From Methanomicrobia archaeon (GTDB taxonomy: Archaea > Halobacteriota > Bog-38 > Methanoflorentales > Methanoflorentaceae): a DNA stretch of 64,000 nt. The DNA is taken from contig JACTTZ010000004.1 in the NCBI GenBank assembly GCA_015660915.1, forward strand, positions 62,001-126,000, read 5' to 3'. Below are positions 1 to 64,000 of the stretch, one piece after another. A program made the position numbers and the translations under genes. Each line of letters starts with the position of its first letter. Positions within the stretch are counted from its first letter, which is position 1. The notes beneath the pieces were generated by a model. That model was given only the letters and a program-made list of their open reading frames with translations, searched no databases and was not told the origin of the DNA.

Positions 1-373
1 CGCTGGTGGCATCCACGGCGCAGAGCACGCTTTAATTGCAGTGATGCCGCTGCACGTGATGTGCGATCGGTGGGACATCGGCGGCGTTTCGACCGCGTGC
101 CATCCGGATACAGCACGACCTACGATCTTCATCTATGACGGTTTCGAGGGCGGGATTGGTCTCGCCGAAAAAGCGGTCGAGCTCATCGCCGACATCGTCA
201 CAATGACACGTGAGCTCGTCAGAGGCTGCTCGTGCGACGTCGGATGCCCGGCATGCATCTACTCGCCTAAGTGCGGGAATGATAACAAGCCTCTCGACAA
301 GGAGGCTGCAATCGTTCTGTTAGACGAGCTCGTTGCACATATGGCCAAAGCGAATCGATTGAACGCTTCTTGA
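1..373 (+). CDS. C-terminal end of a DUF1998-type DEAD/DEAH helicase (partial)
   Basis: The reading frame is open from base 2 and ends at a TGA at 371-373, so only the last ~123 residues are present. Residues matching the end of superfamily 2 helicases with a DUF1998 domain are visible: an [10 protein letters not shown] stretch, [10 protein letters not shown], the [12 protein letters not shown] segment, and the terminal cysteine cluster [17 protein letters not shown], which in this family carries four conserved Cys thought to bind metal. The family (MrfA/Hrq1-like) unwinds DNA in repair. The helicase core lies outside the window, so activity cannot be judged. Confidence 0.85.
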
Positions 374-487
374 TGCACGTCACGACCATTTCGCAAGACG
401 GACGCCGAAGGCCTCTGGGTCTCTGCGACTAACCTGCACGAACGCGGTGATGCGTGCTATTCTCACTTTGAACCACCAACGTCTGTC

Positions 488-495
488 TATAAAAG
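488..495 (+). promoter_or_regulatory. TATA box (TATAAAAG) upstream of hisA
   Basis: TATAAAAG matches the archaeal TATA consensus. Transcription would begin near 515-520, giving an untranslated leader of about 90 nt before the preferred hisA start at 608. No other gene start follows it more closely. Confidence 0.5.
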
Positions 496-607
496 GTGGG
501 GTCCTATTTTCCAAAGTGCGGAGGCGCAGACGCAGGCAAGCCACAAACGATTAATACGCTGACGAAGCACATCGAACGTATCGTTGCGACTTAACGAGGT
601 GCTTATC

Positions 608-1330
608 GTGGCCTTCGACGTTATTCCCGCTATTGATATTAAAGATGGTCGATGTGTCCAGCTAGTAGGAGGGGCACCGGAAAACGTCCTTGTCTCGTTA
701 GAGGACCCGGTATCCGTGGCGGAACACTGGATTGACAGCGGTGCCACCAGCCTCCACGTCATCGACCTCGACGGCGCTTTTGGGAAGCCTCGAAATCTTA
801 AGATTGTCTACAAGCTGGCAAAACTCGACGCGTTCATTGAGGTCGGTGGCGGGGTTCGCTCGCGGGAACACGTTGCTGACCTTCTCCAGATAGGCGTCGA
901 CCGGGTGATTTTAGGTACCGCCGCCGTCCGAAACCCAACGATCGTCCACATCCTGAGCGCCGAGTTCGGTAGTGCGTCCGTCATGGTGTCAGTCGACGCG
1001 CGAGGGGGCGAGGTCCTGATTGAAGGATGGACGCGAAGCTCGGGCTTGCGGCCTGAGGAGCTGGGTTTGCTCTTTCAGGAGATGGGTGCGGGTTCGCTGC
1101 TCTTCACGGACGTGGAGGTAGAGGGGAGGATGAGCGGGATACGCGCCGACGTAATTCGCGGTCTCGTTGAATACGTCAACGTGCCAGTTATCGCGTCTGG
1201 CGGTATAGGATGCTTAAGTGACATACGAGCAGTCGCCTCGACCGGAGCCGCCGGCGTCGTTATCGGCTCTGCGATATACACGGGGAAGATCACGCTTAAC
1301 GATGCGTTTAAAATAGTACGCGACCTCTAG
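608..1330 (+). CDS. hisA: HisA, phosphoribosylformimino-5-aminoimidazole carboxamide ribotide isomerase
   Basis: A 240-residue TIM-barrel enzyme of histidine biosynthesis that isomerises ProFAR to PRFAR in the cytoplasm. The N-terminal VIPAIDIKDGRCVQL carries the catalytic Asp of HisA. GGGVRS and the late VIASGGIG and VVIGSAIY phosphate-binding loops are all present. GTG at 608 is chosen because GAGGTG lies 6 nt upstream and the protein then begins at the conserved first strand; a TTG at 584 would add eight residues of no visible homology. hisB follows 15 bp downstream, so the two are probably cotranscribed. Confidence 0.93.
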   Translation: MAFDVIPAIDIKDGRCVQLVGGAPENVLVSLEDPVSVAEHWIDSGATSLHVIDLDGAFGKPRNLKIVYKLAKLDAFIEVGGGVRSREHVADLLQIGVDRVILGTAAVRNPTIVHILSAEFGSASVMVSVDARGGEVLIEGWTRSSGLRPEELGLLFQEMGAGSLLFTDVEVEGRMSGIRADVIRGLVEYVNVPVIASGGIGCLSDIRAVASTGAAGVVIGSAIYTGKITLNDAFKIVRDL

Positions 1331-1345
1331 GGTACGGAGTAAAAC

Positions 1346-1909
1346 ATGCGGACGGCCAACGTTCAGAGGCAAACCAAAGAGACCGAGATTGATCTGCACC
1401 TCAATCTCGACGATCCGTCAGAAACGGCAATTGAGACCGGGGTACCGTTCTTTACGCACGTTCTCGAGGCTCTCTCCTTGCACGGCGACATCGGAATACG
1501 CATCGTTGTGCGTAGCGACGGCAATCCGCATCACGTAGTTGAAGACGTCGGCATCGCACTCGGGATGGCGCTGAAAAGCGTGATTGCGGGGACGGCGGGC
1601 ATCAGACGATTCGGAAGCGCCTCCATTCCAATGGACGATTCGCTTGCCACCATCGCTGTCGATGTAGCAGGGCGGAGCTACGTCGTATTCAATGCCACGA
1701 TCGCCTCTGGCGTCGACGGCATCGATGCCAGCTTAGTGAGACATTTCATCCAATCGCTCGCGTCGCACGCCATGCTCACGATTCACGTCAACGCTTATGG
1801 TTCAGACGATCATCACACGATCGAAGCAATCTTCAAAGCGCTCGGCGTCGCACTCAACGAAGCACTACAGCCTCGAGAGGGAGTCCGCAGCACAAAGGGA
1901 GTGCTATAG
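1346..1909 (+). CDS. hisB: HisB, imidazoleglycerol-phosphate dehydratase
   Basis: At 187 residues this is the normal monofunctional length. It dehydrates imidazole glycerol phosphate to imidazole acetol phosphate. The two manganese-binding halves are clear: FFTHVLEALSLHGD with HHVVEDVGIALG in the first repeat, and RHFIQSLASHA with DDHHTIEAIFKAL in the second. The C-terminal STKGVL is typical. The start ATG lies 15 bp after the hisA stop. No further his genes follow, so the pathway is split elsewhere in the genome. Confidence 0.95.
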   Translation: MRTANVQRQTKETEIDLHLNLDDPSETAIETGVPFFTHVLEALSLHGDIGIRIVVRSDGNPHHVVEDVGIALGMALKSVIAGTAGIRRFGSASIPMDDSLATIAVDVAGRSYVVFNATIASGVDGIDASLVRHFIQSLASHAMLTIHVNAYGSDDHHTIEAIFKALGVALNEALQPREGVRSTKGVL

Positions 1910-2018
1910 ACTGTTTCGGCCGCTTGCAGACTGATAAGGGCTGCCAGCACTCATTTTCTCGACGAGCCTGGCAGTATAATCAACGGTCGGCGTTGCCCTC
2001 GAACGATGTGGCGAAGCG

Positions 2019-2249
2019 TCAGAGAGACTGTTTGTGCCTTAGTGCCGTGCAGTAAGCATACCAGTCTTTCCAGTCCTCTGGTGCTTCCCAAAAAGGGCAT
2101 TCAAACATCGGAGCCGTCCATTGTCGTAGTCGCGAACAATAACAACACTGGGTCGCTGAGGCGTTGAACTTCTCCTCGTTTTTGCATAACGAACAACGAC
2201 GAAGCGGAACGTATCCGATGTCAAAGAGCTGCCAGTCGATGTCGGCCAT
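2019..2249 (-). CDS. Small cysteine-rich (zinc-finger-like) protein, unknown function
   Basis: A 76-residue protein with two knuckles, CSLC and CCYC, and a later FECPFW, consistent with a small zinc ribbon. The start is supported by GGAAGGG just upstream of the ATG. An overlapping minus-strand frame (2039-2266) shows no such pattern. I do not recognise the family, although the CPFW ending recalls small archaeal proteins with a final Cys-Pro-Phe/Trp. It stands alone, with no operon partner. Confidence 0.5.
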   Translation of the reverse strand: MADIDWQLFDIGYVPLRRCSLCKNEEKFNASATQCCYCSRLRQWTAPMFECPFWEAPEDWKDWYAYCTALRHKQSL

Positions 2250-2736
2250 TTACCCTTCCTCGCCACGATAGACCGCTGGAGAGTCGCGCGTCGTAAAACT
2301 CAATCCTAAACACTGCAAGAGCACCAAGGATGTTAATGTTTGTGTTTAGCGCGAAGGATCAGAGGGCGCATCTGCTCTTCCAACCAGCTTGAGCTACGTG
2401 TTTTGTGGCCGGAGGCCGCATTTCCGTTGCGGTATGGTCCCACGATTTACTTTCGGTGCCCGCACCCCTGGTTCGACGCAACGAAAACGCTCAAATCGGC
2501 GATACCAAAACAGTTTCCCGCCTGCACTGACTACTTTTTGCGGCGAGATTTTGCCGTTGGCAGCCAAGCCATACCAACGCAGCGCGGTTGCCGCCGAATC
2601 GGTCGATGTACTTCGCGAACGCTCAAACGGGTCTGACTTAAGTCGAGACGTTCCTTTCCTCTGCGCGTGGAAGAGCTCGTGCTGGACGATTGCGTTGATG
2701 CAAAGGCATAAATTGACTGGATACGTACTTCCGGGT
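2250..2736. other. Gap before the TrmB-type gene, no supported gene
   Basis: A plus frame runs open through here into the regulator, but its translation (rich in Arg, Cys, Phe and Pro) does not look coding, and the regulator domain begins only at 2737. A TATA-like CATAAATT lies at 2707-2714, about 27 bp from that ATG. No RNA gene is recognised. Confidence 0.4.
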
Positions 2737-3597
2737 ATGCAACAGGCCTTAATCGGGAAGCTTGAAGCCTTCGGCTTGAGCGCGAAAGAGGCCAACCTCT
2801 ACGTGTTATTGCTAAAGTACGGTCCAAAAACCACGGGCGAGCTCGCCAAGCTGCTCCACAGCTACCGCGTCGATATCTACCGTGTCTTAGAGACACTCGC
2901 GGAAAAGGGGATGATTGAAGAATCGGTCGAGAAGCCGACCAAATACGCGGCCGTCGCGGCTGATGCGGCGCTCGCAGGGGCTATGATGCGGCACGCGTAT
3001 GAGCTCCGCTGGATGGAGGAGAATCGTGACGAAGTGCTAGAGCTCACAAAAGAGTACTTGTCGAGCGATGCCCTTGCAGACGACCTTTACACGTTTAAAG
3101 TGATTAAGGGCCGTTCGAACACGCTCGCCATTATGGAGCAGCTGGTTAACGCGGCCGAATCACACATCGCATTCATCTCATCACTCGTTGGCATCTCAAC
3201 ACTCTCTTCCAGCGGGATTCTCGAGCACTGTATCGAGGCGGCCGAGAGGGGCGTTCGCGTGAGGTGCGTCACGGAGATTCTCCCACGCAACGTCAGTTCG
3301 GCGCGCGAGGCACTTGCCGGAGGAATCGACGTGCGCCACTACGACAACTACGCAGGAATACGATTCCTCGTTGCCGACGCTCGGGAAAGTCTGACGACCA
3401 TAACGTTTGACGCGCTCCGCCACGGAAAGGACGCAGGTGATACGGCTTTCTGGACTAACAGCCCCGAATACGCACAATATCTCGAGGCAAGCTTTGAGCT
3501 CCTGTGGGACGCTGCCACCGACGCCACGCAACGCATCGAAGCCGTTTTAGCGGACGTCGATGGCGCACGCGCAAAAGCGGCCAAAAACAGCCCTTAA
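2737..3597 (+). CDS. TrmB-family transcriptional regulator
   Basis: Residues 1-80 form a winged helix of the TrmB type (LEAFGLSAKEANLYVLLL, then GELAKLL and a recognition helix, then KGMIEES). A coiled linker follows (YELRWMEENRDEVLELTKEYL). The rest is a TrmB C-terminal PLD-like effector domain ending FWTNSPEYAQYLEASFELLW. TrmB proteins sense sugars or other small molecules and control transcription. ATG 2737 is chosen because the domain starts there and a TATA-like box sits ~27 bp upstream, suggesting a leaderless mRNA. Two broken relatives occur in the window: C-terminal half near 12.4 kb, N-terminal half at 55.9 kb. The regulated genes are unknown. Confidence 0.8.
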   Translation: MQQALIGKLEAFGLSAKEANLYVLLLKYGPKTTGELAKLLHSYRVDIYRVLETLAEKGMIEESVEKPTKYAAVAADAALAGAMMRHAYELRWMEENRDEVLELTKEYLSSDALADDLYTFKVIKGRSNTLAIMEQLVNAAESHIAFISSLVGISTLSSSGILEHCIEAAERGVRVRCVTEILPRNVSSAREALAGGIDVRHYDNYAGIRFLVADARESLTTITFDALRHGKDAGDTAFWTNSPEYAQYLEASFELLWDAATDATQRIEAVLADVDGARAKAAKNSP

Positions 3598-3697
3598 TCG
3601 CGTTCCGCTGCGTTAAGTCAAGGTCGAAGCGTTTTTATAGGTATACGTTTTATCGTACGTGCTGGGCCGAGCGACCGTTTTTGTGATGTGATGTCCT

Positions 3698-4966
3698 ATG
3701 ATTAGAGCGCGCTTACGTAAGTGCATACCACTCTTTATAGTCGCCGCACTTGTCGCTGCTTTTATTGCGGTACCGATCGCGGCGACGACTATGGTTTCTG
3801 TTGACAAGAATCAGACTAACGCCGGAGCTGCAATCATCATACAGTCTGATCTCGGAAAGCCGGGAGATACGGCAAAGATCGAATATTACTATGACGCTAA
3901 CAAAAACGGCATCGATGACGACGGGAGCACGTGGACGTCTATCGCGCTTGTGAAGGACGGCGGGCCGAATAACCTGATTCAAGGTACGAGCGGCCAGATT
4001 GAGTACCGCTGGGTGCCGCCATCCGATCTCCCCGCCGGCCAGTACTTGATTCGGGTGACCGATTCAGACAATTCCACCCCCAAGGTCACCAGCGTCGATC
4101 TCAGCAGCCCTGCGACGCCACAAGTTTCGTTCCTCGTCGATGGAAGCACCACTAGCCAGGTCAAGCCCGGCGGGTTCGTTCAGGTCGAGGCAGACGTGAG
4201 CAACAACTGCGCGCTCTGCCACAGCGGCGACCCGTCGACGTGGAATGCCTCAAGCCCCGGTTTCGACGAGCAGAAGATGCAAGCGCACATAACGGCTGAC
4301 TTGAGCGGATTGACGGGCAATGCAAGCGATACGGCAGTACCTGCCCAGATGACGCTGGGTCACGGCTTAGTCGGCTGGAACGTGCAAATATCCCCCAACC
4401 TCCAGGAAGGGGCAAAGGTGCAGGCCTTCATCCAGGTGACTGAGGCAAATTTGACCATCTCGAGCCACAACGCGACTCCGGCGAGCACCAACGCTACAAG
4501 CAATGCGACCACGAGTAACGCGACGAATCTCTTGGCCAACGCCACGCAGAGCAACACGACGCTTACGATCACGGGTATTTCGGAACCCAGCTATGTCAAC
4601 AACTCGGTGACAGTGAACGTGACGGTCCTGAACAGAGGTGCTGACCCTGCGAACAGCACATTCCTCGTCTTCAGCAACTTGCCACAAGCAATCAGCGTCG
4701 ACAACGGAGGCGCCTTTGACATTGGATCGAACTCAACCGCGGTGTTCGCGGTGAAGATCACTGCCGGAAGTGGCGCTTCAGGCAACTATGACCTTACTTT
4801 CTACGCGACGAGCGGAAACCTAACGAGTGAGAACCGAACGATTCCCATCCAGATCGGCAGCGCAAGCGCTGCATCCACGAGCGGAAGCCCGATACCCGGC
4901 TTCGAAGCTGGGTTCGTTGTTGTTGGACTCGTCATCGCCGCTTACATCGTAACGAGAAGGCGCTAA
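3698..4966 (+). CDS. Secreted PGF-CTERM surface glycoprotein with one CxxCH motif
   Basis: The 422-residue protein begins with a signal peptide (LFIVAALVAAFIAVPIAA) and ends in a PGF-CTERM sorting signal: the SPIPGFE motif, a hydrophobic segment and Arg-rich tail (IVTRRR). Archaeosortase A normally cleaves this signal and anchors the protein to lipid. The middle has beta-rich Ig-like/CARDB-like stretches and many N-x-S/T sites, clustered in an Asn/Thr-rich linker, so heavy N-glycosylation is likely. Near residue 170 lies CALCH, a CxxCH motif that in exported proteins usually marks covalent heme c. It is probably an S-layer-associated protein. Whether heme is attached cannot be told from sequence. 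Confidence 0.75.
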   Translation: MIRARLRKCIPLFIVAALVAAFIAVPIAATTMVSVDKNQTNAGAAIIIQSDLGKPGDTAKIEYYYDANKNGIDDDGSTWTSIALVKDGGPNNLIQGTSGQIEYRWVPPSDLPAGQYLIRVTDSDNSTPKVTSVDLSSPATPQVSFLVDGSTTSQVKPGGFVQVEADVSNNCALCHSGDPSTWNASSPGFDEQKMQAHITADLSGLTGNASDTAVPAQMTLGHGLVGWNVQISPNLQEGAKVQAFIQVTEANLTISSHNATPASTNATSNATTSNATNLLANATQSNTTLTITGISEPSYVNNSVTVNVTVLNRGADPANSTFLVFSNLPQAISVDNGGAFDIGSNSTAVFAVKITAGSGASGNYDLTFYATSGNLTSENRTIPIQIGSASAASTSGSPIPGFEAGFVVVGLVIAAYIVTRRR

Positions 4967-4983
4967 CCCGCCGCGAGCCCTAA

Positions 4984-5007
4984 GCGGCGTACGTATATAT
5001 ACGCCGC
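4984..5007. promoter_or_regulatory. Inverted repeat enclosing a TATA box
   Basis: GCGGCGT (4984-4990) and ACGCCGC (5001-5007) are exact inverted repeats with a 10-bp spacer that overlaps TATATATA (4994-5001). The ATG at 5025 is about 27 bp from the TATA centre. The repeat could be an operator for the downstream gene or a terminator hairpin for the surface protein, whose stop is 18 bp upstream. Confidence 0.5.
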
Positions 5008-5024
5008 CGCGCTATTTTGCAGAT

Positions 5025-5459
5025 ATGCAAGCCGGCCAAATCTATGACGACGTCGAAACCGTCATCATGGCGGCGGATGAACATCCTGAGTATCGAGAGC
5101 AAATCATAGACGGGTTCATCGAACAGGTGCTTGGCCGCCGCAAGCGACGCCTTGCCATGTGGCGCACCACAGCGCTGCTCCTCGGCATCGGCATCCTCGG
5201 AACGCTGTTCATCGACCGGCTCATATCATTTCCGCTGAGCCTCTTCGCCTTCATCTTCTTGTGGATCGTGATTATTGCGACGTGGGGGATCTCCCGAATG
5301 ATGGCAATCGTCGAGCGTTACGCCATGCGGTTTGCACTTATGTGGCTCCTTACGCGAACGGCGTTGCAGCGAGGCGTATCGAGAGGCATCTTCAACTTCG
5401 TCACTCTCTCCCTTCTCAAGGCGGGGCTGAAACGATTCATCGGCCGGTATATGCTTTGA
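5025..5459 (+). CDS. Small integral membrane protein, unknown function
   Basis: A 144-residue protein with a soluble acidic N-terminus, a basic GRRKRR stretch, and two adjacent hydrophobic segments (TALLLGIGILGTLFI and LFAFIFLWIVIIATWG), followed by an amphipathic C-terminus. No catalytic motif is visible and I do not recognise the family. The TATA box at 4994-5001 suggests a leaderless transcript starting at this ATG. Confidence 0.6.
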   Translation: MQAGQIYDDVETVIMAADEHPEYREQIIDGFIEQVLGRRKRRLAMWRTTALLLGIGILGTLFIDRLISFPLSLFAFIFLWIVIIATWGISRMMAIVERYAMRFALMWLLTRTALQRGVSRGIFNFVTLSLLKAGLKRFIGRYML

Positions 5460-5595
5460 AAACGCGTCAGCTACGCGATAGACTGTTCTAAGACCTCGAA
5501 ACGCTCGGATCGCGTTGTCGACTCTTCAAACGCGAACGACGAGCAGTGCCTTTTTCAAGACAGAGTCGTGGCCTGTGAGCTAGGAATGCGCGATG

Positions 5596-6384
5596 CTACA
5601 GCCTTATGGCCTCATCTACGTCGTACCCCTCGTGCACGACGCGCGCAATTTTCCTAACTAAGCCCGTCGGATCCTTCGCTTGAAATATGTTCCTGCCGAT
5701 CGCCACGCCACGCCCTCCGGCGTCGATCGAGTCTCGCACCATCTGGAGCAGTTCCCGCTCGGTGTCCATTTGAGGGCCGCCGGCCACCACGACGGGAACG
5801 GGACATCCCGCTATCACTTCTTTGAAGGTGTCGACCTCGCCGGTGTAGTTCGTCTTAACGATATCCGCCCCCAGTTCCGCGCCAACTCGGGCGGCGAGTT
5901 TCACGTGCTCGACGTCGTGTTCGTCTTTGACCTTTTCGCCTCGAGGATACATCATCGCAAGCAGCGGCATACCCCAGTAATCGCAGCGCTCTGAAATCTG
6001 TCCGAGCGTGGCCAACATTTCCGATTCATTCTGCGCGCCGACGTTCACGTGAACGCTCACCGCATCCGCGCCAAATTTGATCGCCTCTTCAACGGTCCTG
6101 ACGAGCACTTTGCGGTTTGGATCGGGAGCAAGTGACGTACTTGCTGAGAGGTGTATTATAAGCCCGACGTCTCGGCCATAGCCTCGGTGACCGTGTTTGG
6201 CCAAGCCGATATGCCCGAGCACGGCGTTGGCTCCTCCCTCGGCGACCTTGTTTACTGCGATCCGGAGATCTTCCAATCCCCTGATGGGACCCACACTCAC
6301 GCCGTGGTCCATCGGCACGATGATGGTATTGCTCGTGTTCCGACTAAAAATACGCTCAAGCCGAACTGACGTTCCAATGTACAT
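5596..6384 (-). CDS. ADH synthase / archaeal class I aldolase family protein, copy 1
   Basis: At 262 residues it has the full length of the family that includes 2-amino-3,7-dideoxy-D-threo-hept-6-ulosonate (ADH) synthase and archaeal fructose-bisphosphate aldolase. PMDHG, the MMYPRG Tyr motif and the Schiff-base lysine in VKTNYTG are intact, as are the phosphate-binding VVAGGP and [10 protein letters not shown] loops. It is strongly similar along its whole length to the copy at 20205, which heads the shikimate operon. This copy stands alone, so it may serve a different sugar-phosphate aldol reaction. A TTAATAG promoter-like element lies ~25 bp upstream of the ATG. Confidence 0.85.
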
Positions 6385-6595
6385 ATGCGCAAGACTACAG
6401 CAGAGAGACTATTAAGCTTATGCGCTGCTTTCCAAGGGGAGCCGCACCGCTACGATAATCAAAACCGGTGACGAAGGTCTCATCGACGGTTTGGGCAGTG
6501 TGTCGAGGAACGGATGAGTCCCCCTGTTAGTTGTTTCACTGCGCTCTTGGCGAGTCTTCATCGGCGCTCTGAGCTTCAAGCTCATGAGGTTTAAG

Positions 6596-6796
6596 ATGCT
6601 ACTCGCCCACGTACCACGCTGCGCTCAGTGCGTGCACCGCCGGCCAAACGCAGAGTCGACGTGCGAAGCATTTCCGGAAGGGATTCCTCCTGACATACGC
6701 TATGGGGAACACGATCATCGTGAGCCCTATCCAGGCGATCGCGGCATACGATTCAAAAAGCACGCCATCGATGATCTCGCGCGGCCCGATCCGTGA
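6596..6796 (+). CDS. Small CxxC protein (CAFP-GIP family), unknown function
   Basis: A 66-residue protein with CAQC, then [12 protein letters not shown], a His/Asp-rich [10 protein letters not shown] and GIRF. This pattern belongs to a widespread family of short hypothetical proteins with three cysteines. Start 6596 is preferred over 6584 because GAGGT lies 5 nt before it. A relative with the same layout is encoded at 56433-56669. The three Cys and the His suggest a metal site, but function is unknown. Confidence 0.55.
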
Positions 6797-7039
6797 AAAC
6801 TGCGGCCAGTCATTACACCAGCGCGTTGCGTGACTAGCGCGCTCGCGCCCCTCCCGAACTGCAGAGAATCGACCGATCCCGCAAGAAGCTTAGCGACATA
6901 TAGTCACCGCACGTCTCGAGACAAAAAAAGCTCAGTTCGCTGGACGGATCACGTGGAGAAATGTATCAACATTTTTTCGCTAGCAAGTTATTTGAGCTGC
7001 GGCTTGCATAAATATAACAAACGATCGAGAGGCGAGGCT

Positions 7040-7411
7040 ATGCCACGGCATCTGGACGACTTGCGATGCAAGCAAGATCAGTTCATTCACACGCTGTATT
7101 CAGTAACCAAAGGCGATAGCAGCACGTGCGGTGACGTCCGCACGATCACGCGAAAGCTGGGCTTCGACCGCCACACGTGCACATCCGTCGTTAGCTATTT
7201 CGCGCAGAAGGGGATCATTGAGCAGCGTCACGAGTCGTTTTCACATTTAGTGACGTTAACTTCTAAGGGTGTCGACTTCGTCGAGATCACGTTTTCTGGC
7301 GCGGCGCATCTCCTTGAGACGACGCTGACCGATTTCGCAGACGGCGCGGCGTGCGTGTTCGACAGACCCAACTCGCGTGCGCTCAAAGAGTCACGGACAA
7401 AAAAACACTAA
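7040..7411 (+). CDS. Winged-helix DNA-binding protein
   Basis: A 123-residue protein whose N-terminal half reads as a winged helix: a helix, TCGDVRTITRKLGFD, a recognition helix (TSVVSYFAQKG), then a beta-hairpin wing and LTSKGVDFVE. The C-terminal ~45 residues are unassigned. ATG 7040 is chosen because GAGAGGCGAGG precedes it and an AT-rich TATA (CATAAATATAAC) lies at 7008-7019. Upstream in-frame codons have no coding character. Probably a local transcriptional regulator; a similar small protein is at 17484. Confidence 0.6.
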   Translation: MPRHLDDLRCKQDQFIHTLYSVTKGDSSTCGDVRTITRKLGFDRHTCTSVVSYFAQKGIIEQRHESFSHLVTLTSKGVDFVEITFSGAAHLLETTLTDFADGAACVFDRPNSRALKESRTKKH

Positions 7412-7654
7412 AAACAGCTTCGGTCGAGCAGCTGCGTTAGAAACACAGACCCAACCGGTACAGGTGCAGTTTTACGATTCTTTTGTTCCTGCCTGTGATC
7501 TTGATACGCAGGACGGCGGGGGATATAAGTACTCTGCCGGCACTAACCTTTGTTCCGCCAAGAGCCGCGGCAACATTCAACGCAGCAGCGTTTTTTTCCG
7601 CACGCTATTTCACTTGGCTGCTTATCAAAAATTATGCAGGTGGAGGAAAAGAAG

Positions 7655-8164
7655 ATGGAGGCGCTAGAAGCTATTCACACGCGAAGAAGTGTGCGACGAT
7701 ACACGGACAAGCAAATTGATGATGAGACTATCCAGCAGCTCCTTGCGGCAGCAATGAGCGCGCCGTCGGCGGCGAACGAACAGCCCTGGGAGTTCATTGT
7801 CATAAAGGATCGCGAAATGCTCGACGCTATTCCGAAGTTTAGCCCGTTTGCGAGCATGGTTAAGCGCGCACCCCTCGGCATACTCGTTTGCGCGGATACG
7901 CGGAACGTCATCGTCCCGGGATTCTGGGTGGAAGACTGTTCGGCGGCCACGCAGAACCTCCTCATCGCTGCCCGCGCGCTTGGATTGGGAGCGGTGTGGA
8001 CAGGCGTCTACCCCATGGACGGGCACGTGGCCGGGTTTACCAAGCACTGCCAGCTCCCCGAAGGCGTGATTCCGCTGGCGTTTGTCGTGATCGGCTATCC
8101 TGCCGAAGAGCCGCCAGCACAAGACAGGTTCAGCAAGGAGAAGGTTCATTCAAACGTGTGGTGA
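7655..8164 (+). CDS. Nitroreductase-family flavoprotein
   Basis: A 169-residue FMN-dependent oxidoreductase. EAIHTRRSVRRY is the classic FMN-binding N-terminus. SAPSAANEQPWEF, the WVEDCSAATQNLLIAARALGLG helix and AFVVIGYP near the end also match. Family members reduce nitro compounds or quinones or act in cofactor metabolism; the substrate cannot be read. GGAGG at 7642-7646 favours ATG 7655 over the in-frame ATG at 7634. A TATA-like GATATAAG lies near 7521. Confidence 0.85.
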   Translation: MEALEAIHTRRSVRRYTDKQIDDETIQQLLAAAMSAPSAANEQPWEFIVIKDREMLDAIPKFSPFASMVKRAPLGILVCADTRNVIVPGFWVEDCSAATQNLLIAARALGLGAVWTGVYPMDGHVAGFTKHCQLPEGVIPLAFVVIGYPAEEPPAQDRFSKEKVHSNVW

Positions 8165-8330
8165 CTCAAGGGTGAGCTAGGAGCGCCGCTCGCTTAAGCA
8201 GGGCGGTGAGTACTACCGGCTAAACTGCAGCCGTGAGTTCGGTTGGCATTTTCGTGAACCGACGTTACGATAAAAGCGAGTCGCCGCCGCTCGTTGGCGT
8301 TGAAACGCTTAAGTACCACCGTATCTTAAT

Positions 8331-8345
8331 ATATATCTAAAGATA
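8331..8345. promoter_or_regulatory. Predicted PadR-type operator (site 1)
   Basis: This 15-bp sequence, containing the palindrome TATCT-AA-AGATA, recurs exactly in front of the padR-like gene (57293-57307). Here it lies between AT-rich TATA-like elements upstream of the HExxH gene at 8392, where a bound repressor would block transcription. It is inferred from repetition and symmetry. Confidence 0.55.
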
Positions 8346-8391
8346 GATTATATTAAACGCAAGCTGACAAAACCGCTTGCAACGGAGCACC

Positions 8392-8892
8392 ATGGACGAT
8401 TACTTGATCAAACGACTTGAAAATGCTCAGACTATGTCCGACATCTTTGAGGTCGTCAAGGCGACCGTCGAGAGGTCGACGGGCATGAGCCGAGGCGGTA
8501 TTATGCTCGGTTTGGCGAACCTCGGCAACCACCCGAACGGGTTCTTCGGGGCGTTTTACCCCGTCGGATCGAACATCATCGTTATGAACGAGATCCCGCT
8601 TCTCCGCATCAAGGAGACCGACCCGGCACTCTGGAAGCCCTACGTGTTTCACGTCCAGCTCCACGAGTACATGCACTCCTTGGGGTTCCTCAGCGAGCAC
8701 GTCGTGAGACAACGCGTCCACGCGATCACAAAGAGCGTCTTTGGTGAGGAACATCCTGCCACGCTCCTTGCGGCAAACACCGAACGTTTCATCCCAAACC
8801 TCGCGTACCCGAACGCATCGTGGCAACCGAAAGATCTCAAGATCAAGCTCGTCGAGGACTTTGACCGGTCGAGCGCCAGCTACTTTGCGTAG
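8392..8892 (+). CDS. HExxH putative zinc metallopeptidase-like protein
   Basis: A 166-residue soluble protein. The diagnostic segment is HVQLHEYMHSLGFLSE near residue 90: HExxH followed by G and an acidic residue, typical of a zinc protease helix. The N-terminus (MSDIFEVVKATVERSTG) is helical, and the rest has no recognised domain. There is no signal peptide, so it should be cytoplasmic. It may be peptidase-derived rather than active. Control by the PadR-like regulator at 56.7 kb is likely from the shared operator at 8331. ATG 8392 is preferred over an in-frame TTG at 8377. Confidence 0.6.
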   Translation: MDDYLIKRLENAQTMSDIFEVVKATVERSTGMSRGGIMLGLANLGNHPNGFFGAFYPVGSNIIVMNEIPLLRIKETDPALWKPYVFHVQLHEYMHSLGFLSEHVVRQRVHAITKSVFGEEHPATLLAANTERFIPNLAYPNASWQPKDLKIKLVEDFDRSSASYFA

Positions 8893-8926
8893 TCTGATGC
8901 GCGCCGGCGTCGCTCGCTCGTGACTG

Positions 8927-8935
8927 TTTTTTTTT
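8927..8935. terminator. T-tract between convergent genes
   Basis: A run of nine T follows the HExxH gene by 34 bp. Archaeal RNA polymerase commonly terminates at such U-rich tracts. It also lies just before the end of the convergent MFS gene. Confidence 0.5.
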
Positions 8936-8967
8936 ACAGAGCAGCGCCAAGATGCCTTTTTCGACGC

Positions 8968-10368
8968 CTATCGCACCCTCCCCCGGGCGAGCGAGGCAAA
9001 GATGCCGATGAAGCAGAGCACAGTGAAGAGCGAAAAGGCGAGTTGATTGCTCTGCATAAAGAGCTCGGATGACCCAGGCGTAATCACCGTCTGCCCGATG
9101 ATGAGCGCAAAAATGAGCTCGACGAGCGCGACGCTCAGCACTTGCCCGATCGTGCGCATCGTCGCGATCGTTCCCGAGGCCAGCCCGTAAAATCGGCTTT
9201 CCACAGAGCTCATGACGGCGTTCGTGTTCGGCGACGAGAAGAGACCGAACCCGAACCCGAGAATAGCCAAACTCGCGATGACCACCGGTATAGGCGTCGT
9301 CGGCGTTAGAAAAATGAAGGGGGCGAGGCCGACGGTGGTCATTCCCATGCCGATCGAGGCGACGACCTGCGGTTCGGTCCTGTCCGAAAGCCGCCCCGCC
9401 ACCGGCGACACGGCAGCCTGCACGATGGGCTGTGCTATCAGTATAATGCCCGCTATTTCAGGGCTGAATCCCCGCACGCTCTGCAGGTAGATGCTCAACA
9501 ACAGCGTTACGGCAAACGTGGCACTATAGCTGATGAGCGCGGCCACGTTTGAAAAGGCGAACGCCCGATTCCTGACGAGAAGAGTGATACTGAAGACAGG
9601 AAATCGCACCCGCATCTCCCAGACAACAAACGATGCGGCCGCCACGACCCCAAAGACGAGGAGCCCAAGGCTACTTAACGCAGGAATCTGTGTCAGGCCG
9701 TACACGAGCGAGAAGAGCGCTAACCCGAAGACGATCGAGCCTATGAGGTCAAATGGTTCGCCCTTTGCCTCGGCCCACTCCCACTTGAGCTTGCGCAGGC
9801 TAACGACAGCGATGATGATCCCCAGCGGGATGTTGATGTAAAAGATGCTGCGCCATCCGATATACTGCGTCATGAGGCCGCCGAGGAACGGGCCGACCGA
9901 CAGACCGAGATAGACGGCGGCGGTGCTGATGCCGAGGGCCTTGCCCCTCTCACCGGCCGGATAGGCTGACGTGAGGATGGCAAAGCCTGTGCCCGTTATC
10001 ATGGACGCCGCGAAGCCCTGGAACGCACGAAAGGCGATCACCGACGTGCTCGAAAACGAGAGCGAAATGAGAAACGACGCGACGGAAAAGAGGAGCGCCC
10101 CGTAGGCAAAGACGCGTTTCCTGCCGTAGATGTCTGAAAACTTGCCGAACGGGACGAGAAAGATCGCCAGGGTGAGGAGGTAGGCGGTCGCGACCCACGC
10201 GAGCGTGACGGCGTCCATCGCGAACTCACCTGCTATCGACGGAAGCGCGATGTTCACGGCGGACACGTCAAAGGGCGTGAGGAAGGCGGCGAGCGTTACA
10301 ACGATCAGGACGAGCGTCCTATCCGCGACAGGGAGCGTTTGTGCATCGGTATCTCCAGAGGGCGCCAC
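8968..10368 (-). CDS. MFS drug/export permease (DHA2/EmrB-QacA-like, ~14 TM)
   Basis: About 466 residues with roughly 14 hydrophobic helices. The first helix contains FDVSAVNIALPSIAGEF, a hallmark of the DHA2 family (D and P in helix 1). The cytoplasmic loop GKFSDIYGRKRVF is motif A, and GPFLGGLMTQYIGWRSIF matches motif C and the following loop. The family exports drugs or metabolites by proton antiport. GTG 10368 follows GGAAGGTG; an in-frame GTG at 10377 is possible. The frame stays open to 10725, but that part lacks membrane or family features. It is divergent from the HEAT-repeat gene. Confidence 0.88.
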   Translation of the reverse strand: MAPSGDTDAQTLPVADRTLVLIVVTLAAFLTPFDVSAVNIALPSIAGEFAMDAVTLAWVATAYLLTLAIFLVPFGKFSDIYGRKRVFAYGALLFSVASFLISLSFSSTSVIAFRAFQGFAASMITGTGFAILTSAYPAGERGKALGISTAAVYLGLSVGPFLGGLMTQYIGWRSIFYINIPLGIIIAVVSLRKLKWEWAEAKGEPFDLIGSIVFGLALFSLVYGLTQIPALSSLGLLVFGVVAAASFVVWEMRVRFPVFSITLLVRNRAFAFSNVAALISYSATFAVTLLLSIYLQSVRGFSPEIAGIILIAQPIVQAAVSPVAGRLSDRTEPQVVASIGMGMTTVGLAPFIFLTPTTPIPVVIASLAILGFGFGLFSSPNTNAVMSSVESRFYGLASGTIATMRTIGQVLSVALVELIFALIIGQTVITPGSSELFMQSNQLAFSLFTVLCFIGIFASLARGRVR

Positions 10369-10633
10369 ACCGTTCACCTTCCCGTTGCCACGATACGACA
10401 CGGTCACGCGTCTCCCGTTCAAGCGCCGCCGCGGCGTCAGCCGTACGCGTAGGCGTGTCGTCGTTGGCCTGCAGTGCGTTTGAGTAACGTAGCTCCTCAC
10501 TTTTTGCCTTTTCGGCGTGATAAGGAGCGAAACATCGCACTCGCCGCTTCCGAAGCACAACGGTTTTAACGGGTATGCGCCAATCCCTCTTGAAACGCTA
10601 AGATTGAACGCATCGTGATGAGAGGTGTAAATC

Positions 10634-11494
10634 GTGCCGGTGCCAACCCCAAACATTGACAAGATGAAAGCGGAAAGAGATGTCGGGGGGCTGATCCGTG
10701 CCCTCAAGGATGCCGACGCGGCCACTCGCTATCAAGCGGCACAGGCCTTGGACGAGCTTCGAGATTCGAGGGCCGTTGGACCACTCACGGACGCGCTCCG
10801 TGACGAAGCGATGACCGTTCGCGCTAGAGCAGCGGAAGCGCTTGGGCGGTTAGGCTATATCGGCGCGGTTGAGCCGCTCGTTCGAGCGCTAAACGACGCG
10901 AGTGCAAACGTTCGCTATGCGGTGGCAACCGCTCTCGGAGCGCTGCGTGATCTGAGGGGGGTCGAGCCGCTTATTCGGGTGCTGCGCGACGACGCCGATA
11001 ACGTCGTTCGCACAGAGGCCGCCCGAGCCCTCGGAGCGTTGGGAGACAGCAGAGCGGTTGAGCCGCTTATCGATGCGTTGGCCGATGTGCACGACGAAGT
11101 GAGAGAGGCGGCATCAGACGCCCTCACGGCGCTGTTCGGTGAACGGGCGCGACAAGCAGTGAAGCTCTATCTTTCCGAGAGAGACCGCCGAGAAGCGGAA
11201 CGGCGAGGCGACGTGACGCCGCGGGCACGCGGTCACAAACAGGTGCCGGCCTTTTGTTCGCGGTGGGGCAGAGAAGTGACGCTCCTTCGCGGCTTCTACT
11301 CGTTTTTTGACGTGTGCGAGGGTAGTTTGGCGCATGCTGGAAAGCCGTGCGAGAATTATCACTGTCTCTACAACGACGTTATGGTGAGCGGGTTTTGGCT
11401 GCGCAACGAGATGGGCGTTACGGACTTTGCCTCCAAAACAGAAACGAATAGCGCGATGAAAGAGCACGGTGCGGTCGATTACACACGACCGTGA
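10634..11494 (+). CDS. HEAT-repeat (PBS-lyase type) protein with Cys-containing C-terminal domain
   Basis: Residues ~15-175 carry five short HEAT repeats of the PBS-lyase type, each with an AVEPLIRAL-like helix and an R-x-x-A-A-x-A-L-G helix. The remaining ~110 residues hold four Cys (CSRW, DVCEG, KPCENYHC) and resemble no domain I know. HEAT scaffolds mediate protein binding or sit on modification enzymes. The GTG start is supported by GAGGTG upstream. It lies divergent from the exporter; no operon partner. Confidence 0.75.
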   Translation: MPVPTPNIDKMKAERDVGGLIRALKDADAATRYQAAQALDELRDSRAVGPLTDALRDEAMTVRARAAEALGRLGYIGAVEPLVRALNDASANVRYAVATALGALRDLRGVEPLIRVLRDDADNVVRTEAARALGALGDSRAVEPLIDALADVHDEVREAASDALTALFGERARQAVKLYLSERDRREAERRGDVTPRARGHKQVPAFCSRWGREVTLLRGFYSFFDVCEGSLAHAGKPCENYHCLYNDVMVSGFWLRNEMGVTDFASKTETNSAMKEHGAVDYTRP

Positions 11495-11822
11495 CGGCGG
11501 CGGCCATACGAGCGGACTTTTGGACCTGCTTGTTAGCGCGATACGCAGACTCGCGCCTCAAGGTTAGTATATAGTGTCTCAACAGCTTTGAGGTCGCTGC
11601 GCCGATGAAGCTTCCCCGCAAAGCCCTAAGAAGCGCACCTCTTCTTCGGATTTATGGATGTAGCTACACTGATTGATGTAACGTATCGGATCGGCACATC
11701 ACATCCGTTCTGGCCCCTCGTAGTGTATGAGGTCGGGATAATAGCCGCAACAAACCTCTTCAAATGGCATACTGAGCGCGAGGGGGTCGACGTCGTAGGT
11801 AACAAGGCACGGTGCGTGTCTC
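11495..11822. other. Gap with weak small ORF only
   Basis: A plus frame at 11654-11872 begins with a plausible hydrophobic N-terminus but loses coding character after ~50 residues and overlaps the broken minus-strand gene. A TATA-like AGTATATAG lies near 11564. Nothing here can be supported as a gene. Confidence 0.35.
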
Positions 11823-12112
11823 CTACTGCTGCGCTGCCTGCAAGCGGTAGTCGGGGGCCTCGCCATAGGTGAGATCGGACTGAAACACGTCGAGCTCGGC
11901 GACGACCTCGTTAGCACGTCGCGGAGGTCTTGAGCAGTCGCCACTTCGATCTCGGTTAGACGCATGTCCACCTCTTTTTTTGTCCACCCCTCGGAACGCC
12001 GCTGCTGTTTGAACTTCTTGTCGTATTCGCGACGTTTAGTTTCGTCTTTATCTGGTATTTTTTTCTTATCTTGCCTCCGATTCTTTTTTGACTTGTTGTT
12101 GCGGGGGTGCAT
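11823..12112 (-). pseudogene. Frameshifted gene for a Lys/Arg-rich small protein
   Basis: From ATG 12112 the frame encodes a very basic N-terminus (KSKKNRRQDKKK, then RREYDKKFKQQRR) and an acidic helical stretch ending near VATAQDLRD. In that frame the sequence then turns into Ser/Pro/Arg-rich text. In a neighbouring frame, beginning near 11914, a coding-like segment (ANEVVAELDVFQSD, then YGEAPDYRLQ) runs to a TAG at 11823. One indel near 11915 would join them into one ~95-residue protein. The family is not recognised. It could be true decay or a sequence error. Confidence 0.45.
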
Positions 12113-12278
12113 GTTATGTCGTGCCCTTAAGTGTGCACCGGCACTTATCGCCCGCTTTTTAGTATAAATAATTAGTGTTATCTTCGGCTTAAACCTTTCG
12201 CATAAAAAAAGCCTACAGCGGTTTTTTTAAAAAAATATACCGAAAAATCTGTTAGTTGGCTGGCTGGAGCGTGTTGAT

Positions 12279-12563
12279 TTGTGGCGACCGTCTGCAGGCC
12301 GTATCCAACGAATCCCAAAGTTCTGTCGAGTTTCGTTTCTTGAAGAGCTGATCGTTGTTAGCGCAATTGAGTCATCTTTGACGCTCGCTCATGAGCACTT
12401 GATTGAGCATATTTCTCTCGAGCGTCCCAACGTGGCATTCTGCACGAGCGATCCGAACTGCGCTCAATGGCTTTTGTCTGCTTTGGAACAAGAGTGGACG
12501 CAGTCGATTGACAGTATGCAGCGCATAGGTGATCTGTTGTACAACGATTTTTTCTTGCGATAG
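12279..12563 (+). pseudogene. C-terminal remnant of a TrmB-family regulator
   Basis: The last ~60 codons align with the end of the intact TrmB protein at 2737: AFCTSDPNCAQWLLSALEQE corresponds to AFWTNSPEYAQYLEASFELL, followed by QRIGDLL against QRIEAVL. The winged helix and most of the effector domain are missing, and the upstream DNA is AT-rich with no recognisable continuation. Minus-strand frames over the same bases, some with hydrophobic stretches, are less convincing. Confidence 0.5.
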
Positions 12564-12905
12564 AAAAAGCTGCAATGACATGGCAAGTTGGACCCCGAGA
12601 TAATCGACGACGAGCGAAGATCCAGACAGAAGATGCTGCCCAGAAACAGAAGCAAACCGTGTGCTGCGTTGCCCAACAACGTGCCGAGTTCTCTTGACCA
12701 ATAGATGAAAGACGAGCAGGGAAACGGCGTATACAAGAATAAAGTAGCCCCAACGGCCGCCGATAAAAGGATTAGCGGTCGGCATCGTTATGGTAGTATT
12801 GGCCCTCTCTAATCCAGCCGAAGCAAAAGATGAGTATCTACAATCCCAACAGAGGTTTTCTTGAGCACGTCGTAGACGTGCAGTTGTGGGAGCGTTTTTG
12901 ACTGA

Positions 12906-13334
12906 CTAGTCAGCGTGAAACGAAATGACAAAAGCCGTTCCGTTCTCTCTGTTCAGTTCAATGGTGCCCTCGAGCTGATTGACCAACGTGAGAACGAGCT
13001 GCATGCCCAGCGAGTCGGTCGCCCGAAAGTCCACATCAGCTGGGAATCCCACGCCGTCATCCGCAACGGTCAAGGTATACGCCCTGTTCGAACGCTGTAG
13101 GGCGACGGTGACGCCACCCGTCCTTCCATCGGGAAACGCATACCTTAATGAGTTTGACACGAGCTCGTTGATGATGAGCGCGCAGGGGATGGCGGCGTCC
13201 ACGCCGAGCTGGACGTTCTCGATCTCAACAGTGGTCGTGATTGCTCCTAGAGGGACGTTGTACATCCGCAGGAGCTCGCCAACCAAGCTCTCGACGTAAT
13301 CACCGAATGAAACAAGAGCGCAGAAAAAAGACGC
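12906..13334 (-). pseudogene. Truncated histidine kinase (HisKA_2/HATPase end)
   Basis: The open frame, bounded upstream by a TAA at 13335-13337, encodes ~142 residues of a kinase C-terminus. FGDYVESLVGELLRMYN is the end of a HisKA_2-type dimerisation domain. IINELVSNSLRYAFPDG is the N box of the ATPase, VADDGVGFP the G1 box and SLGMQLVLTLVNQL the G2 box. The phospho-accepting His helix and any sensor domain are absent upstream. Without them it cannot autophosphorylate as a normal kinase. An internal ATG at 13286 could still express the ATPase domain. Confidence 0.7.
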
Positions 13335-13489
13335 TTAGATACCTGCGAGGCGCCCGTTGCCGTTAGACATCGACTGACGCGGCGAACGCGCTCGTGATTC
13401 GGGGCGAGTTCGATGCGTGTGCACGCTGTCGCCAACCGCAATGCTCGGTTGCGCGGCGCCGTAATGCCAACGTCGGCAACCAAATGGAC

Positions 13490-13708
13490 TCATTCCCGGA
13501 CAAGCAACGTGCTCGCACCATACAATATCCCAGCGGCGACCACAAATACGCCGACGTAAGCAACTAGCGCTTGGCTTGGAGTCGTCGCGCTTATCCTGTT
13601 ATTGGCTACGTATATAAGGAGGAGGCCAGCCACCACAACTATTGCAGCGACAAGAAGCCCTCTGCGCCCTTCACGCAAGCGAGCGCTCCAATCTTTTGTT
13701 TTGCCCAT
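13490..13708 (-). CDS. Small two-TM membrane protein
   Basis: A 72-residue product with a basic N-terminus (MGKTKDWSARLREGRRG) and two hydrophobic helices (LLVAAIVVVAGLLLIYVA and ALVAYVGVFVVAAGILYGA). The composition is typical of a real membrane peptide with positive-inside orientation. No family is recognised and the neighbours are broken genes, so it could be a fragment. Confidence 0.4.
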   Translation of the reverse strand: MGKTKDWSARLREGRRGLLVAAIVVVAGLLLIYVANNRISATTPSQALVAYVGVFVVAAGILYGASTLLVRE

Positions 13709-14278
13709 TTCGTGTTGTTGTCCTGCAGCGCGAAGTTTTACGTGCGGTTACGTGCAGCGCGCGCGAAATCCTACATCCTGAAGGAGGTGTGTCGCCGACG
13801 CCAAAAGAAGGATGAGCACGGAAATAGGCGTTCCCTACATTGCATTTCTTGTGATCAACAAGCGCATTCAGTTTTATGCAGGGTCACGCTACAAAGACTA
13901 CCCAGAGGCCTCAGCAACTGGAGCATCCCCGCTTGAGGTAACGAGCAGTCAGGTCAGTGACAGCACGAGCCGCGCTTCATCACAGTCTTTCTGAGACAAG
14001 GGACCAACAGTACAACGTGTATCACTATTGTAAGCGCCAACAAGATAACGTGCATCACTACTATGGCGAGACCAAATAGCAACAACAGCTTTGAAAACCC
14101 TAGTTTGCAGAACATCGTTCGCCTCACGCACGTAAACGCGTCGTTTACGTTAAAAGAGTACACCTAAAGATAAACGTTTGCCCCGGCTGCTTTTCGGCTT
14201 TAGCTCGGGTTTTCTATCGTTACTATAACTCTGCTCTTTCATATCAGAGCCGACCAGGAACAGCGCTCGGGAAAAAAC
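13709..14278. other. Gap with no firmly supported gene
   Basis: A 60-codon plus frame at 13812-13994 starts plausibly but ends in Ser/Thr-rich text. A 69-codon minus frame at 13954-14163 has one strongly hydrophobic segment. Both lack homologous motifs or a good ribosome site, and they overlap. I read this stretch as decayed sequence. Confidence 0.35.
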
Positions 14279-15232
14279 TCAGCCTCCCTGCTTCTTCCCC
14301 TCCAGAGATTCTTTCAGGCTCTGCACCTCTGCTCGCATCCCCTTGAGCTCGGCGAGGTCAGCCTTGATTTCGTCCGTGCGGTCCTCCAATGTAGAGAGCT
14401 TCTCTAAGCGCTTCTCGATTGCGCTCAGTTGTGCGATAACGTTTCCGATCGTCTCTTTGCTCCCTTTCGTGATTTCCTCCCGTTCTGCCCTGAACTTCTC
14501 AAGAAGGGCCGATGTCGTGGTGGCCGTCACGAGGCTCGCAAAGAGGATGGCAGAGATCATTGCGATGACCCCGATGATCCTGCCAAGCCCGGTGTACGGC
14601 ACCACGTCCCCGTAGCCGACGCTCGTTATGGTGACGATCATGTACCACAGCGCGTCGTTCGGGCTACCGACGTTGGGATTCACGCCCGATTCGATGGAAA
14701 AGAAGAGAAACGCGCCAACGATGATGACGAGCAAGTAGATGGCTAAGCCGTAGATGAGTCGCGTCTTTTCAGCAAAAGCGAGGACTTCTTTTTCGAGTCG
14801 TCGTGAGAACCGCAAAAGGGCGACGATTCGCACGAGTCGCACCAGCCTGAAGATGAGGGTAAACGGCAGGGCGATGCCGAACGAGACGAGGGCCAGATAG
14901 TCAAAGGGAATGATGGCGAGAATGTCGGTCCACTGGTGCGCGACGTAGCGCCACTTGTTGTCCTGCTCGTTCACCCGAAACAGGTATTCGACCCACAAGA
15001 AGAGCACGACTACCGCGTCAAACGTCGCTATTGCCTGCAAGCTCCCTTGTCTGAGGTTAAAGATGACGGTAATGAACAGGAAAAAGACGTCAAAGATAAT
15101 GAGGATAAAGCAGAGGACTTCGTACAGATAGCGGATTCTCGAGCTGAGGCGAAAAACCTCGTTGAGACGCCGGATTCTCGCTATAATGTTGAAAAACTCA
15201 AGCAGGTCCGGAAGCTTCTCAGTCGGCTTCAT
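14279..15232 (-). CDS. Voltage-gated-type potassium channel
   Basis: A 317-residue membrane protein with six hydrophobic segments. S4 is an Arg ladder (RLVRLVRIVALLRFSRR). The pore loop contains TSVGYGD, the K+ selectivity filter, near residue 205, followed by S6. The C-terminal ~80 residues are a charged coiled coil (heptads such as LSAIEKRLEKLSTLEDR), likely a tetramerisation domain. This is the standard prokaryotic Kv layout, mediating K+ flux across the cell membrane. GTGAGGA precedes the ATG. No partner gene is adjacent. Confidence 0.92.
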   Translation of the reverse strand: MKPTEKLPDLLEFFNIIARIRRLNEVFRLSSRIRYLYEVLCFILIIFDVFFLFITVIFNLRQGSLQAIATFDAVVVLFLWVEYLFRVNEQDNKWRYVAHQWTDILAIIPFDYLALVSFGIALPFTLIFRLVRLVRIVALLRFSRRLEKEVLAFAEKTRLIYGLAIYLLVIIVGAFLFFSIESGVNPNVGSPNDALWYMIVTITSVGYGDVVPYTGLGRIIGVIAMISAILFASLVTATTTSALLEKFRAEREEITKGSKETIGNVIAQLSAIEKRLEKLSTLEDRTDEIKADLAELKGMRAEVQSLKESLEGKKQGG

Positions 15233-15527
15233 CGTTCCTCACTAGCTTGAGGGACTTGATGTGGTCGCCCCAACCGTACGACTGTCTAGTCAACTCCTGC
15301 GGGATGCAATAAACGTTGCGAAATGACTCTGCGTGATCGGTTGATTAGCCTTGAAGCGAGACTCGTACGAATGAACGGCAACGCGGCTATTGCTATCAGA
15401 AGCCAACGTATTGGAGCGATGAAATCGGGGACGCTGGCTTCGAGCAAGCTCTGCGATGTGAGCCAACACAATCGTGCAGATGAATAAGTGAGCTGACATC
15501 CGAAGGAAGGCGGAATGCGGGCGAGCG
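15233..15527. other. Gap, nothing recognised
   Basis: The minus frames that cross this stretch overlap the start of the neighbouring gene region and read as Ser/Arg/His-rich shadow translations. No RNA gene or repeat was seen. Confidence 0.35.
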
Positions 15528-16844
15528 TTAGGACCTCGCATACCTGCGAGCTTCGCGAATAAAAGTGTCAAATCCCGCGCGCATTGCGTACACGTGTGCG
15601 TGCTGACACGACGCAATAGCGTTATGTTCAACGATTCCGTCGCATCCATCGATGCCTCTACCGCGTCTCATTTTGTACGCAAATCGGGCATCATCGTCCA
15701 CCACGGCGACCAAATGATGATATTCGTGTCCGCGCAATCGTTCGCCTTTGACTGCAATCGCGCAGTCTCTCACGAGCTCAGCTTCAGAATGTCCCACCGC
15801 TTGGAGGGTGTCGGTCACCTGGACCTCAGCCGGAATAACTCCCACGAGCTTATGCCTAACGCCATCTTTCGCCGCAAGTGAACGCGAAAGATACGCGAGT
15901 CCACCGCCCTCTGCATAAATCGGCATGCCCTCTGCAGCTTTCGAATAGATATCATCTAAAAGGCCTGCATTTGCACTGAGCTGCTGAGCGTGCGCCTCCG
16001 GATACCCCCCACCCACATAGAGGGCATCAACTAGCGGCAGTCGGTCCGTGAGCGGTGAAAAATACTCGAGCTTCGCGGCATGTTCGAGCGCCTCAAGATT
16101 CGAGCGATAGTAAAAGCAGAACGCGCTGTCCAAAGGAATGCCGATCGTTATGTCCGCCTTGATATCGAGGGGCGGCACGGGAACGTGCGCGGGAAGTTCT
16201 GAAGCGCTGCTCGTTATGGACGCGACATCGAGCTCGTCGTACACTGCAGCGAGGGCGGCATCAGTCACCGCTTCTTTTTGTCGAGGGGCCGTGGTCAGAC
16301 TTCGGCTGAGATCCCAGACTTCCTTTCGAAGAACGCCCAGGAGTGGAACCCCGATCTTCGCCAACGCACGCCGTATGTCATTCACGTGCTTGTCGCTGCC
16401 GACGCGCGTCGCAACGACGCCGACGACCTTTGCAACGTATGAGGTATATGATGCGTATTGGGCAAATCCGAGAACCGTAGCAGCCACACTTTCTGAAGAT
16501 GCGCTCGCATCGACGGTGAGGATAATAGGGACGCCAATGATATCAGCGATGCGCGCCGTGCTCGACGCGCCGGTGTACATCCCCGAAGCGCCCTCGATAA
16601 CGACCATGTCGGCGTTCGATTTCGCGAGCTCACGTTTGACGCCTGCTTCACCCATAATGAAGGCGTCGAGGTTGTAGCACGGCCGCTCAGTGACCCGTTC
16701 GTGAAGTCTCACATCCACGAAGCCCGGGCCGACCTTGAAAGACTGCACGTCATAGCCAGCGTTAGCGAGTCCTTTTAATAAGGCGAGGGTTATTGTGGTC
16801 TTTCCGACACCGGTGCGAGTGCCGCCGACGATAACGCCTTTCAT
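15528..16844 (-). CDS. CfbB/CobB-type a,c-diamide synthase homologue with altered active site
   Basis: A 438-residue two-domain protein: an N-terminal P-loop synthetase (GGTRTGVGKTTITLALL) and a C-terminal class I glutamine amidotransferase domain (DALYVGGGYPEAHA, then RGHEYHH with the triad His). The family amidates Ni-sirohydrochlorin (CfbB, coenzyme F430 route) or cobyrinate (CobB/CbiA, B12 route). Two key positions differ. The amidotransferase nucleophile, normally Cys in YAECGG, is Gly at residue 313 (YAEGGG, codon 15906-15908). The GPDxxD motif reads GPGFVD at 39-44. It may use free ammonia, have a new role or be decaying. ATG 16844 is chosen; two GTG codons precede it. Confidence 0.8.
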   Translation of the reverse strand: MKGVIVGGTRTGVGKTTITLALLKGLANAGYDVQSFKVGPGFVDVRLHERVTERPCYNLDAFIMGEAGVKRELAKSNADMVVIEGASGMYTGASSTARIADIIGVPIILTVDASASSESVAATVLGFAQYASYTSYVAKVVGVVATRVGSDKHVNDIRRALAKIGVPLLGVLRKEVWDLSRSLTTAPRQKEAVTDAALAAVYDELDVASITSSASELPAHVPVPPLDIKADITIGIPLDSAFCFYYRSNLEALEHAAKLEYFSPLTDRLPLVDALYVGGGYPEAHAQQLSANAGLLDDIYSKAAEGMPIYAEGGGLAYLSRSLAAKDGVRHKLVGVIPAEVQVTDTLQAVGHSEAELVRDCAIAVKGERLRGHEYHHLVAVVDDDARFAYKMRRGRGIDGCDGIVEHNAIASCQHAHVYAMRAGFDTFIREARRYARS

Positions 16845-17137
16845 CACCACAGCATGCCGATGTTTCGTTAATAGCTTTTCTCACCGGCGATGCGTCACGA
16901 AATCACGTTACGAGTCGTACCGCGGGCTCAATGCGCCGTCACCGTCGCCGAAATCGCAAAAAAAGCAGGGTCGTATGAGATCCCACTGAATGCCACTTCC
17001 TAACAGCTCCCGCGGATACGAGCACGCCGAGTCAAAGGTCAAACAAAAAACGCCAAACTCTCGCTTCTTCAGTTACATGAAGCGCCGTGCAAAATCGCAG
17101 AAAGCGCGGCAAACCGCGTGGGCTCAGTGTTGACGGC

Positions 17138-17324
17138 TCACTCTGCCGCGCCGTGCGTACAGAAATAGGCGCCGTTGAGGTTGTACTCGACATAGACAGG
17201 GCAGCTCAAGCAATCACAGCCCTTCATCTCGGGTTTCTTCTCACTCACGCCCATAGCACAATACGTTCCGTCGCTAAGATTGCTCTCGAAAAGTCGGACA
17301 TCCGGGATACGTGCATTTCGTCAT
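17138..17324 (-). pseudogene. DUF2769-like cysteine-rich protein with one frameshift
   Basis: From ATG 17324 the frame gives MTKCTYPGCPTFRE and then stops at a TAG. In the next frame coding sense continues with ESNLSDGTYCAMG, then CDCLSCPVYVEYNLNGAYFC and a TGA at 17138. Together they show the two-fold C-x-x-C-P...C layout of DUF2769 proteins, common in methanogens and probably metal-binding. Removing one base in the TTTTC run near 17289-17293 restores a ~61-residue protein. It may be a sequencing error. Confidence 0.55.
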
Positions 17325-17483
17325 AGTGTCTTTGTTAAGCGGGACTTTCACGGGATTCGCCTCCAAATGCGCAGACTATTAAGGCCTTCCCTTGTGTCGT
17401 CCGATTATGGGCAATCCCGCCATCAAATCACTGATAGGCATACAGAATTGAACGCCAAGTGAGAACGCTGCAAATAACACGAA

Positions 17484-17732
17484 TCACTCAGTGCACTCGA
17501 CGTATTCAACTCCATTGAGCGTAAGCGATGCATACAACGTCCCCTCATATGAAGTGATGAGCCCTTTTGCCTCCAAGTATTCGACGATCGTTTCGAGTGT
17601 CTCCCAGTCAAACCCATACTTCTCGCCGACGTCGTAAGAATCGATCAGAACCCCGAATCGACCCTCCGCTAAGGTGTACATTTCGCGTAAGAACTGTCCC
17701 TTGTTCTGCTTCATCTCATCTGCAAAGCTCAT
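17484..17732 (-). CDS. Small winged-helix protein
   Basis: An 82-residue protein. KQNKGQFLREMYTLAEG is followed by VGEKYGFDWETLETIVEYLEAKGLITSY as helix-turn-helix and recognition helix, then a beta wing and LNGVEYVE. It resembles the first half of the protein at 7040. The in-frame ATG at 17732 is preferred over 17807, whose added residues are hydrophobic and outside the fold. Likely a DNA-binding regulator with unknown target. Confidence 0.6.
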   Translation of the reverse strand: MSFADEMKQNKGQFLREMYTLAEGRFGVLIDSYDVGEKYGFDWETLETIVEYLEAKGLITSYEGTLYASLTLNGVEYVECTE

Positions 17733-17956
17733 CACTAAAGCAGTATAGACTGCAGAGAAGACCGCTGCGAAAGCGGGGCGAAAATGAACTATCACTTGGC
17801 ACCACATTATCTAAACCATCCGTCCATACATTCATACACACACCGAGGCCCTCTCAACGCACGACGACACGCCTCTCGATTGAACACAAAAAAAGCACAG
17901 AGATCCCAGAAGCCGGCGTACGTTTTTATGTGATAGCGGCGAACGTGCATGCCGAC

Positions 17957-18235
17957 ATGACAGAGAGCTGGTCTGCCAATGACGTAGACACCGCGGTCGT
18001 GGCCATTCGCGTCATCCTAAAGCGCGTCGGCGCGCTTCCACAGGTGCTTTCGCACGCTTACAACCACGAGATCGAAACCGGTGACCTTATGGTAACGCGA
18101 CGCTTCTACGAGCAACTGGCGCTCAGCTGTCCTGACGCGCTTGACTACTTTACCAAGAGCGCGGCTGACGCGCGCGACACCGATACCGAAACCGATCGCC
18201 CCAAACGCGCTCTTCGACCGATACCCATTGAATGA
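17957..18235 (+). CDS. Conserved-looking small protein, unknown function
   Basis: A 92-residue, mainly helical protein (VDTAVVAIRVILKRVGALPQ, then RRFYEQLALSCPDALDYFTK) with a Thr/Asp and Arg-rich tail. ATG 17957 is chosen because TTTTTATG near 17924 fits a TATA box about 30 bp upstream, implying a leaderless mRNA. The longer open frame (from 17567) covers the antisense of the winged-helix gene. It ends convergently with the HAD gene. I do not recognise the family. Confidence 0.5.
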   Translation: MTESWSANDVDTAVVAIRVILKRVGALPQVLSHAYNHEIETGDLMVTRRFYEQLALSCPDALDYFTKSAADARDTDTETDRPKRALRPIPIE

Positions 18236-18273
18236 CATCGGCGCTAAAAGGCATAGGCGACTGGGGGCGCGCC

Positions 18274-19002
18274 TCATACGACGTCTGCGGGTTTCAGGAA
18301 TCCGAAGTGCTGAGTTCCCTCGATGATGCCTCCCGCGTAGCTTTCGCGTGCCCAATAAACGTCCTCTGGCAGCGCGTCAGCATTGAGCTCCGCTTTGTGG
18401 TTCCCGACGACGACCGCTAAAAACCCGGCAGAGAGCAGCCCGACGTCGTTTCCGCTGTCCCCGGCAGCGAGGACGTTCTTTCGACGAATTCTGAGCCGCT
18501 TTCTGACGTAATCAACCGCTTCTCCCTTTCCCGCTTTCGCGGGAATCACGTCGAGATCCGTCCCACTTGAGTAAATAACCTTGTGCGCAACGCCGATTTC
18601 ATCGAGTCGCTCGTGGATTTCAGGAATGACAATATCAGCCTTGTGAAAGAGATGATAGCTCTGCTTAAACTCAAACTGGCGCGATTGCTGGAAAAGGTAC
18701 GGGATGGTCGCCAGTGCCTCCTGCACCGCGAACCGGTCCCAGTGATGATCGATGTGGCGCGTCCACGCGTCATCCCTCCGGTAGTCAGGGCCCACATAGA
18801 TCTCGGTGCCGACGTTGCACAGCGTGTAGTCCGGCTCGCACAGGCACTCGGCATCCATAATCTCAAACGTCTGAATCTTGTCGCGCCCGGTAACGTAGGC
18901 GATCGAGACGTCGTGATGCGCCGAGAGCAGGACGACCAGCCGGTGATATGCCGCACGGTCACCCGTGAGAGTATTATCGAGGTCGGTCGCGAGCAGCTTC
19001 AT
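18274..19002 (-). CDS. HAD-IIB phosphatase (sucrose/mannosyl-phosphate phosphatase-like)
   Basis: A 242-residue HAD hydrolase. Motif I is DLDNTLTGD at residues 7-15 with both catalytic Asp, motif II is YVTGRD, the motif III lysine lies near PAKAGKGEAV, and motif IV is AGDSGNDVGLL. The VVVGNHKAEL segment is characteristic of the sucrose-phosphate phosphatase branch. It probably dephosphorylates a sugar phosphate, perhaps in compatible-solute synthesis, but no synthase lies nearby, so the substrate is open. Confidence 0.82.
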   Translation of the reverse strand: MKLLATDLDNTLTGDRAAYHRLVVLLSAHHDVSIAYVTGRDKIQTFEIMDAECLCEPDYTLCNVGTEIYVGPDYRRDDAWTRHIDHHWDRFAVQEALATIPYLFQQSRQFEFKQSYHLFHKADIVIPEIHERLDEIGVAHKVIYSSGTDLDVIPAKAGKGEAVDYVRKRLRIRRKNVLAAGDSGNDVGLLSAGFLAVVVGNHKAELNADALPEDVYWARESYAGGIIEGTQHFGFLKPADVV

Positions 19003-19026
19003 TCGCTCTCCTCATTGTGCCATTCA

Positions 19027-19269
19027 TTATATAGTATCTGTGACCAGCGCGCTGCCGTCGCACGGGCAGTATTCGTGGCGCGGGTCGTCCGTTTGCCACC
19101 CGCACGACGCACAGCGTTTGACCGTGGGCCGGCGTCGTGGGCGCAGCAGGAACGGAATAATCGGGAGGAATAAGAGCACGAAGGGTATGTGAAGCACTAC
19201 GATGAGAACAACGGTAAGCGCAATCGACCCGACAAACGCACCTGCTATAAGAGCGGCGTCCGCACGCAT
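19027..19269 (-). CDS. Membrane protein with C-terminal zinc ribbon
   Basis: An 80-residue protein with two closely spaced hydrophobic helices (ALIAGAFVGSIALTVVLIVVL and FVLLFLPIIPFLL), a basic RPRRRP linker, and CASCGW ... YCPCDG, a four-Cys zinc ribbon on the cytoplasmic side. The layout is common among small archaeal membrane proteins of unknown role. It sits between pheA and the HAD gene on the same strand and may be cotranscribed with pheA (16 bp apart). Confidence 0.65.
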   Translation of the reverse strand: MRADAALIAGAFVGSIALTVVLIVVLHIPFVLLFLPIIPFLLRPRRRPTVKRCASCGWQTDDPRHEYCPCDGSALVTDTI

Positions 19270-19285
19270 CGTGGTGCCATTGACA

Positions 19286-20104
19286 TTACGACGTCAAATG
19301 GGTTTCGGAGGTGTACGAGCCGAGCACCTTCAATCGCGAGACGTGCGATTGCAGCGCATCAAACGCGTTGACGACCACAGCATCAGAGGCATTCCCCTCA
19401 AGATCGATGTAGAATACGTACTCACCGAGCGACCGCTTTGCAGGTCGGGACTCGATTTTCGTTAGGTTCAGCTGACGTTCGGCAAAGACGTGGAGCACCT
19501 CATAGAGCGCTCCTGGCCTGTTCCGCTTGAGCTCGAGCACAACAGAGGTCTTTGTACCCTCGTGCGCCTCTGCCCGCCGGCCGCGTCGCGCGATGGCGAC
19601 GAATCGGGTGAAATTGTCCGCAACATCCTGGATGTCGGCCTGGACGATCTGCAGGCGATAACGTTCGGCGGCGCGCGATGAGGCGATCGCTGCGGCGCGT
19701 CCGTTCTCGCTTGCCATGCGTGCGGCCTGCGAAGTGCTGCTGACTGCGACGACTTCCCGGCCAAACGCGCGCAAAAACGCGTTACACTGAGCGATTGCCT
19801 GCCAGTGAGAGTAAACGACGTGAATATCCGCGCCCTCCCGAGCCGCTAAATAGTGACGGATGGGAAGCACAATCTCGCGGACGATCTCGACCGGAAGGGT
19901 TGAGAGCACGTCGAGCGTGGCCCCGACCGATCCTTCAATGGAGTTCTCCAAGGGGATGACACCGCAGTCGAGTCGGCGTTCGATGAGGTCGCGCGCGACG
20001 TCTTCGATAGTGGTGAAATAGCAGAGGGCCCCCTCGGGGTTACCCAGTGCTAATGCCGCCATCTCGCTATACGACCCTTCCGGCCCCAGCACGCCAACGA
20101 GCAT
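19286..20104 (-). CDS. pheA: Prephenate dehydratase with ACT domain
   Basis: At 272 residues this is the standard two-domain enzyme making phenylpyruvate from prephenate. GVLGPEGSYSEMAAL opens the catalytic domain, GVIPLENSIEGSVG forms the substrate loop and DNFTRFVAIAR carries the conserved Thr-Arg-Phe. The ACT domain (residues ~185-265) includes RPGALYEVLHVF and the phenylalanine-binding ESRP, so feedback inhibition by Phe is expected. It is divergently transcribed from the shikimate operon across a 100-bp promoter region. Confidence 0.95.
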   Translation of the reverse strand: MLVGVLGPEGSYSEMAALALGNPEGALCYFTTIEDVARDLIERRLDCGVIPLENSIEGSVGATLDVLSTLPVEIVREIVLPIRHYLAAREGADIHVVYSHWQAIAQCNAFLRAFGREVVAVSSTSQAARMASENGRAAAIASSRAAERYRLQIVQADIQDVADNFTRFVAIARRGRRAEAHEGTKTSVVLELKRNRPGALYEVLHVFAERQLNLTKIESRPAKRSLGEYVFYIDLEGNASDAVVVNAFDALQSHVSRLKVLGSYTSETHLTS

Positions 20105-20204
20105 CGTTCTTCCTTCTGCTCGCTTGGCTAATAAGGTTCTTCGAAAAGGTTTATATGATAGATAGTGCTACAGTGTTACACTTTAGCAATATTGAGGAAT
20201 ACAC

Positions 20205-21002
20205 ATGGAAATCGGAAAACTAGTACGGCTTGAACGAATTACCAACCGCGACAGCGGGAACATCGTAGTCATCCCCATGGATCACGGCATCTCCATCGGC
20301 CCCGTCAAAGGCCTCGTGAACCTGTCCGACATGGTCAACAAGGTGGCCGCCGGAGGCGCAAACGCGGTCCTCATGCAAAAGGGTATGGTGCCACACGGCC
20401 ACCGCGGGTTCGGGCGAGACATCGGACTGATCATACACATGAGCGCTTCGACGGCGTTGGGCCCCGACCCAAACGACAAGGTGCTCGTGTGTTCGGTCGA
20501 GGAGGCCCTCAGAGTCGGCGCCGACGCAGTGAGCGTGCACATAAACATCGGGTCTGAAACGGAAGCCAACCAGCTTCAGAAGCTCGGTACGGTTGCCGAG
20601 CGCTGCAGCGAGTGGGGCATGCCGCTGCTCGCCATGATGTACCCGCGCGGCGCTAAGGTCACCGACCAGTACGCTGAGGAGGTCGTCGCCCACGCCGCGC
20701 GAGCCGGCGCGGAACTCGGTGCCGACATGATCAAGACGAACTACACGGGCGACCCCGAGTCATTCGGACGGGTGGTTGAGAGCTGCCCCGTCCCCGTTAT
20801 CATCGCCGGGGGTCCCAAAGTAGAGACCGACACTGAGCTCCTCCAGATGATTTCAGACGCGATCGCAGCGGGCGCACGAGGCGTGGCAATCGGACGCAAC
20901 GTGTTCCAGCACGACAAGCCAACCCAGATCGTGCGAGCGATATCGCGCATCGTGCACGAGAACGCTGCAGTGAACGAAGCGCTAAAGGAGCTTGAGCGTT
21001 AA
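20205..21002 (+). CDS. aroA': 2-amino-3,7-dideoxy-D-threo-hept-6-ulosonate (ADH) synthase
   Basis: The 265-residue aldolase opens the archaeal route to 3-dehydroquinate, joining a 6-deoxy-5-ketohexose phosphate with aspartate semialdehyde. PMDHG, the MMYPRG Tyr motif and the lysine of IKTNYTG are all present, with IIAGGP and GVAIGRNVF binding phosphate. Its position directly before DHQ synthase II supports this specific role. A TATA element (GTTTATATGA) lies near 20150. It is closely similar to the copy at 5596. Confidence 0.93.
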
Positions 21003-21040
21003 CGTTAAATGACTGGGTGCAATTGCATGGGTGGTAGTTA

Positions 21041-22162
21041 ATGAAGAGCGTCTGGATCAAGGCCGATGAAGGCTCGTGGGAGGAGCGAAAGCCGGTTATT
21101 ACCTTCGCGCTCGAGTCGGGTGCGGATTGCGTGCTCGTCGGCGAAGCCGACGTGGATGCCGTCAATCAGCTCGGCGCGATAAAGGTGGCCGCGTTTGACG
21201 ATGAGGGGAGTGTTCACGCTGACGTCCGCGTCGTGGGAAGGGGAGGTGAGGGCGACGGAACGCTTCCCCTTTCGGGCGCGGCAACCGAAACCACAGACTA
21301 CAAGCGGCTGATCTCGCTGACCTCTGAGAAAGCCGCTTATGTCGTTGTCTCGGACAAAGCTCACGAACAGTTTGCGCAAGAAGTCGCGGCTGCGTGCGAC
21401 CACCTCATCGTCATCGGAACGGACTGGAAGGTAATCCCCTTAGAAAACCTCATTGCTGCCTTGAAAGGAACCGTCGAAATCATCGCCGGTGTCAGATCGT
21501 TCGAAGAGGCTAAAACTGCGCTCGAGACGCTGGAGCACGGCGCTGATGGCGTGCTTCTCGATACCACCGATCTGTCCCAAATTGCTAAAACGATGGATTT
21601 TGCGCGCAAATCAGAGCACGTTGTAGAGCTCGTGCCCGCCACCGTAACGACGGTGAGGCCCGTCGGAATGGGCGATCGCGTCTGCATCGACACGTGTTCT
21701 CTGATGACAAGCGGCGAAGGCATGCTTATCGGGTCAGGCGCAAACGGGTTTTTCTTAGTGCACGCAGAAACGGAGGAGAGTCCGTACGTCGCTCCCAGGC
21801 CGTTTCGCGTAAACGCCGGACCGGTACACGCGTACATCTATGAGAACGGCAAGACGCGTTACCTCTCAGAGCTCGAAGCGGGCGACGATGTGATGATTGT
21901 ACATAGTAACGGAGAGACGCGTCACGGCGTGGTCGGCCGCATAAAAATTGAGCGGCGCCCTCTCATGCTCATCGAGGCAGACGTGGAGGGCACGACGATA
22001 AAGACGCTGCTTCAAAACGCCGAGACCATAAAGCTCGTCGCCGAAGGAGGCACCCCCGTTGCCGTGACCGCATTGAAGCCAGGAGACGTCGTCCTTGCGC
22101 ACTACGAGCGAGCGGGACGGCATTTCGGCATCGGCGTCGAAGAGACGCTTATCGAGAGGTGA
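21041..22162 (+). CDS. aroB': 3-dehydroquinate synthase II (archaeal type)
   Basis: A 373-residue member of the archaeal DHQ synthase family that oxidatively deaminates and cyclises ADH to 3-dehydroquinate with NAD+, replacing DAHP synthase and AroB. MKSVWIKADEGSWEERKPVIT is a typical start (split here only for description), and GMGDRVCIDTCSLM plus GEGMLIGSGANGFFLVHAE in the C-terminal half are signature segments. It lies 38 bp after ADH synthase and 4 bp before aroD, in a single operon. Confidence 0.94.
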   Translation: MKSVWIKADEGSWEERKPVITFALESGADCVLVGEADVDAVNQLGAIKVAAFDDEGSVHADVRVVGRGGEGDGTLPLSGAATETTDYKRLISLTSEKAAYVVVSDKAHEQFAQEVAAACDHLIVIGTDWKVIPLENLIAALKGTVEIIAGVRSFEEAKTALETLEHGADGVLLDTTDLSQIAKTMDFARKSEHVVELVPATVTTVRPVGMGDRVCIDTCSLMTSGEGMLIGSGANGFFLVHAETEESPYVAPRPFRVNAGPVHAYIYENGKTRYLSELEAGDDVMIVHSNGETRHGVVGRIKIERRPLMLIEADVEGTTIKTLLQNAETIKLVAEGGTPVAVTALKPGDVVLAHYERAGRHFGIGVEETLIER

Positions 22163-22166
22163 TCAC

Positions 22167-22895
22167 ATGATTCAGCTGGGCGACGTGATTGTCGGAGGAG
22201 AGGAGGGGCCAAAGATCGTTGGCGTCTTTTACCAGCCAAGTCAGGCACAGCAGGCCGTTGAGGAAGGAGCTGATATCATCGAGTTTCGGGTCGATCTCGC
22301 CGATGACATAGATGGCGTGCTGCGCGACCTCGAGCAGGTTTCCCTGCCGGTCATCCTCACGAATCGCCGGGTCGAGGAGGGCGGCAACGCCTCGATCAAC
22401 CGCCGAGACCAACTTAGCCCCCTCGTGCCGTACGCATCCATCGTCGACATTGAGCTCATGGCGCCCGACAGGGATGACCTTATGGCAGAAGCGGCTACCC
22501 ACGGGCGGCCGACGCTGCTCTCTTACCACGATCTCGACGGGACGCCCACAGAAGCAGCCATGCTTGAGATCATGCGCACCGCAAACAGCTTTGGCGACGT
22601 CGTCAAGCTTGCCGTCACCATCGAGCACCTGGGTGACGCGCCGAGAGTGCTCGACGTAAGCCTTGCCGCACAGGAAGAGGGCTTGACGTTCTCCGTCGTG
22701 CCCATGGGAGCACTCGGCTCGCACATCAGGCCACTTATGGGGATTTACGGTTCATCACTGCTCTACGGGTACGTCGGGCAGCGCATATCCCCCAAGATGC
22801 GGCCGTACGGGTTTACCGGAAAGCGCGCGTCGCCTGGGATGCTGAGCGTTTCGCAGCTAAAACGTGCACTTGAAGAGATCCGGTCATGGCAGTAA
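22167..22895 (+). CDS. aroD: Type I 3-dehydroquinate dehydratase
   Basis: A 242-residue Schiff-base aldolase-fold enzyme that dehydrates 3-dehydroquinate. The Glu motif IIEFRVDL, the general-base His in LSYHDLDGTP and the Schiff-base Lys in VVKLAVT are present, and the C-terminal loop SPGMLSVSQL closes the active site. ATG 22167 follows GAGAGGTGATCAC, a good ribosome site. The 3' end overlaps aroE by 10 bp, suggesting translational coupling. Confidence 0.94.
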   Translation: MIQLGDVIVGGEEGPKIVGVFYQPSQAQQAVEEGADIIEFRVDLADDIDGVLRDLEQVSLPVILTNRRVEEGGNASINRRDQLSPLVPYASIVDIELMAPDRDDLMAEAATHGRPTLLSYHDLDGTPTEAAMLEIMRTANSFGDVVKLAVTIEHLGDAPRVLDVSLAAQEEGLTFSVVPMGALGSHIRPLMGIYGSSLLYGYVGQRISPKMRPYGFTGKRASPGMLSVSQLKRALEEIRSWQ

Positions 22896-23758
22896 CGACG
22901 GTTTATGGCGTACTTGGGAGCCCCATAGACCATTCGCTCTCCCCTTCCATGCATAACGCCGCGTTCAAAGCGCTCGACCTCGACGCGCAATATCATGCCT
23001 TCGACGTGGATGGAAAGCGCGTTGAAATGGCAATACGCGGAGCTAAAGCGCTCGGATTTGGCGGACTCAACATCACCTTTCCCCTCAAAGAAGCTGCCCT
23101 GAGTCTCTGCAACCCAGACGCCCTGTCAAAACGCATCGGCGCGGTCAACACGATAGACCGTGGCGGCGCGGGCTTCAATACTGACGGCATTGGAGCGGTG
23201 AGGGCACTCGAAGAGGCGGGCATTACGGTTAAAGACACGACCGTCCTACTTCTCGGTGCTGGCGGCGCCGCAAAGGCGATAGCTGCGCAACTGCTTCTCG
23301 ACGGAGCACGCGTACTCATTGCCAACCGAACGGCGAGCAGGTCGCTTATCCTCGCCCGGCAAATGACCGCAGCAATTATCGACTGCGGGTGCGGCGACGT
23401 CGAGGCGCACGGTCTCGTCGAAATCGATCGCCTACTGAACGAGGCGCAGGTACTCATCAATGCCACCACCGTCGGCATGCGCGGCGTTCTTGACGGGCAA
23501 ACGCTCGTTAGATCGCCTCAAATGCATCCTGGGCTCGTCGTGTTCGATATCGTTTATCACCCGCTTGTGACCCCCTTATTACGCGAGGCCCGCGCCGCAG
23601 GAGCGCAAACGATTGATGGCGTCAAGATGTTGGTGCACCAAGGCGCTGCGTCCTTTGCCCTATGGACCGCCTTGGACCCGCCCGTGCACATTATGGAAGC
23701 CGCAGTGCGCGAAACGCTCCGACGCGCGAACCGCGCAGAGAACGAGGATCGGCTATAA
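22886..23758 (+). CDS. aroE: Shikimate 5-dehydrogenase
   Basis: A 290-residue NADP-dependent reductase of dehydroshikimate. HSLSPSMHNAAF binds substrate, the catalytic Lys lies in GLNITFPLKEAAL, and FNTDGIGA provides the catalytic Asp. GAGGAAKAI is the nucleotide loop, and ANRTASR suits NADP. ATG 22886 lies inside the end of aroD, and the stop shares a base with the tyrA start (TAATG), so the three genes are tightly coupled. Confidence 0.95.
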   Translation: MAVTTVYGVLGSPIDHSLSPSMHNAAFKALDLDAQYHAFDVDGKRVEMAIRGAKALGFGGLNITFPLKEAALSLCNPDALSKRIGAVNTIDRGGAGFNTDGIGAVRALEEAGITVKDTTVLLLGAGGAAKAIAAQLLLDGARVLIANRTASRSLILARQMTAAIIDCGCGDVEAHGLVEIDRLLNEAQVLINATTVGMRGVLDGQTLVRSPQMHPGLVVFDIVYHPLVTPLLREARAAGAQTIDGVKMLVHQGAASFALWTALDPPVHIMEAAVRETLRRANRAENEDRL

Positions 23759-24999
23759 TGTCACTCAAGGCAGCGATCGTTGGTGGCTATGGGGAAATGG
23801 GGCGTTGGTTTGAACGATTTCTTTCCGAACGAGAGATGGATGTCACACTAGTCGGCCGGTCGTCACACGCGCACTGTGCGGACTTCGACGTAGTCGTCAT
23901 AGCAGTGCCCATCGACGTGACCTGCGACGTCATTGCGCAGGTCGCGCCTCAGATGAAGCCAGGTGCGGTGCTTTTCGACATTGCGTCGGTGAAGGTTAAG
24001 CCTGTCAAACAGATGCTGACAAGCGCACCGCAAGGCGTCGAACTCGTGAGCGTCCATCCCCTTTTTGGCCCCGGCATGCCCGACATGGAGGGGCAGACCG
24101 TCATCGTAACGCCGGTACGCGGCGAAAGCGGACGTCGGTTTCTGGTCGATCTTTTCGAGAATGCTGGCGCTCACGTGGAAGAGCTCTCTGCAGAAGAACA
24201 CGACCACCTTATGTCAGTGATTCAAGGATTAACCCACTTTGGGTATATCGCGACGGGCGTCACGCTCGAAGCGCTAGACTTTGATATCAAGCGTTCACGC
24301 CGCTTTATGAGCCCTGTCTATGAGATTCTCATAGATTTCGTCGGGCGAATTCTGGGACAAAACCCAGCGCTATACGCATCAATCCAGATGAACGCAGATC
24401 GATCCGTCCATGAGGCCTTTCTGACACAGTGCGCTGCCCTCGTCGATATCATCAACGCGAAAGACCATGATGCATTCGTCGCAACGATGAAGCGGGCCGC
24501 AAAGCACTTTGGCGACGCTGAGCCTGCCTTAAAGCGTTCGAATAAGCTCGTCATGGCCAACATCAAGGAGCTGGAGGACTTCAAACGATCTATCGGAAGC
24601 AAATGCGGACTGCGAAACGTCTATTCCGGAGCGGTTCACGTTGGCGTGATAAAAAGTGCTTCGCCGCGTGAAATAGCGATCGAAGAACGATCCAAGGACG
24701 TTATCTTAAAGACCGAAAACGTCCAATTGATGCCCGAAGAAGAGGTCGCCCGATACCGACTGGCGCGAGGACAGCGCTCTCGGGATTTTTCCGCGACATT
24801 TCCTCCCGGAGCAGATCCCACGATCATCGCGCGCGTGCTTTCAACCATCGCTGACGTGACTGCGGTAGGTGTGGTTGATCAGTACGCGCCGCGCCAAAGT
24901 TACACGTTTCGCGTCTCGACCTATATCGATGGCGACGTCGAACGGTTGCAACACGACGTTACGCAATTGCTCGAAGGGATCGGGTGCAAACTCCGCTAA
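23758..24999 (+). CDS. tyrA: Prephenate dehydrogenase with C-terminal extension
   Basis: A 413-residue protein. The N-terminal Rossmann domain starts with GGYGEMGRWF, and FDIASVK and HPLFGPGM are the conserved TyrA substrate motifs. A helical dimerisation domain extends to about residue 280 (QGLTHFGYIATG). The last ~130 residues are an extra region whose end (SYTFRVSTYIDGDVERLQHD) resembles the ferredoxin-fold anticodon-binding domain of PheT or an ACT-like fold, possibly a tyrosine sensor. ATG 23758 overlaps the aroE stop; the longer open frame is an aroE shadow. It oxidatively decarboxylates prephenate to 4-hydroxyphenylpyruvate. Confidence 0.9.
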   Translation: MSLKAAIVGGYGEMGRWFERFLSEREMDVTLVGRSSHAHCADFDVVVIAVPIDVTCDVIAQVAPQMKPGAVLFDIASVKVKPVKQMLTSAPQGVELVSVHPLFGPGMPDMEGQTVIVTPVRGESGRRFLVDLFENAGAHVEELSAEEHDHLMSVIQGLTHFGYIATGVTLEALDFDIKRSRRFMSPVYEILIDFVGRILGQNPALYASIQMNADRSVHEAFLTQCAALVDIINAKDHDAFVATMKRAAKHFGDAEPALKRSNKLVMANIKELEDFKRSIGSKCGLRNVYSGAVHVGVIKSASPREIAIEERSKDVILKTENVQLMPEEEVARYRLARGQRSRDFSATFPPGADPTIIARVLSTIADVTAVGVVDQYAPRQSYTFRVSTYIDGDVERLQHDVTQLLEGIGCKLR

Positions 25000-25059
25000 A
25001 CGAGCTCGAGTGAACGTGACGCAAGACTCCGCCCTTAACGACGCAGTGGACGATGTGAG

Positions 25060-25971
25060 ATGAGCACGCTAGAAAAGGTCTTCGTAACTGGCGCTACGGG
25101 ATTCCTTGGTTCGCACTTGGTCGAGCGTCTAACGCGTGACGGGGCCGCTGTGAGCGTCCTTGTCCGGGGAAACCCCGACCGCATTGTTAATGAATTGAAC
25201 CGTCTCTGCGTCGTGCAAGGCGATCTTAACCACCCATTTTCTATCAGCGATGCGTCGACCGTGTTCCATTTAGCCGCCGTGACACACGTTGGCCGTGCCC
25301 TCGAGGATCCACGCCAAACGTTCGAGACGAATACGGGCGGGACGATAACTGTCCTCGAAGCAGTCAGGCGCTCATCGTCTGTAGAGAGGCTTGTTTTTGT
25401 TAGCACCGCCCACGTTTACGGAACGCCCCGCTACGTCCCCATCGACGAAGAGCACCCCCTTCACGCTCGAGAGCCCTATGCGGCGAGCAAGCTAGCGGCA
25501 GAGACTTTCGTGTCCGCATACAGTAGCGCATACGGCATACCGATTGCCATTGCGCGGCTCTTTAACACTTATGGACCTCGCCAAAATCCCGACTTCGTTC
25601 TACCGTCAATTATCAAACAAGCGCTCACGCAAGACACGCTGACGATGGGCAACCTTACGCCGACGCGGGATTTTACCTTCGTCGACGACGTGATCGAAGC
25701 TTTGTTATTACTCGCTAACGCCGGCGATGGAATTTACAACGTCGCATCGGGAGTCGAGGTGAGCGTAGAAGAGCTCGTCACGCGCGTTGCGGAGATCCTC
25801 GGTAAACATCTCACTGTATCATCTCAGCGCGCGCAGCGCAGGTCGACGGGCGTCGAAATCGAACGGATGTGGGCAGATATCGCGCGCATCAAAGCGCTTG
25901 GATGGGAGCCGCACGTCAACCTCATCGAAGGCTTGACAAAGACGATCGCCTGGTACCGCGACCACCCCTAG
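25060..25971 (+). CDS. NAD-dependent sugar epimerase/dehydratase (extended SDR)
   Basis: A 303-residue extended short-chain dehydrogenase. GATGFLG at 11-17 binds NAD, VFHLAAVTHVG is the second strand loop, the Ser lies in STAHVYG and YAASK is the catalytic Tyr-x-x-x-Lys. RLFNTYGPRQ and TRDFTFVDDV are typical of UDP-glucose 4-epimerase-like enzymes. It probably acts on a nucleotide sugar for surface glycans. It follows tyrA by 60 bp on the same strand, which may be coincidental. Confidence 0.88.
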   Translation: MSTLEKVFVTGATGFLGSHLVERLTRDGAAVSVLVRGNPDRIVNELNRLCVVQGDLNHPFSISDASTVFHLAAVTHVGRALEDPRQTFETNTGGTITVLEAVRRSSSVERLVFVSTAHVYGTPRYVPIDEEHPLHAREPYAASKLAAETFVSAYSSAYGIPIAIARLFNTYGPRQNPDFVLPSIIKQALTQDTLTMGNLTPTRDFTFVDDVIEALLLLANAGDGIYNVASGVEVSVEELVTRVAEILGKHLTVSSQRAQRRSTGVEIERMWADIARIKALGWEPHVNLIEGLTKTIAWYRDHP

Positions 25972-26075
25972 TTGTGCCATAATCATTGCGGTGACTCGCC
26001 GCCAACTCACGACGCGAGCTCAAGCGACGTCAAGCTGCCACGAGGGCGCTACTCGCAATATGCGTTTTCCGAGCC

Positions 26076-26774
26076 TCACGCGTGCGTGATGCACGCCGCG
26101 TCGAGGGAGACATGGACGAGCGGGGGAAGCGCGCCCCACGTGGCAAGCTTGTCCTCGACGATCAAAAGAGCACCAAAAACACCGCTTATGCCCTCTATCG
26201 CACTAAATGCCGTTTGAAGGTCAGTGCTTACGTTCCCAAGCGCTGACGCGGCCGCGTCAGCCAAACACGCCGTTTCGGCGACCACGCACGCGGCATCTGC
26301 CGTGCCGAAGCTGATAGACGGGCCAACCGTCGCGGAGGACGTACAGATGCCGAGAAATCGGGTCGGTTTAATCTTGAAACCCACGTCTTTGAAGGAAGAA
26401 CCGCCATATATGCCAACGGTTACGTCGCGGTCGCTCGCAAGCGCGATATCGCCCCCATTGTCGACGATGGCATACAACGCGCCTGCGTCAACCATTGCCT
26501 CAACGGCGAGATCAGCGATAACGCCTGCAACCGCAGCCATCGGACCGACGTTCGCCGCCGACGAGGCGATGAGCATCCGACGAACGATGTCCGGAGGCTC
26601 TCCGACATACTCCTCAAGGGGCTCAAGCGCGAAACGGAAGAAAGGATTCAGTGCGATAAAACGCTCCAAGCTGTGCCGGTGCGTGCGAATCGCCTGTTTC
26701 GCACACTCGATGTGCTCAGGCTCGTCGGCAATGATCGTAACGACCGTCTGCTTGAGCTGGAACTTCTCCTTCAT
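26076..26774 (-). CDS. UPF0280 (COG2122) protein, homocysteine pathway partner
   Basis: A 232-residue ApbE-like fold protein. SSAANVGPMAAVAGVIADLAVE and DNGGDIAL are the family signatures, with TSSATVGPS and a TADAACVVAETA segment matching FAD-transferase relatives. In Methanosarcina this family neighbours the MA1821/MA1822 pair needed to make homocysteine from aspartate semialdehyde and a sulfur source, and is thought to join the sulfur transfer. Its ATG overlaps the stop of the upstream NIL-ferredoxin gene by 4 bp. Confidence 0.87.
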   Translation of the reverse strand: MKEKFQLKQTVVTIIADEPEHIECAKQAIRTHRHSLERFIALNPFFRFALEPLEEYVGEPPDIVRRMLIASSAANVGPMAAVAGVIADLAVEAMVDAGALYAIVDNGGDIALASDRDVTVGIYGGSSFKDVGFKIKPTRFLGICTSSATVGPSISFGTADAACVVAETACLADAAASALGNVSTDLQTAFSAIEGISGVFGALLIVEDKLATWGALPPLVHVSLDAACITHA

Positions 26775-27160
26775 TCCTCAGCAGTCTTGAGGGCGCCGTG
26801 GGGGCACATCTCCATGCAGGTCTTGCAGAGCACACACCGCGTAAGGTCAATGGAGATCGTCCTATCGTTGTTGTACTTAAAAACCTCCACGGGACACACC
26901 GATACGCAGGCGCCGCACTGCACACACTCGGCCTCGTCGAATACGATCGGCTTGTCCAGTTCACGCACCTCCGTCCCGCGCTTTCTGAAAGCCGCCGCGA
27001 CCTCCTCGACGCGTTCGTCTGGCACATCGATCACGATTTCTCCAACAGAGGCGTCCACCAACGCCCGATCGATGTTGATACGAACTCCCGTTTCGAGCAC
27101 GACGTCTGCCAGCAGCGGATCCTGCATAATCTTTTGTGGAAATTTCAATATGATCTTCAC
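26771..27160 (-). CDS. NIL domain + 2x[4Fe-4S] ferredoxin (MA1822-like)
   Basis: A 129-residue protein. The N-terminal ~70 residues are a NIL domain (LADVVLETGVRINID, then VIDVPDERVEEVAAAFRK). Two ferredoxin motifs follow: CVQCGACVSVCPVEVF and CVLCKTCMEMCPHGAL, each CxxCxxCxxxCP. The fusion is the recognised electron-transfer partner of DUF39 proteins in reductive sulfur incorporation into homocysteine. It lies 19 bp after the DUF39 gene. Confidence 0.93.
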   Translation of the reverse strand: MKIILKFPQKIMQDPLLADVVLETGVRINIDRALVDASVGEIVIDVPDERVEEVAAAFRKRGTEVRELDKPIVFDEAECVQCGACVSVCPVEVFKYNNDRTISIDLTRCVLCKTCMEMCPHGALKTAEE

Positions 27161-27179
27161 GAATGTCCTCTTACTCGGT

Positions 27180-28673
27180 TCACCTGCACGCGAGGAGCTT
27201 GCTCAGATCCTCACTCGTTATGATGCCCACAACGGTGTTGCCGTGGTCGACAACGGGAAGCGCCGAGATGTTGTGCCGTTCGAGACGCCGTGCAGCGAGA
27301 TCGATCGGCTCATCAGGCGTCGCTGTAATGACGCGCCTCGTCATTATCCCTTTTAAGCTATCGCCCTTGTCCAGAGCAACGGCTTTCGAGATATCGTACG
27401 CCGTGACGATGCCAATAAGCTTGTTGTCTGCCGAGACCACCGGGAGGTGATTTACCTGTTTTCCGATGATGATCTTTGCGGCGTCTTGCACGCTAATCGC
27501 GTCGCGCACCGTGATGCTTGGGAGCATGACTTCTCGCACGAGCGGCGCCTCGGAGAGTTGCTTCATTGGCTTCGGTGTCGCGCGTTGTGTGAGCCGCGCG
27601 GTTGGCAGAGCGAGCTCAAACGTGCCTTTTCTGATCCTCTCGGCGAGTTCAGTGGCGATTTCTTTTGCCTTGAAGAAGCTCGACATCGATGACGTGCGCA
27701 CTTCCTTGCCATTGAGATCAATTGTTCCGGATTTTAGCTCATCATAGCTCACTGTTTTTAGCTGCGGCCGCTCACGGCGACCGACGCCATAATCGAGGAC
27801 CGCCGTAAGGATGTCAGCATCGCTGATGGCCGTTTTACGCGCAATCCCTTCGTTGAGTACGGGAATCGGCACGCCGATGCCCACGTAGAGTGACGTCCCG
27901 TACTTGTGCAGAATCGCAGCTCTGAGGTAGTCAGTGCTCATCGCCTTAAGGTCACCACACACCATGAGCGTGCCGAAGTTATTCACCGGGTCGTGCTGCG
28001 TTCCGTTGCCTATGACGTACCCCTCCGCGCCGCAGAGGAAGATCCTCGTGCCGACGCCGATGGTCTCATAATCAGGGTCGTTGTAAATAGGTGAGAGCGT
28101 CCCAGAACCAGAATAGGTCGCGTTTCCGTGCCGCGGCAGCAACGTTCCCATGTACGTGTACAACACTCTATCTGTGGAGTTGGTCGCGACATTGTACCGC
28201 TGATACGCGTTGCGCGGATTCAGCATGGTCGCCTCGTTGAGGTCCCCAATGGTGATGGCCGTCTCCACGCTTCGGCGCGGATAGCAATCGGTGGCGTAGC
28301 CAACGGCCTTCAAATAGACCTCCCTGCGGGCGACGAGGTCTTCGATGACGTGCGCGCCTCCATACTCAAGACCGCGCGTCTCTGAAAGCTGAGTCACTCC
28401 GATGAACGCGTCAACCGCGGCTACGCCGGCGTACGCTTCGACGTCGTTGAGCCACACTTTACTCATCTTGATCGGCGGATCGGAGTGGCCGAAGTTCATC
28501 CATACTCCAGAGGAGCACATCGCACCAAACGTGCCGGTGGTGACGACGTCGACTTCTTTTGCTGCGCTGTCTGGTCCGAGCTCGCCGACGAGGTGCGTCA
28601 TTTCGTCAGCCGTTACGACGTGCACGCTTCCGTCGCGAATACGTTCGTTAATCTCCTCTAAGCTTTTTGCCAC
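27180..28673 (-). CDS. DUF39-CBS homocysteine biosynthesis protein (MA1821-like)
   Basis: About 497 residues. The N-terminal ~360 form the DUF39/COG1900 domain, with TGTFGAMCSSGVWMNFGH containing its conserved Cys, and CGAEGYVIGNGTQHDP as a second signature. Two CBS domains follow (VREVMLPSITVRDAISV and LKGIMTRRVITATPDEP), likely binding an adenine nucleotide. Together with the next two genes it converts aspartate semialdehyde to homocysteine. GTG 28673 is chosen because GGAGG stands 5 nt before it; TTG 28685 would put that Shine-Dalgarno inside the gene. Confidence 0.92.
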   Translation of the reverse strand: MAKSLEEINERIRDGSVHVVTADEMTHLVGELGPDSAAKEVDVVTTGTFGAMCSSGVWMNFGHSDPPIKMSKVWLNDVEAYAGVAAVDAFIGVTQLSETRGLEYGGAHVIEDLVARREVYLKAVGYATDCYPRRSVETAITIGDLNEATMLNPRNAYQRYNVATNSTDRVLYTYMGTLLPRHGNATYSGSGTLSPIYNDPDYETIGVGTRIFLCGAEGYVIGNGTQHDPVNNFGTLMVCGDLKAMSTDYLRAAILHKYGTSLYVGIGVPIPVLNEGIARKTAISDADILTAVLDYGVGRRERPQLKTVSYDELKSGTIDLNGKEVRTSSMSSFFKAKEIATELAERIRKGTFELALPTARLTQRATPKPMKQLSEAPLVREVMLPSITVRDAISVQDAAKIIIGKQVNHLPVVSADNKLIGIVTAYDISKAVALDKGDSLKGIMTRRVITATPDEPIDLAARRLERHNISALPVVDHGNTVVGIITSEDLSKLLACR

Positions 28674-28874
28674 GCGTGCCTCCAAAACAGTCGCTGCACA
28701 GCGAGTGAATAGTGATCGTTTTGCGAGAGCTATTATTTATGCTTGTTGCACCCTCAAATCAGCTTCTTTTTTCGTGCACGATCGATATCGAAGCGCTAAT
28801 CGCCTTCACATCAACGACTCGCTCGCTCCGCGTAGACCATCTTTATGCCCGAATATGCGTGTTAGGAAAAGAGA

Positions 28875-29051
28875 ATGATTTCTATCGTAATTCCAGCGCA
28901 CAATGAGGCCGACGAAATAGGCGGACGTCTCGAAGCGTTCAGCACGTTCGCTCGCGTGGAACTCATCGTCGCACTTGACAGTGAAAGAAATAGCTTCGAC
29001 AAGATTTATTCAAACGGCAACACGTATTACTATAAGGTGGTCGGCTCGTAG
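28875..29051 (+). pseudogene. N-terminal fragment of a family 2 glycosyltransferase
   Basis: A 58-codon frame starts with ISIVIPAHNEADEIGGRLEA, the GT-A beginning of family 2 glycosyltransferases, then continues briefly with VELIVALDS where VVDDGS-like residues are expected, and stops at a TAG. Normal enzymes exceed 200 residues. TTTATG near 28842 is a likely TATA box for a leaderless ATG. No continuation was found in the 120 bp before nifS. Confidence 0.65.
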
Positions 29052-29171
29052 CACAAGGACGGCTTTCGTGCAAGGCCAGCGTGCTATGGGACTTGGCATC
29101 GCAAGGCTACCCCTTTTTGTCTCGACATGAGTGGTTAAATACGACGTTTAACAATCGAAAGATGTGATACT

Positions 29172-30350
29172 ATGATCTATCTTGACCACGCCGCAACGAC
29201 TCCGATGCGTTCGGAGATCCTCGAAGTGATGCACCCATACTTCTCGGAGCGCTTTGGAAACCCGTCAAGCCTCCATTCGTACGGACTCGACGCACGTGCG
29301 GCTATAGAACGCGCTAGAGAGCAGATTGCACAAGCGATCGGAGCGACCCCTCCGGAGATTGTCTTTACTTCTGGTGGGACAGAATCGGATAACATGGCCT
29401 TGCGCGGCGTGCTCCAGGGCGGCAGACGCGGCAAAGGTCATATCATCACGTCGGCAATCGAGCATCCTGCGGTTTTGGAAACGTGTAAGTCCCTTGAACG
29501 ACTCGGGCACGAGGTGACTTACGTTTCGGTAAGCCGTGACGGGCACATAAATCCCACTGAGGTGGAAGAAGCGATCAGAGATGACACGCGACTCATATCA
29601 ATAATGCACGCCAACAACGAAATCGGTTCGATACAACCTGTAGCTGCGGTTGGGGCAATCGCAGCCTCACACGGGATTTACATGCACACCGATGCCGTTC
29701 AGAGCGTCGGAAAAATCCCCGTGAACGTGAATGACCTCAATGTGCATATGCTCTCCATCTCGTCACACAAGATCTACGGGCCTAAGGGCGTCGGCTGCCT
29801 ATACGTCCGAAAAGGCACGAAGCTATCGCCGCTCATCTTTGGAGGTGGCCACGAACGTGGCCTGAGAAGCGGCACAGAGAACGTTTCGGGCATTGTGGGC
29901 TTTGGCGAGGCAATGCGACTAGCTGTCAACGATTTCGCGGACAATAAGCGCATAAAGAGGTTGAGAGACACGCTTATCGACGCTGTGTTGAGGGAGATAC
30001 CCTACACGCGGCTTAACGGTGGGAAAGAGTCCCGTCTTCCCAACAACGCCAATTTCAGCTTCAGCTACATCGAAGGAGAGTCACTCGTGCTCCGACTGAG
30101 CGCAAAGGGGATAGCGGGCTCGACCGGCTCTGCGTGCTCCTCAAAAAAGCTTGAGCCCTCGCACGTGCTTCTGGCAATCGGATTGGATCCCGTGGACGCT
30201 CACGGGTCTCTGAGACTGACGCTCGGACGTGGAACAACAGACGCAGACGTCCAACGTGTCGCAGAAGTGCTGCCGGGAATCGTCGATGGGCTCCGCCAAA
30301 TGTCGCCTCTGTTCGCCTGCCAGGATGAAAGTCACGCGAAGCGGGAATAA
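29172..30350 (+). CDS. nifS: Cysteine desulfurase (NifS/IscS)
   Basis: A 392-residue PLP enzyme releasing sulfane sulfur from cysteine for FeS clusters, thionucleosides and cofactors. YLDHAATTPM is the N-terminal signature, SGGTESDN and ANNEIGSIQ bind PLP, the Schiff-base Lys lies in SSHKIYGPKG, and the persulfide Cys in GSACSSKKLEPSHVL. The short loop is the IscS-like or NifS class. The scaffold nifU lies 12 kb away; LarE, FdhD and others nearby are possible sulfur acceptors. Confidence 0.95.
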   Translation: MIYLDHAATTPMRSEILEVMHPYFSERFGNPSSLHSYGLDARAAIERAREQIAQAIGATPPEIVFTSGGTESDNMALRGVLQGGRRGKGHIITSAIEHPAVLETCKSLERLGHEVTYVSVSRDGHINPTEVEEAIRDDTRLISIMHANNEIGSIQPVAAVGAIAASHGIYMHTDAVQSVGKIPVNVNDLNVHMLSISSHKIYGPKGVGCLYVRKGTKLSPLIFGGGHERGLRSGTENVSGIVGFGEAMRLAVNDFADNKRIKRLRDTLIDAVLREIPYTRLNGGKESRLPNNANFSFSYIEGESLVLRLSAKGIAGSTGSACSSKKLEPSHVLLAIGLDPVDAHGSLRLTLGRGTTDADVQRVAEVLPGIVDGLRQMSPLFACQDESHAKRE

Positions 30351-30385
30351 TCGCGCAGAGCGTGCTCAAATGGCAGCGCGCGCCT

Positions 30386-30601
30386 TTAGTTCAAGGCATA
30401 CACAATCATAGGGCCTTCTTCATAAACAACGGGCGCTCCTTTCGACGCCTTCCCAAACAGCGCCTGGACGAGATTAATTTGCTGTAGTGTCAAGTTCTCG
30501 CGACCTACAATCACGTACTTGATGTTGTAGCTAGCGAGCACCTTCTTGCTGCCAAACCGTTCTGCCCCCCAAAGAACAGGTTCTTTAAGAAAGAATTGCA
30601 C
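30386..30601 (-). pseudogene. C-terminal remnant of a membrane glycosyltransferase-like protein
   Basis: The 71-codon frame carries LASYNIKYVIVGRENLT and a terminal YEEGPMIVYALN. This resembles the soluble tail of large multi-spanning glycosyltransferases or DUF2206-type membrane proteins, where a strand reading YxVKYIVVG is common. No membrane segments precede it. It lies in a cluster of broken glycosylation genes. Assignment rests on a short pattern. Confidence 0.35.
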
Positions 30602-30647
30602 ACGAATGCTTTAGGAAAAACTGCGCAGTAGGCGCTACCTTGGACCC

Positions 30648-31734
30648 ATGCAGAACGAGAACACGTCGATAGTAATTCCAAAATACGTTAAGCGGGACAA
30701 CTTACGCGAACTTTTAGAGCAAGTTTATCGTTCTATGGAGCCATCAGGTCGCACATTTGAGATTATCGTTGTGGATGATGACAGTCCCAATGAAACGTGG
30801 GACGCCGCTTCACAATACGCAAACCGGTATCCGGTGCGCGTGATACCACGACAGGGAGAAAAAGGGCTTGCAACTGCTGTATTGAGGGGCATTAGAGCAG
30901 CAAAGTACGACATAATCGTCGTTATGAACGCTGAATTAGAACACGCTCCTGAAAAGATACCTGAGTTGATCTCGTGCGTTGAAAATGGCGCAGATATCGC
31001 GATCGGCAGCCGTTTTGTTGAGCGCGGCGCTTCGAGGAATTCACTTTTTTGAGACGAGTCACGTCCAAATGTGCCGATCTTCTCGCGCGCACCTTCTTCA
31101 GGGAGCTACGAAATGTCAAGGACGTCGAGTCCGGTTTTTTCGCTATGAGGAAGAACGTCGTTGCGCACGCGAACCTTAGTCCGGGAGGAGACAAAATACT
31201 GCTGGAGATCCTCGTGCAAGGCGACTACACGACAGTCTCAGAGCTCTGCTACACGTCTCACCGACGAGAAACCGGAGTCAGCAAACTCCGCTGAAGGATA
31301 CAATAGCCTATGTCCGTCACATGTCGGGTCTTTTTCGCAGATCCGGTGAATTCCATCGTTTTCTGAAGTTCGCCGCTGTAGGAGCAGTGGGCGCTATCTT
31401 GAATTTGGCAGTATTATATGCGCTCACACAGCTCGGTGTGTTCTACCTACTTTCAGGCCTCGTTGGCATGGAAGCCGGCCTGCTCTCAAACTTCTTTCTA
31501 AACAGATCGTGGACGTTTAAAGATCGACAGGCACGAGGGCTCGGATACGTGCTCACCGCTTTGTATAGAGATCACGCAGTGAGATTCGTTGGGATTGTGC
31601 TCAATCTCGTGATTTTATGGCTTTTGACCAGCGCATTCGGTCTCTACTATCTCACCTCACAAGTAATCGGCATCGCTGTGGCTATGCTGTGGAACTATGG
31701 TGGGAACCAGTGGTGGACGTGGGAGACTGCTTGA
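30648..31734 (+). pseudogene. Dolichol-phosphate mannosyltransferase-GtrA fusion, broken by two frameshifts
   Basis: Three frames add up to one fusion protein. The first (30648-31052) is a GT2 domain: SIVIPKYVKRDNL, EIIVVDDDSPNETWD, and an IGSRFVERG near its end. The second (to 31294) continues with FLRRVTSKCADLLARTFF, KDVESGFFAMRK and TGVSKLR. The third (to 31734) gives LKDTIAYVRH, then GEFHRFLKFAAVGAVGAILN and a four-helix GtrA domain. Shifts fall near 31040 and 31290. The DXD region reads VMNAELEH instead of VMDADLQH, so the catalytic acidic pair is also altered. It once transferred a sugar to a polyprenyl phosphate. Confidence 0.75.
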
Positions 31735-31782
31735 TACGTGTTGCGAGCTTCGGCGCTTTGGCGCCTCGTGCAGGTCGCCTCT

Positions 31783-32664
31783 CTAACTTTTCGTGGCCGC
31801 GCTGCTTACGTCTCGCATTCGAGAATTCTCCTTGTTGAGCACAATATCCATGCTCCCCGATCGGAGCCACTGAAGATCCAGTGTAACGTAGGCAAATCCA
31901 AGCCCGATGAACTTCTCAGCGATAGCCGAGGCGTGCGTGATGACCTTGTCGACCTCTTCCCTGTCGACTTCAATACGAGCAAAGTCATTATGGTCTCGGA
32001 TTTTCACTTTTGCGATGCCAAGCGCTCTCACTGCACGTTCAGCGTCTCGCAGCCTTTCAACTCTCGCGGGGGTTATTAGTGTCCCATAAGGAAATGACGT
32101 CAGAAGGCAAGCCGCTGACGGGGCATCAGCATTAGCTAAGCCAAGATTACGCGCGAAGTCTCTCACCTCATCTTTGGTAAGGTTGAGCAACGGAGACATG
32201 ATGCCGAGTTCTGCCAACGCTTTTATGCCGGGCCGATGCGAATCAAGATCGGATGCGTTCGTGCCGTCCATCACCACGTTTAGAGACAATTGATCGGCTA
32301 GGCCCCGCAGCGCGCCGAAAACCAATTTCTTACAATAATAGCATCTTTCAGGATCGTTGTGCGTTACTTCGGATATATCCCGCGGATCCAAAGCAATTAA
32401 GATATGACGAATGCCTATGGCCTTGGCGGTTGCTGTCGCTTGCTCAATTTCGCCATCACGCAGCGCACCATTGTCGATCGTTACCGCAACTGCGTTGTCT
32501 CCCAAAGCCCGTTTGGCAAGCGCGGCGACCACTGAGCTATCAACTCCACCTGAAAACGCTATCAATGCGCTTTCGCATTGGCGTATTCTGGCTACTACTG
32601 TTTCAAGATCGTCGCGAGGAGGGCCGTAGTCTCCCGCTATCTCTATTTTGCGTTGAATCGACAT
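31783..32664 (-). CDS. larE: LarE-like ATP-dependent sulfur transferase
   Basis: A 293-residue PP-loop protein. SGGVDSS near residue 40 adenylates the substrate, CYYCKK and the C in AACLLTSFPYG are the family's cysteines, the latter the sacrificial sulfur donor in Lactobacillus LarE. LarE inserts sulfur into pyridinium dicarboxylate for the nickel-pincer cofactor, but LarB and LarC are not in this window, so another substrate is possible. It is divergent from a radical SAM gene across 97 bp containing TATA-like elements for both. Confidence 0.85.
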   Translation of the reverse strand: MSIQRKIEIAGDYGPPRDDLETVVARIRQCESALIAFSGGVDSSVVAALAKRALGDNAVAVTIDNGALRDGEIEQATATAKAIGIRHILIALDPRDISEVTHNDPERCYYCKKLVFGALRGLADQLSLNVVMDGTNASDLDSHRPGIKALAELGIMSPLLNLTKDEVRDFARNLGLANADAPSAACLLTSFPYGTLITPARVERLRDAERAVRALGIAKVKIRDHNDFARIEVDREEVDKVITHASAIAEKFIGLGFAYVTLDLQWLRSGSMDIVLNKENSRMRDVSSAATKS

Positions 32665-32761
32665 TACGCTTCAAGTTGCTCTTTGCTCGTGATTTTGGTC
32701 ACGAAATAGGTGATAACGATTCTTATAAACAACTTAGTATACATGAGTCTAGTGCTGCTCA

Positions 32762-33778
32762 ATGATATATATGAACGGTGAAGAGACGGACAGGAGCGCA
32801 GAAGTCAAAGCCTTCCTTATTGCAGAGGGGGGCGTTGACATTGATGAACGGGTCCTTGGGCGCATTACAACTCCTGCGTCGGGGCCTGGTGCGGGACTTA
32901 AGTCGTTCTTTTTACGATTCAACGGCCATCGAGTGCGCTTAGGAATAAAGCACGGCTCTCGGCTTAAGGCATCACTTGAAGGGGATCACGTGGTTATTCG
33001 CGATCAGGACAAAGAAATCGTCCGTGGATATCTGGAGGATGCTATCGCCCATTGTCCCGCCCAAGCATACATCACTGTAAGCGAGGTATGCATATACGAC
33101 TGCCAGTACTGCCCGGTGCCGATTTTGGGAGGTTCAGTAAAAAGTCAGAGCGATGTTGAGATGGCGATTTCGCGAATTCTTGCCGATCCAAACCTCGCGG
33201 GCAAGCTTAAAGCTATAGCGCTGACCTCCGGCGTCGAAACGTCAGCACAACACGAAGTCGAGCGGATCGCCGCAATCGTTCACGCGCTGCGCGAGAAATA
33301 CGATCTCCCGATCGGCGTGGCCGTCTACCCAACGCCGGATTCAACTAAGCTATTGAAGGCCGCCGGGGCGGACGAAATAAAGTACAACGTCGAAACGATG
33401 GATCGTCAGCTCTTTGAAACGATGTGCCCTGGACTTTCACTTGACTTCGTTTTAGGAGCTCTCAAAGACGCAGTAGCGGTTTTCGGCCGAAACAAAGTGT
33501 TTTCCAACATCCTCGTTGGCTTAGGAGAAGACGATTTCTCAATCATCAGCGGCATGGAGGAACTGATCAAAATGGGCGTGATACCTATACTACGAGCTGT
33601 CGTTGAGCACCCCTTACGAGCAGAGACGCGCATGCGACGACCCAATGCAGAACGACTCTTGCGACTAGCGCGAAAGGAACGCGAACTCCTCGATGAGCAT
33701 GGCCTACGAGCTGACATAGCGAAGACGATGTGCGCCTCGTGCACGGGCTGCGATCTGATTCCTCACCGGGATGTGTAA
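32762..33778 (+). CDS. BioB-like radical SAM protein
   Basis: A 338-residue enzyme. A ~95-residue N-terminal domain precedes the 4Fe-4S/SAM motif CIYDCQYC (C110, C114, C117). The barrel resembles biotin synthase/HydE relatives: YNVETMDRQLFETMCPGLS and KVFSNILVGLGED. The C-terminus has three more Cys (MCASCTGC) that could bind a second cluster. It looks like the biotin-synthase-related COG2516 group, common in methanogens and of unknown substrate. A TATA-like TAGTATACA ~27 bp upstream fits a leaderless ATG. Pairing with LarE hints at sulfur chemistry. Confidence 0.78.
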   Translation: MIYMNGEETDRSAEVKAFLIAEGGVDIDERVLGRITTPASGPGAGLKSFFLRFNGHRVRLGIKHGSRLKASLEGDHVVIRDQDKEIVRGYLEDAIAHCPAQAYITVSEVCIYDCQYCPVPILGGSVKSQSDVEMAISRILADPNLAGKLKAIALTSGVETSAQHEVERIAAIVHALREKYDLPIGVAVYPTPDSTKLLKAAGADEIKYNVETMDRQLFETMCPGLSLDFVLGALKDAVAVFGRNKVFSNILVGLGEDDFSIISGMEELIKMGVIPILRAVVEHPLRAETRMRRPNAERLLRLARKERELLDEHGLRADIAKTMCASCTGCDLIPHRDV

Positions 33779-34105
33779 CAAAGGCAGCTATGCGTGATTT
33801 TGCGTCGTTTCGCAGTGACAAATCTCGTATGAGGGGAGGCTGACAAGATTCGACTTTTTTTTCGCTGAGGCTTTTTTTGATGATTTGCAATTGTGGTCGT
33901 TATCCGCGGACACCAGAGAATCGATTTATCAAGGTCTTACGCAGGACTAAACTCGCAAAGCATTCGCAGTCTACCGAGAGAGTGCCTCCAGATCACGCAG
34001 AAACAAAGCGCTAGTAGTTGTCAAGCCGGAAGGTAAGCAACTGGCTGATATGACCCTGGTACGCAAGATAGCGTCCACACCACGGTGCTATTCCCGAATA
34101 AGCAA
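33779..34105 (+). terminator. Non-coding gap with two T-tracts after the radical SAM gene
   Basis: T8 at 33855-33862 and T7 at 33872-33878 lie 76-100 bp past the radical SAM stop and fit U-tract termination on the plus strand. The rest of the gap holds no supported gene, repeat or RNA. Confidence 0.5.
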
Positions 34106-35140
34106 TCACAAAGAATCAAAAAAAGCTGGCCAGAAGGGATCTTGCCCTGGTATTTCGAGCGGAGCGATCGTCCCGTCACGTCGCTCAACTATCCTCTTTC
34201 CTACGTCATCTATAACCTTTCCGACAATCGATGCGTCTATGCCTGCCGCACGTAGCTTGTGTACGAGCGCATTTGAACGGTTTGGTCTGGCTGTGATCAG
34301 CAAAGAGCCTTCAGCTATGGCGGCGATAGGATCGATTTCAAACGCCTCACAAACCATTCTTACTTCGTCTGGATAGACGAACGCTGCCTCGTGTATCTCC
34401 ATGCCGACTTCGCTAGCGCTCGCTATCTCGAAGAGGCCACCGATAACTCCGCCTTCCGTCGCGTCGTGCATCGCGGTCACGCCTCCTGACTCCATTGCCA
34501 ACAAGGCATCTGCCACCACCGTCATCTGCTTGCAGAGTGCCTTTGCCTTGTCCACGAGAGATTGAGGATATCTCTCCAGGAGCTGCTTTTCCTTGATAAC
34601 TGAAAGGATTCCAGCCGTTTCTATTGCCGGTCCCTTCGTAAGAATTACATCATCTTCAGGCGTCGCGCCGGCTGGCGTGACATAACCGTGCTTATCAGCG
34701 ACAGCAAATACCGTTACGCCGCCTATGGTGGGTGCAGCAAAGCCCGGATAATACCCCGTATGACCACCAACAATCGCAATTTCGAGCTCCAAGGCCGCCC
34801 TATGAATAGCGTCCACTATCGTACGAAAGTCCTCTTCCTTCGTCTCGGGAGGCATCAAAAGCGAATACGTCATGTATCTCGGCTTAACGCCCATGACCGC
34901 TACGTCGCTCGCCCCTATATGAACCGTGTACCATCCAAACATCTCCAAGGGCTGTTGTGGGATGGCGAAGATCGGATCCTCTGCAATTATAAGAACCCTG
35001 TCGTTTCCAATGTCGATAACCCCCGCGTCAACGCCCGTCTTCGGCGGAACGATGACCGTTTCATCCGACTTTCCTAAACGCGGGAGTAGGAAGGAGGTGA
35101 AGGTGTCTAGGTCTATCTTTCCAATTTTAGTGCGTCTCAC
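34106..35140 (-). CDS. AIR-synthase-fold protein (PurM/HypE/ThiL-like)
   Basis: About 344 residues of the PurM superfamily, ATP-dependent enzymes that include AIR synthase, HypE, ThiL and SelD. DAGVIDIGND and IAEDPIF form the N-terminal nucleotide region, VGGHTGYYPG and TKGPAIETAG follow, and AMHDATEGGVIGGLFEIA is the Gly-rich HypE-type loop. The archaeal HypE-like group (COG1973) fits best; the C-terminal Cys of true HypE is absent. GTG 35140 follows GAGG and overlaps the ThiN gene end by 14 bp, so the two are coupled. The link to ThiN suggests thiamine phosphate metabolism. Confidence 0.75.
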   Translation of the reverse strand: MRRTKIGKIDLDTFTSFLLPRLGKSDETVIVPPKTGVDAGVIDIGNDRVLIIAEDPIFAIPQQPLEMFGWYTVHIGASDVAVMGVKPRYMTYSLLMPPETKEEDFRTIVDAIHRAALELEIAIVGGHTGYYPGFAAPTIGGVTVFAVADKHGYVTPAGATPEDDVILTKGPAIETAGILSVIKEKQLLERYPQSLVDKAKALCKQMTVVADALLAMESGGVTAMHDATEGGVIGGLFEIASASEVGMEIHEAAFVYPDEVRMVCEAFEIDPIAAIAEGSLLITARPNRSNALVHKLRAAGIDASIVGKVIDDVGKRIVERRDGTIAPLEIPGQDPFWPAFFDSL

Positions 35141-35714
35141 AATAGCGCCTCGCAATCTCACAAATCTTCTCTACAACCTCAATGGGATCCCGCCCAATGA
35201 GCACCGACACGGGTTCCTTCCCGACAGCGCCCGTTTCATAGAAGATCTTAGGCACGCGACCTCCGGCGGCATCTATTGCTTCCTGAACTTTCCACGGCAT
35301 TGACGCGCCCTCTGCTTCCTTGATCTCATCTGGTTCATTTCTTCGGTCAATCACACTAAAAACCCAGCCTTTGGCTTCGCAGTACTTTTCAAGCCACGCG
35401 GCGAGGGCCGGGTTGTTGGCAAAGTTCACGCCTGCCCTTAAACTCGGATCGGTCTTGCCTATCTCGACCATAAGCCTGGCCATGTGGCTGGACGCTCCGA
35501 ACTTGATCTTGCCTGCTGCGTGAGGAAGACCGTTCACGACGGTTATGCGTCCGTCTATCCCGAGCACGTCATGTTTGTCATGCGCACTGGGCTGAGCATA
35601 AACGAGGTTGGTTCTGACTTCAGGAATCAGGGACGCGAACTCTTTGCATCCCTCAAGGAGATTCACTGCAACAGCCATTTTTCCGCACATTTGAACTTCA
35701 TTGTAAGGCTTCAT
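35127..35714 (-). CDS. thiN: Stand-alone ThiN (thiamine-phosphate synthase type) domain
   Basis: A 195-residue protein. CKEFASLIPEVRTNLVYAQ, FGASSHMARLMVEI and the RRNEPDEIKEAEGASMPW segment, followed by a conserved PKIFYETGAVGKEP, are ThiN signatures. ThiN joins HMP pyrophosphate and thiazole phosphate in archaea lacking ThiE; it is usually fused to ThiD or to a DNA-binding domain (ThiR). Here it stands alone, first in an operon with an AIR-synthase-like partner. Confidence 0.85.
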   Translation of the reverse strand: MKPYNEVQMCGKMAVAVNLLEGCKEFASLIPEVRTNLVYAQPSAHDKHDVLGIDGRITVVNGLPHAAGKIKFGASSHMARLMVEIGKTDPSLRAGVNFANNPALAAWLEKYCEAKGWVFSVIDRRNEPDEIKEAEGASMPWKVQEAIDAAGGRVPKIFYETGAVGKEPVSVLIGRDPIEVVEKICEIARRYCETH

Positions 35715-36053
35715 CGAGTCATCTCCTGAGACTCTGCTCTCTAGTCAGTGTTTAGGCTTGAACGATAAGTAATAATCGCTGGGCTGTGGCTTAAGTAGCG
35801 GCGCAGCATCCAAAAGCGGCTGCGCGAAGAATCAACCATTCAAAAGGAGTTTAAACATTTTTTTTGCGAAAGAGCCAATTATTTCGTTGCGCGCTGCACG
35901 ATCGGCATATGTTTAAATATCTCGGTATCTAGAGTACTCGCCTAGTTGTGACAATTTGCCTCCTATTCATTTGAGCAGCGATTTTCATTTCTTGCGAGGA
36001 AGCGGGCGGCTAGAGACCAGCGATTTGAAAAGTTCTTCGCATTAAGGAGTTTT
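35715..36053. other. Divergent promoter region between thiN and the phosphoesterase
   Basis: This AT-rich gap holds a T-tract (35860-35866) and TATA-like TTTAAATATC near 35912. The AAGGAG just before 36054 is a ribosome site for the plus-strand gene. No gene or repeat is supported. Confidence 0.4.
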
Positions 36054-36932
36054 ATGAACTATTCGCGTCTTTTAAAAGCTTTGCAGCGCCGACAGAGAAG
36101 GCAACAGGCGATGATTCGCCTACTTAAGAAGATGCATCGCCGCGGATTTGAGCCGAATTTTTTTGAGATCGGCCACGTTGACGTAGCTATTCCTCGCCTC
36201 GATCCTTCGTTTCGTGGGTATCGGATTGCGAGTATCGCAGACATTCATTTGGATGAATGGCTCAACGCACGACGTTTTGACGAGGTGATCGATCTCATTA
36301 ACAGGCAGCAACCTGATTTAGTGGCAATTATCGGCGATCTCTTCTCCTACGAGGTTGACGGTCTCTCGCAGCAGATGGTCGCCTCTCTAAAAAAACTAAG
36401 GCCAAAAGACGCCAGTGTTGCCGTGCTCGGGAATCACGATCACTGGGCCGGCGCGGCAGCTGTTCGCCAAGTTTTGGAACAAAGCGACGTTATAGACCTG
36501 AGTAACGACATATTAACGCTCAAAAAAGGACGAGCGACGCTGCACGTTGCTGGCGTTGATAGCGTTATGTGGCGTAAACAGCGGTTGGATTCAGTGCTAA
36601 AGAAACTTCCGCCGCTAGGCCCTGCAATCCTACTTGCACACGAGCCTGATTTCGCAGACATAAGCTCTGCTACAGGAAGATTCAGCTTGCAGATTTCGGG
36701 GCACTCGCACGGAGGACAGTGGATCGTGCCAGGAATCGGACCTCCAATTCGCGGCCTGTACTCTCGAAAGTACCCGCTTGGACGATATCGCGTGGGCAAC
36801 ATGACGCACTACACGAACCGTGGAATCGGGACGAGCATAATCCGTCTAAGGATCAATTGCCCGCCGGAGATTACGATCTTCACGTTGAAGCCCTCAAGCA
36901 GTCTAGAGGTAGACAACAAGGCCCATCGTTAG
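36054..36932 (+). CDS. Metallophosphoesterase (YkuE-like)
   Basis: A 292-residue calcineurin-like hydrolase. All metal motifs are present: SIADIHLDEW, IIGDLFS, LGNHDHW, LAHEPDF and ISGHSHGGQW, coordinating two metal ions. The basic N-terminus (LQRRQRRQQAMIRLLKKMHRR) is unusual and could bind membrane phospholipid or nucleic acid. YkuE-like enzymes often act on lipid headgroups such as UDP-diacylglucosamine. AAGGAG lies 4 nt before the ATG. Confidence 0.88.
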   Translation: MNYSRLLKALQRRQRRQQAMIRLLKKMHRRGFEPNFFEIGHVDVAIPRLDPSFRGYRIASIADIHLDEWLNARRFDEVIDLINRQQPDLVAIIGDLFSYEVDGLSQQMVASLKKLRPKDASVAVLGNHDHWAGAAAVRQVLEQSDVIDLSNDILTLKKGRATLHVAGVDSVMWRKQRLDSVLKKLPPLGPAILLAHEPDFADISSATGRFSLQISGHSHGGQWIVPGIGPPIRGLYSRKYPLGRYRVGNMTHYTNRGIGTSIIRLRINCPPEITIFTLKPSSSLEVDNKAHR

Positions 36933-37116
36933 GGTCAATTCGATAGCCCAGTACGACGAAGAGTGTTCCCGTCGTGCTACCTTCCGCGTTCAGGTTCGAC
37001 CGGGTAAATTTCAGCCCCGATAGTAGGACGAGTTTACACCATGATATGATCGTCCCAGTCGACGCTCCGAAGACCACGGTTGCCTTTAAGTTCCAGATTA
37101 ACATAATTAGGCGACG

Positions 37117-37866
37117 ATGAGCTACAGCAAACGGTTTCCAAGAGTAATCATGGACTATGAAGGCGACCAGCGTCCGGATTACGATGATGTAGCGATGGAG
37201 GATAGCATCACACTGTTTGTCAACGACATGCGAATCGCGACCCTCATTGCCTCGCCGGAAATGCTCAGGGAGCTTTGTATCGGTTACTTGGTCACCGAAG
37301 GGGTTGTATCAAGCTTCGAAGAGATTCGGGACGTCAACGTTGACGACGCCAAGCGGGAGGCGTACATCACCGTCTCTTCCTTTGATCAAGTCGAGCTGTG
37401 GCACGAAGTGCGCTCTTCCGGCTGTGTCGGGATAAAATGGTGGACAAACGAAGACGTCCGGGTGACTTCTGCTACAACATTTGCAAAGGCCGTGCTCAAA
37501 AAGAGCTTAAAGCACCTCGACACTCAAGCCCGGAGACAAACGCACGGCGTTCACGTAGCAGCGCTGTTCGACGCAACGGGCAAACTATTAGCACAAGCGG
37601 TAGACGTTGGAAGACATAGTGCCATTGATAAGGTCGTCGGGATATATGTCGGCAACGATTTTTCCGAAACGTTCTTGTTATCATCTGGGAGGCAGCCGGC
37701 AGGCATGGTCCTGAAAGCGGCTCGAGCCGGTATACCCTTGATCCTCTCAAAGGCCGCACCAATCAGCACTGGCGTTGAGGCGGCACTTCAAGCCGGCGTG
37801 ACGCTCATATGCTTTGCTAATGAACGTCAGTTTGCAGTGTATTCGCATCCAGAAAGGCTCGTTTAG
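37117..37866 (+). CDS. fdhD: FdhD-like sulfur carrier for formate dehydrogenase maturation
   Basis: A 249-residue FdhD-family protein. LIASPEMLRELCIGYLVTEG, THGVHVAALFD, DVGRHSAIDKVVG and SSGRQPAGMVLKAARAGIP are signature segments. FdhD takes sulfur from a cysteine desulfurase and passes it to the molybdenum cofactor of formate dehydrogenase. The flexible loop that carries CxxC in E. coli reads SSGCVGIKWW here, with a single Cys. No formate dehydrogenase genes are in the window. Confidence 0.88.
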   Translation: MSYSKRFPRVIMDYEGDQRPDYDDVAMEDSITLFVNDMRIATLIASPEMLRELCIGYLVTEGVVSSFEEIRDVNVDDAKREAYITVSSFDQVELWHEVRSSGCVGIKWWTNEDVRVTSATTFAKAVLKKSLKHLDTQARRQTHGVHVAALFDATGKLLAQAVDVGRHSAIDKVVGIYVGNDFSETFLLSSGRQPAGMVLKAARAGIPLILSKAAPISTGVEAALQAGVTLICFANERQFAVYSHPERLV

Positions 37867-37890
37867 CTTCAGCTTCAAGCAGTTTCAGTT

Positions 37891-38496
37891 TTAAGGCTCG
37901 CGCCCTGCCGTTATGACAAAAATGCCGACTTGCGACAGGAGGTTCTGAAAACGTTTCACGGTCTTGCCCGTTGCACAGCTTCGCAAGCCTATAAGCCGCT
38001 CTATGGCGATTTTTCGCGTCCGGCAAAACTCCTTGAAATCGGCGATGGTCGAGAGGTGGATATTGGGGGTATCATACCAGTCACGAGGCAAGAAATCGAC
38101 TTTTGGCATCTGCCCTTTGACTAGCAAATACCCCCGTATTCTGAAGTAGCCGAAATTCGGAAAGCTCACAATGGCCCTATTCCCAACGCGAAGCATTTCC
38201 TCAATGACAAGCGTCGGTCTGTGCACGACTTGGAGCGTCTGGTTCAATACAACGTAGTCGAAGGACGCGTCATCATAGTCACCAAGCCCTTCGTCTATGT
38301 CACCGTGGAAGACCGTAAGCCCTTTACGCACACAAACAGCAATGCATCGATCGTCAATTTCCACGCCACGGATATCTGAGGTTCCCTTTTGTTTTAGCTT
38401 GATTAGTAAGTCCCCGCTTCCGCAGCCGAGGTCAAGTACGCGTGAGCCTTCAGGAATGAGACTAACGATGATGTCTTGGTCAAATCGTCGGATCAT
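37891..38496 (-). CDS. metW: MetW-like methyltransferase-fold protein
   Basis: A 201-residue protein with the SAM-binding VLDLGCGSGDLLIKL motif, DIRGVEIDD as the acidic strand end, and the MetW-typical VVLNQTLQVVHRPTLVIEEMLRVG. MetW proteins partner MetX in methionine synthesis and regulate or activate it. It overlaps metX by 4 bp. The TWYD-like segment DWYDTPNIHLSTIADF also matches the family. Confidence 0.92.
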   Translation of the reverse strand: MIRRFDQDIIVSLIPEGSRVLDLGCGSGDLLIKLKQKGTSDIRGVEIDDRCIAVCVRKGLTVFHGDIDEGLGDYDDASFDYVVLNQTLQVVHRPTLVIEEMLRVGNRAIVSFPNFGYFRIRGYLLVKGQMPKVDFLPRDWYDTPNIHLSTIADFKEFCRTRKIAIERLIGLRSCATGKTVKRFQNLLSQVGIFVITAGREP

Positions 38497-39584
38497 AACT
38501 GCCCGGCTACGTTTTCTAAAAAGCCTGAAATGAGTTCGGTAAGGGGCGCCACATCAAGGAGGAATGCGTCGTGCCCACGCGATGACTGGACGTCACAGTA
38601 CGTGACGTCTTTGCGTTTCCTGCGTAGCGTTCGCACGAGCAATTTCAACTGAGCAGGGGGGAACAACCAGTCTGACGAAAAGGAAATCACTAGCATCTTT
38701 GATTTGATCGAAGCGAGATCAGGCAGATCAAAGTAGTCCATTGCTTTCGTTATATAAAGATACGAATTCGCGTCGAAACGTTCGACGAATCTGCTGCCCT
38801 TGTAGTGCAGGTAGCTCTCGACCTCGAAATCTTCGGAAAAACGGTAGTGGTAGCCGTTTACTCCTTTGAGCGCTCGACCAAACTTCTCGTGCATCGACTC
38901 CTCACTCAGGTACGTGATATGGCCGATCATACGGGCGAGTGCGAGTCCTGTGCGCGGAGGTATTCCCCCGTAATAATCCCCGTTTTGCCAGCACGAGTCT
39001 GCCATGATCGCTTGACGACCAACCTCGTTGAACGCGATTCCTTGAGCCGAGAGTCGATTGGCCGCGGCAAGAATCAAGGCCGATCTGACCGCTTCGGGAT
39101 AGTCAACGGCCCACTGCAGGGCCTGCATCCCCCCGATCGACCCACCGACAACAGCTAGAAGCGCACGTATTCCCAAACTGTCGACGAGGTGTTTTTGCGC
39201 ACGCACCATATCCCCGACAGTGATCACCGGGAAACTGAGTCCGTAAGGGCGCCCCGTCGCCGGATCGACGCTGGCCGGTCCGGTTGATCCACCGCACCCT
39301 CCGAGGACATTTGAACAGATCACAAAGTAGCGGTCGGTGTCAAGCGCTCTTCCCGGCCCGATGAAGTCCTCCCACCAGCCGTGCTCGCCTTTGTCATTGA
39401 CGAAGCCCGCGTGAGCGCTGCCAGAGAGCGCGTGCAGGAGTAGTATCGCGTTGTCCTTGGCCGCGTTTAGTCGACCGTACGTCTCATATGCGATCGTTAC
39501 TGGCGAGAACGTCCTTCCACAGTCTAACTCGAGTGCTTCAAAGCTGTAGCTGTGGGTTTGGGGAAGCGCATCTAGGACGTACAT
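38493..39584 (-). CDS. metX: Homoserine O-acyltransferase (MetX)
   Basis: A 363-residue alpha/beta hydrolase. GGSIGGMQALQWAVDYP contains the nucleophilic Ser, VISFSSDWLFPPAQ the Asp and SSRGHDAFLLD the His of the triad. LLHALSGSAHAG forms the oxyanion region and GPGRALDTDRYFVICSNVLGG is characteristic. It acylates homoserine, probably with acetyl-CoA. It overlaps metY by 13 bp. Confidence 0.94.
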   Translation of the reverse strand: MYVLDALPQTHSYSFEALELDCGRTFSPVTIAYETYGRLNAAKDNAILLLHALSGSAHAGFVNDKGEHGWWEDFIGPGRALDTDRYFVICSNVLGGCGGSTGPASVDPATGRPYGLSFPVITVGDMVRAQKHLVDSLGIRALLAVVGGSIGGMQALQWAVDYPEAVRSALILAAANRLSAQGIAFNEVGRQAIMADSCWQNGDYYGGIPPRTGLALARMIGHITYLSEESMHEKFGRALKGVNGYHYRFSEDFEVESYLHYKGSRFVERFDANSYLYITKAMDYFDLPDLASIKSKMLVISFSSDWLFPPAQLKLLVRTLRRKRKDVTYCDVQSSRGHDAFLLDVAPLTELISGFLENVAGQL

Positions 39585-40843
39585 GCGAGTGCCTGGTCAA
39601 TATCCTCAATAATGTCTTCGATGTCTTCTATGCCTACGGAAAGCCGCACGAAGTCATCACTGACTCCCGCCAAGGCCCGCTCCTGCGGGCTCAGCTGCTG
39701 GTGGGTCGTGCTTGCCGGGTGCACCACTAACGACTTTGCGTCCCCGATATTGGCGAGGTGACTGAAGAGCTTAACGTGTTCAATAAATTTTACCGCCGCT
39801 TCATAGCCGCCTTTCACGCCAAAGCCGACGAGCGCACTGGCGCCCTTTGGCAGGTATTTCTGTGCCAGAGCGTAAGAGCGATGGCTCTCCAATCCGGGGT
39901 AGCTTACCCATTCTACGCCTTCATGATCGCTTAAAAACTTGGCTACGTGAAGCGCATTTTCACTGTGTCGTGCCATACGCAGATGAAGCGATTCGAGACC
40001 CTGCAACGTCAAGAACGCATTGAAAGGACTCAGAGCCGGGCCCATATCACGCAAGAGGTGCACACGTGCTTTCACTAGGTAAGCAAGCCAGCCAAAAGCG
40101 TCCGTGTAGACGAGGCCGTTGTACGTCGCGTCCGGCTCAGTCAGATCGTGAAACTTGCCATTGGTCCAGTCAAATGTTGCAGCGTCGACGATCAGGCCCC
40201 CGATGGAGGTGCCGTGGCCACCCATGAATTTGGTAAGGCTGTTGACGACTACGTCGGCGCCATAGTCGATCGGTCTGCAAAGAATCGGCGTGGCAGCGGT
40301 GTTGTCGACGATGAGGGGGACGCCGGCGTCGTGGGCGAGTTCCGAGATGCGTTCGACGTCAAACACGTCTAAGCTCGGGTTACCAATTGTTTCTCCAAAA
40401 AACGCCTTTGTTTTGTCGCTGACGTGCGCCGAAAAGTTGTCCGGATCGGTCGAATCGACGAGGTGCACTTTGATGCCCATCTTGGCGAGTGTGGATGAAA
40501 ACAAAGTGTATGTACCGCCATAGAGCTGTGATGATGAAACGATCTCATCTCCTGGCTCCGCGATATTCAGAATCGATAGGGTAATCGCCGCCATACCGCT
40601 CGCAACGGCAAGGCCGGCCTTGCCTCCTTCGAGCTGAGCGACGCGCTTTTCGAGAACGTCGCTCGTAGGGTTCATAATCCGGGTGTATATGTTGCCGGTA
40701 TCTTTGAGCGCAAATAGATTTGCCGCGTGCTCTGTGCTGTCAAACAGGTACGACGTCGTTTGATAGATCGGAACGGCCCTCGCCTTGGTGATAGGATCAT
40801 CCGACTGTCCTCCGTGGACTGCAATGGTTCCAAGTCTGTGCAT
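39572..40843 (-). CDS. metY: O-acetylhomoserine sulfhydrylase (MetY)
   Basis: About 423 residues of the Cys/Met-metabolism PLP family. YSGAL-type residues here read QTTSYLFDSTEHAANLF; the PLP Lys lies in VVNSLTKFMGGHG; IVDNTAATPILCRPIDYGAD and HPASTTHQQLSPQE are further signatures. It makes homocysteine from O-acetylhomoserine and sulfide. ATG 40843 follows GAGGTGG. A perfect 16-bp palindrome overlaps the promoter. This is a second, independent homocysteine route beside the DUF39 operon. Confidence 0.93.
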   Translation of the reverse strand: MHRLGTIAVHGGQSDDPITKARAVPIYQTTSYLFDSTEHAANLFALKDTGNIYTRIMNPTSDVLEKRVAQLEGGKAGLAVASGMAAITLSILNIAEPGDEIVSSSQLYGGTYTLFSSTLAKMGIKVHLVDSTDPDNFSAHVSDKTKAFFGETIGNPSLDVFDVERISELAHDAGVPLIVDNTAATPILCRPIDYGADVVVNSLTKFMGGHGTSIGGLIVDAATFDWTNGKFHDLTEPDATYNGLVYTDAFGWLAYLVKARVHLLRDMGPALSPFNAFLTLQGLESLHLRMARHSENALHVAKFLSDHEGVEWVSYPGLESHRSYALAQKYLPKGASALVGFGVKGGYEAAVKFIEHVKLFSHLANIGDAKSLVVHPASTTHQQLSPQERALAGVSDDFVRLSVGIEDIEDIIEDIDQALACTS

Positions 40844-40871
40844 CATCCACCTCTTTTCACAACATTTATTA

Positions 40872-40887
40872 TATAACAATTGTTATA
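40872..40887. promoter_or_regulatory. Perfect 16-bp palindrome in the metY promoter
   Basis: TATAACAATTGTTATA is a perfect palindrome ~30 bp upstream of metY, where the minus-strand TATA element would be. A dimeric repressor there would block the met operon. The divergent helix-turn-helix gene at 40987 is a candidate binder. Confidence 0.6.
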
Positions 40888-40986
40888 ATGTTGATATGGC
40901 GTGTATAGCGCACGCCTCATCATTAAGCTTTCGGAGAAGGCAAAAAATAGTATAGAGCATATTGTGTAGCGTCTTCTGAGCACGTC

Positions 40987-41316
40987 ATGAAAGCACAACG
41001 ATCACCCTGTGAGAAAGCAGTCTGGAGTATCCTCCCCACCATCCGCTGCGAGACTGCCAAACAGCTCGCAAACCTCGGCTTATCCCAGAGGACAATCTCA
41101 GAACGTCTCGGCATTACGCAGCCTGCGGTCAGCCAGTACGTAGCGAGCAAGAGGGGGACGACGATCGCCGTTACCGCCGGAGCTCGAACCCTTATCCAAT
41201 CGCTCGCCGAAGACGTCGCAAATGGAAAAGACCTTAATCTAAATGACCGGATGTGTGAGATATGCACGTTCATCCAGGGCGATGAAAAGTGCACGACTGT
41301 GAATCGGCAACCATGA
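40987..41316 (+). CDS. Helix-turn-helix regulator with C-terminal Cys pair (COG2522-like)
   Basis: A 109-residue protein. SPCEKAVWSILPTIRCETAK leads into a helix-turn-helix (LGLSQRTISERLGITQPAVSQYVASKRG) typical of an archaeal Xre-like family. The tail has CEICTFIQGDEKC, three Cys that may bind a metal or FeS cluster and sense redox. Its stop overlaps the nadA start (ATGA), so it is cotranscribed with nadA. It lies divergent from metY and could regulate either. Confidence 0.8.
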   Translation: MKAQRSPCEKAVWSILPTIRCETAKQLANLGLSQRTISERLGITQPAVSQYVASKRGTTIAVTAGARTLIQSLAEDVANGKDLNLNDRMCEICTFIQGDEKCTTVNRQP

Positions 41317-42206
41317 GAGACCGTTTGAGACGACTGAAAGAGGGAAACGACGCGGTCATTTTGGCGCATAACTATCAGCGCGACGAGGTGCAAGATGCCG
41401 CTGACTACGTAGGCGACTCGTTTGAGCTTTCAAAGATCGCGTCTGAGATCAGGTGTCGAGTGATCGTGTTTTGTGGGGTCGACTTCATGGCAGAAAACGC
41501 TGCCATCCTCTCGCCGGAAAAGCAGGTCTTGCTGCCCGTAAAGGAGGCGACGTGCCCGATGTCGCACATGATCTCCCGAAAAGACGTGCGACAACTGAAG
41601 AAGCGCTACCCAGAAACGCCTGTTGTGTGCTACGTTAACACGTCGGCTGACGTTAAGGCTGAGTGCGACACGTGCTGTACGTCGGCAAATGCGGTAAAGA
41701 TTATCAATGCGCTTGACGCAGACCGAATTCTCTTTGTTCCCGACCGAAATCTCGGAGACTATCTGGCGACGAAAACTGACAAAGAGATTATATCATGGAA
41801 CGGCTTCTGCCCGACACACCAAGTGATTACACTTGGCGATGTGCTCATCAAACGGCAGGAACAACCTGACTGCGAGATCGTCGTGCATCCCGAGTGCCGG
41901 CCCGAGGTGATTGCGGCAGCAGATTACGTCTACGGAACCGGGGGCATGTTGCGTCACGCCGCGAAAAGCAAAGCGCGCCACATCGCCATCGGAACCGAAG
42001 TGGGCATGCTCCATCGACTTGCGACGCAGGAACCGAACAAGGAGTTCTCTGCACTCGCCGACACCGTATGCCCAAACATGAAGCGCACGCGCCTTAAAGA
42101 CGCTGTACAAGCCCTCGAACAGAAGAAGTACCGTGTTACGGTGCCCGAGAATGTCCGCAAAGACGCCAAGAAAGCGCTTGACAAGATGCTTGAGATGGGC
42201 GCTTAG
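41313..42206 (+). CDS. nadA: Quinolinate synthase A
   Basis: A 297-residue [4Fe-4S] enzyme that condenses iminoaspartate with dihydroxyacetone phosphate to quinolinate for NAD. VILAHNYQRDEVQDAADYVGDS is the start motif (His, Tyr), VVCYVNTSADVKAECDTCCTS holds a cluster Cys, VPDRNLGDYLA and the Cys near VHPECRPEV and VCPNMKRT provide the others. ATG 41313 overlaps the regulator stop by 4 bp; the longer frame is a shadow. nadB and nadC are not visible. Confidence 0.95.
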   Translation: MRDRLRRLKEGNDAVILAHNYQRDEVQDAADYVGDSFELSKIASEIRCRVIVFCGVDFMAENAAILSPEKQVLLPVKEATCPMSHMISRKDVRQLKKRYPETPVVCYVNTSADVKAECDTCCTSANAVKIINALDADRILFVPDRNLGDYLATKTDKEIISWNGFCPTHQVITLGDVLIKRQEQPDCEIVVHPECRPEVIAAADYVYGTGGMLRHAAKSKARHIAIGTEVGMLHRLATQEPNKEFSALADTVCPNMKRTRLKDAVQALEQKKYRVTVPENVRKDAKKALDKMLEMGA

Positions 42207-42302
42207 AGCTTCCACTGGAGGTTGGCACGCGCACGTTGTGGCGACAAATCCGCGCGCAGGCGACAAATAGAGAAACGCGAGCGCGTGTTGTGTGAGGATG
42301 CT

Positions 42303-42755
42303 ATGTATAGCGAGAAAGTCATGCTGCATTTTATGAACCCGCACAATATGGGGGAGATCGAGAACCCGAGTGGGGTCGGCGTCGTCGGCAACCCTGTATG
42401 CGGGGACCTCATGCAGATTCAGATCAAGGTGGAAGACGGCGTTCTTACGGACGTCAAGTTCAAAACGTTCGGCTGTGGGGCAGCCATCGCAACGAGCAGC
42501 ATGGTCACCGATCTGGCGATCGGAAAGACGATCGAAGAGGCGCTCAAGATCACACGAGAGGACGTCGCCGAGAACCTCGAAGGGTTGCCTCCGGTGAAGA
42601 TGCACTGCTCCAATCTGGCCGCCGACGCTCTGCACGCGGCAATCGAGGATTATCTAAAGAAAGAGGGGCGCGGCGAGTGGCTTAACGGAAAGAAAAAGGG
42701 CACAAAGAAAAAGACTGGAACAAAAAAGAGTGCGCGTCGGCGGCGGGCCGCCTAG
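42303..42755 (+). CDS. nifU: NifU/IscU-type FeS scaffold with a basic C-terminal tail
   Basis: A 150-residue scaffold. NPVCGD, FGCGAAIATSSM and MHCSNLAADAL carry the three cluster Cys, and the Asp after the first Cys matches IscU. FeS clusters are assembled here from sulfur supplied by a desulfurase such as the one at 29172. The last ~22 residues (GKKKGTKKKTGTKKSARRRR) are unusually Lys/Arg-rich and absent from standard IscU; they could bind nucleic acid or a partner. ATG 42303 follows GTGAGGATG. Confidence 0.92.
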   Translation: MYSEKVMLHFMNPHNMGEIENPSGVGVVGNPVCGDLMQIQIKVEDGVLTDVKFKTFGCGAAIATSSMVTDLAIGKTIEEALKITREDVAENLEGLPPVKMHCSNLAADALHAAIEDYLKKEGRGEWLNGKKKGTKKKTGTKKSARRRRAA

Positions 42756-42796
42756 CGCTGCATATTAAGAAGTCCACTGCTTATTTCACTTCAATC

Positions 42797-43327
42797 CTAA
42801 CCCGCGCTTATTTGTGTCAAGATAGCAGAAGTATCGACAGGATAAGGATAAGTGCCGACTACAACGCCGTTATGTAGCACGATAACCGTCGGGTATCCCG
42901 TTACCCCATATTGCTGGACCGTGCTGGTGTCAGTGCTTAGTACCGATTGCACAACGCCCGTATTCATAAGCTGTGTATAGCCCGGTGTACTCTCGAAATT
43001 AGCACAAAACGGACAGCCTATCTCGTGGAAGTAGAGAATGGTGTAGCCTGGTGAAGGAGAACCAGAGGGTGTGGCCAGCACGGTTGGTGTGGCCAGCACG
43101 GTTGGTGTGGCCAGCACGGTTGGTGTGGCCAGCACGGTTGGTGTGGCCAGCACGGTTGGTGTAGGTGTCACGGTTGCTTTGGCGGTAGCTACTTTAGATG
43201 AAGAATTTGCGGTCGCCGACGCAGTTGGTGATGATGAGGATGATCCAGTGCATCCTGCGGTGGCTACACAAATGAGAAGTGCGGCACATATCGCTATCAT
43301 TGCTGCTTGTTTTTTCATAAAAGTCAT
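42797..43327 (-). CDS. Exported thioredoxin-fold lipoprotein, copy A
   Basis: A 176-residue protein with an N-terminal signal (MIAICAALLICVATAGC) ending at a lipobox-like AGC, a Ser/Thr/Ala linker, and a thioredoxin-like domain with CPFC and a cis-Pro region GYPTVIVL. It likely acts in disulfide exchange outside the cell. The linker holds five perfect TPTVLA repeats encoded by an 18-bp tandem repeat (43071-43160). It is a duplicate of the gene at 43620, with nearly identical signal peptide. Confidence 0.8.
   Translation of the reverse strand: MTFMKKQAAMIAICAALLICVATAGCTGSSSSSPTASATANSSSKVATAKATVTPTPTVLATPTVLATPTVLATPTVLATPTVLATPSGSPSPGYTILYFHEIGCPFCANFESTPGYTQLMNTGVVQSVLSTDTSTVQQYGVTGYPTVIVLHNGVVVGTYPYPVDTSAILTQISAG
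43071..43160. repeat. Five perfect 18-bp tandem repeats inside a gene
   Basis: The unit gtggccagcacggttggt occurs five times without mismatch, coding on the minus strand for a hexapeptide (TPTVLA phase) in the lipoprotein linker. The paralogous linker at 43620-44066 lacks it, so it expanded after duplication. Confidence 0.95.
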
Positions 43328-43521
43328 ACCTCGAAAAATACGTTCACTGTGAGTACTAAGACTCTTGCTTCAAGGTACATAAGGTTTCTGCATGAGACAT
43401 CGTTTCACGTGACTTTTAGGGGTTATTTGCCCAGATAAGGCCCTTATCGTCCTTTTGTCGATTTCGGCAAAATTAGATCAACGCCCCGGCGATGCATGCA
43501 GTAGACTTCAAGAACACTAAG

Positions 43522-43597
43522 TTGATACCAGTGATGATGAACTGCACCCCAATGGGGAGCAGGAGGAGCCCGAGCACACGATTGACCGCCTTGAATT
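43522..43597 (-). pseudogene. Duplicated 3' fragment of the marC gene
   Basis: These ~76 bp closely match the 3' end of the marC gene (about 44276-44351). On the minus strand they encode FKAVNRVLGLLLLPIGVQF, equivalent to FKVVNRVLGLLLLAIGVQF. No start or upstream part is present. The flanking DNA also matches, so it marks the edge of a tandem duplication including the thioredoxin gene. Confidence 0.85.
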
Positions 43598-43619
43598 AAC
43601 GTCACATGTCGCCGCGAGC

Positions 43620-44066
43620 CTAACCTGCTGCGAGCAAGCTATCTATTTGTGCATTGATAGCAGAAGCATCGGTAGGATCGACCCAACGGCCGATTTCAGT
43701 ACCGTGGTTTAGCAAGATGAGCGTTGGCACTCCTGTTACATTATACTGGTCGGTGCGAAAGCTTTGATTGCTCACTATCCATTGCACGTTGACCTTCTTT
43801 TGAAGCTGCTGAAAGCTGGTCGTGTTCTCTAATGCTTGACAGTAGGGACAGGTAGGTTTATAGAAGAAGAGCACGCTCAGGCTTGCCGATCCTCCCGCTG
43901 AAGCAGAGGGTGTGGGCGTCACAGTTGCTGACGCGGCAGCTGCTTTAGATGATGCATGTGCAGTCGCCGACGCAGTTGGTGATGATGAGGATGCAGCGCA
44001 TCCTGCGGTGGCTACACAAATGAGAAGTGCGGCACATATCGCTATCATTGCTGCTTGTTTTTTCAT
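43620..44066 (-). CDS. Exported thioredoxin-fold lipoprotein, copy B
   Basis: A 148-residue paralog of the gene at 42797: same signal peptide and AGC lipobox-like end, a short Ser/Ala/Thr linker without the hexapeptide repeats, and a thioredoxin domain with CPYC and VTGVPTLILLNHG. It is likely anchored in the membrane and working on extracytoplasmic disulfides. Copy B lies directly downstream of intact marC and so is probably the parental locus. Confidence 0.8.
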   Translation of the reverse strand: MKKQAAMIAICAALLICVATAGCAASSSSPTASATAHASSKAAAASATVTPTPSASAGGSASLSVLFFYKPTCPYCQALENTTSFQQLQKKVNVQWIVSNQSFRTDQYNVTGVPTLILLNHGTEIGRWVDPTDASAINAQIDSLLAAG

Positions 44067-44259
44067 AAAAGTTATACCTCGAAAAAATGAACGTTTACTG
44101 TGGGTGCAGAGGCTCTTGCTTTAAGGTACATAAAGTTTCTGCATGAGAATTCGGTTCACGTGGCTTTTGGGAGTTATTTGCCCTGAATGGGGGCTCTTAC
44201 CGTTCTTTTGTCCCTTCGGCATAGTTGAATCATCGCCCTGTAGTGAGGCAAGGAGTAGA

Positions 44260-44886
44260 CTATATAAATGCTGCTTTGATGCCGGTAATGATGAACTGCA
44301 CCCCAATGGCGAGCAGGAGGAGCCCAAGGACACGATTGACCACCTTGAACTCCTTTTCGCGGATGCCTCCAGCAATGATGTAGGAGTGAACCATCGCATA
44401 GTAAACAGCGCCAATGACGACAAAAATGGCCGCAAAAACAACAGCAATCGCCGGCCAGCCCTGCCCTGCAGCGTCCCCGGTAAGGACTATCACCGTTGTG
44501 ATTGCCCCCGGACCTGCTATGATCGGGATGGCCAGCGGCGTTACCGCCACATCCTCGGCATAATCCTCGGGGCTCTGCGGGACCGGCTGCTTGGTGTAGG
44601 ACACACGCGCGTAGACCATCTCAATGCCAATCAAGAAGAGAAGGACCCCACCCCCGATTCGAAGGGCGGCGAGCGTGATGCCAAAAAGCTGGAGGATTCC
44701 GTAACCTCCGATAGCAAAGACGAGCAAAATCACGAGCGCATACAGGGAGGCATCACGAGCTATCCTCCGCTGGTGCACGCGATCAACGTCTTTTATCAAC
44801 GAGACGAAGACGAGCACCACCGTGATTGGATCGATGAGAATGAAAATTGAAGAGAAGGTTAATAGAGCAAAGCTTAGCAGATCCAT
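44260..44886 (-). CDS. MarC-family integral membrane protein
   Basis: A 208-residue protein with six hydrophobic helices. IFILIDPITVVLVF near the N-terminus and TPLAIPIIAGPGAITTVI in the middle are the MarC/UPF0056 inverted-repeat signatures (the conserved DP and GPGA). Function is unclear in all organisms; a transport role has been proposed. A strong GGGGAGG site precedes the ATG, and a TATATATA element lies ~90 bp upstream. Confidence 0.9.
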   Translation of the reverse strand: MDLLSFALLTFSSIFILIDPITVVLVFVSLIKDVDRVHQRRIARDASLYALVILLVFAIGGYGILQLFGITLAALRIGGGVLLFLIGIEMVYARVSYTKQPVPQSPEDYAEDVAVTPLAIPIIAGPGAITTVIVLTGDAAGQGWPAIAVVFAAIFVVIGAVYYAMVHSYIIAGGIREKEFKVVNRVLGLLLLAIGVQFIITGIKAAFI

Positions 44887-45292
44887 CTTCTTCCTCCCCT
44901 CATCCGATGTTCATTTTGACGCACGTGTGCTCAGACTCACGAGCTTGTGCTGATGGTGTCTTAAGGCTGCCGTATATATAATGGCATCCTCGGACTTCAA
45001 AGCAACGGGGAGACAGCTAACAAAAGCCGGTTGCTCGAGACTAGAGGTTCTTCCATTGCGATTAGCGGTCCAAAAAAGCGCGTCAGCGAATGTCCTCTCC
45101 GAGCTGATGCACGTGCAGAAAAATAGGCCGGTTTCACCTGCGCCGTTGTCGTGCTGAGAGATCGATCGATACCGTCGGTAAAGGCGTCGCTCACAGCGTA
45201 ACGCTCGTAGAACTTTTTTCAAACCAGAAACCTTTATGGTGAACCGCGAGAGTGGAGTACGACGCAAGCACCTCGTGTTTTAGGACTATATT
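44887..45292. other. Divergent promoter region between marC and rfbD
   Basis: GTATATATAATG near 44970 fits a promoter for marC on the minus strand, and CCTTTATGG near 45230 one for rfbD. The long minus frame here is Arg/Ser-rich and shows no motif. No RNA gene was recognised. Confidence 0.4.
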
Positions 45293-46153
45293 ATGAAAGT
45301 ACTAGTAACGGGCGCAAGCGGATTACTTGGCACCGCATTGCTTCGAGCGGCATCACAAAGCGGCGCGATCGCTGTCGCTGCGTATAACAGTCACCCTCTC
45401 AGCGGCGGCCTGCAGATGGATGTCACCGAACAAGCCCAGGTCCAAGCCGCCATGCAGCGCGCTGCCCCGGACTATGTCATACACGCTGCGGCTTTTACCG
45501 ACGTCGACGCGTGCGAAATCGAACAACAACGCGCGTGGGACGTAAACGCGCTCGGCACCAAGCATGTCGCCGACGCGTGCGAGGAGCACGGCGCAAAATT
45601 AGTCTATGTTTCGACCGATTACGTCTTTGATGGCGAAGACGGCCCCTATTCAGAGGAGGATCCGACCCACCCCATTAACGTGTACGGCGAGTCAAAACTC
45701 GCCGGTGAGCGATTTACCTTAGATCGCAGCGACAATGCGGTCGCTCGCGTGTGCGTCCTGTACGGGCCCAATAAACCCAATTTCGTCACGTGGGTGATCG
45801 ATTCGCTACGCACGAACACACCTATTAACGTAGTAAGTGACCAATACAACACGCCGACCTACGTCGGTAACTGTGCGCGCGCCCTGCTGCGTATGTGTGA
45901 GCTTGACCTTGCGGGCGTCTATCACGTTTCTGGGCGCGAACAACTCAGTCGATACGCCTTCGCCTGTGCCATCGCTGACGTGTTTGCGCTGAATGAAAAG
46001 CTTATTAACGTGACAACGACAGACACATTACGACAGCAGGCGCGACGGCCGATGAACGCTTCGCTTAGAGTTGCGAAAGCCGAGCGCGCCCTGGGGATGC
46101 GCCTTGCAAACGTGCGCGAGGGCCTCACCCTCCTGCGGGACGAATTGGGATGA
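45293..46153 (+). CDS. rfbD: dTDP-4-dehydrorhamnose reductase-like SDR
   Basis: A 286-residue RmlD-family reductase, the last step to dTDP-rhamnose. GASGLLG binds NADP, HAAAFTDVDACE is the RmlD signature, STDYVFDG and YGESKLAGE supply the Ser/Tyr/Lys. VVSDQYNTPTYV is also typical. The stop overlaps the thymidylyltransferase gene by 4 bp, so both serve nucleotide-sugar synthesis; rfbB and rfbC are not in the window. Confidence 0.9.
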   Translation: MKVLVTGASGLLGTALLRAASQSGAIAVAAYNSHPLSGGLQMDVTEQAQVQAAMQRAAPDYVIHAAAFTDVDACEIEQQRAWDVNALGTKHVADACEEHGAKLVYVSTDYVFDGEDGPYSEEDPTHPINVYGESKLAGERFTLDRSDNAVARVCVLYGPNKPNFVTWVIDSLRTNTPINVVSDQYNTPTYVGNCARALLRMCELDLAGVYHVSGREQLSRYAFACAIADVFALNEKLINVTTTDTLRQQARRPMNASLRVAKAERALGMRLANVREGLTLLRDELG

Positions 46154-47226
46154 AAGGCTTATTGCTTTCGGGAGGCAGCGGCACGCGGCTCCGGCCGTTG
46201 ACCCACAGCGGACCGAAACAACTGATCCCCGTTGCGAACAAACCCGTACTCGTGTACGCGCTCGAGGATCTCCGAAAGGCGGGTATTACTGATATCGGGG
46301 TCATTCTTGGACTTAACGGCCGGGAACAGGTCATCGAACGGATCGGTGACGGGGCAGAATACGGCGTGAACGTCTCTTATATCGATCAAGGTGCCCCGCT
46401 CGGAATCGCACACGCCGTCGCGTGCGCCGAGGACTTCTTGGCGGACGACCCGTTCGTCGTCTACCTCGGCGACAACATCCTGCGTCACGGGATTGCCCCG
46501 TTGGTGGCGGAGTACGAGCAGCGGCACTGTGACGCGGTCATCGCGCTGCAGCGCGTCGCCAACCCCGAACGGTACGGCGTCGCGGAACTTGACGCAGCTA
46601 CGGGACGACTGGTACAACTCGTCGAGAAGCCCAAAGCACCGAAAAGCGATCTTGCGCTCGTAGGCGTGTATCTTTTCACGACCCCCATATTTGACGCGAT
46701 CCGGCAGATAGGGCCGTCATGGCGTAACGAACTTGAAATCACCGACGCCATACAGAAGCTCATCGACACGCGCCACGTCGTGAGGCACCACGTCATCCAG
46801 GGCTGGTGGAAGGACACTGGCATGCCTGAAGATATCCTCGAGGTCAATCGGCTCCTGCTTGACGACCTCGTGCCCCACGTCGAGGGCACGGTCGAGGAGG
46901 GGGCCGTAATCAAAGGCCGGGTCTCGATCGGAGAGGAATCAGTGCTGAAAACAGGGAGCGTGGTCGTCGGCCCGACGATCATCGGGAAGAACTGCACCAT
47001 CGATGCAGGGACGTATATCGGACCATATACCTCCGTCGGCGACAACACGCACGTGTCTGGGGCGCACATCGAAGATTCGATCATCATCGGCGAAAGCGTC
47101 ATAACGTGCAGGAAAACAATTGTCGAGAGTCTGATTGGCGATAAGACTCAGATACGGTCGACCGATCAGAAGCTGCCCATGGGGCATCGCCTCATCGTTG
47201 GCTCGGGCTCGTCGATTGACTTGTGA
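46150..47226 (+). CDS. rfbA: Glucose-1-phosphate thymidylyltransferase (long, with LbH tail)
   Basis: A 358-residue nucleotidyltransferase. LSGGSGTRLRPLTHSGPKQL is the nucleotide loop with the catalytic Lys, VYLGDNIL the metal site and LVEKPKAP the sugar site. The last ~110 residues are a left-handed beta-helix of hexapeptide repeats (VEEGAVIKGRVSIGEES, IGKNCTIDAGTYIGPY), as in archaeal RmlA-long proteins that can also have acetyltransferase activity. It supplies dTDP-glucose to the rhamnose branch. Confidence 0.9.
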   Translation: MKGLLLSGGSGTRLRPLTHSGPKQLIPVANKPVLVYALEDLRKAGITDIGVILGLNGREQVIERIGDGAEYGVNVSYIDQGAPLGIAHAVACAEDFLADDPFVVYLGDNILRHGIAPLVAEYEQRHCDAVIALQRVANPERYGVAELDAATGRLVQLVEKPKAPKSDLALVGVYLFTTPIFDAIRQIGPSWRNELEITDAIQKLIDTRHVVRHHVIQGWWKDTGMPEDILEVNRLLLDDLVPHVEGTVEEGAVIKGRVSIGEESVLKTGSVVVGPTIIGKNCTIDAGTYIGPYTSVGDNTHVSGAHIEDSIIIGESVITCRKTIVESLIGDKTQIRSTDQKLPMGHRLIVGSGSSIDL

Positions 47227-47522
47227 GTGAGCTATCAGGGAAAGACACAGGAGCGCGAACTGACTGCCGCGATCCGCCCTCGACGCGTGCGACCTTGGGG
47301 GGCTCAGCGCACTGGTCCTCTCGCTGATGCTCAGTTGGTGCGTCAAAAACGCAGAAGACCGTTATTGCTGCTCGTTGCAGGGATGCCCTCGGTTCGGTGC
47401 AGGCCGCTGATGTCCTCAAACGAACGGATCGCGAATCGACGACTTCGCTTAGACGCAGGAGTACGATTGTATTTGGGCCTTATTTTAGCAAAAGAGTTAT
47501 TACGTGCCCTCTTTATTAGCTT
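47227..47522. other. Gap after rfbA, nothing recognised
   Basis: A plus-strand open frame spans the gap but is Arg/Leu-rich and has no motif or ribosome site. AT-rich elements (TATTTTAGC, TCTTTATTAG) near its end may be promoter parts for the GerW-like gene. Confidence 0.35.
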
Positions 47523-47939
47523 GTGGTGATTTATGTGGAGGATAGCAACGCAACGATAAGCGAAGTCCTCGCGAACTTGCAGTCGATTTTCAGCGGCGTT
47601 GAGTCTTTGGGCAAAGCCGTCGAATTTGGCGATAAGGTCGCCATACCCATCTACCAGTTCAACTTTGGCACGGGCGGCGGTGGCGGCGGCGGCCGCGAAG
47701 GGCGGACCAACAATGCCATCGGATTCGGACTCGGCGGCACAATCGGCCCGGTGGCAGTCGTCATTCTTTCAAAGGATACGCCCGGCGCTGAAGGAATAAA
47801 GATACACGAATTTAAGGGTAACAAGCTCGGCGAGGCGCTCGCAGAGCTCATACTCCGTTTGTGGGAGATGGTCGAGTCGCAAATGGGCAAACGAGAGAAG
47901 CTGTCGCCCGAAAAGAAAGAGAAGCTGATGAACATTTGA
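47523..47939 (+). CDS. GerW/YtfJ-family protein
   Basis: A 138-residue protein. KAVEFGDKVAIPIYQFNFGTG, a glycine run (GGGGGGGREG) and GFGLGGTIGPVAVVILSKD are the family's core. GerW is named from spore germination in Bacillus, but homologues are frequent in non-sporulating archaea and their role is unknown. The charged C-terminal helix (EKLSPEKKEKL) is typical. Start is GTG 47523 or 47532. It is followed 21 bp later by a coiled-coil protein, likely in the same transcript. Confidence 0.8.
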   Translation: MVIYVEDSNATISEVLANLQSIFSGVESLGKAVEFGDKVAIPIYQFNFGTGGGGGGGREGRTNNAIGFGLGGTIGPVAVVILSKDTPGAEGIKIHEFKGNKLGEALAELILRLWEMVESQMGKREKLSPEKKEKLMNI

Positions 47940-47960
47940 GAAGCGACGGACAATCAGAAC

Positions 47961-48500
47961 ATGCAGCAGAAAGAAGAGATTGAAAGCCTTTTGAAAACGT
48001 GCGAGACGGCGAAAGACAGCGTCGACGCATTTTTGCGCAGCATCAATGATTTTATCGCCGTGGTCGAAGAGCTGCCTGCGGTCGCGAGGCCGCTCGTGCG
48101 GCGAGACTTGGAGTCAAACACGGGCATGAGCGCCGACGAATGGAAGGCGTTTTTAGAGCGGCTCGGCACGCGCTACAGCTCGATTTATGATGCGGCACGG
48201 CGCGTGGCTGACGCGTTGGCCAAGGAGGGTAACGACGTAGAGGTCGCCGCAGGCACGGAAGCATTGAAAGAGGTTTCCACGCCACTCATAGAAGGTGCAG
48301 AAACTGCCATTGAAGAACTGGAGACGATGGCGTCATACATGGAGGGGCTTCCTGGGAAGATCAACATGGTGCCCGACGCGTTCCTTAATGCAGAGGCGCG
48401 CGACGAACTGATCACCTCCGTGCCTGGACGCGTCGAACGGGCTCGGGCGCTGAAGGAGCTCCTCGAGAAGACAAAAGGGGAACTGAGCGTGGTAACTTGA
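47961..48500 (+). CDS. Alpha-helical (coiled-coil) protein, unknown function
   Basis: A 179-residue soluble protein predicted almost wholly helical, with long charged stretches (EEIESLLKTCETAKDSVDAF, ALKEVSTPLIEGAETAIEEL). No catalytic motif or domain is recognised. Its place right behind the GerW-like gene suggests a partner. Its stop lies only a few bases before the truncated lasso B1 frame, so the latter's start was probably removed by a deletion ending here. Confidence 0.6.
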   Translation: MQQKEEIESLLKTCETAKDSVDAFLRSINDFIAVVEELPAVARPLVRRDLESNTGMSADEWKAFLERLGTRYSSIYDAARRVADALAKEGNDVEVAAGTEALKEVSTPLIEGAETAIEELETMASYMEGLPGKINMVPDAFLNAEARDELITSVPGRVERARALKELLEKTKGELSVVT

Positions 48501-48503
48501 TAG

Positions 48504-48740
48504 CTTCCGGTTGATAACGCCTGGTTTCTTCTGGCCCTCAAGAACGGCGTCTACTACGGTCTCGACACGGTCAGCGCCCGAATCTGGGACCTCATCCAGG
48601 AACCACGGACGCTACGTGCCGTGCGCGACACCCTACTCGATGAGTATGACGTCGACGCGGATCGCTGTAAGCGTGACCTTATCGCACTCCTTACAGAGCT
48701 TGCTGAGCACGATCTGCTCACCGTCATCGATGATGCTTAA
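48504..48740 (+). pseudogene. Lasso-peptide B1-type RRE (PqqD-like), N-terminally truncated
   Basis: The frame, open after a TAG at 48501-48503, encodes ~78 residues that match PqqD-like RiPP recognition elements: WFLLALKNGVYYGLDTVSAR, IWDLI, then VRDTLLDEYDVDADRCKRDL and LLTELAEHDLL. The first ~15-20 residues and any start codon are missing. In lasso-peptide operons this B1 protein binds the precursor leader and passes it to B2 and C. Remnants of exactly those genes follow. Confidence 0.75.
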
Positions 48741-48795
48741 GGTTCATCGGTTTCTTGGGTTATCGTCGGGAGAGCAATGGCGACTCGGTACGTTA
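48733..48795 (+). pseudogene. N-terminal scrap of a lasso-peptide B2 protease gene
   Basis: An ATG at 48733 overlaps the B1 stop and encodes MLKVHRFLGLSSGEQWRL, which resembles the usual start of transglutaminase-like lasso B2 proteins (an RRFLRLSxxERWLL-like helix). After ~20 codons the similarity ends and the next gene's ribosome site begins at ~48835. The catalytic Cys-His-Asp domain is gone. The call rests on a short match plus operon order. Confidence 0.45.
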
Positions 48796-48847
48796 TGCAC
48801 AAAGGTATCCGTAGCTGCGAGATTACAGCATTCAGAGGAGGTCAGAG

Positions 48848-49285
48848 ATGAGTGGCATCGCTGGTATTTATCACGTCGATGGCAAAACCGTTGATCCGAG
48901 TGAACTCCGTCGCATGACCGAGCGCCTTGCTCATCGCGGCCCCGATGGCTCTGATACGTGGCACGAAGGGCCGATTGGTCTCGGCCACCTCATGCTCTGG
49001 ACGACTCCTGAGTCTCTGCATGAGAAGCTTCCGCTAGTCAGCGGCGCGCTTGGTATCACCTCCGATGCCCGTATCGATAACCGCGATGAGCTCATCACCG
49101 CGCTCAACATCGCCACCCCGCCAGCAGAGATCACCGACAGCGCCCTCACCCTCGCTGCCTACGAGCGCTGGGGCGAGTCGTGCGTCGAGCACCTCATCGG
49201 CGACTTCGCCTTTGCGATCCACCGTGACGCGTTTCACTCACCGTTGAGTACCGTCACAGCTATCAATGAGGTTTCTCTAACTTAA
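48848..49285 (+). pseudogene. N-terminal fragment of a lasso-peptide cyclase (asparagine-synthetase-like)
   Basis: 145 residues survive of a normally ~600-residue protein. SGIAGIYHVDGKTVDPSELR, LAHRGPDGSDTWHEGPIGLG, LMLWTTPESLHEKLPL and ARIDNRDELI are the glutaminase-like domain of lasso cyclases; residue 2 is Ser instead of the catalytic Cys. After FAIHRD the match ends and a stop follows. The ATP-dependent cyclase domain is absent. GAGGAGG precedes the ATG. Confidence 0.8.
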
Positions 49286-49313
49286 CGTGAGATTGAACTG
49301 ATCTCCTGTTTTG

Positions 49314-49493
49314 CTAGAAATCGCCCGATGAGGATAGGAAGATGCTTTGTCGTCCGAATTCGCTATAATCAGATCGGGCGAGAGACGCACAACGAGGCTC
49401 GCCATATTGGGCGAGACGATTGATCATGCGTTGGAGTTCAGACTGGGCGACGGTGCTCCCGTCAAGGCGATAAATGCCGATAATAGCAGTCAT
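49314..49493 (-). pseudogene. Second lasso-cyclase fragment, opposite strand
   Basis: A 59-codon frame from ATG 49493 begins TAIIGIYRLDGSTVAQSELQ then RMINRLAQYGEP, clearly related to the first residues of the cyclase fragment at 48848 (SGIAGIYHVDGKTVDPSELR, RMTERLAHRGPD). It degenerates after ~40 codons. TTTAAATATG ~35 bp upstream is a promoter-like element and AGTCACCAGTGACT (49498-49511) a near-perfect palindrome between them. Confidence 0.7.
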
Positions 49494-49497
49494 CTAA

Positions 49498-49511
49498 AGT
49501 CACCAGTGACT
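49498..49511. promoter_or_regulatory. Palindrome upstream of the second cyclase fragment
   Basis: AGTCAC-CA-GTGACT is a 6-2-6 palindrome located between the TATA-like TTTAAATATG (minus strand) and ATG 49493, where an operator would lie. Confidence 0.35.
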
Positions 49512-49722
49512 ACGGTAGTTTTCTAAGGTCGCATATTTAAACGCACCTGTGCCGGTGAGCATCGCCACGCTCGTGTCTTGGAAGGCAGAACGATATTTGA
49601 TGCAATTCACGTGACGAGCAAGCCACGTTTTCGGGTGTCGTTGCTAAATACTGATAACACTGTTGTTTAGATCTCAGGCAGGCAGACAATAAGCAACGTT
49701 CCGACGCCGTGTCTTCATTCCG

Positions 49723-50664
49723 CTAGAGGTCAATGCTCCGCTCTCCGAGACCCGTGCTATCGTTGGAGGTGAGAGGTCGCTGTCGGGCAGCATCGGCGAT
49801 CATTTGTGCCACGTGAGGAAGGGTAACGAGATTACGAGGAACAATCACCTTACAAACGCCTGTAGTCTTAACAAGGGCTGCACATTGGTGAACGTGCGTA
49901 GCTGCGTCTGAGCCATCGAGCAATTTGACCGCATACGAATGCTGAATGAGCGCAATGAACGCTTCTTGTGCACTAAGTGATTCAATGGCTGCCTCGTCCC
50001 CTTCGCGCAGCACGTAGACATTTCTGAGGGGAAGGCGCCGCATCGAAAATCTTTCAGTCACGGGAAAAACACGTTTCTCATAATTGTGCTCGACTTTGCT
50101 CAGTGTGGCAGGGTCGTACGTTAGTGCAGAGAGCGTTTCCGGCCAGACGTTTATCTGAGGAGAGCTCGGAAAGACGATTGGTACGACACCATCGAACTCT
50201 ATTGACGTGACGTCATCAGCTACGATATCGTGGCCCAGTGCATAGAGCGCGAGAGCAAGGCTTGATTTGCCCTGCCCCGGGTTCCCAGCAAATGCAGCAA
50301 CTCCGTCATTTATGGCGACAGCGCTTGCGTGCAAGATCAATCGCCCGCGCTGATGGAGCAGGGCAGCAAAAGCTGGGCCCAGAAGAAGCTGTCGAAGCGT
50401 TCGATCGTCGGTTTTTTGAGCTGGGTCGACTATGATATCTCGCCCCTTACGCACGAGAATGGTTCCAATCCCGTCCCAAAACAGGAATACGCCCTGCGCG
50501 GTCACCCTGAAGTTTGTCCCCGCTTTCGTTGCTTCTGACGCGTGTGGAAGTGCGCCGATGTAACCCAGTCGAATAATAACGTCCGCGGGCTCTCTGCTTT
50601 GGGTGCGGTTTGACAAGGGAATGGCCGATGATATCCTAAGGCCATACTCTTCATACGTAAACAT
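49723..50664 (-). CDS. HPr-kinase-like protein of the lasso-peptide type
   Basis: A 313-residue protein that looks complete. A beta-rich N-terminus (YEEYGLRISSAIPL) precedes LHASAVAINDGVAAFAGNPGQGKSS, with the Walker A loop GNPGQGKSS, and HDIVADDVTSIEF, the HPr-kinase metal-binding Asp pair. Homologues occur in lasso-peptide and other RiPP loci, where one was shown to phosphorylate the precursor. Here the cyclase fragment at 49314 lies downstream on the same strand. A candidate peptide gene is divergent from it. Confidence 0.82.
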   Translation of the reverse strand: MFTYEEYGLRISSAIPLSNRTQSREPADVIIRLGYIGALPHASEATKAGTNFRVTAQGVFLFWDGIGTILVRKGRDIIVDPAQKTDDRTLRQLLLGPAFAALLHQRGRLILHASAVAINDGVAAFAGNPGQGKSSLALALYALGHDIVADDVTSIEFDGVVPIVFPSSPQINVWPETLSALTYDPATLSKVEHNYEKRVFPVTERFSMRRLPLRNVYVLREGDEAAIESLSAQEAFIALIQHSYAVKLLDGSDAATHVHQCAALVKTTGVCKVIVPRNLVTLPHVAQMIADAARQRPLTSNDSTGLGERSIDL

Positions 50665-50722
50665 AATGACCCGTTTAGCGAATTTGACGCTTTTTTCGCA
50701 AACGCTGTGACAGACCGGCGAC

Positions 50723-50730
50723 TATAAAAG
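50723..50730 (+). promoter_or_regulatory. TATA box (TATAAAAG) facing a 34-codon ORF
   Basis: A consensus archaeal TATA box lies 42 bp before the ATG at 50765, giving a leader of ~15 nt. On the other strand it reads CTTTTATAG and might also serve the HPr-kinase-like gene. Confidence 0.45.
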
Positions 50731-50764
50731 ACTGTCCATAGGAAGTGTCTCCTGTCCGTTCGTG

Positions 50765-50869
50765 ATGCTTGATGATTCTTGCAAAAAAAACGAGAAGCCC
50801 ACAGCGCTTAAATATTATCTTGTAATGGGCGTTGCGCTACCTGATGTCGATAATTGGAAATGGTATTAA
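50765..50869 (+). CDS. Candidate precursor peptide (34 aa), speculative
   Basis: The ORF encodes a 34-residue peptide with a charged first half (DDSCKKNEKP) and a second half GVALPDVDNWKWY. If cleaved before Gly, the core would have Gly1 and Asp8, which fits a lasso macrolactam ring of eight residues. Against this, the leader lacks the usual YxxP motif and the penultimate Thr. The good TATA box upstream and the position beside the HPr-kinase-like gene are the only context support. Confidence 0.25.
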   Translation: MLDDSCKKNEKPTALKYYLVMGVALPDVDNWKWY

Positions 50870-50970
50870 GGCAGCTTGACGGTGTACGTTGATGAGCTCT
50901 GCTGTCTAGTTCTGCTAAGCACAGGCTTGACACGTCAGCTCAACGGATAGCTAGCTTGAGCACGCGATTG

Positions 50971-51404
50971 ATGTTTATCAATGCGATTGATGCGACGCGA
51001 CCGGCTGAGGTAGTGCACGCGCCGCTGGGACTGGGGTATCTACGAGTTCTTTGAGACAGGATTTTGAACCAGGCTTCTTCACGTTTAAAGTAGTCGACCG
51101 TGACGTTGAGCGTGAGATGGAGGCGTTTCATCCCGACGTTGCGGCAATATCAGCAACCACGCCAAACTACGGCAGGGCAGCCACCTACGCACACATCGCC
51201 AAAACCTATGAGCTGCCCGTGTTAATAGGGGGTGTGCATATCTCGACACTGCCGTCCTCCCTCGCTGACGACATGGACGTAGGAATTGTCGGGGAGGGCG
51301 AGCGCACCATAGTTGACCTCTTCCGGCTCTATGAAGCAGATGGCTGCTTTGCGACTGATGCGCTGGCGCACACCGGGTACCCACCATATAGCCTGATCGC
51401 GTGA
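50971..51404 (+). pseudogene. B12-binding radical SAM protein, frameshifted and truncated
   Basis: From ATG 50971 the frame gives FINAIDATRPAEVVHAPLGL and GYLRVL then a TGA. In another frame it continues LRQDFEPGFFTFKVVDRDVE, HPDVAAISATTPNYGRA, LIGGVHISTLPSSLAD and IVGEGERTIVDLF, the cobalamin-binding domain of B12-dependent radical SAM enzymes. One indel near 51037-51041 would join them. The radical SAM domain that should follow is missing after PPYSLIA. It lies beside the lasso remnants and may belong to the same lost RiPP locus. Confidence 0.75.
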
Positions 51405-51701
51405 TCGAAGAGGCGCACCGACGGTTGCCGTTATGTCCCAGATACTTTGGTCTGCAGTGTGTACGACCCCCGGAGCGAAGAGCCGCTGCCTTCGAGCAGC
51501 TTGTCGGAAGTTGCGGAGGGTTGGACGGTGGTCTGGTCAAGCACAGCGTGTTGCATCCACTGAGTGGCGTCTAGACCCGAAATAAATAACGGATGAGGAA
51601 AAGACTAAGAATTGAAAGGAGTTTGCATTCTGTTCATGCAACGGGGAGATGCGCTGGCCTATTGGAGCGTGCGCATAGATCAACAGAGTTCGCTGCCCCC
51701 C
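51405..51701. other. Gap between the radical SAM remnant and SepCysS
   Basis: Frames here are short and Arg/Cys-rich. Possibly this is further debris of the radical SAM gene, but no motif could be matched. Confidence 0.3.
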
Positions 51702-52874
51702 CTACAACAATCCGTACTTCCCAGCGACTTCCTTGAAGGCATCTGCGACGTAGCGTGTCTGGCCCCAATTCAAGCCATACGTGTTCAGCTTCCACGCGCG
51801 CGTCGCTCCGGCAAAAGCCCCAACAATGCCTCGCTGCTTGAGTTCGTCGCTAAAGAAAAAGCCGCGTCGCTTGTGAGTCCGCGCTACGGTGTCAAAGCTT
51901 CCGGTAGTGTCCACCTTAGTTAAAGTATGCTTGCGCGGGTACTCGCTAACACACGTGTTCCCGGTTATGCCAAGGAGCGCGTCGACAACATAGTTCGACT
52001 TAGCGACGTACTCGTCCCATTCCTGAACGCGACGTTTCACCGTCGGAAAAGACGCCATCATGGCAAGGATGTTGCCGCCCATAAGCGTACAGCCGAGCAT
52101 CTGAACCTCCTTCACGCCAAACTGCCGCCCGGTCACATCGCCAATCATCTGTGTAGTGCTGAACACCGTGTCGGCGTACTCGCTCGTCGTTGCCAACACG
52201 CCGCTTGGCGCGGGCGACGCCATCGACTTGTGCCCGCTGCCAACGACGAAGTCCACGCCGAGTGCCTTGCCGTCAATAGGCTTTATGCCAACGGTATAGG
52301 CGCCATTGTACAGGATGGGAGTGTCATACTGATGGGCTGCCTTCGCCGCTCCTACGACATCGTGCTCGTTTGCGAGAGAGTAGTCAAAATGATCGAGCAT
52401 GACGAGGGCGGGCGATTTGCCTTGTTCGCGCGTTACTTCTTCAATTTTTTGCGCCACAGCGTCGCCCGTGACGATATTGACATCATTTGTGGGGACTTCG
52501 CGGACCGTGGCCTTCGCGTTTTCGACTGCGAGGAACTCGGTGTAATGTCCGAGCGCTGAGACCAAAACCGTGTCACCTTTGTTAACAAGTGCGAGGCAAA
52601 CGGCTTGAAAAGCACGTCGTGCCCCTGGCGTAACACGCGCCTCATCCATGCTGAGGAACCGTGCGAGATCGTTGTGGAACTCAGCGATGGGTGGCTTGGT
52701 GATCTTATCGAGTCTAAAAGGTTTGCGACACTGATCACACGTCGAGTAACCGTCTCCGTAGACGATGAGCGCCTTCATCGCCTCTGCGGTCAAACGGCCT
52801 GCAGCTTGGATCGGTTGGATGTTGATGAAGTTCTCTTCGACTTCACGGATCGGTATGTTCCCGGCGATTTTCAT
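51702..52874 (-). CDS. pscS: Sep-tRNA:Cys-tRNA synthase (SepCysS)
   Basis: A 390-residue PLP enzyme converting O-phosphoseryl-tRNA(Cys) to Cys-tRNA(Cys), the tRNA-dependent cysteine route of methanogens and relatives. FINIQPIQAAGRLT is the N-terminal signature. YSTCDQC holds two of the essential Cys and MLGCTLMGGN the third. VVGSGHKSMA contains the PLP lysine. A small coiled-coil gene directly upstream overlaps its ATG by 4 bp. SepRS is not in the window. Confidence 0.94.
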   Translation of the reverse strand: MKIAGNIPIREVEENFINIQPIQAAGRLTAEAMKALIVYGDGYSTCDQCRKPFRLDKITKPPIAEFHNDLARFLSMDEARVTPGARRAFQAVCLALVNKGDTVLVSALGHYTEFLAVENAKATVREVPTNDVNIVTGDAVAQKIEEVTREQGKSPALVMLDHFDYSLANEHDVVGAAKAAHQYDTPILYNGAYTVGIKPIDGKALGVDFVVGSGHKSMASPAPSGVLATTSEYADTVFSTTQMIGDVTGRQFGVKEVQMLGCTLMGGNILAMMASFPTVKRRVQEWDEYVAKSNYVVDALLGITGNTCVSEYPRKHTLTKVDTTGSFDTVARTHKRRGFFFSDELKQRGIVGAFAGATRAWKLNTYGLNWGQTRYVADAFKEVAGKYGLL

Positions 52875-53050
52875 TCTTGAAGCTCCTCTTCAAGCTCTTC
52901 CAGCGCGTTTTTTGCTCGTGCGAGAGCGTCGCGGGCTTGCTCCTGCTGCTTGGCATCGAACTTGTGCAATGGAGCGGTCTCGCGTAGCAGCACTCGTAAG
53001 TCAGTAAGAGCGAAAAGTGCCTGAAATAAGTAATCTACAGCGTCATCCAT
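52871..53050 (-). CDS. Small coiled-coil protein encoded upstream of SepCysS
   Basis: A 59-residue ORF whose TGA overlaps the SepCysS ATG (ATGA), so the two are translationally coupled. The sequence starts MDDAVDYLFQALFALTDLRV and ends in a charged helix (ARAKNALEELEEELQE). It is almost entirely helical with heptad spacing. No family is recognised. Tight coupling suggests a partner of SepCysS; the known partner SepCysE is much longer, so I do not equate them. Confidence 0.6.
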   Translation of the reverse strand: MDDAVDYLFQALFALTDLRVLLRETAPLHKFDAKQQEQARDALARAKNALEELEEELQE

Positions 53051-53344
53051 GCGTATACCTCACTAGTCCAGACGCTTAATGCTATTAATTTTTATTCACG
53101 GAAACTGGCTTCTTGGTGGCTAAAGCGAAACGGCCACTGTGACCAACCAACGCCATTCACAGAGCGTGTGAATTCGATACCTGCATCGACTGCAGATTTA
53201 GAATCCAGTACATCGCGCTCGTATGTGCTCAAAGTTTCTGCGCACCGTCTTATCGCTATTAAACGCTGTTCCCTAAGCGACAAGCTTAATAAACTTCTAA
53301 TGCCAACGCATAATTGCCGCCTTCATTCCCAAAAGCGTGAGAGT

Positions 53345-55624
53345 ATGCGCGAACTTAAAGATGAAAATCTGACGTACGCAGGCTCGGATGATGTCACCAC
53401 ACAAGTTAGCGAGTCAGAACCCGCTGCGTACGCACTCCTAAACGCGCTGTTTGACTCTGTTTTGGTTCTCGATGAGGGGGGAGTTATCCTCGCTCTTAAC
53501 CAAGCAGCAGCGCTCTGGCTCGGTACGACCTTTTCTGAAGCGGTAGGCGCACCAGTGGCCAAGGTCGTTTCGAGCGAGTTAGCGAAGCTGATAGCTTCGT
53601 GGAAGCAAGAAGCGATTTCTTCGAAATCTCCTCTTCGAACCGAAGCAGTGATCTACACCAAGCGTAAGGTTTTCTCGATCTATCCAGTTCGTGAAAAGCT
53701 GCGCGTCACGCGTATTGTCTTCGTTATCTGTGACGTCACTGACGAGCAACGCATACGCGAGGAGCATGAGCTGCTCACTGGAAAGGTGGCGAAGCAGACG
53801 CGCACTCTCGAGGGTTTTCTATCGGCGTCAGCCGATCTAATCTACGTTTTTGACCGAGAGATTCGCTACATCTACGTCAATCGGCCCGGAGCTCACGCGC
53901 TGGGATTCAAGCCGCACGACATGGTGGGCAAAACTTGGACAGAGCTCGGGCTGCCACGGCAGCCGATGCAGCGCATGATTGCCCTCGGCGACATTGTATT
54001 CGCAACCGGTCGCCCAGTGACCGACGAGTTGCACTGGATCGATCCCAACGGCGAGAAGGATTACGAATACGTTCTCACGCCAATTTACAGTGCAGATGGG
54101 ATGGTTGAGGCGCTTATTTCGACGGCGAGAGATGTCACGGAACGCAAGCGGATTGAAGAAACCGTTCGGCGCGAACGAGACCAAGCACAGCAGTACCTTG
54201 ATACGGCGGAAGTCCTGATGGTTGTGCTCGACACGGCAGGAAGGATTACTCGTCTAAATCGTAAAGGGTGCGAACTCCTCGGCGTCCAGCAAGAACAGGT
54301 GCTCGGCGTAGACTGGTTCGAACGATTTGTACCGGATCTTGCCCGACAAAAAACGCGCGAAGGATTTGTGCAGATCGTTGCTGGAGAGATAGAACCGTTC
54401 AGGCGCCATCAAAACCCCATACTGACGGCGCGTGGCGAAGAACGCGACATGGAGTGGCACAATGCACTTCTGACAGATGCCGCGGGTACTGTAGTCGGCA
54501 CACTAAGTTCCGGAACCGATGTAACTGAGCGCAACAGGATCGAAGCGGCGCTCGAGCGAAGTGAGCACAAATATCGGGAGTTAGTTCAAGGCGTCAACAG
54601 CGTCATCCTGCAAGCGGACGTACTCGGCAATATTACCTTCGTCAACAAACATGGACAGCAGCTCTTCGGATATACTGAAGCCGAGCTTGTCGGACGTAAG
54701 CTAGCTGATACACTCCTGCCGCTAACGGATCTAACTGAGACCGACTTTGTCGGTTTCACACGAGATATGCTGCACGCTCCCACAGGCTACGTGCAAACGG
54801 TAACCGAGAACGTCACAAAAGAAGGACGCCACTTATGGATTGAATGGATGTTTACTGCACTATTAGACAACCAAGGCAACTTCGCTGGCGTTCTCGGTGC
54901 CGGCATCGATATTACGGCCCGGCTCGAGGCAGAAAAAGCGCTTAAAAGTGTGGAACGCCTCGCCGCGATCGGCGAAACCGCCGCTATGGTCGGTCACGAT
55001 TTGCGTAATCCGCTACAAGCAATTCGCTTTGCGATTGACTTGCAGAAGAAGAAAGACGCGCTCAAACCCGCGGAGAGACGAGGAGATGCAGACTGGAACA
55101 ACGTCGACCGACTCTGCAACCTCATTGACGAACAAGTACGCTACATGGACAAGATCGTAGGCGACTTGCAGGCCTTTGCACAGCCACTCAATCCTGAGCA
55201 AACGACAATCCGGGCAGTCGATTTCATCACCCTCACGCTTTCTTCTATGCACGTCCCTGAAAAGGTTCACGTGACCACCGATATCCCTGACGATCTATCA
55301 CTCAGCCTCGATCCGCAGCTTATGCAGCGAGTTTTCACGAACCTTATCCTAAACGCGATTCAAGCGATGCCCGAGGGTGGAACGCTAGCGATCAACGCAA
55401 CCGCCTCTGACAAAGCGGTATTCATTAGCGTCGAGGACACCGGCGTCGGCATTGGCGCAGGTATCAAAGAAAAGCTATTCAGCCCCCTTTTTGCGAACAA
55501 GGCAAAAGGCACTGGCCTTGGCCTTGCCGTCTGCAAGCGTATCGTCGAGTTGCACGACGGTACTATCACGGCGGAGAGCAACGAAGGATGCGGCGCCCGG
55601 TTTGTAGTGAAGTTGCCAGCGTGA
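53345..55624 (+). CDS. Multi-PAS sensor histidine kinase
   Basis: About 759 residues, cytoplasmic, with no membrane segment. Four PAS-like units follow each other: ALLNALFDSVLVLDEGG, LSASADLIYVFDREIRYIYV, ADVLMVVLDTAG-like text near residue 285 and LVQGVNSVILQADVLGNITF. The HisKA helix contains MVGHDLRNPLQAIRFAI with the phospho-His, and the ATPase has NLILNAIQAMPEGG (N box), EDTGVGI (G1) and GTGLGLAVCKRIVELH (G2). The start at 53345 is chosen for a ribosome site and family fit; ATG 53300 is possible. No response regulator is adjacent. Confidence 0.9.
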   Translation: MRELKDENLTYAGSDDVTTQVSESEPAAYALLNALFDSVLVLDEGGVILALNQAAALWLGTTFSEAVGAPVAKVVSSELAKLIASWKQEAISSKSPLRTEAVIYTKRKVFSIYPVREKLRVTRIVFVICDVTDEQRIREEHELLTGKVAKQTRTLEGFLSASADLIYVFDREIRYIYVNRPGAHALGFKPHDMVGKTWTELGLPRQPMQRMIALGDIVFATGRPVTDELHWIDPNGEKDYEYVLTPIYSADGMVEALISTARDVTERKRIEETVRRERDQAQQYLDTAEVLMVVLDTAGRITRLNRKGCELLGVQQEQVLGVDWFERFVPDLARQKTREGFVQIVAGEIEPFRRHQNPILTARGEERDMEWHNALLTDAAGTVVGTLSSGTDVTERNRIEAALERSEHKYRELVQGVNSVILQADVLGNITFVNKHGQQLFGYTEAELVGRKLADTLLPLTDLTETDFVGFTRDMLHAPTGYVQTVTENVTKEGRHLWIEWMFTALLDNQGNFAGVLGAGIDITARLEAEKALKSVERLAAIGETAAMVGHDLRNPLQAIRFAIDLQKKKDALKPAERRGDADWNNVDRLCNLIDEQVRYMDKIVGDLQAFAQPLNPEQTTIRAVDFITLTLSSMHVPEKVHVTTDIPDDLSLSLDPQLMQRVFTNLILNAIQAMPEGGTLAINATASDKAVFISVEDTGVGIGAGIKEKLFSPLFANKAKGTGLGLAVCKRIVELHDGTITAESNEGCGARFVVKLPA

Positions 55625-55913
55625 AGATGGCTGTAGCCAGTCCATTCCTCAAGCTGACGAACCATGCTGCGCCGGGCCACAATCGGAGTTGAAACGGGGT
55701 TTATCCACAAACCCGGCAGGCAAAAGTCGACCAGAACAAGAGTTGCGTATCGTGGCGCGGGGTCGCTACGCGATATCAAAGAGCCTGTGATTTAGAAGGG
55801 ACCCTTTTACGCCCAGAAAGCAGCCAAATTCCGCGCATAAAACTAGCTAGCACCGCCCCGTTTGCGGCTTCCGACCCATACGTATAAAATCATACGCAAA
55901 GTACTCCCAGGTC
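55625..55913 (+). promoter_or_regulatory. Intergenic region with a strong TATA box for the TrmB-like gene
   Basis: TATAAAAT at 55883-55890, flanked by two CATACG copies (55877-55882 and 55891-55896), lies ~28 bp before GTG 55914, fitting a leaderless transcript. The direct CATACG repeats may bind a regulator. The rest of the gap holds no supported gene. Confidence 0.5.
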
Positions 55914-56279
55914 GTGGAGAAGGCGCTTGCAGAACGGTTACGAATGTTTGGCATCGACGAAAAACAGGCTTGTCTTTATTTAACGCTGCTCACCAGTGGC
56001 GCCAAGACGCTTGTTGAGCTCGCTGAATTGATAGAAGCCTCACGCGTAGAAGTGCTCAACACTCTCAATGGCCTTCGCGAGCGAGGAATGATTGAAGAAT
56101 CCAGTGAGAGGCCCATAAAGTACCGCGCAGTGTCCATTGAAGCTGCCCTCGACGCAGCGGTTATGAGGCACGCGTATGATCTGCGGCGCATGGAACGTTC
56201 CAAACAAGAGATCATCGAACTCGTAAACCGACAACTTCCTACAGGGCCTGACGAAGCTACGCTTTTAGTGGTTAAGTAA
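55914..56279 (+). CDS. Truncated TrmB-like regulator (DNA-binding half only)
   Basis: A 121-residue protein with the full winged helix (LRMFGIDEKQACLYLTLL, then ELAELIEASRVEVLNTL) and coiled linker (DLRRMERSKQEIIELVNRQL). It matches the N-terminal half of the regulator at 2737, including IEESSERPIKYRAV against IEESVEKPTKYAAV. It stops just where the effector domain would begin. It may be a pseudogene, or a DNA-binding antagonist that no longer senses ligand. The promoter is intact. Confidence 0.75.
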   Translation: MEKALAERLRMFGIDEKQACLYLTLLTSGAKTLVELAELIEASRVEVLNTLNGLRERGMIEESSERPIKYRAVSIEAALDAAVMRHAYDLRRMERSKQEIIELVNRQLPTGPDEATLLVVK

Positions 56280-56432
56280 GCAGACAACTCCCGCCGAACG
56301 TCTACGCTGCCCAGCAATATAGTCTCTTAGGATCTCCGCGCAGCGCCCCTCAGCAAAAAAAGCGCTTTGAATGCTAGAGGGCTCACAGCGTGATTTTCGA
56401 GCACTGAGAACGACACAAAAATCCGTGCAAGC

Positions 56433-56669
56433 TTAATTGCCTCTAGACGGCGCTGAAGGCGCGTCAACGAGTTGAATATGCCTATCCTCAAATTGTATGT
56501 CGTGATCGCTTGGGTACGGATACCGATGATCACTAAGGTTAAGCTGAATGTCGTCAGGAATTGGCTTGTCGCCAAAAGCGGGGCATTTAAGCGTTTCACG
56601 ATTTAAGTGTTTGCACTTAAGGCATTGCGGCGAAGGAACCGCAACACGACCAAGGCAAGATACGTTCAC
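56433..56669 (-). CDS. Small CxxC protein, relative of the one at 6596
   Basis: A 78-residue protein with CLKCKHLNRETLKCPAFGDK, then IPDDIQLN and a YPSDHDIQFED segment. This is the layout of the 66-residue protein at 6596 (CAQC ... [12 protein letters not shown] ... GDRGIRF), with weaker second half. The GTG start follows GGGAGG by 8 nt. It stands on the same strand downstream of padR. Confidence 0.55.
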   Translation of the reverse strand: MNVSCLGRVAVPSPQCLKCKHLNRETLKCPAFGDKPIPDDIQLNLSDHRYPYPSDHDIQFEDRHIQLVDAPSAPSRGN

Positions 56670-56731
56670 GTCAATAACCTCCCTCTTTCCTGCATCACAG
56701 TGTCAGATGTATACAATTCCGGCTCACGCCA

Positions 56732-57271
56732 CTAAGGCTCAAAAATAACCTCACCTATGCGCTTCCGAGCGTCTTCCAAGACGTCCTCGATCTCTTTTAC
56801 CTTATCCTCATTCAGGTAACGGTAATTAGCAAAGATCGCCCGGGTAAGTTCGCGTAGTTGTGTGCTGATTCCAGGAATTGAACTCCACCTCGGCATTTGT
56901 GCTCTTGCATCAATATGCTCGACCACGTCACGGTGTTCCTCAAGGCACCGTCGCCCCTCATCAGTCAGTGCGTACACCTTTTTATTCTCTTGCTGGGTCA
57001 TTACGACATATCCCTGGTCCTCGAGCATTTGGAGCGTAGGATAAACGACTCCAGGACTCGGCGAATACCCGCACTTTTCTTCTATTGCCTTAATGATAGC
57101 GTACCCGTGAAGTGGCTGTTCCTTGAGCACCATTAACGCGGCGTATTTAAGCGTACCGCGTTCCCGCTTCGGAGGAGCGAACAACGGAAGATCCATAAAT
57201 TGTCCTTTGGTCCATTTTTTCTGGGCTTTTGCCCAGTCTTGCCATACATTTTTGTACATTCGGTGATCCAT
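56732..57271 (-). CDS. PadR-family transcriptional regulator
   Basis: A 179-residue regulator. GTLKYAALMVLKEQPLHGYA begins the winged helix, IIKAIEEKCGYSPSPGVVYPTLQ is the characteristic recognition region, and VMTQQENKKVYALTDEGRR the wing. A helical C-terminus with VVEHIDARAQ mediates dimerisation. PadR proteins repress genes for stress, drugs or phenolics until a ligand binds. A palindromic site precedes its ATG, so it is probably autoregulated, and the same site precedes the HExxH gene at 8392. Confidence 0.88.
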   Translation of the reverse strand: MDHRMYKNVWQDWAKAQKKWTKGQFMDLPLFAPPKRERGTLKYAALMVLKEQPLHGYAIIKAIEEKCGYSPSPGVVYPTLQMLEDQGYVVMTQQENKKVYALTDEGRRCLEEHRDVVEHIDARAQMPRWSSIPGISTQLRELTRAIFANYRYLNEDKVKEIEDVLEDARKRIGEVIFEP

Positions 57272-57292
57272 GCAAATTCCACTATTTTATTG

Positions 57293-57307
57293 ATATATCT
57301 AAAGATA
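57293..57307. promoter_or_regulatory. Predicted PadR-type operator (site 2)
   Basis: The 15 bp are identical to 8331-8345; here the palindrome extends to ATATCT-AA-AGATAT. It lies 22-36 bp upstream of the padR ATG, between an AT-rich TATA element (57308-57315) and the gene. Confidence 0.6.
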
Positions 57308-57315
57308 TAGTATAA

Positions 57316-57615
57316 GACATTTTATATATAAAGGTTCCTGCACATTTCAAGGCACGTTACACGTTACCTAATGCACTATACAGCCCGCGAAAACCAGAAA
57401 GCAACGTCATTTCGAGCATACGAACCGAGGTCGCGAACGACGTCCTAACGTTAGACGCCGCGAATCCGATAGTTACGACGAGACCTCCCACCGTCGACGT
57501 GTCGCTCGCCCTCATCAGCAAGATAAACAATGAAGGCGCTGGAACCGTAATCAGCTATTCTCTGCAGAACACAAACGTGTTGAACCTGATGAAGAAAAGC
57601 CTAAACGTCTCATAA
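57316..57615 (+). pseudogene. Open frame without start, probable gene remnant
   Basis: A frame of 99 codons without stops ends at TAA 57613-57615. Its translation has normal composition late on (VDVSLALISKINNEGAGTVI, then SYSLQNTNVLNLMKK) and no ATG near its start; a GTG at 57499 would give 38 residues. It looks like the C-terminal part of a decayed gene, divergent from padR. I do not recognise the family. Confidence 0.35.
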
Positions 57616-58136
57616 CCAGCACTGGTTCCATTAGGTTCCCCGACAACCCTGAGAAGCGTGAGACACACACAGACATTGTAACAGCACAACAAAACGGATA
57701 AGCTCTTCGATGCTACTCACTACGTTGCATTAACGTACTTAGGTCTGAAACCGCTTTTTGTGAAACGATCCGTATTAAAATACTGCAACAAAAAGAGAGA
57801 CTGCCAGCACGTAGCCGTCAACACGGAGCGGGGTCCGCCGCACGCAGTAAAAGACGGTTCGAGGTAGGGCCACGCAGCGGGCCCTCGCTCTCCAGCATCG
57901 ACACATTAAACACTGCAGGAGTTATATTTAACGATTTCGGTTCCATTTTGACTTCCTTTTGAAAATCTGGACTAGAAATGAAGGTTTTTTGTAGCTCGGA
58001 GACTTTTATTTTTACAAATGCGCGACGTCCAGCGCATTTCTAGGCGCAAGTCCCGGGCTCGTTAAAGCTCCATTGGAAGCAGATTCCGACGGGCGCTCTG
58101 ACGTCGTTTTAAATAGTTTCTAGCTTCATTTCGAAT

Positions 58137-58153
58137 GCCGTCTCCCAGACGGC
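58137..58153. other. Perfect hairpin
   Basis: GCCGTCT-CCC-AGACGGC is a 7-bp perfect stem with a 3-nt loop in non-coding DNA. It lacks a following T-tract, so it is not a classical intrinsic terminator; it may be part of an unidentified RNA. Confidence 0.5.
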
Positions 58154-58385
58154 CGGCGAGCGATATTATCAGAAGCCGCCACGGACCCCATTTAATCAAG
58201 AAGCTGCTTTTTGCCTTTCGAATCAGTGGGCCCGCTCACAGGCCTGCCATTTTTGCGATTTGAACGCCTCGACACGTTGGTTTTGCACGCCCCTACCCAG
58301 CCCTGCACAGGAAACGACGCTAATCGTTGAGTGGAAGGCTGCGTAGGCTCTGGAAATGCCCAAACAACAGTCGTTCTTACTTTAA

Positions 58386-58487
58386 TATGACTTGAGAACC
58401 TGGTAAGCCCTACTAGGTCATACCCAAGCAAGAGTCCCTTTTCCTCTAGTATGACTTGAGTTACCTAAAACCCTACAGAGTCATACC
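58386..58487. repeat. Two ~38-bp repeat units bounded by TATGAC/GTCATA
   Basis: Unit 1 (58386-58424) and unit 2 (58450-58487) both begin TATGACTTGAG, contain an A-x-CCCTAC block and end GTCATACC. Each is bounded by inverted TATGAC ... GTCATA. The spacer is 25 bp. Only two units exist, so it is not a CRISPR array. Confidence 0.65.
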
Positions 58488-58683
58488 GCATGGCATTTTA
58501 GGGCATACCAACCGATAAAAAGCTGGCGACAATTAATTCCATTTTAAACGCTATCTAATCCCTCTATCAAAAAGTGATCTTGCCTATTCTTCGAGCCGAG
58601 GTGTTCATGCTCCGATCGTCACCCTACCAGTCACCATAAGATTTAAAAGCCGTCATTAGTGTTAATTGACCGGAGGAAAAACG

Positions 58684-59157
58684 GTGAATGCGCGAGTAGT
58701 GTTTTATTCTAGAACCGGGACTACCAAGAAAGTAGGAAAAGCTCTCGCAGAGCTGCTGCGGTGCGATAGTGAAGAGCTCATCGATACAAAGAAACGCAAA
58801 GCGCTCCTCGGCTTTATCAGGTCCGGACGAGACGCAAATACTCAGAGGCTGACGGTATTGGAGCCCCTTATTCACGATCATGAATCGTACGACCTAGTTG
58901 CACGCGGAACGCCTGTCTGGGGCGGTATGATGTCAAGTCCGATCCGGACCTATATCACCACCAACAAGTCGAAATTTAACCGCGTTGCATTTTTTTGTAC
59001 GCAAGGAGGCACTGAAAACGAACGTTTGTTCAGCGATATGGAAGCGCTGTATGGAAAGAACCCGGCCAGTGTTCTCGCTTTACGCGGCGCGGACGTAAAA
59101 AAAGAGGACTATCAAGACAAGCTAAGCGCGTTTGCTGATTCTTTGAATACGGAATAG
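58684..59157 (+). CDS. Flavodoxin-like protein
   Basis: A 157-residue protein. VVFYSRTGTTKKVGKALAEL is the FMN phosphate loop, LVARGTPVWGGMMSSPIRTYI the isoalloxazine loop, and VAFFCTQGGTENE follows. It resembles flavodoxin domains used in archaeal redox metabolism or as quinone/NADPH-dependent reductases. GTG 58684 follows GGAGG by 8 nt. The electron partner is not identifiable. Confidence 0.87.
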   Translation: MNARVVFYSRTGTTKKVGKALAELLRCDSEELIDTKKRKALLGFIRSGRDANTQRLTVLEPLIHDHESYDLVARGTPVWGGMMSSPIRTYITTNKSKFNRVAFFCTQGGTENERLFSDMEALYGKNPASVLALRGADVKKEDYQDKLSAFADSLNTE

Positions 59158-59330
59158 CACAGGTGAAAGCAACGATGCGGGGTCCTGCATTTAAAGGCCC
59201 AAAACAACAAATCCACGAGGCCCGAAAGCGCCTCGCTCAAACGACTGTGCGCTACGAGAAATATTACATACGAGCGTGACACGACACTATGAATCAAGAG
59301 TCCGAGGTGCCTAATGATTGCAGGTTCGCG

Positions 59331-59837
59331 TTATCTCTTTGCTACGGGAAAGCGCACTTCGGTTAGCAATTCGCTTTCTGCCACTTCCATAGGATTCGTT
59401 AGGTACAGTTCCATAGGCGCGCCAGTGACGTCATAATCGTTTTTCGTAGCATATTCCATCAATGCTGCATAAACAGGCGCTATTTGGCTATACGGTCCTT
59501 TATGGATCGCTGAGAGTACATTTTGCGCCGGGAATGTCTTAATCTGGATGTTGTCATCCCCTTGGGCCTCTCCGACGACGGGGATTCCCACTTCAAATTG
59601 CATTTCGCCTCGCGCCATTTCTTCAGGGCTGCTGTAATAGACCGCGAACGGAGGTCCTACCATCTGCAGACCTCCCTTCATCACCCATTCCATGAGTTCC
59701 CCTAGAAGTCGCCCCATATCGTCGCCTATCGCTGCAACTGCACCCCTATGGAACAAGCACGCCGCTTTTATTTCATCGACCATTTTCATTTCTATTTTCT
59801 TCACCATCAATATCCCTACAATTTCTGGCTCACTCAT
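59331..59837 (-). CDS. GyrI-like small-molecule-binding protein
   Basis: A 168-residue protein of the GyrI-like/SOUL-barrel fold. LMEWVMKGGLQMVGPPFAVYY and FEVGIPV form the first repeat, IHKGPYSQIAPVYAALMEYA and GAPMELYLTNP the second, ending in TEVRFPV. Such domains bind hydrophobic ligands or drugs and often act as regulators' effector modules; here no DNA-binding domain is attached. It may relate to the ABC exporter downstream, which is on the same strand. Confidence 0.8.
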   Translation of the reverse strand: MSEPEIVGILMVKKIEMKMVDEIKAACLFHRGAVAAIGDDMGRLLGELMEWVMKGGLQMVGPPFAVYYSSPEEMARGEMQFEVGIPVVGEAQGDDNIQIKTFPAQNVLSAIHKGPYSQIAPVYAALMEYATKNDYDVTGAPMELYLTNPMEVAESELLTEVRFPVAKR

Positions 59838-60003
59838 ACGAAATACTTTTTCATTTGCGCTGCTTGTCGGGCCAAAGAAGAAACGAACAGCCTGCTTGAC
59901 TATTTCAACGCCCGCAGACGGGTGCGAGAAGAGACCACCACGCTGATGTTGAACAGATTCACGCTGCTTACGATATTCCTTATAGTATTCTGCGAGGGTG
60001 GCT

Positions 60004-61377
60004 TTATTCCGACCGCAATCGCACCCGCGAATAAGAGATCACGCCGACGACAAAGAGGATCGCGGTGAGAACAATCGCAAATCCCACGTAGATCGCAACA
60101 TCGCCGAAGCTACTCCCGAACACGAGAACTTGACGAATCGCGTCTGCGACTTGCGTCCAGGGGAGCAGATCGTAAACTTGGAACGTCGTTCCAAAAGCGG
60201 TTCCAAGAGGCTCACTCGGAAGCGGAAAGAACGCCCCAGTGAGGAAGGATACCGGAACGGCAATAAGGACCCCTAATTGTGCCGCCTGCCGCTCGTTTCG
60301 GGCAAACGCCGCCAGCAGTAAGCCAAGCGAAATCGAGGCTATACCGCCGATGATGCCAATAAACACGGCAAGTCCGATGGAATTCGCGCCGCCCGACCAT
60401 TTAAACCCGAGCGCGACGGCGACTCCGAAAAGCAGCAAGATTTGGACCACAGCGATGACGATCCACGTCAGCAGCGTGCCGAAAAGCAGGTCGAATGACC
60501 GCATGTTGGACATTTTGAGCCTTGTTAACGTTCCGCTTTCAGTTTCTCTCGCTAGGTCTTGTGCAACGCTGCTCACTTGCAGGAGTAGGGCAAACACAAT
60601 CAATCCCGGCGCCTGATAGTCAAAATACGTGAACGAGCGTGCGCCTGTGAGGGGCTGTACGGCCGCTGAAAGGTAGTCGGCGTTCAGTTGGCTGTGGTTT
60701 TGCCCCAGCGTCGCATCAACCTGCCGAATCGCAGTGGCCTGTATCTGGCCCTCGTATTGTTCAAGGACGTTGAAGATCAGGCCTTGCGCGGCGCCGAATG
60801 CGGAACTGCCCGTATCCCCCTCAACGATGACTTGTGCCGTGACGTTGCTTAGTCTCGGGAGCGTAGCATTCACTGACAGCTGGCTGCTCAGAGCGGCCGC
60901 TTGCGCGCTGCTTGAGTTAATCACCTGCAGGCCGATATCTGAAGTCGCTTCAGTCCGCGCGGATGCATTGGCCAATGAAATGACCGCCTGCGAAAAATTT
61001 TGCGGGATCGTAATCGCCGCATCAAGGCCGCGACTTTTAAGCATCGTCTGGGCCTGATCTGCGCTGACGTTAGTGAGGGTGAACATGTGCGTGTCGGTTC
61101 CCTCGTACGTGACATTTCCGAGGAGCTCGGTGAAATTCGCGCCGGCGTTGATGTGCTGGTCGGTATTGTTGATGGATACCGTTGCCCCCTGGTCGAGATT
61201 GATCACCGCAATCTTATGAGGCGTCGTCCCGGTGCCAAGCGAGCTGGGACTGCCGAAAGCGAAGGCAAAAATGATCATGAATACAACCGGGAATAGCAGG
61301 AGGAAGAAAAGAGAGCGGCGGTCTCGAAGCGCTTGCTTAAGCCCTTTTACCGCTAATGACACGAACTTGACGGTCAC
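60004..61377 (-). CDS. ABC-2 type export permease
   Basis: A 457-residue permease. A first helix (LFFLLLFPVVFMIIFAFAF) is followed by a ~210-residue external domain (N-x-T/S sites present) and then five helices, the layout of ABC-2/YhgE-type exporters. SSVAQDLARETESGTLTRLKMS is the family signature before the second helix. It overlaps the ATPase gene by 4 bp and so forms one transporter with it, exporting drugs, lipids or polymers. Confidence 0.88.
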   Translation of the reverse strand: MTVKFVSLAVKGLKQALRDRRSLFFLLLFPVVFMIIFAFAFGSPSSLGTGTTPHKIAVINLDQGATVSINNTDQHINAGANFTELLGNVTYEGTDTHMFTLTNVSADQAQTMLKSRGLDAAITIPQNFSQAVISLANASARTEATSDIGLQVINSSSAQAAALSSQLSVNATLPRLSNVTAQVIVEGDTGSSAFGAAQGLIFNVLEQYEGQIQATAIRQVDATLGQNHSQLNADYLSAAVQPLTGARSFTYFDYQAPGLIVFALLLQVSSVAQDLARETESGTLTRLKMSNMRSFDLLFGTLLTWIVIAVVQILLLFGVAVALGFKWSGGANSIGLAVFIGIIGGIASISLGLLLAAFARNERQAAQLGVLIAVPVSFLTGAFFPLPSEPLGTAFGTTFQVYDLLPWTQVADAIRQVLVFGSSFGDVAIYVGFAIVLTAILFVVGVISYSRVRLRSE

Positions 61378-62360
61378 TCCCGCAGCCCCCTTCCGGTGAG
61401 ATAGATGAAGACGTCCTCGAGCGTATTTTCCCGAATCGCAATATCTGAGACGCGGGCGCGCATCCCGTCGACGCGTTCGAGTATCTCAGGGAGAAGACTA
61501 ACCGCGTTCAATGCTCGAACGTTTATTTTTCCGCCCACGTCTTTGATTTCTTGGATACCTTCAACAGATTTGAGGCCAGCTATCACGGTCTCGTTCCATT
61601 CAGATTCGGCGAGTTGCATTTCTATGATATCACCAGAGCCGATGGTCCTTTTCAGGTTCTGAGGGGTGTCGAGCTGAAGGAGCTTGCCGTGGTCGATAAT
61701 GGCAACGCGGTCACTTAACGCGTCGGCCTCTTCCATGGCGTGGGTCGTGAGGATGGTGGTTTTTCCCTTGCTTTTAAGCGAGCGAATGAAGTCCCACAGC
61801 AGCAAGCGGGACTGCGGGTCTAAGCCCGCAGAGGGCTCGTCCAGCACCACGATGTCAGGATCGTGAACAACGGCGAGCGCGACGTTGAGCCGGCGCTTCA
61901 TGCCTCCAGATAGCTGGGATACGCGGGCCTTCGCCTTTTCAGAAAGCGCGAGATCGGCGAGCAATGTCTGCACGCGCTCATTCGTTACAGTCCGTGAAAG
62001 ATCATACATGTCGCCTATGACGGTGAGATTCTCTGCGCACGTCAGCTCCTCCCACAAAACGAGCTCTTGCGGACAGATGCCTATGCTACTTTTCGGCACA
62101 CGCGCCCGGTCTTGTCCGTTGATGAGTACCGTACCGCCTGTCGGGGTCAGCAGCCCCACCATCATGTTGATCGCGGTGGTCTTTCCGGCTCCGTTTGGTC
62201 CTAAAAATCCGAATATCTCTCCCTTCTTGATTTGCAAGGTGAGATCGTCAACGGCGAGTAGGTCACCGTATCTCCTTGAGAGGCCTTGCACCTGTAATGC
62301 GTAGGCATCCGTTGTATGATCCAACGATTCTTCAGTCATGCTGTGCACGTCAATACACAT
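61374..62360 (-). CDS. ABC transporter ATPase (DrrA/CcmA-like)
   Basis: A 328-residue ATPase. Walker A is GPNGAGKTTAINM, the Q loop contains GICPQELVLW, the signature is LSGGMKRRLN, Walker B is IVVLDEPSAGLD, and the switch His follows in LTTHAMEEADALSD. A ~90-residue C-terminal domain of the DrrA type follows. TATA-like ATTATTG ~40 bp upstream suits ATG 62360; an in-frame ATG at 62339 is possible. Confidence 0.92.
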   Translation of the reverse strand: MCIDVHSMTEESLDHTTDAYALQVQGLSRRYGDLLAVDDLTLQIKKGEIFGFLGPNGAGKTTAINMMVGLLTPTGGTVLINGQDRARVPKSSIGICPQELVLWEELTCAENLTVIGDMYDLSRTVTNERVQTLLADLALSEKAKARVSQLSGGMKRRLNVALAVVHDPDIVVLDEPSAGLDPQSRLLLWDFIRSLKSKGKTTILTTHAMEEADALSDRVAIIDHGKLLQLDTPQNLKRTIGSGDIIEMQLAESEWNETVIAGLKSVEGIQEIKDVGGKINVRALNAVSLLPEILERVDGMRARVSDIAIRENTLEDVFIYLTGRGLRE

Positions 62361-62594
62361 TGCACTCTTGGTTTTTCATCGTTGCGCTTGGGTTTGCGCA
62401 ATAATGGCACTGCCTTACGTTGTATCGCTTAGCGAAGAGTCTTGCTTTCATTCGCAAAACGCGCGAAAAATCATTTGAGCGTTCGCCAGCCGTGTTCTGT
62501 TCGAACACAGTGTCTCCAAGAAAGCGACAACCGTTTCGAAGCGCAGCCCTTAACTAAGTACGGCTTAAATAGCAACCATGTTGGGGGTATAAAC

Positions 62595-62924
62595 TTGAGC
62601 GAGATTGAGATGTACAAAGGGAAAGCACTTGACGTGAAAACACTCATCGAATACTCGGCCAATTCTATCGTCAGCAAGACCTTGATCGATACGAAAGCGG
62701 GCACTATCACGCTGTTTTCTTTCGATGAGGGGCAAGGCTTGAGCGAACACACGGCACCGTACGACGCAGTGGTACAGATCGTCGACGGTGAAGCAGAGAT
62801 CACGATCGGAGGCAACGCCATCCACGCGAATGAGGGGAACATGGTCGTAATGCCCGCAAACGTCCCTCACGCGCTCCAAGCTACAAAGCGTTTTAAGATG
62901 CTTTTGACAATGATTCGCGCCTAG
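62595..62924 (+). CDS. Small cupin-domain protein
   Basis: A 109-residue single cupin barrel. Motif 1 reads GQGLSEHTAPYDAVVQIVDGEAE, with His and Glu/Asp metal ligands partly replaced, and motif 2 GNMVVMPANVPHAL with the final His. TTG 62595 is chosen because GGGGGT lies 6 nt upstream; ATG 62610 is possible. Small cupins bind a metal and act as dioxygenase-like or sensory proteins; substrate unknown. Confidence 0.8.
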   Translation: MSEIEMYKGKALDVKTLIEYSANSIVSKTLIDTKAGTITLFSFDEGQGLSEHTAPYDAVVQIVDGEAEITIGGNAIHANEGNMVVMPANVPHALQATKRFKMLLTMIRA

Positions 62925-62955
62925 CCAGCTCGAATACCGATAAGGAGGTAATACT

Positions 62956-63327
62956 GTGACAAAATCGAACAAGGAAACCCCTTACACAGGCGAAGAAGCC
63001 CCGGAAAGTCAGGAGTTGATTGATAAAGTACGGCACCTGAGCTTAGGGGCTCAAAGCGTCCTGTACGCGATGCTGACAGAAGAGGGAGAAGAAGAACCAG
63101 AAAAACGTGAAGGGTTCACCTCACCTGAGATATATCAAGCGTGTGCTGCCTGTACCTTAGACGATGAAGCAACGCCGCAAACCCTGATTGAAGCGGGCAT
63201 ATCTGAGCTTAAAGAACAGAAATTCATCGAAGAGCGAAACGGTCGGCTATATCTCATCACGCGCACCGAGCATATGCGTACCTTTGAAAAGTCCGTCGAG
63301 AGTAGTATGTACGTGGTTCGCAGGTAA
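62956..63327 (+). CDS. Acidic protein with winged-helix-like middle, unknown function
   Basis: A 123-residue protein. SLGAQSVLYAMLTEEGEEEP resembles the first helix of archaeal Orc/Cdc6-associated or MarR-like winged helices, and TLIEAGISELKEQKFIEERN a following helix and wing. CAACTL has two Cys. GTG 62956 follows GGAGG by 8 nt. It lies between the cupin and peptidase genes on one strand and may share their transcript. Confidence 0.55.
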   Translation: MTKSNKETPYTGEEAPESQELIDKVRHLSLGAQSVLYAMLTEEGEEEPEKREGFTSPEIYQACAACTLDDEATPQTLIEAGISELKEQKFIEERNGRLYLITRTEHMRTFEKSVESSMYVVRR

Positions 63328-63377
63328 GGGTTATTTCACCTGCTTGACTGCATTCTTCACCTACATTCGGAGGAAAA

Positions 63378-64000
63378 ATGGCTATCTATGGCAAACGAAA
63401 AAAGCAGATTCAAGAGGTAATGCGAGAAAAGGGCGTCGATGCGATGCTCATTGCAGGGGCTGAGAACTACTACTACATCACGGGAGATTATCGGCGACAG
63501 GCTCGAATGCTGTTCTATAAAGACGCTGACCCTACTATCATCGTGTTCCAGCCCGAGGTGGAGCAGGTTCGCGCGAGCACGTGGGTGAACGACATCCGCG
63601 GCTGGAGCAACGTCAACGAGCTCATGCAAAACTTCTTTAACGCGATGCGGGAAGGTGACCTTCGTAAAGCGACCGTTGGTTTTGATACGCACACCGCTCC
63701 CGGATTCGAAGTTTTTCGGTTCAGAAAGCTCAATCCCGAGATCAATATGGTCGAAAACGACGAGATCATGAGCGAGCTTCGCATGGTGAAGTCGGCTGAC
63801 GAAATAGCGCGCATGAAAAAGACTGCTCAGGCCGCAGAGCTCGGGATGATGGCAGCAGCAGATGCGCTCGTCGCCGGCGCAACAGAGAACGACGTTGCGC
63901 GTGAGGCTGAATACGCCTTGCGAAAGGCGGGTTCGGAGCGTCTGGGGTTTCTCACCTTTGTGAACTCGGGTGAGCGCTCGCTCGGCTTGCACGGATTTGT
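63378..64000 (+). CDS. M24-family Xaa-Pro aminopeptidase (partial, runs off the window)
   Basis: The first 207 residues of a creatinase/prolidase-type peptidase. The N-terminal domain (KGVDAMLIAGAENYYYITGD) is typical, and ELRMVKSADEIARMKKTAQA opens the catalytic pita-bread domain; LTFVNSGERSLGLHG is reached near the edge. The metal ligands lie beyond 64000. GGAGG stands 5 nt before the ATG. It removes N-terminal residues preceding proline. Confidence 0.88.
   Translation, partial: MAIYGKRKKQIQEVMREKGVDAMLIAGAENYYYITGDYRRQARMLFYKDADPTIIVFQPEVEQVRASTWVNDIRGWSNVNELMQNFFNAMREGDLRKATVGFDTHTAPGFEVFRFRKLNPEINMVENDEIMSELRMVKSADEIARMKKTAQAAELGMMAAADALVAGATENDVAREAEYALRKAGSERLGFLTFVNSGERSLGLHGF

Follow-up and report, generated by a model that had tools for sequence, protein, structure and literature searches.

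A truncated lasso-peptide locus with an intact kinase at a rearrangement junction, and scattered full-length pathway genes, in a methanogen genome

The window analyzed here is a stretch of 64,000 nucleotides (C18:62001-126000) from the draft genome of a Methanomicrobia archaeon (2.04 Mb, 27 contigs, 90.8% complete), and all its lasso-peptide material is confined to one short segment (Table 1), where three genes reduced to fragments succeed one another on the forward strand. The first of these is a B1/RRE remnant, to which PF05402 matches at 48522-48719 on the forward strand with 62.3 bits (cut-off 23.4; E 9.9e-17), the match covering positions 2-67 of the 67 in the profile. Stop codons directly precede the opening of its frame, and ATG, GTG and TTG are all absent ahead of the conserved domain. 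The best named family of this RRE is lasso PqqD, NF033536, at 57.5 bits, a score under the cut-off of 80, as is expected when a fragment is held to a whole-protein threshold. At the amino acid level, it matches the intact B1 on contig C4 at 67%, and its closest DNA match, 82.8% over 151 bp, is an RRE fragment at C4:74251-74399. A candidate ATG for B2, at 48730 or 48733, overlaps the RRE stop; the window sequence MLKVHRFLGLSSGEQWRL aligns to MSKAIRFLSLTSAEQRRL of the intact B2 with a score of 45, which none of 2000 shuffles reached, and the similarity to the C4 B2 extends to about 48834, giving approximately 100 bp of B2-like DNA.

The third fragment, a cyclase, begins with ATG at 48848; similarity stops at 49228 and the frame continues to 49285. 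Residues 1-125 score 198 bits with the lasso cyclase model NF033535 versus 54 bits with the asparagine synthase model TIGR01536, and the fragment carries Ser2, not Cys2, so that an ordinary asparagine synthetase is rejected as its source; the match to the intact C at C4:61344-63248 is 73-74% (amino acids). The second cyclase scrap, read from 49493 to 49401, is recognized by NF033535 at 17.5 bits (E 0.0012), matches the intact C by tblastn at 7e-5 with 55% at the amino acid level, and has a DNA match at C4:61297-61429. A first-pass annotation of this DNA had described the start-less PqqD-like RRE, the B2-like opening across its stop, a cyclase of the lasso rather than the ordinary type, the B1-B2-C order with junctions kept between cut-down genes (window 48504-49285) and, on the opposite strand, a complete HPr-kinase-like gene (49723-50664) with another cyclase fragment (49493-49401); the searches bear out this description, except that the 145 cyclase residues claimed to follow a strong ribosome site shrink to about the first 127, beyond which the tail is unrelated. 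Toward the far end of the inserted segment, adjoining SepCysS, positions 51051-51404 read as the N-terminal fragment of a B12-binding/radical-SAM-like protein, possibly a truncated gene.

Table 1. Features of the window (plain coordinates) and of contigs C4 and C19 of the same genome.
Feature	Location	Strand	Details
Segment with all lasso material of the window	48503-51430		absent from sister genomes' junctions; flanked by two blocks that lie at separate places in sister genomes
B1/RRE (PqqD-like) remnant	48504-48740	+	almost the entire domain; N-terminus and start codon absent
B2 protease remnant	48730-48834	+	start codon overlaps B1 stop; about the first 20 codons recognizable, rest deleted
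Ribosome-binding site AGGAGGT of cyclase fragment	48836-48842	+	from sequence
Lasso cyclase (C) fragment	48848-49285	+	residues 1-127 of glutaminase-like domain, then unrelated tail; synthetase domain gone
Second lasso cyclase N-terminal scrap, about 31 residues	49401-49493	-	NF033535, tblastn and DNA match
Lasso-precursor kinase K, 313 aa, HPr-kinase-like, intact	49723-50664	-	profile, sister and lasso-operon kinase matches
Tail scrap of 688-aa gene (gene itself on C4)	51410-51641	+	SepCysS-side edge of rearrangement
Intact C (cyclase)	C4:61344-63248	+	NF033535 777 bits, cut-off 525
Candidate precursor A, 41-codon ORF MDNDKRLWSTPHLVTLGDIQTLTENVEGDSPADDPYGSYLP	C4:63295-63420		directly after C; starts 46 bp past C stop
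Intact N, nucleotidyltransferase-like (glycosyl/nucleotidyl-transferase-like)	C4:74665-75852	-	PF14907 202 bits
Intact B2	C4:81406-81846	-	NF033537 98.2 bits, cut-off 33; PF13471 73 bits
Intact B1	C4:81839-82141	-	PF05402 70.6 bits; NF033536 73 bits, cut-off 80
Exporter D	C19:217554-219422		77% identity to D of sister cluster

The neighbors of the debris have exchanged partners. To its left, after a GerW-like gene, lies a gene for a 179-aa protein (47961-48500), which in five of the five informative sister genomes lies about 20-220 bp ahead of a gene for a 780-aa ribonucleotide reductase. To its right, the window encodes SepCysS, an archaeal enzyme, and in the sister genomes G001, G005 and G006 the SepCysS gene has a phosphoesterase gene before it (the reductase and phosphoesterase labels are readings of the translations). 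In the genome studied here, the 179-aa gene faces SepCysS, in the window, and the phosphoesterase side faces the reductase, on C4. By blastn against the sister junctions, homology stops on the left of the window at 48502 (G002) and resumes on the right at 51431-51450 (G005, G001); on C4, the corresponding gap runs from about 74069-74100 to 77499-77504. Lasso material fills both gaps, namely, the B1, B2 and C scraps with K in the window, and three RRE scraps, the intact N, an N scrap and a SepCysS scrap on C4. The tail scrap of the 688-aa gene matches C4:73821-74059 at 72% and the sister SepCysS junctions at 75-76% (DNA). The flanks of the debris are unrelated neighbors brought together by a genome-specific rearrangement, and the simplest reading of the junctions would be that lasso gene copies recombined with one another or were inserted at the breaks. 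The SepCysS fragment within the C4 debris (C4:76412-76693) matches the window SepCysS at 65% (amino acids) and 86% over 199 bp (DNA), and a second full SepCysS gene is located on C24. The gene mcrA is present in this genome as well as in four sister genomes, in accord with the archaeal host recognized in the first-pass annotation.

Family searches of the whole genome recovered three more RREs and one B2 on C4, with a full asparagine-synthase-like gene at a distance of 18 kb. In the cyclase tree, the intact C4 cyclase groups in the lasso clade (100/100), apart from the Cys2 asparagine synthetases; the tree does not decide between bacterial transfer and another origin of the archaeal cyclases. 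The intact B1 matches TbiB1 (PDB 5V1U) at 1.8e-15, and a second N is found on C19, near D. Genome-wide, then, there are a B1 of the lasso PqqD type, a B2 leader peptidase, a cyclase of the lasso subfamily and a precursor, and the lasso parts are spread over three contigs, at C4:61-63k, C4:74-76k, C4:81-82k, on C18 (the window) and at C19:217k, rather than clustered in one operon; such clustering is customary for lasso pathways, not demanded by their chemistry. With intact C, A, B1, B2, N and D outside the window, total loss of the pathway as gene content is excluded.

The C-A module is flanked by a 71-bp direct repeat (C4:61087-61157 and 63503-63573, 98.6% identical), which is the 3' end of a CPBP-type protease gene, and a 51-bp cyclase duplicate (96%) lies just ahead of the second repeat copy; judged from these repeats, the module looks like a recent duplicative insertion. 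The candidate precursor presents its motif in canonical register, W(-17)xxP(-14)xL(-12), G(-8), T(-2) and D9 (positions counted as in PMC10368454), that is, the YxxPxL leader, Thr(-2) and Asp/Glu at core 7-9, with W for Y, a replacement also seen in Bryobacterales precursors. It is the unique strict-register match in 236 kb of six-frame sequence, where 0.3 would be expected from codon-shuffled sequence, and the precursor profile, in which it is itself included, recovers it genome-wide at 1e-13. Bacterial relatives have a similar precursor at the equivalent place, just past C. The core, NVEGDSPADDPYGSYLP, opens with Asn1, an unusual residue, contains Ser at 6 and 14, and ends in Pro, with the nearest Ser three residues in and the C-terminal Ser absent. 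Its calculated mass is 1794.76 Da in linear form and 1776.75 Da when cyclized, rising to 1856.71 Da with a phosphate and 2018.77 Da with a hexose added.

The window K is the sole copy found in this genome (a single match in G000). It matches K of the sister contig G006:C52 at 66% (amino acids) and is 30-40% identical to the kinases within bacterial lasso operons. Its hit to TIGR04352/04355 is weak, 33 bits under a cut-off of 200, and membership in the NCBIfam HprK_rel_A/B subfamilies is rejected on these scores. Across 13 aligned lasso-type kinases, conservation is complete at H112, K133 and D150 and almost complete at S134 and D151. In BsfK, a biochemically characterized kinase that phosphorylates its lasso precursor, the residues are H148, K169, S170, D186 and D187 (PMC10368454), and the window K has the same spacing, H-21-K and K-17-D. 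The AlphaFold model (pLDDT 88) adopts the HPrK/PEPCK fold, and the protein has the features of an HPrK-like P-loop kinase with His-Lys-Asp-Asp, of the PadeK/ThcoK/BsfK type. No precursor was found beside the window kinase; in relatives, such kinases are genomically linked with A, C and N, which supports phosphorylation of a lasso precursor Ser as its putative activity.

As anticipated in the first-pass annotation, intact or near-intact lasso clusters exist in sister genomes; the intact locus was also looked for there beside GerW or SepCysS, where that annotation had suggested searching, and is absent from these places. The G005 and G006 clusters include two cyclases, a precursor, K, D, B1 and B2, with some copies broken, and N is frameshifted in G005. 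Because some of the sister copies are broken, decay is ongoing in the genus, which thus carries several lasso gene sets differing in their state of repair (one genome of the species was compared and the sister genomes are drafts, so that the absence of K or B2 in some of them is not firm). One G006 locus (L077, G006:C52, 282-3299) contains two tandem lasso kinases with an intact N adjoining and, between the kinases on the opposite strand, an apparently truncated precursor. A membrane gene with the motif LIxQDNxExRxTGG, followed by a gene of about 190 aa (C4:85502-86776, C19:214849-216105 and L023:8012-9271), is a repeated neighbor of lasso parts, both in the genome studied here and in the sister G005, possibly as a partner or as a shared recombination site. 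Farther afield, G171, from another family of the same phylum, has an intact canonical operon, B1-B2-C-A(x4)-K-N-D. Its four tandem precursors, between C and K (L116, G171:C11, region 34860-35660), include one with an internal stop and have a common GTAD..GS core pattern, like that of an acidobacterial precursor. Of 394 genomes of the phylum that were sampled, 14 contain a B2 scoring above the NF033537 cut-off. Among bacterial relatives, the overall arrangement is B1-B2-C-(A)-K, usually with N; the cyanobacterial, Bryobacterales and Omnitrophota loci are B1-B2-C-K with N and mostly with D.

We find it probable that the window segment is the debris of a B1-B2-C-A-K-N-D locus together with the only surviving kinase, lodged at a breakpoint, and that the scattered intact copies act in trans. 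From the established gene identities and integrity, the evolutionary constraint, the catalytic and recognition motifs and the swapped synteny, we infer expression, action in trans, the modification sites and the product in the following scenario. A lasso operon would have been duplicated, broken up and scattered, leaving one intact copy per gene: C and A on C4, B1-B2 on C4, N on C4 (with a second on C19), D on C19, and K in the window. B1 would bind the W..P.L leader of A; K would phosphorylate a precursor Ser, with Ser6 or Ser14 as possible sites; N may attach a sugar to the phosphate; B2 would cleave past the Thr(-2) position; C would close an isopeptide ring between N1 and D9 of the core NVEGDSPADDPYGSYLP; and D would export the product. 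The full proposal, that seven dispersed genes, acting in trans, provide this methanogen with a lasso peptide that is phosphorylated and possibly phosphoglycosylated, after recombination among lasso copies rearranged the chromosome, seems to us to have about an even chance of being correct.

The dispersed parts could instead be recent pseudogenes-to-be of a system that is dead or dying in this species, where a lasso peptide was once made but is no longer. Such an end would fit the cut-down copies of B1, B2, C, N and D found at several genome sites, the D scrap that adjoins B1-B2 on C4, the second, stop-bearing B2-like trace on C16 and the frameshifted N of G005. However, all seven genes (C, A, B1, B2, N, D and K) retain a full-length open copy, and chance survival of all seven intact would be odd had selection ended. 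Moreover, dN/dS against the sister genomes (Nei-Gojobori) is 0.27 for K, 0.14 for B1, 0.31-0.33 for B2, 0.19-0.22 for C, 0.15 for D and 0.19 for N, some of these ratios being rough where dS is near saturation; for these six genes, enzymes and exporter, the range of 0.14-0.33 points to constraint in the genus, yet is compatible with a very recent loss in this species. On balance, extinction of the system appears unlikely. The first-pass annotation had concluded that the lineage "once made" a lasso peptide and that the locus is decayed; decay is apparent at the window site, but not in the genome, and because C, A, B1, B2, N and D persist intact in the latter, on C4 and C19, the pathway may still run.

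Much less probable is an assembly or binning artefact, whereby repeated lasso sequence led to the joining of two unrelated stretches, or the lasso contigs come from contamination. The assembly is indeed a draft of the metagenome type, with related RRE sequence at both odd junctions, but this shared RRE, at only 82.8% over 151 bp, has diverged too far to cause a k-mer misjoin, genes native to the genus make up the flanks on both contigs (54-94% to sister genomes), and C4 and C18 both come from this lineage because C4 genes adjoin the window's SepCysS in sister genomes. That the window pieces form a working mini-locus (RRE, glutaminase-like domain and kinase) for another peptide is hardly credible, given that, for all the almost complete RRE domain, the strong ribosome site of the cyclase piece and the intact kinase, the RRE lacks a start codon, nothing of B2 remains past about 20 codons, the cyclase piece has an unrelated tail in place of its synthetase domain, and there is no precursor near.

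If, as in the dispersed pathway that we favor, the scattered genes work, peptide natural-product pathways can outlast the break-up of their operons, and a methanogen lineage joins the producers of modified lasso peptides. Because the full set occurs at no single site, cluster-based genome mining would call the window locus dead and would miss the scattered pathway. Lasso gene copies sit at both joints of a chromosome rearrangement, and the seven genes, precursor included, make a short list testable in E. coli.

The bsf cluster of Bradymonas sediminis (PMC10368454) consists of the same seven gene types as those of the methanogen, A, B1, B2, C, D, K and N; it shares the YxxPxL leader with P(-14) and L(-12) and the split of B1 from B2, and the H-K-S-D-D residues of the two kinases agree in identity and spacing. 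B1 assists both the kinase and B2 on the precursor, and K phosphorylates a precursor Ser (PMC10368454); in such relatives, ring closure is carried out by C. Whereas bsf is one contiguous bacterial cluster, with Ile(-2), a Gly1-Asp8 ring and phosphorylated Ser3, the methanogen has scattered genes, Thr(-2), a predicted N1-D9 ring and, at Ser6 and Ser14 of the core, putative phosphorylation sites. The psm (PsmK/PsmN) and pade (PadeK/ThcoK) clusters (PMC9266682) likewise employ an HPr-kinase-like tailoring kinase, and psm has the N type found in the methanogen, a nucleotidyltransferase-like protein tied to sugar addition to phosphoserine; in pseudomycoidin, N is tied to the addition of a hexose on the phosphate (PMC9266682). 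Kinases of the PadeK/PsmK type act on a C-terminal Ser, in contrast to the methanogen core, which ends in Pro. The Acidobacteria gp2 operon (QHYR01000020, L053) is B1-B2-C-A-K-N, and the window keeps the B1-B2-C start of that order; identities to the methanogen genes are 46% for the cyclase, 53% for B1, 40% for the kinase and 34% for N, but the acidobacterial operon is contiguous and intact, unlike its methanogen counterpart.

Within archaea, a haloarchaeal lasso cluster with B1, B2 and a kinase has been predicted (PMC10093198), and clusters in Euryarchaeota are attributed to Tietz et al. 2017 in PMC7533575. Together with the G171 operon, these share with the methanogen archaeal hosts and the same enzyme families and, in the case of G171 and the haloarchaeal cluster, the kinase. 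In the open-licence literature, we found no description of a complete K/N-type pathway scattered with debris at swapped junctions, which is weak evidence. The known archaeal clusters are each a single locus, whereas the methanogen genes extend over three contigs, with debris at rearrangement junctions; lasso clusters in archaea are already known, and the unusual feature of this genome is a complete kinase/N-type pathway whose genes are dispersed.
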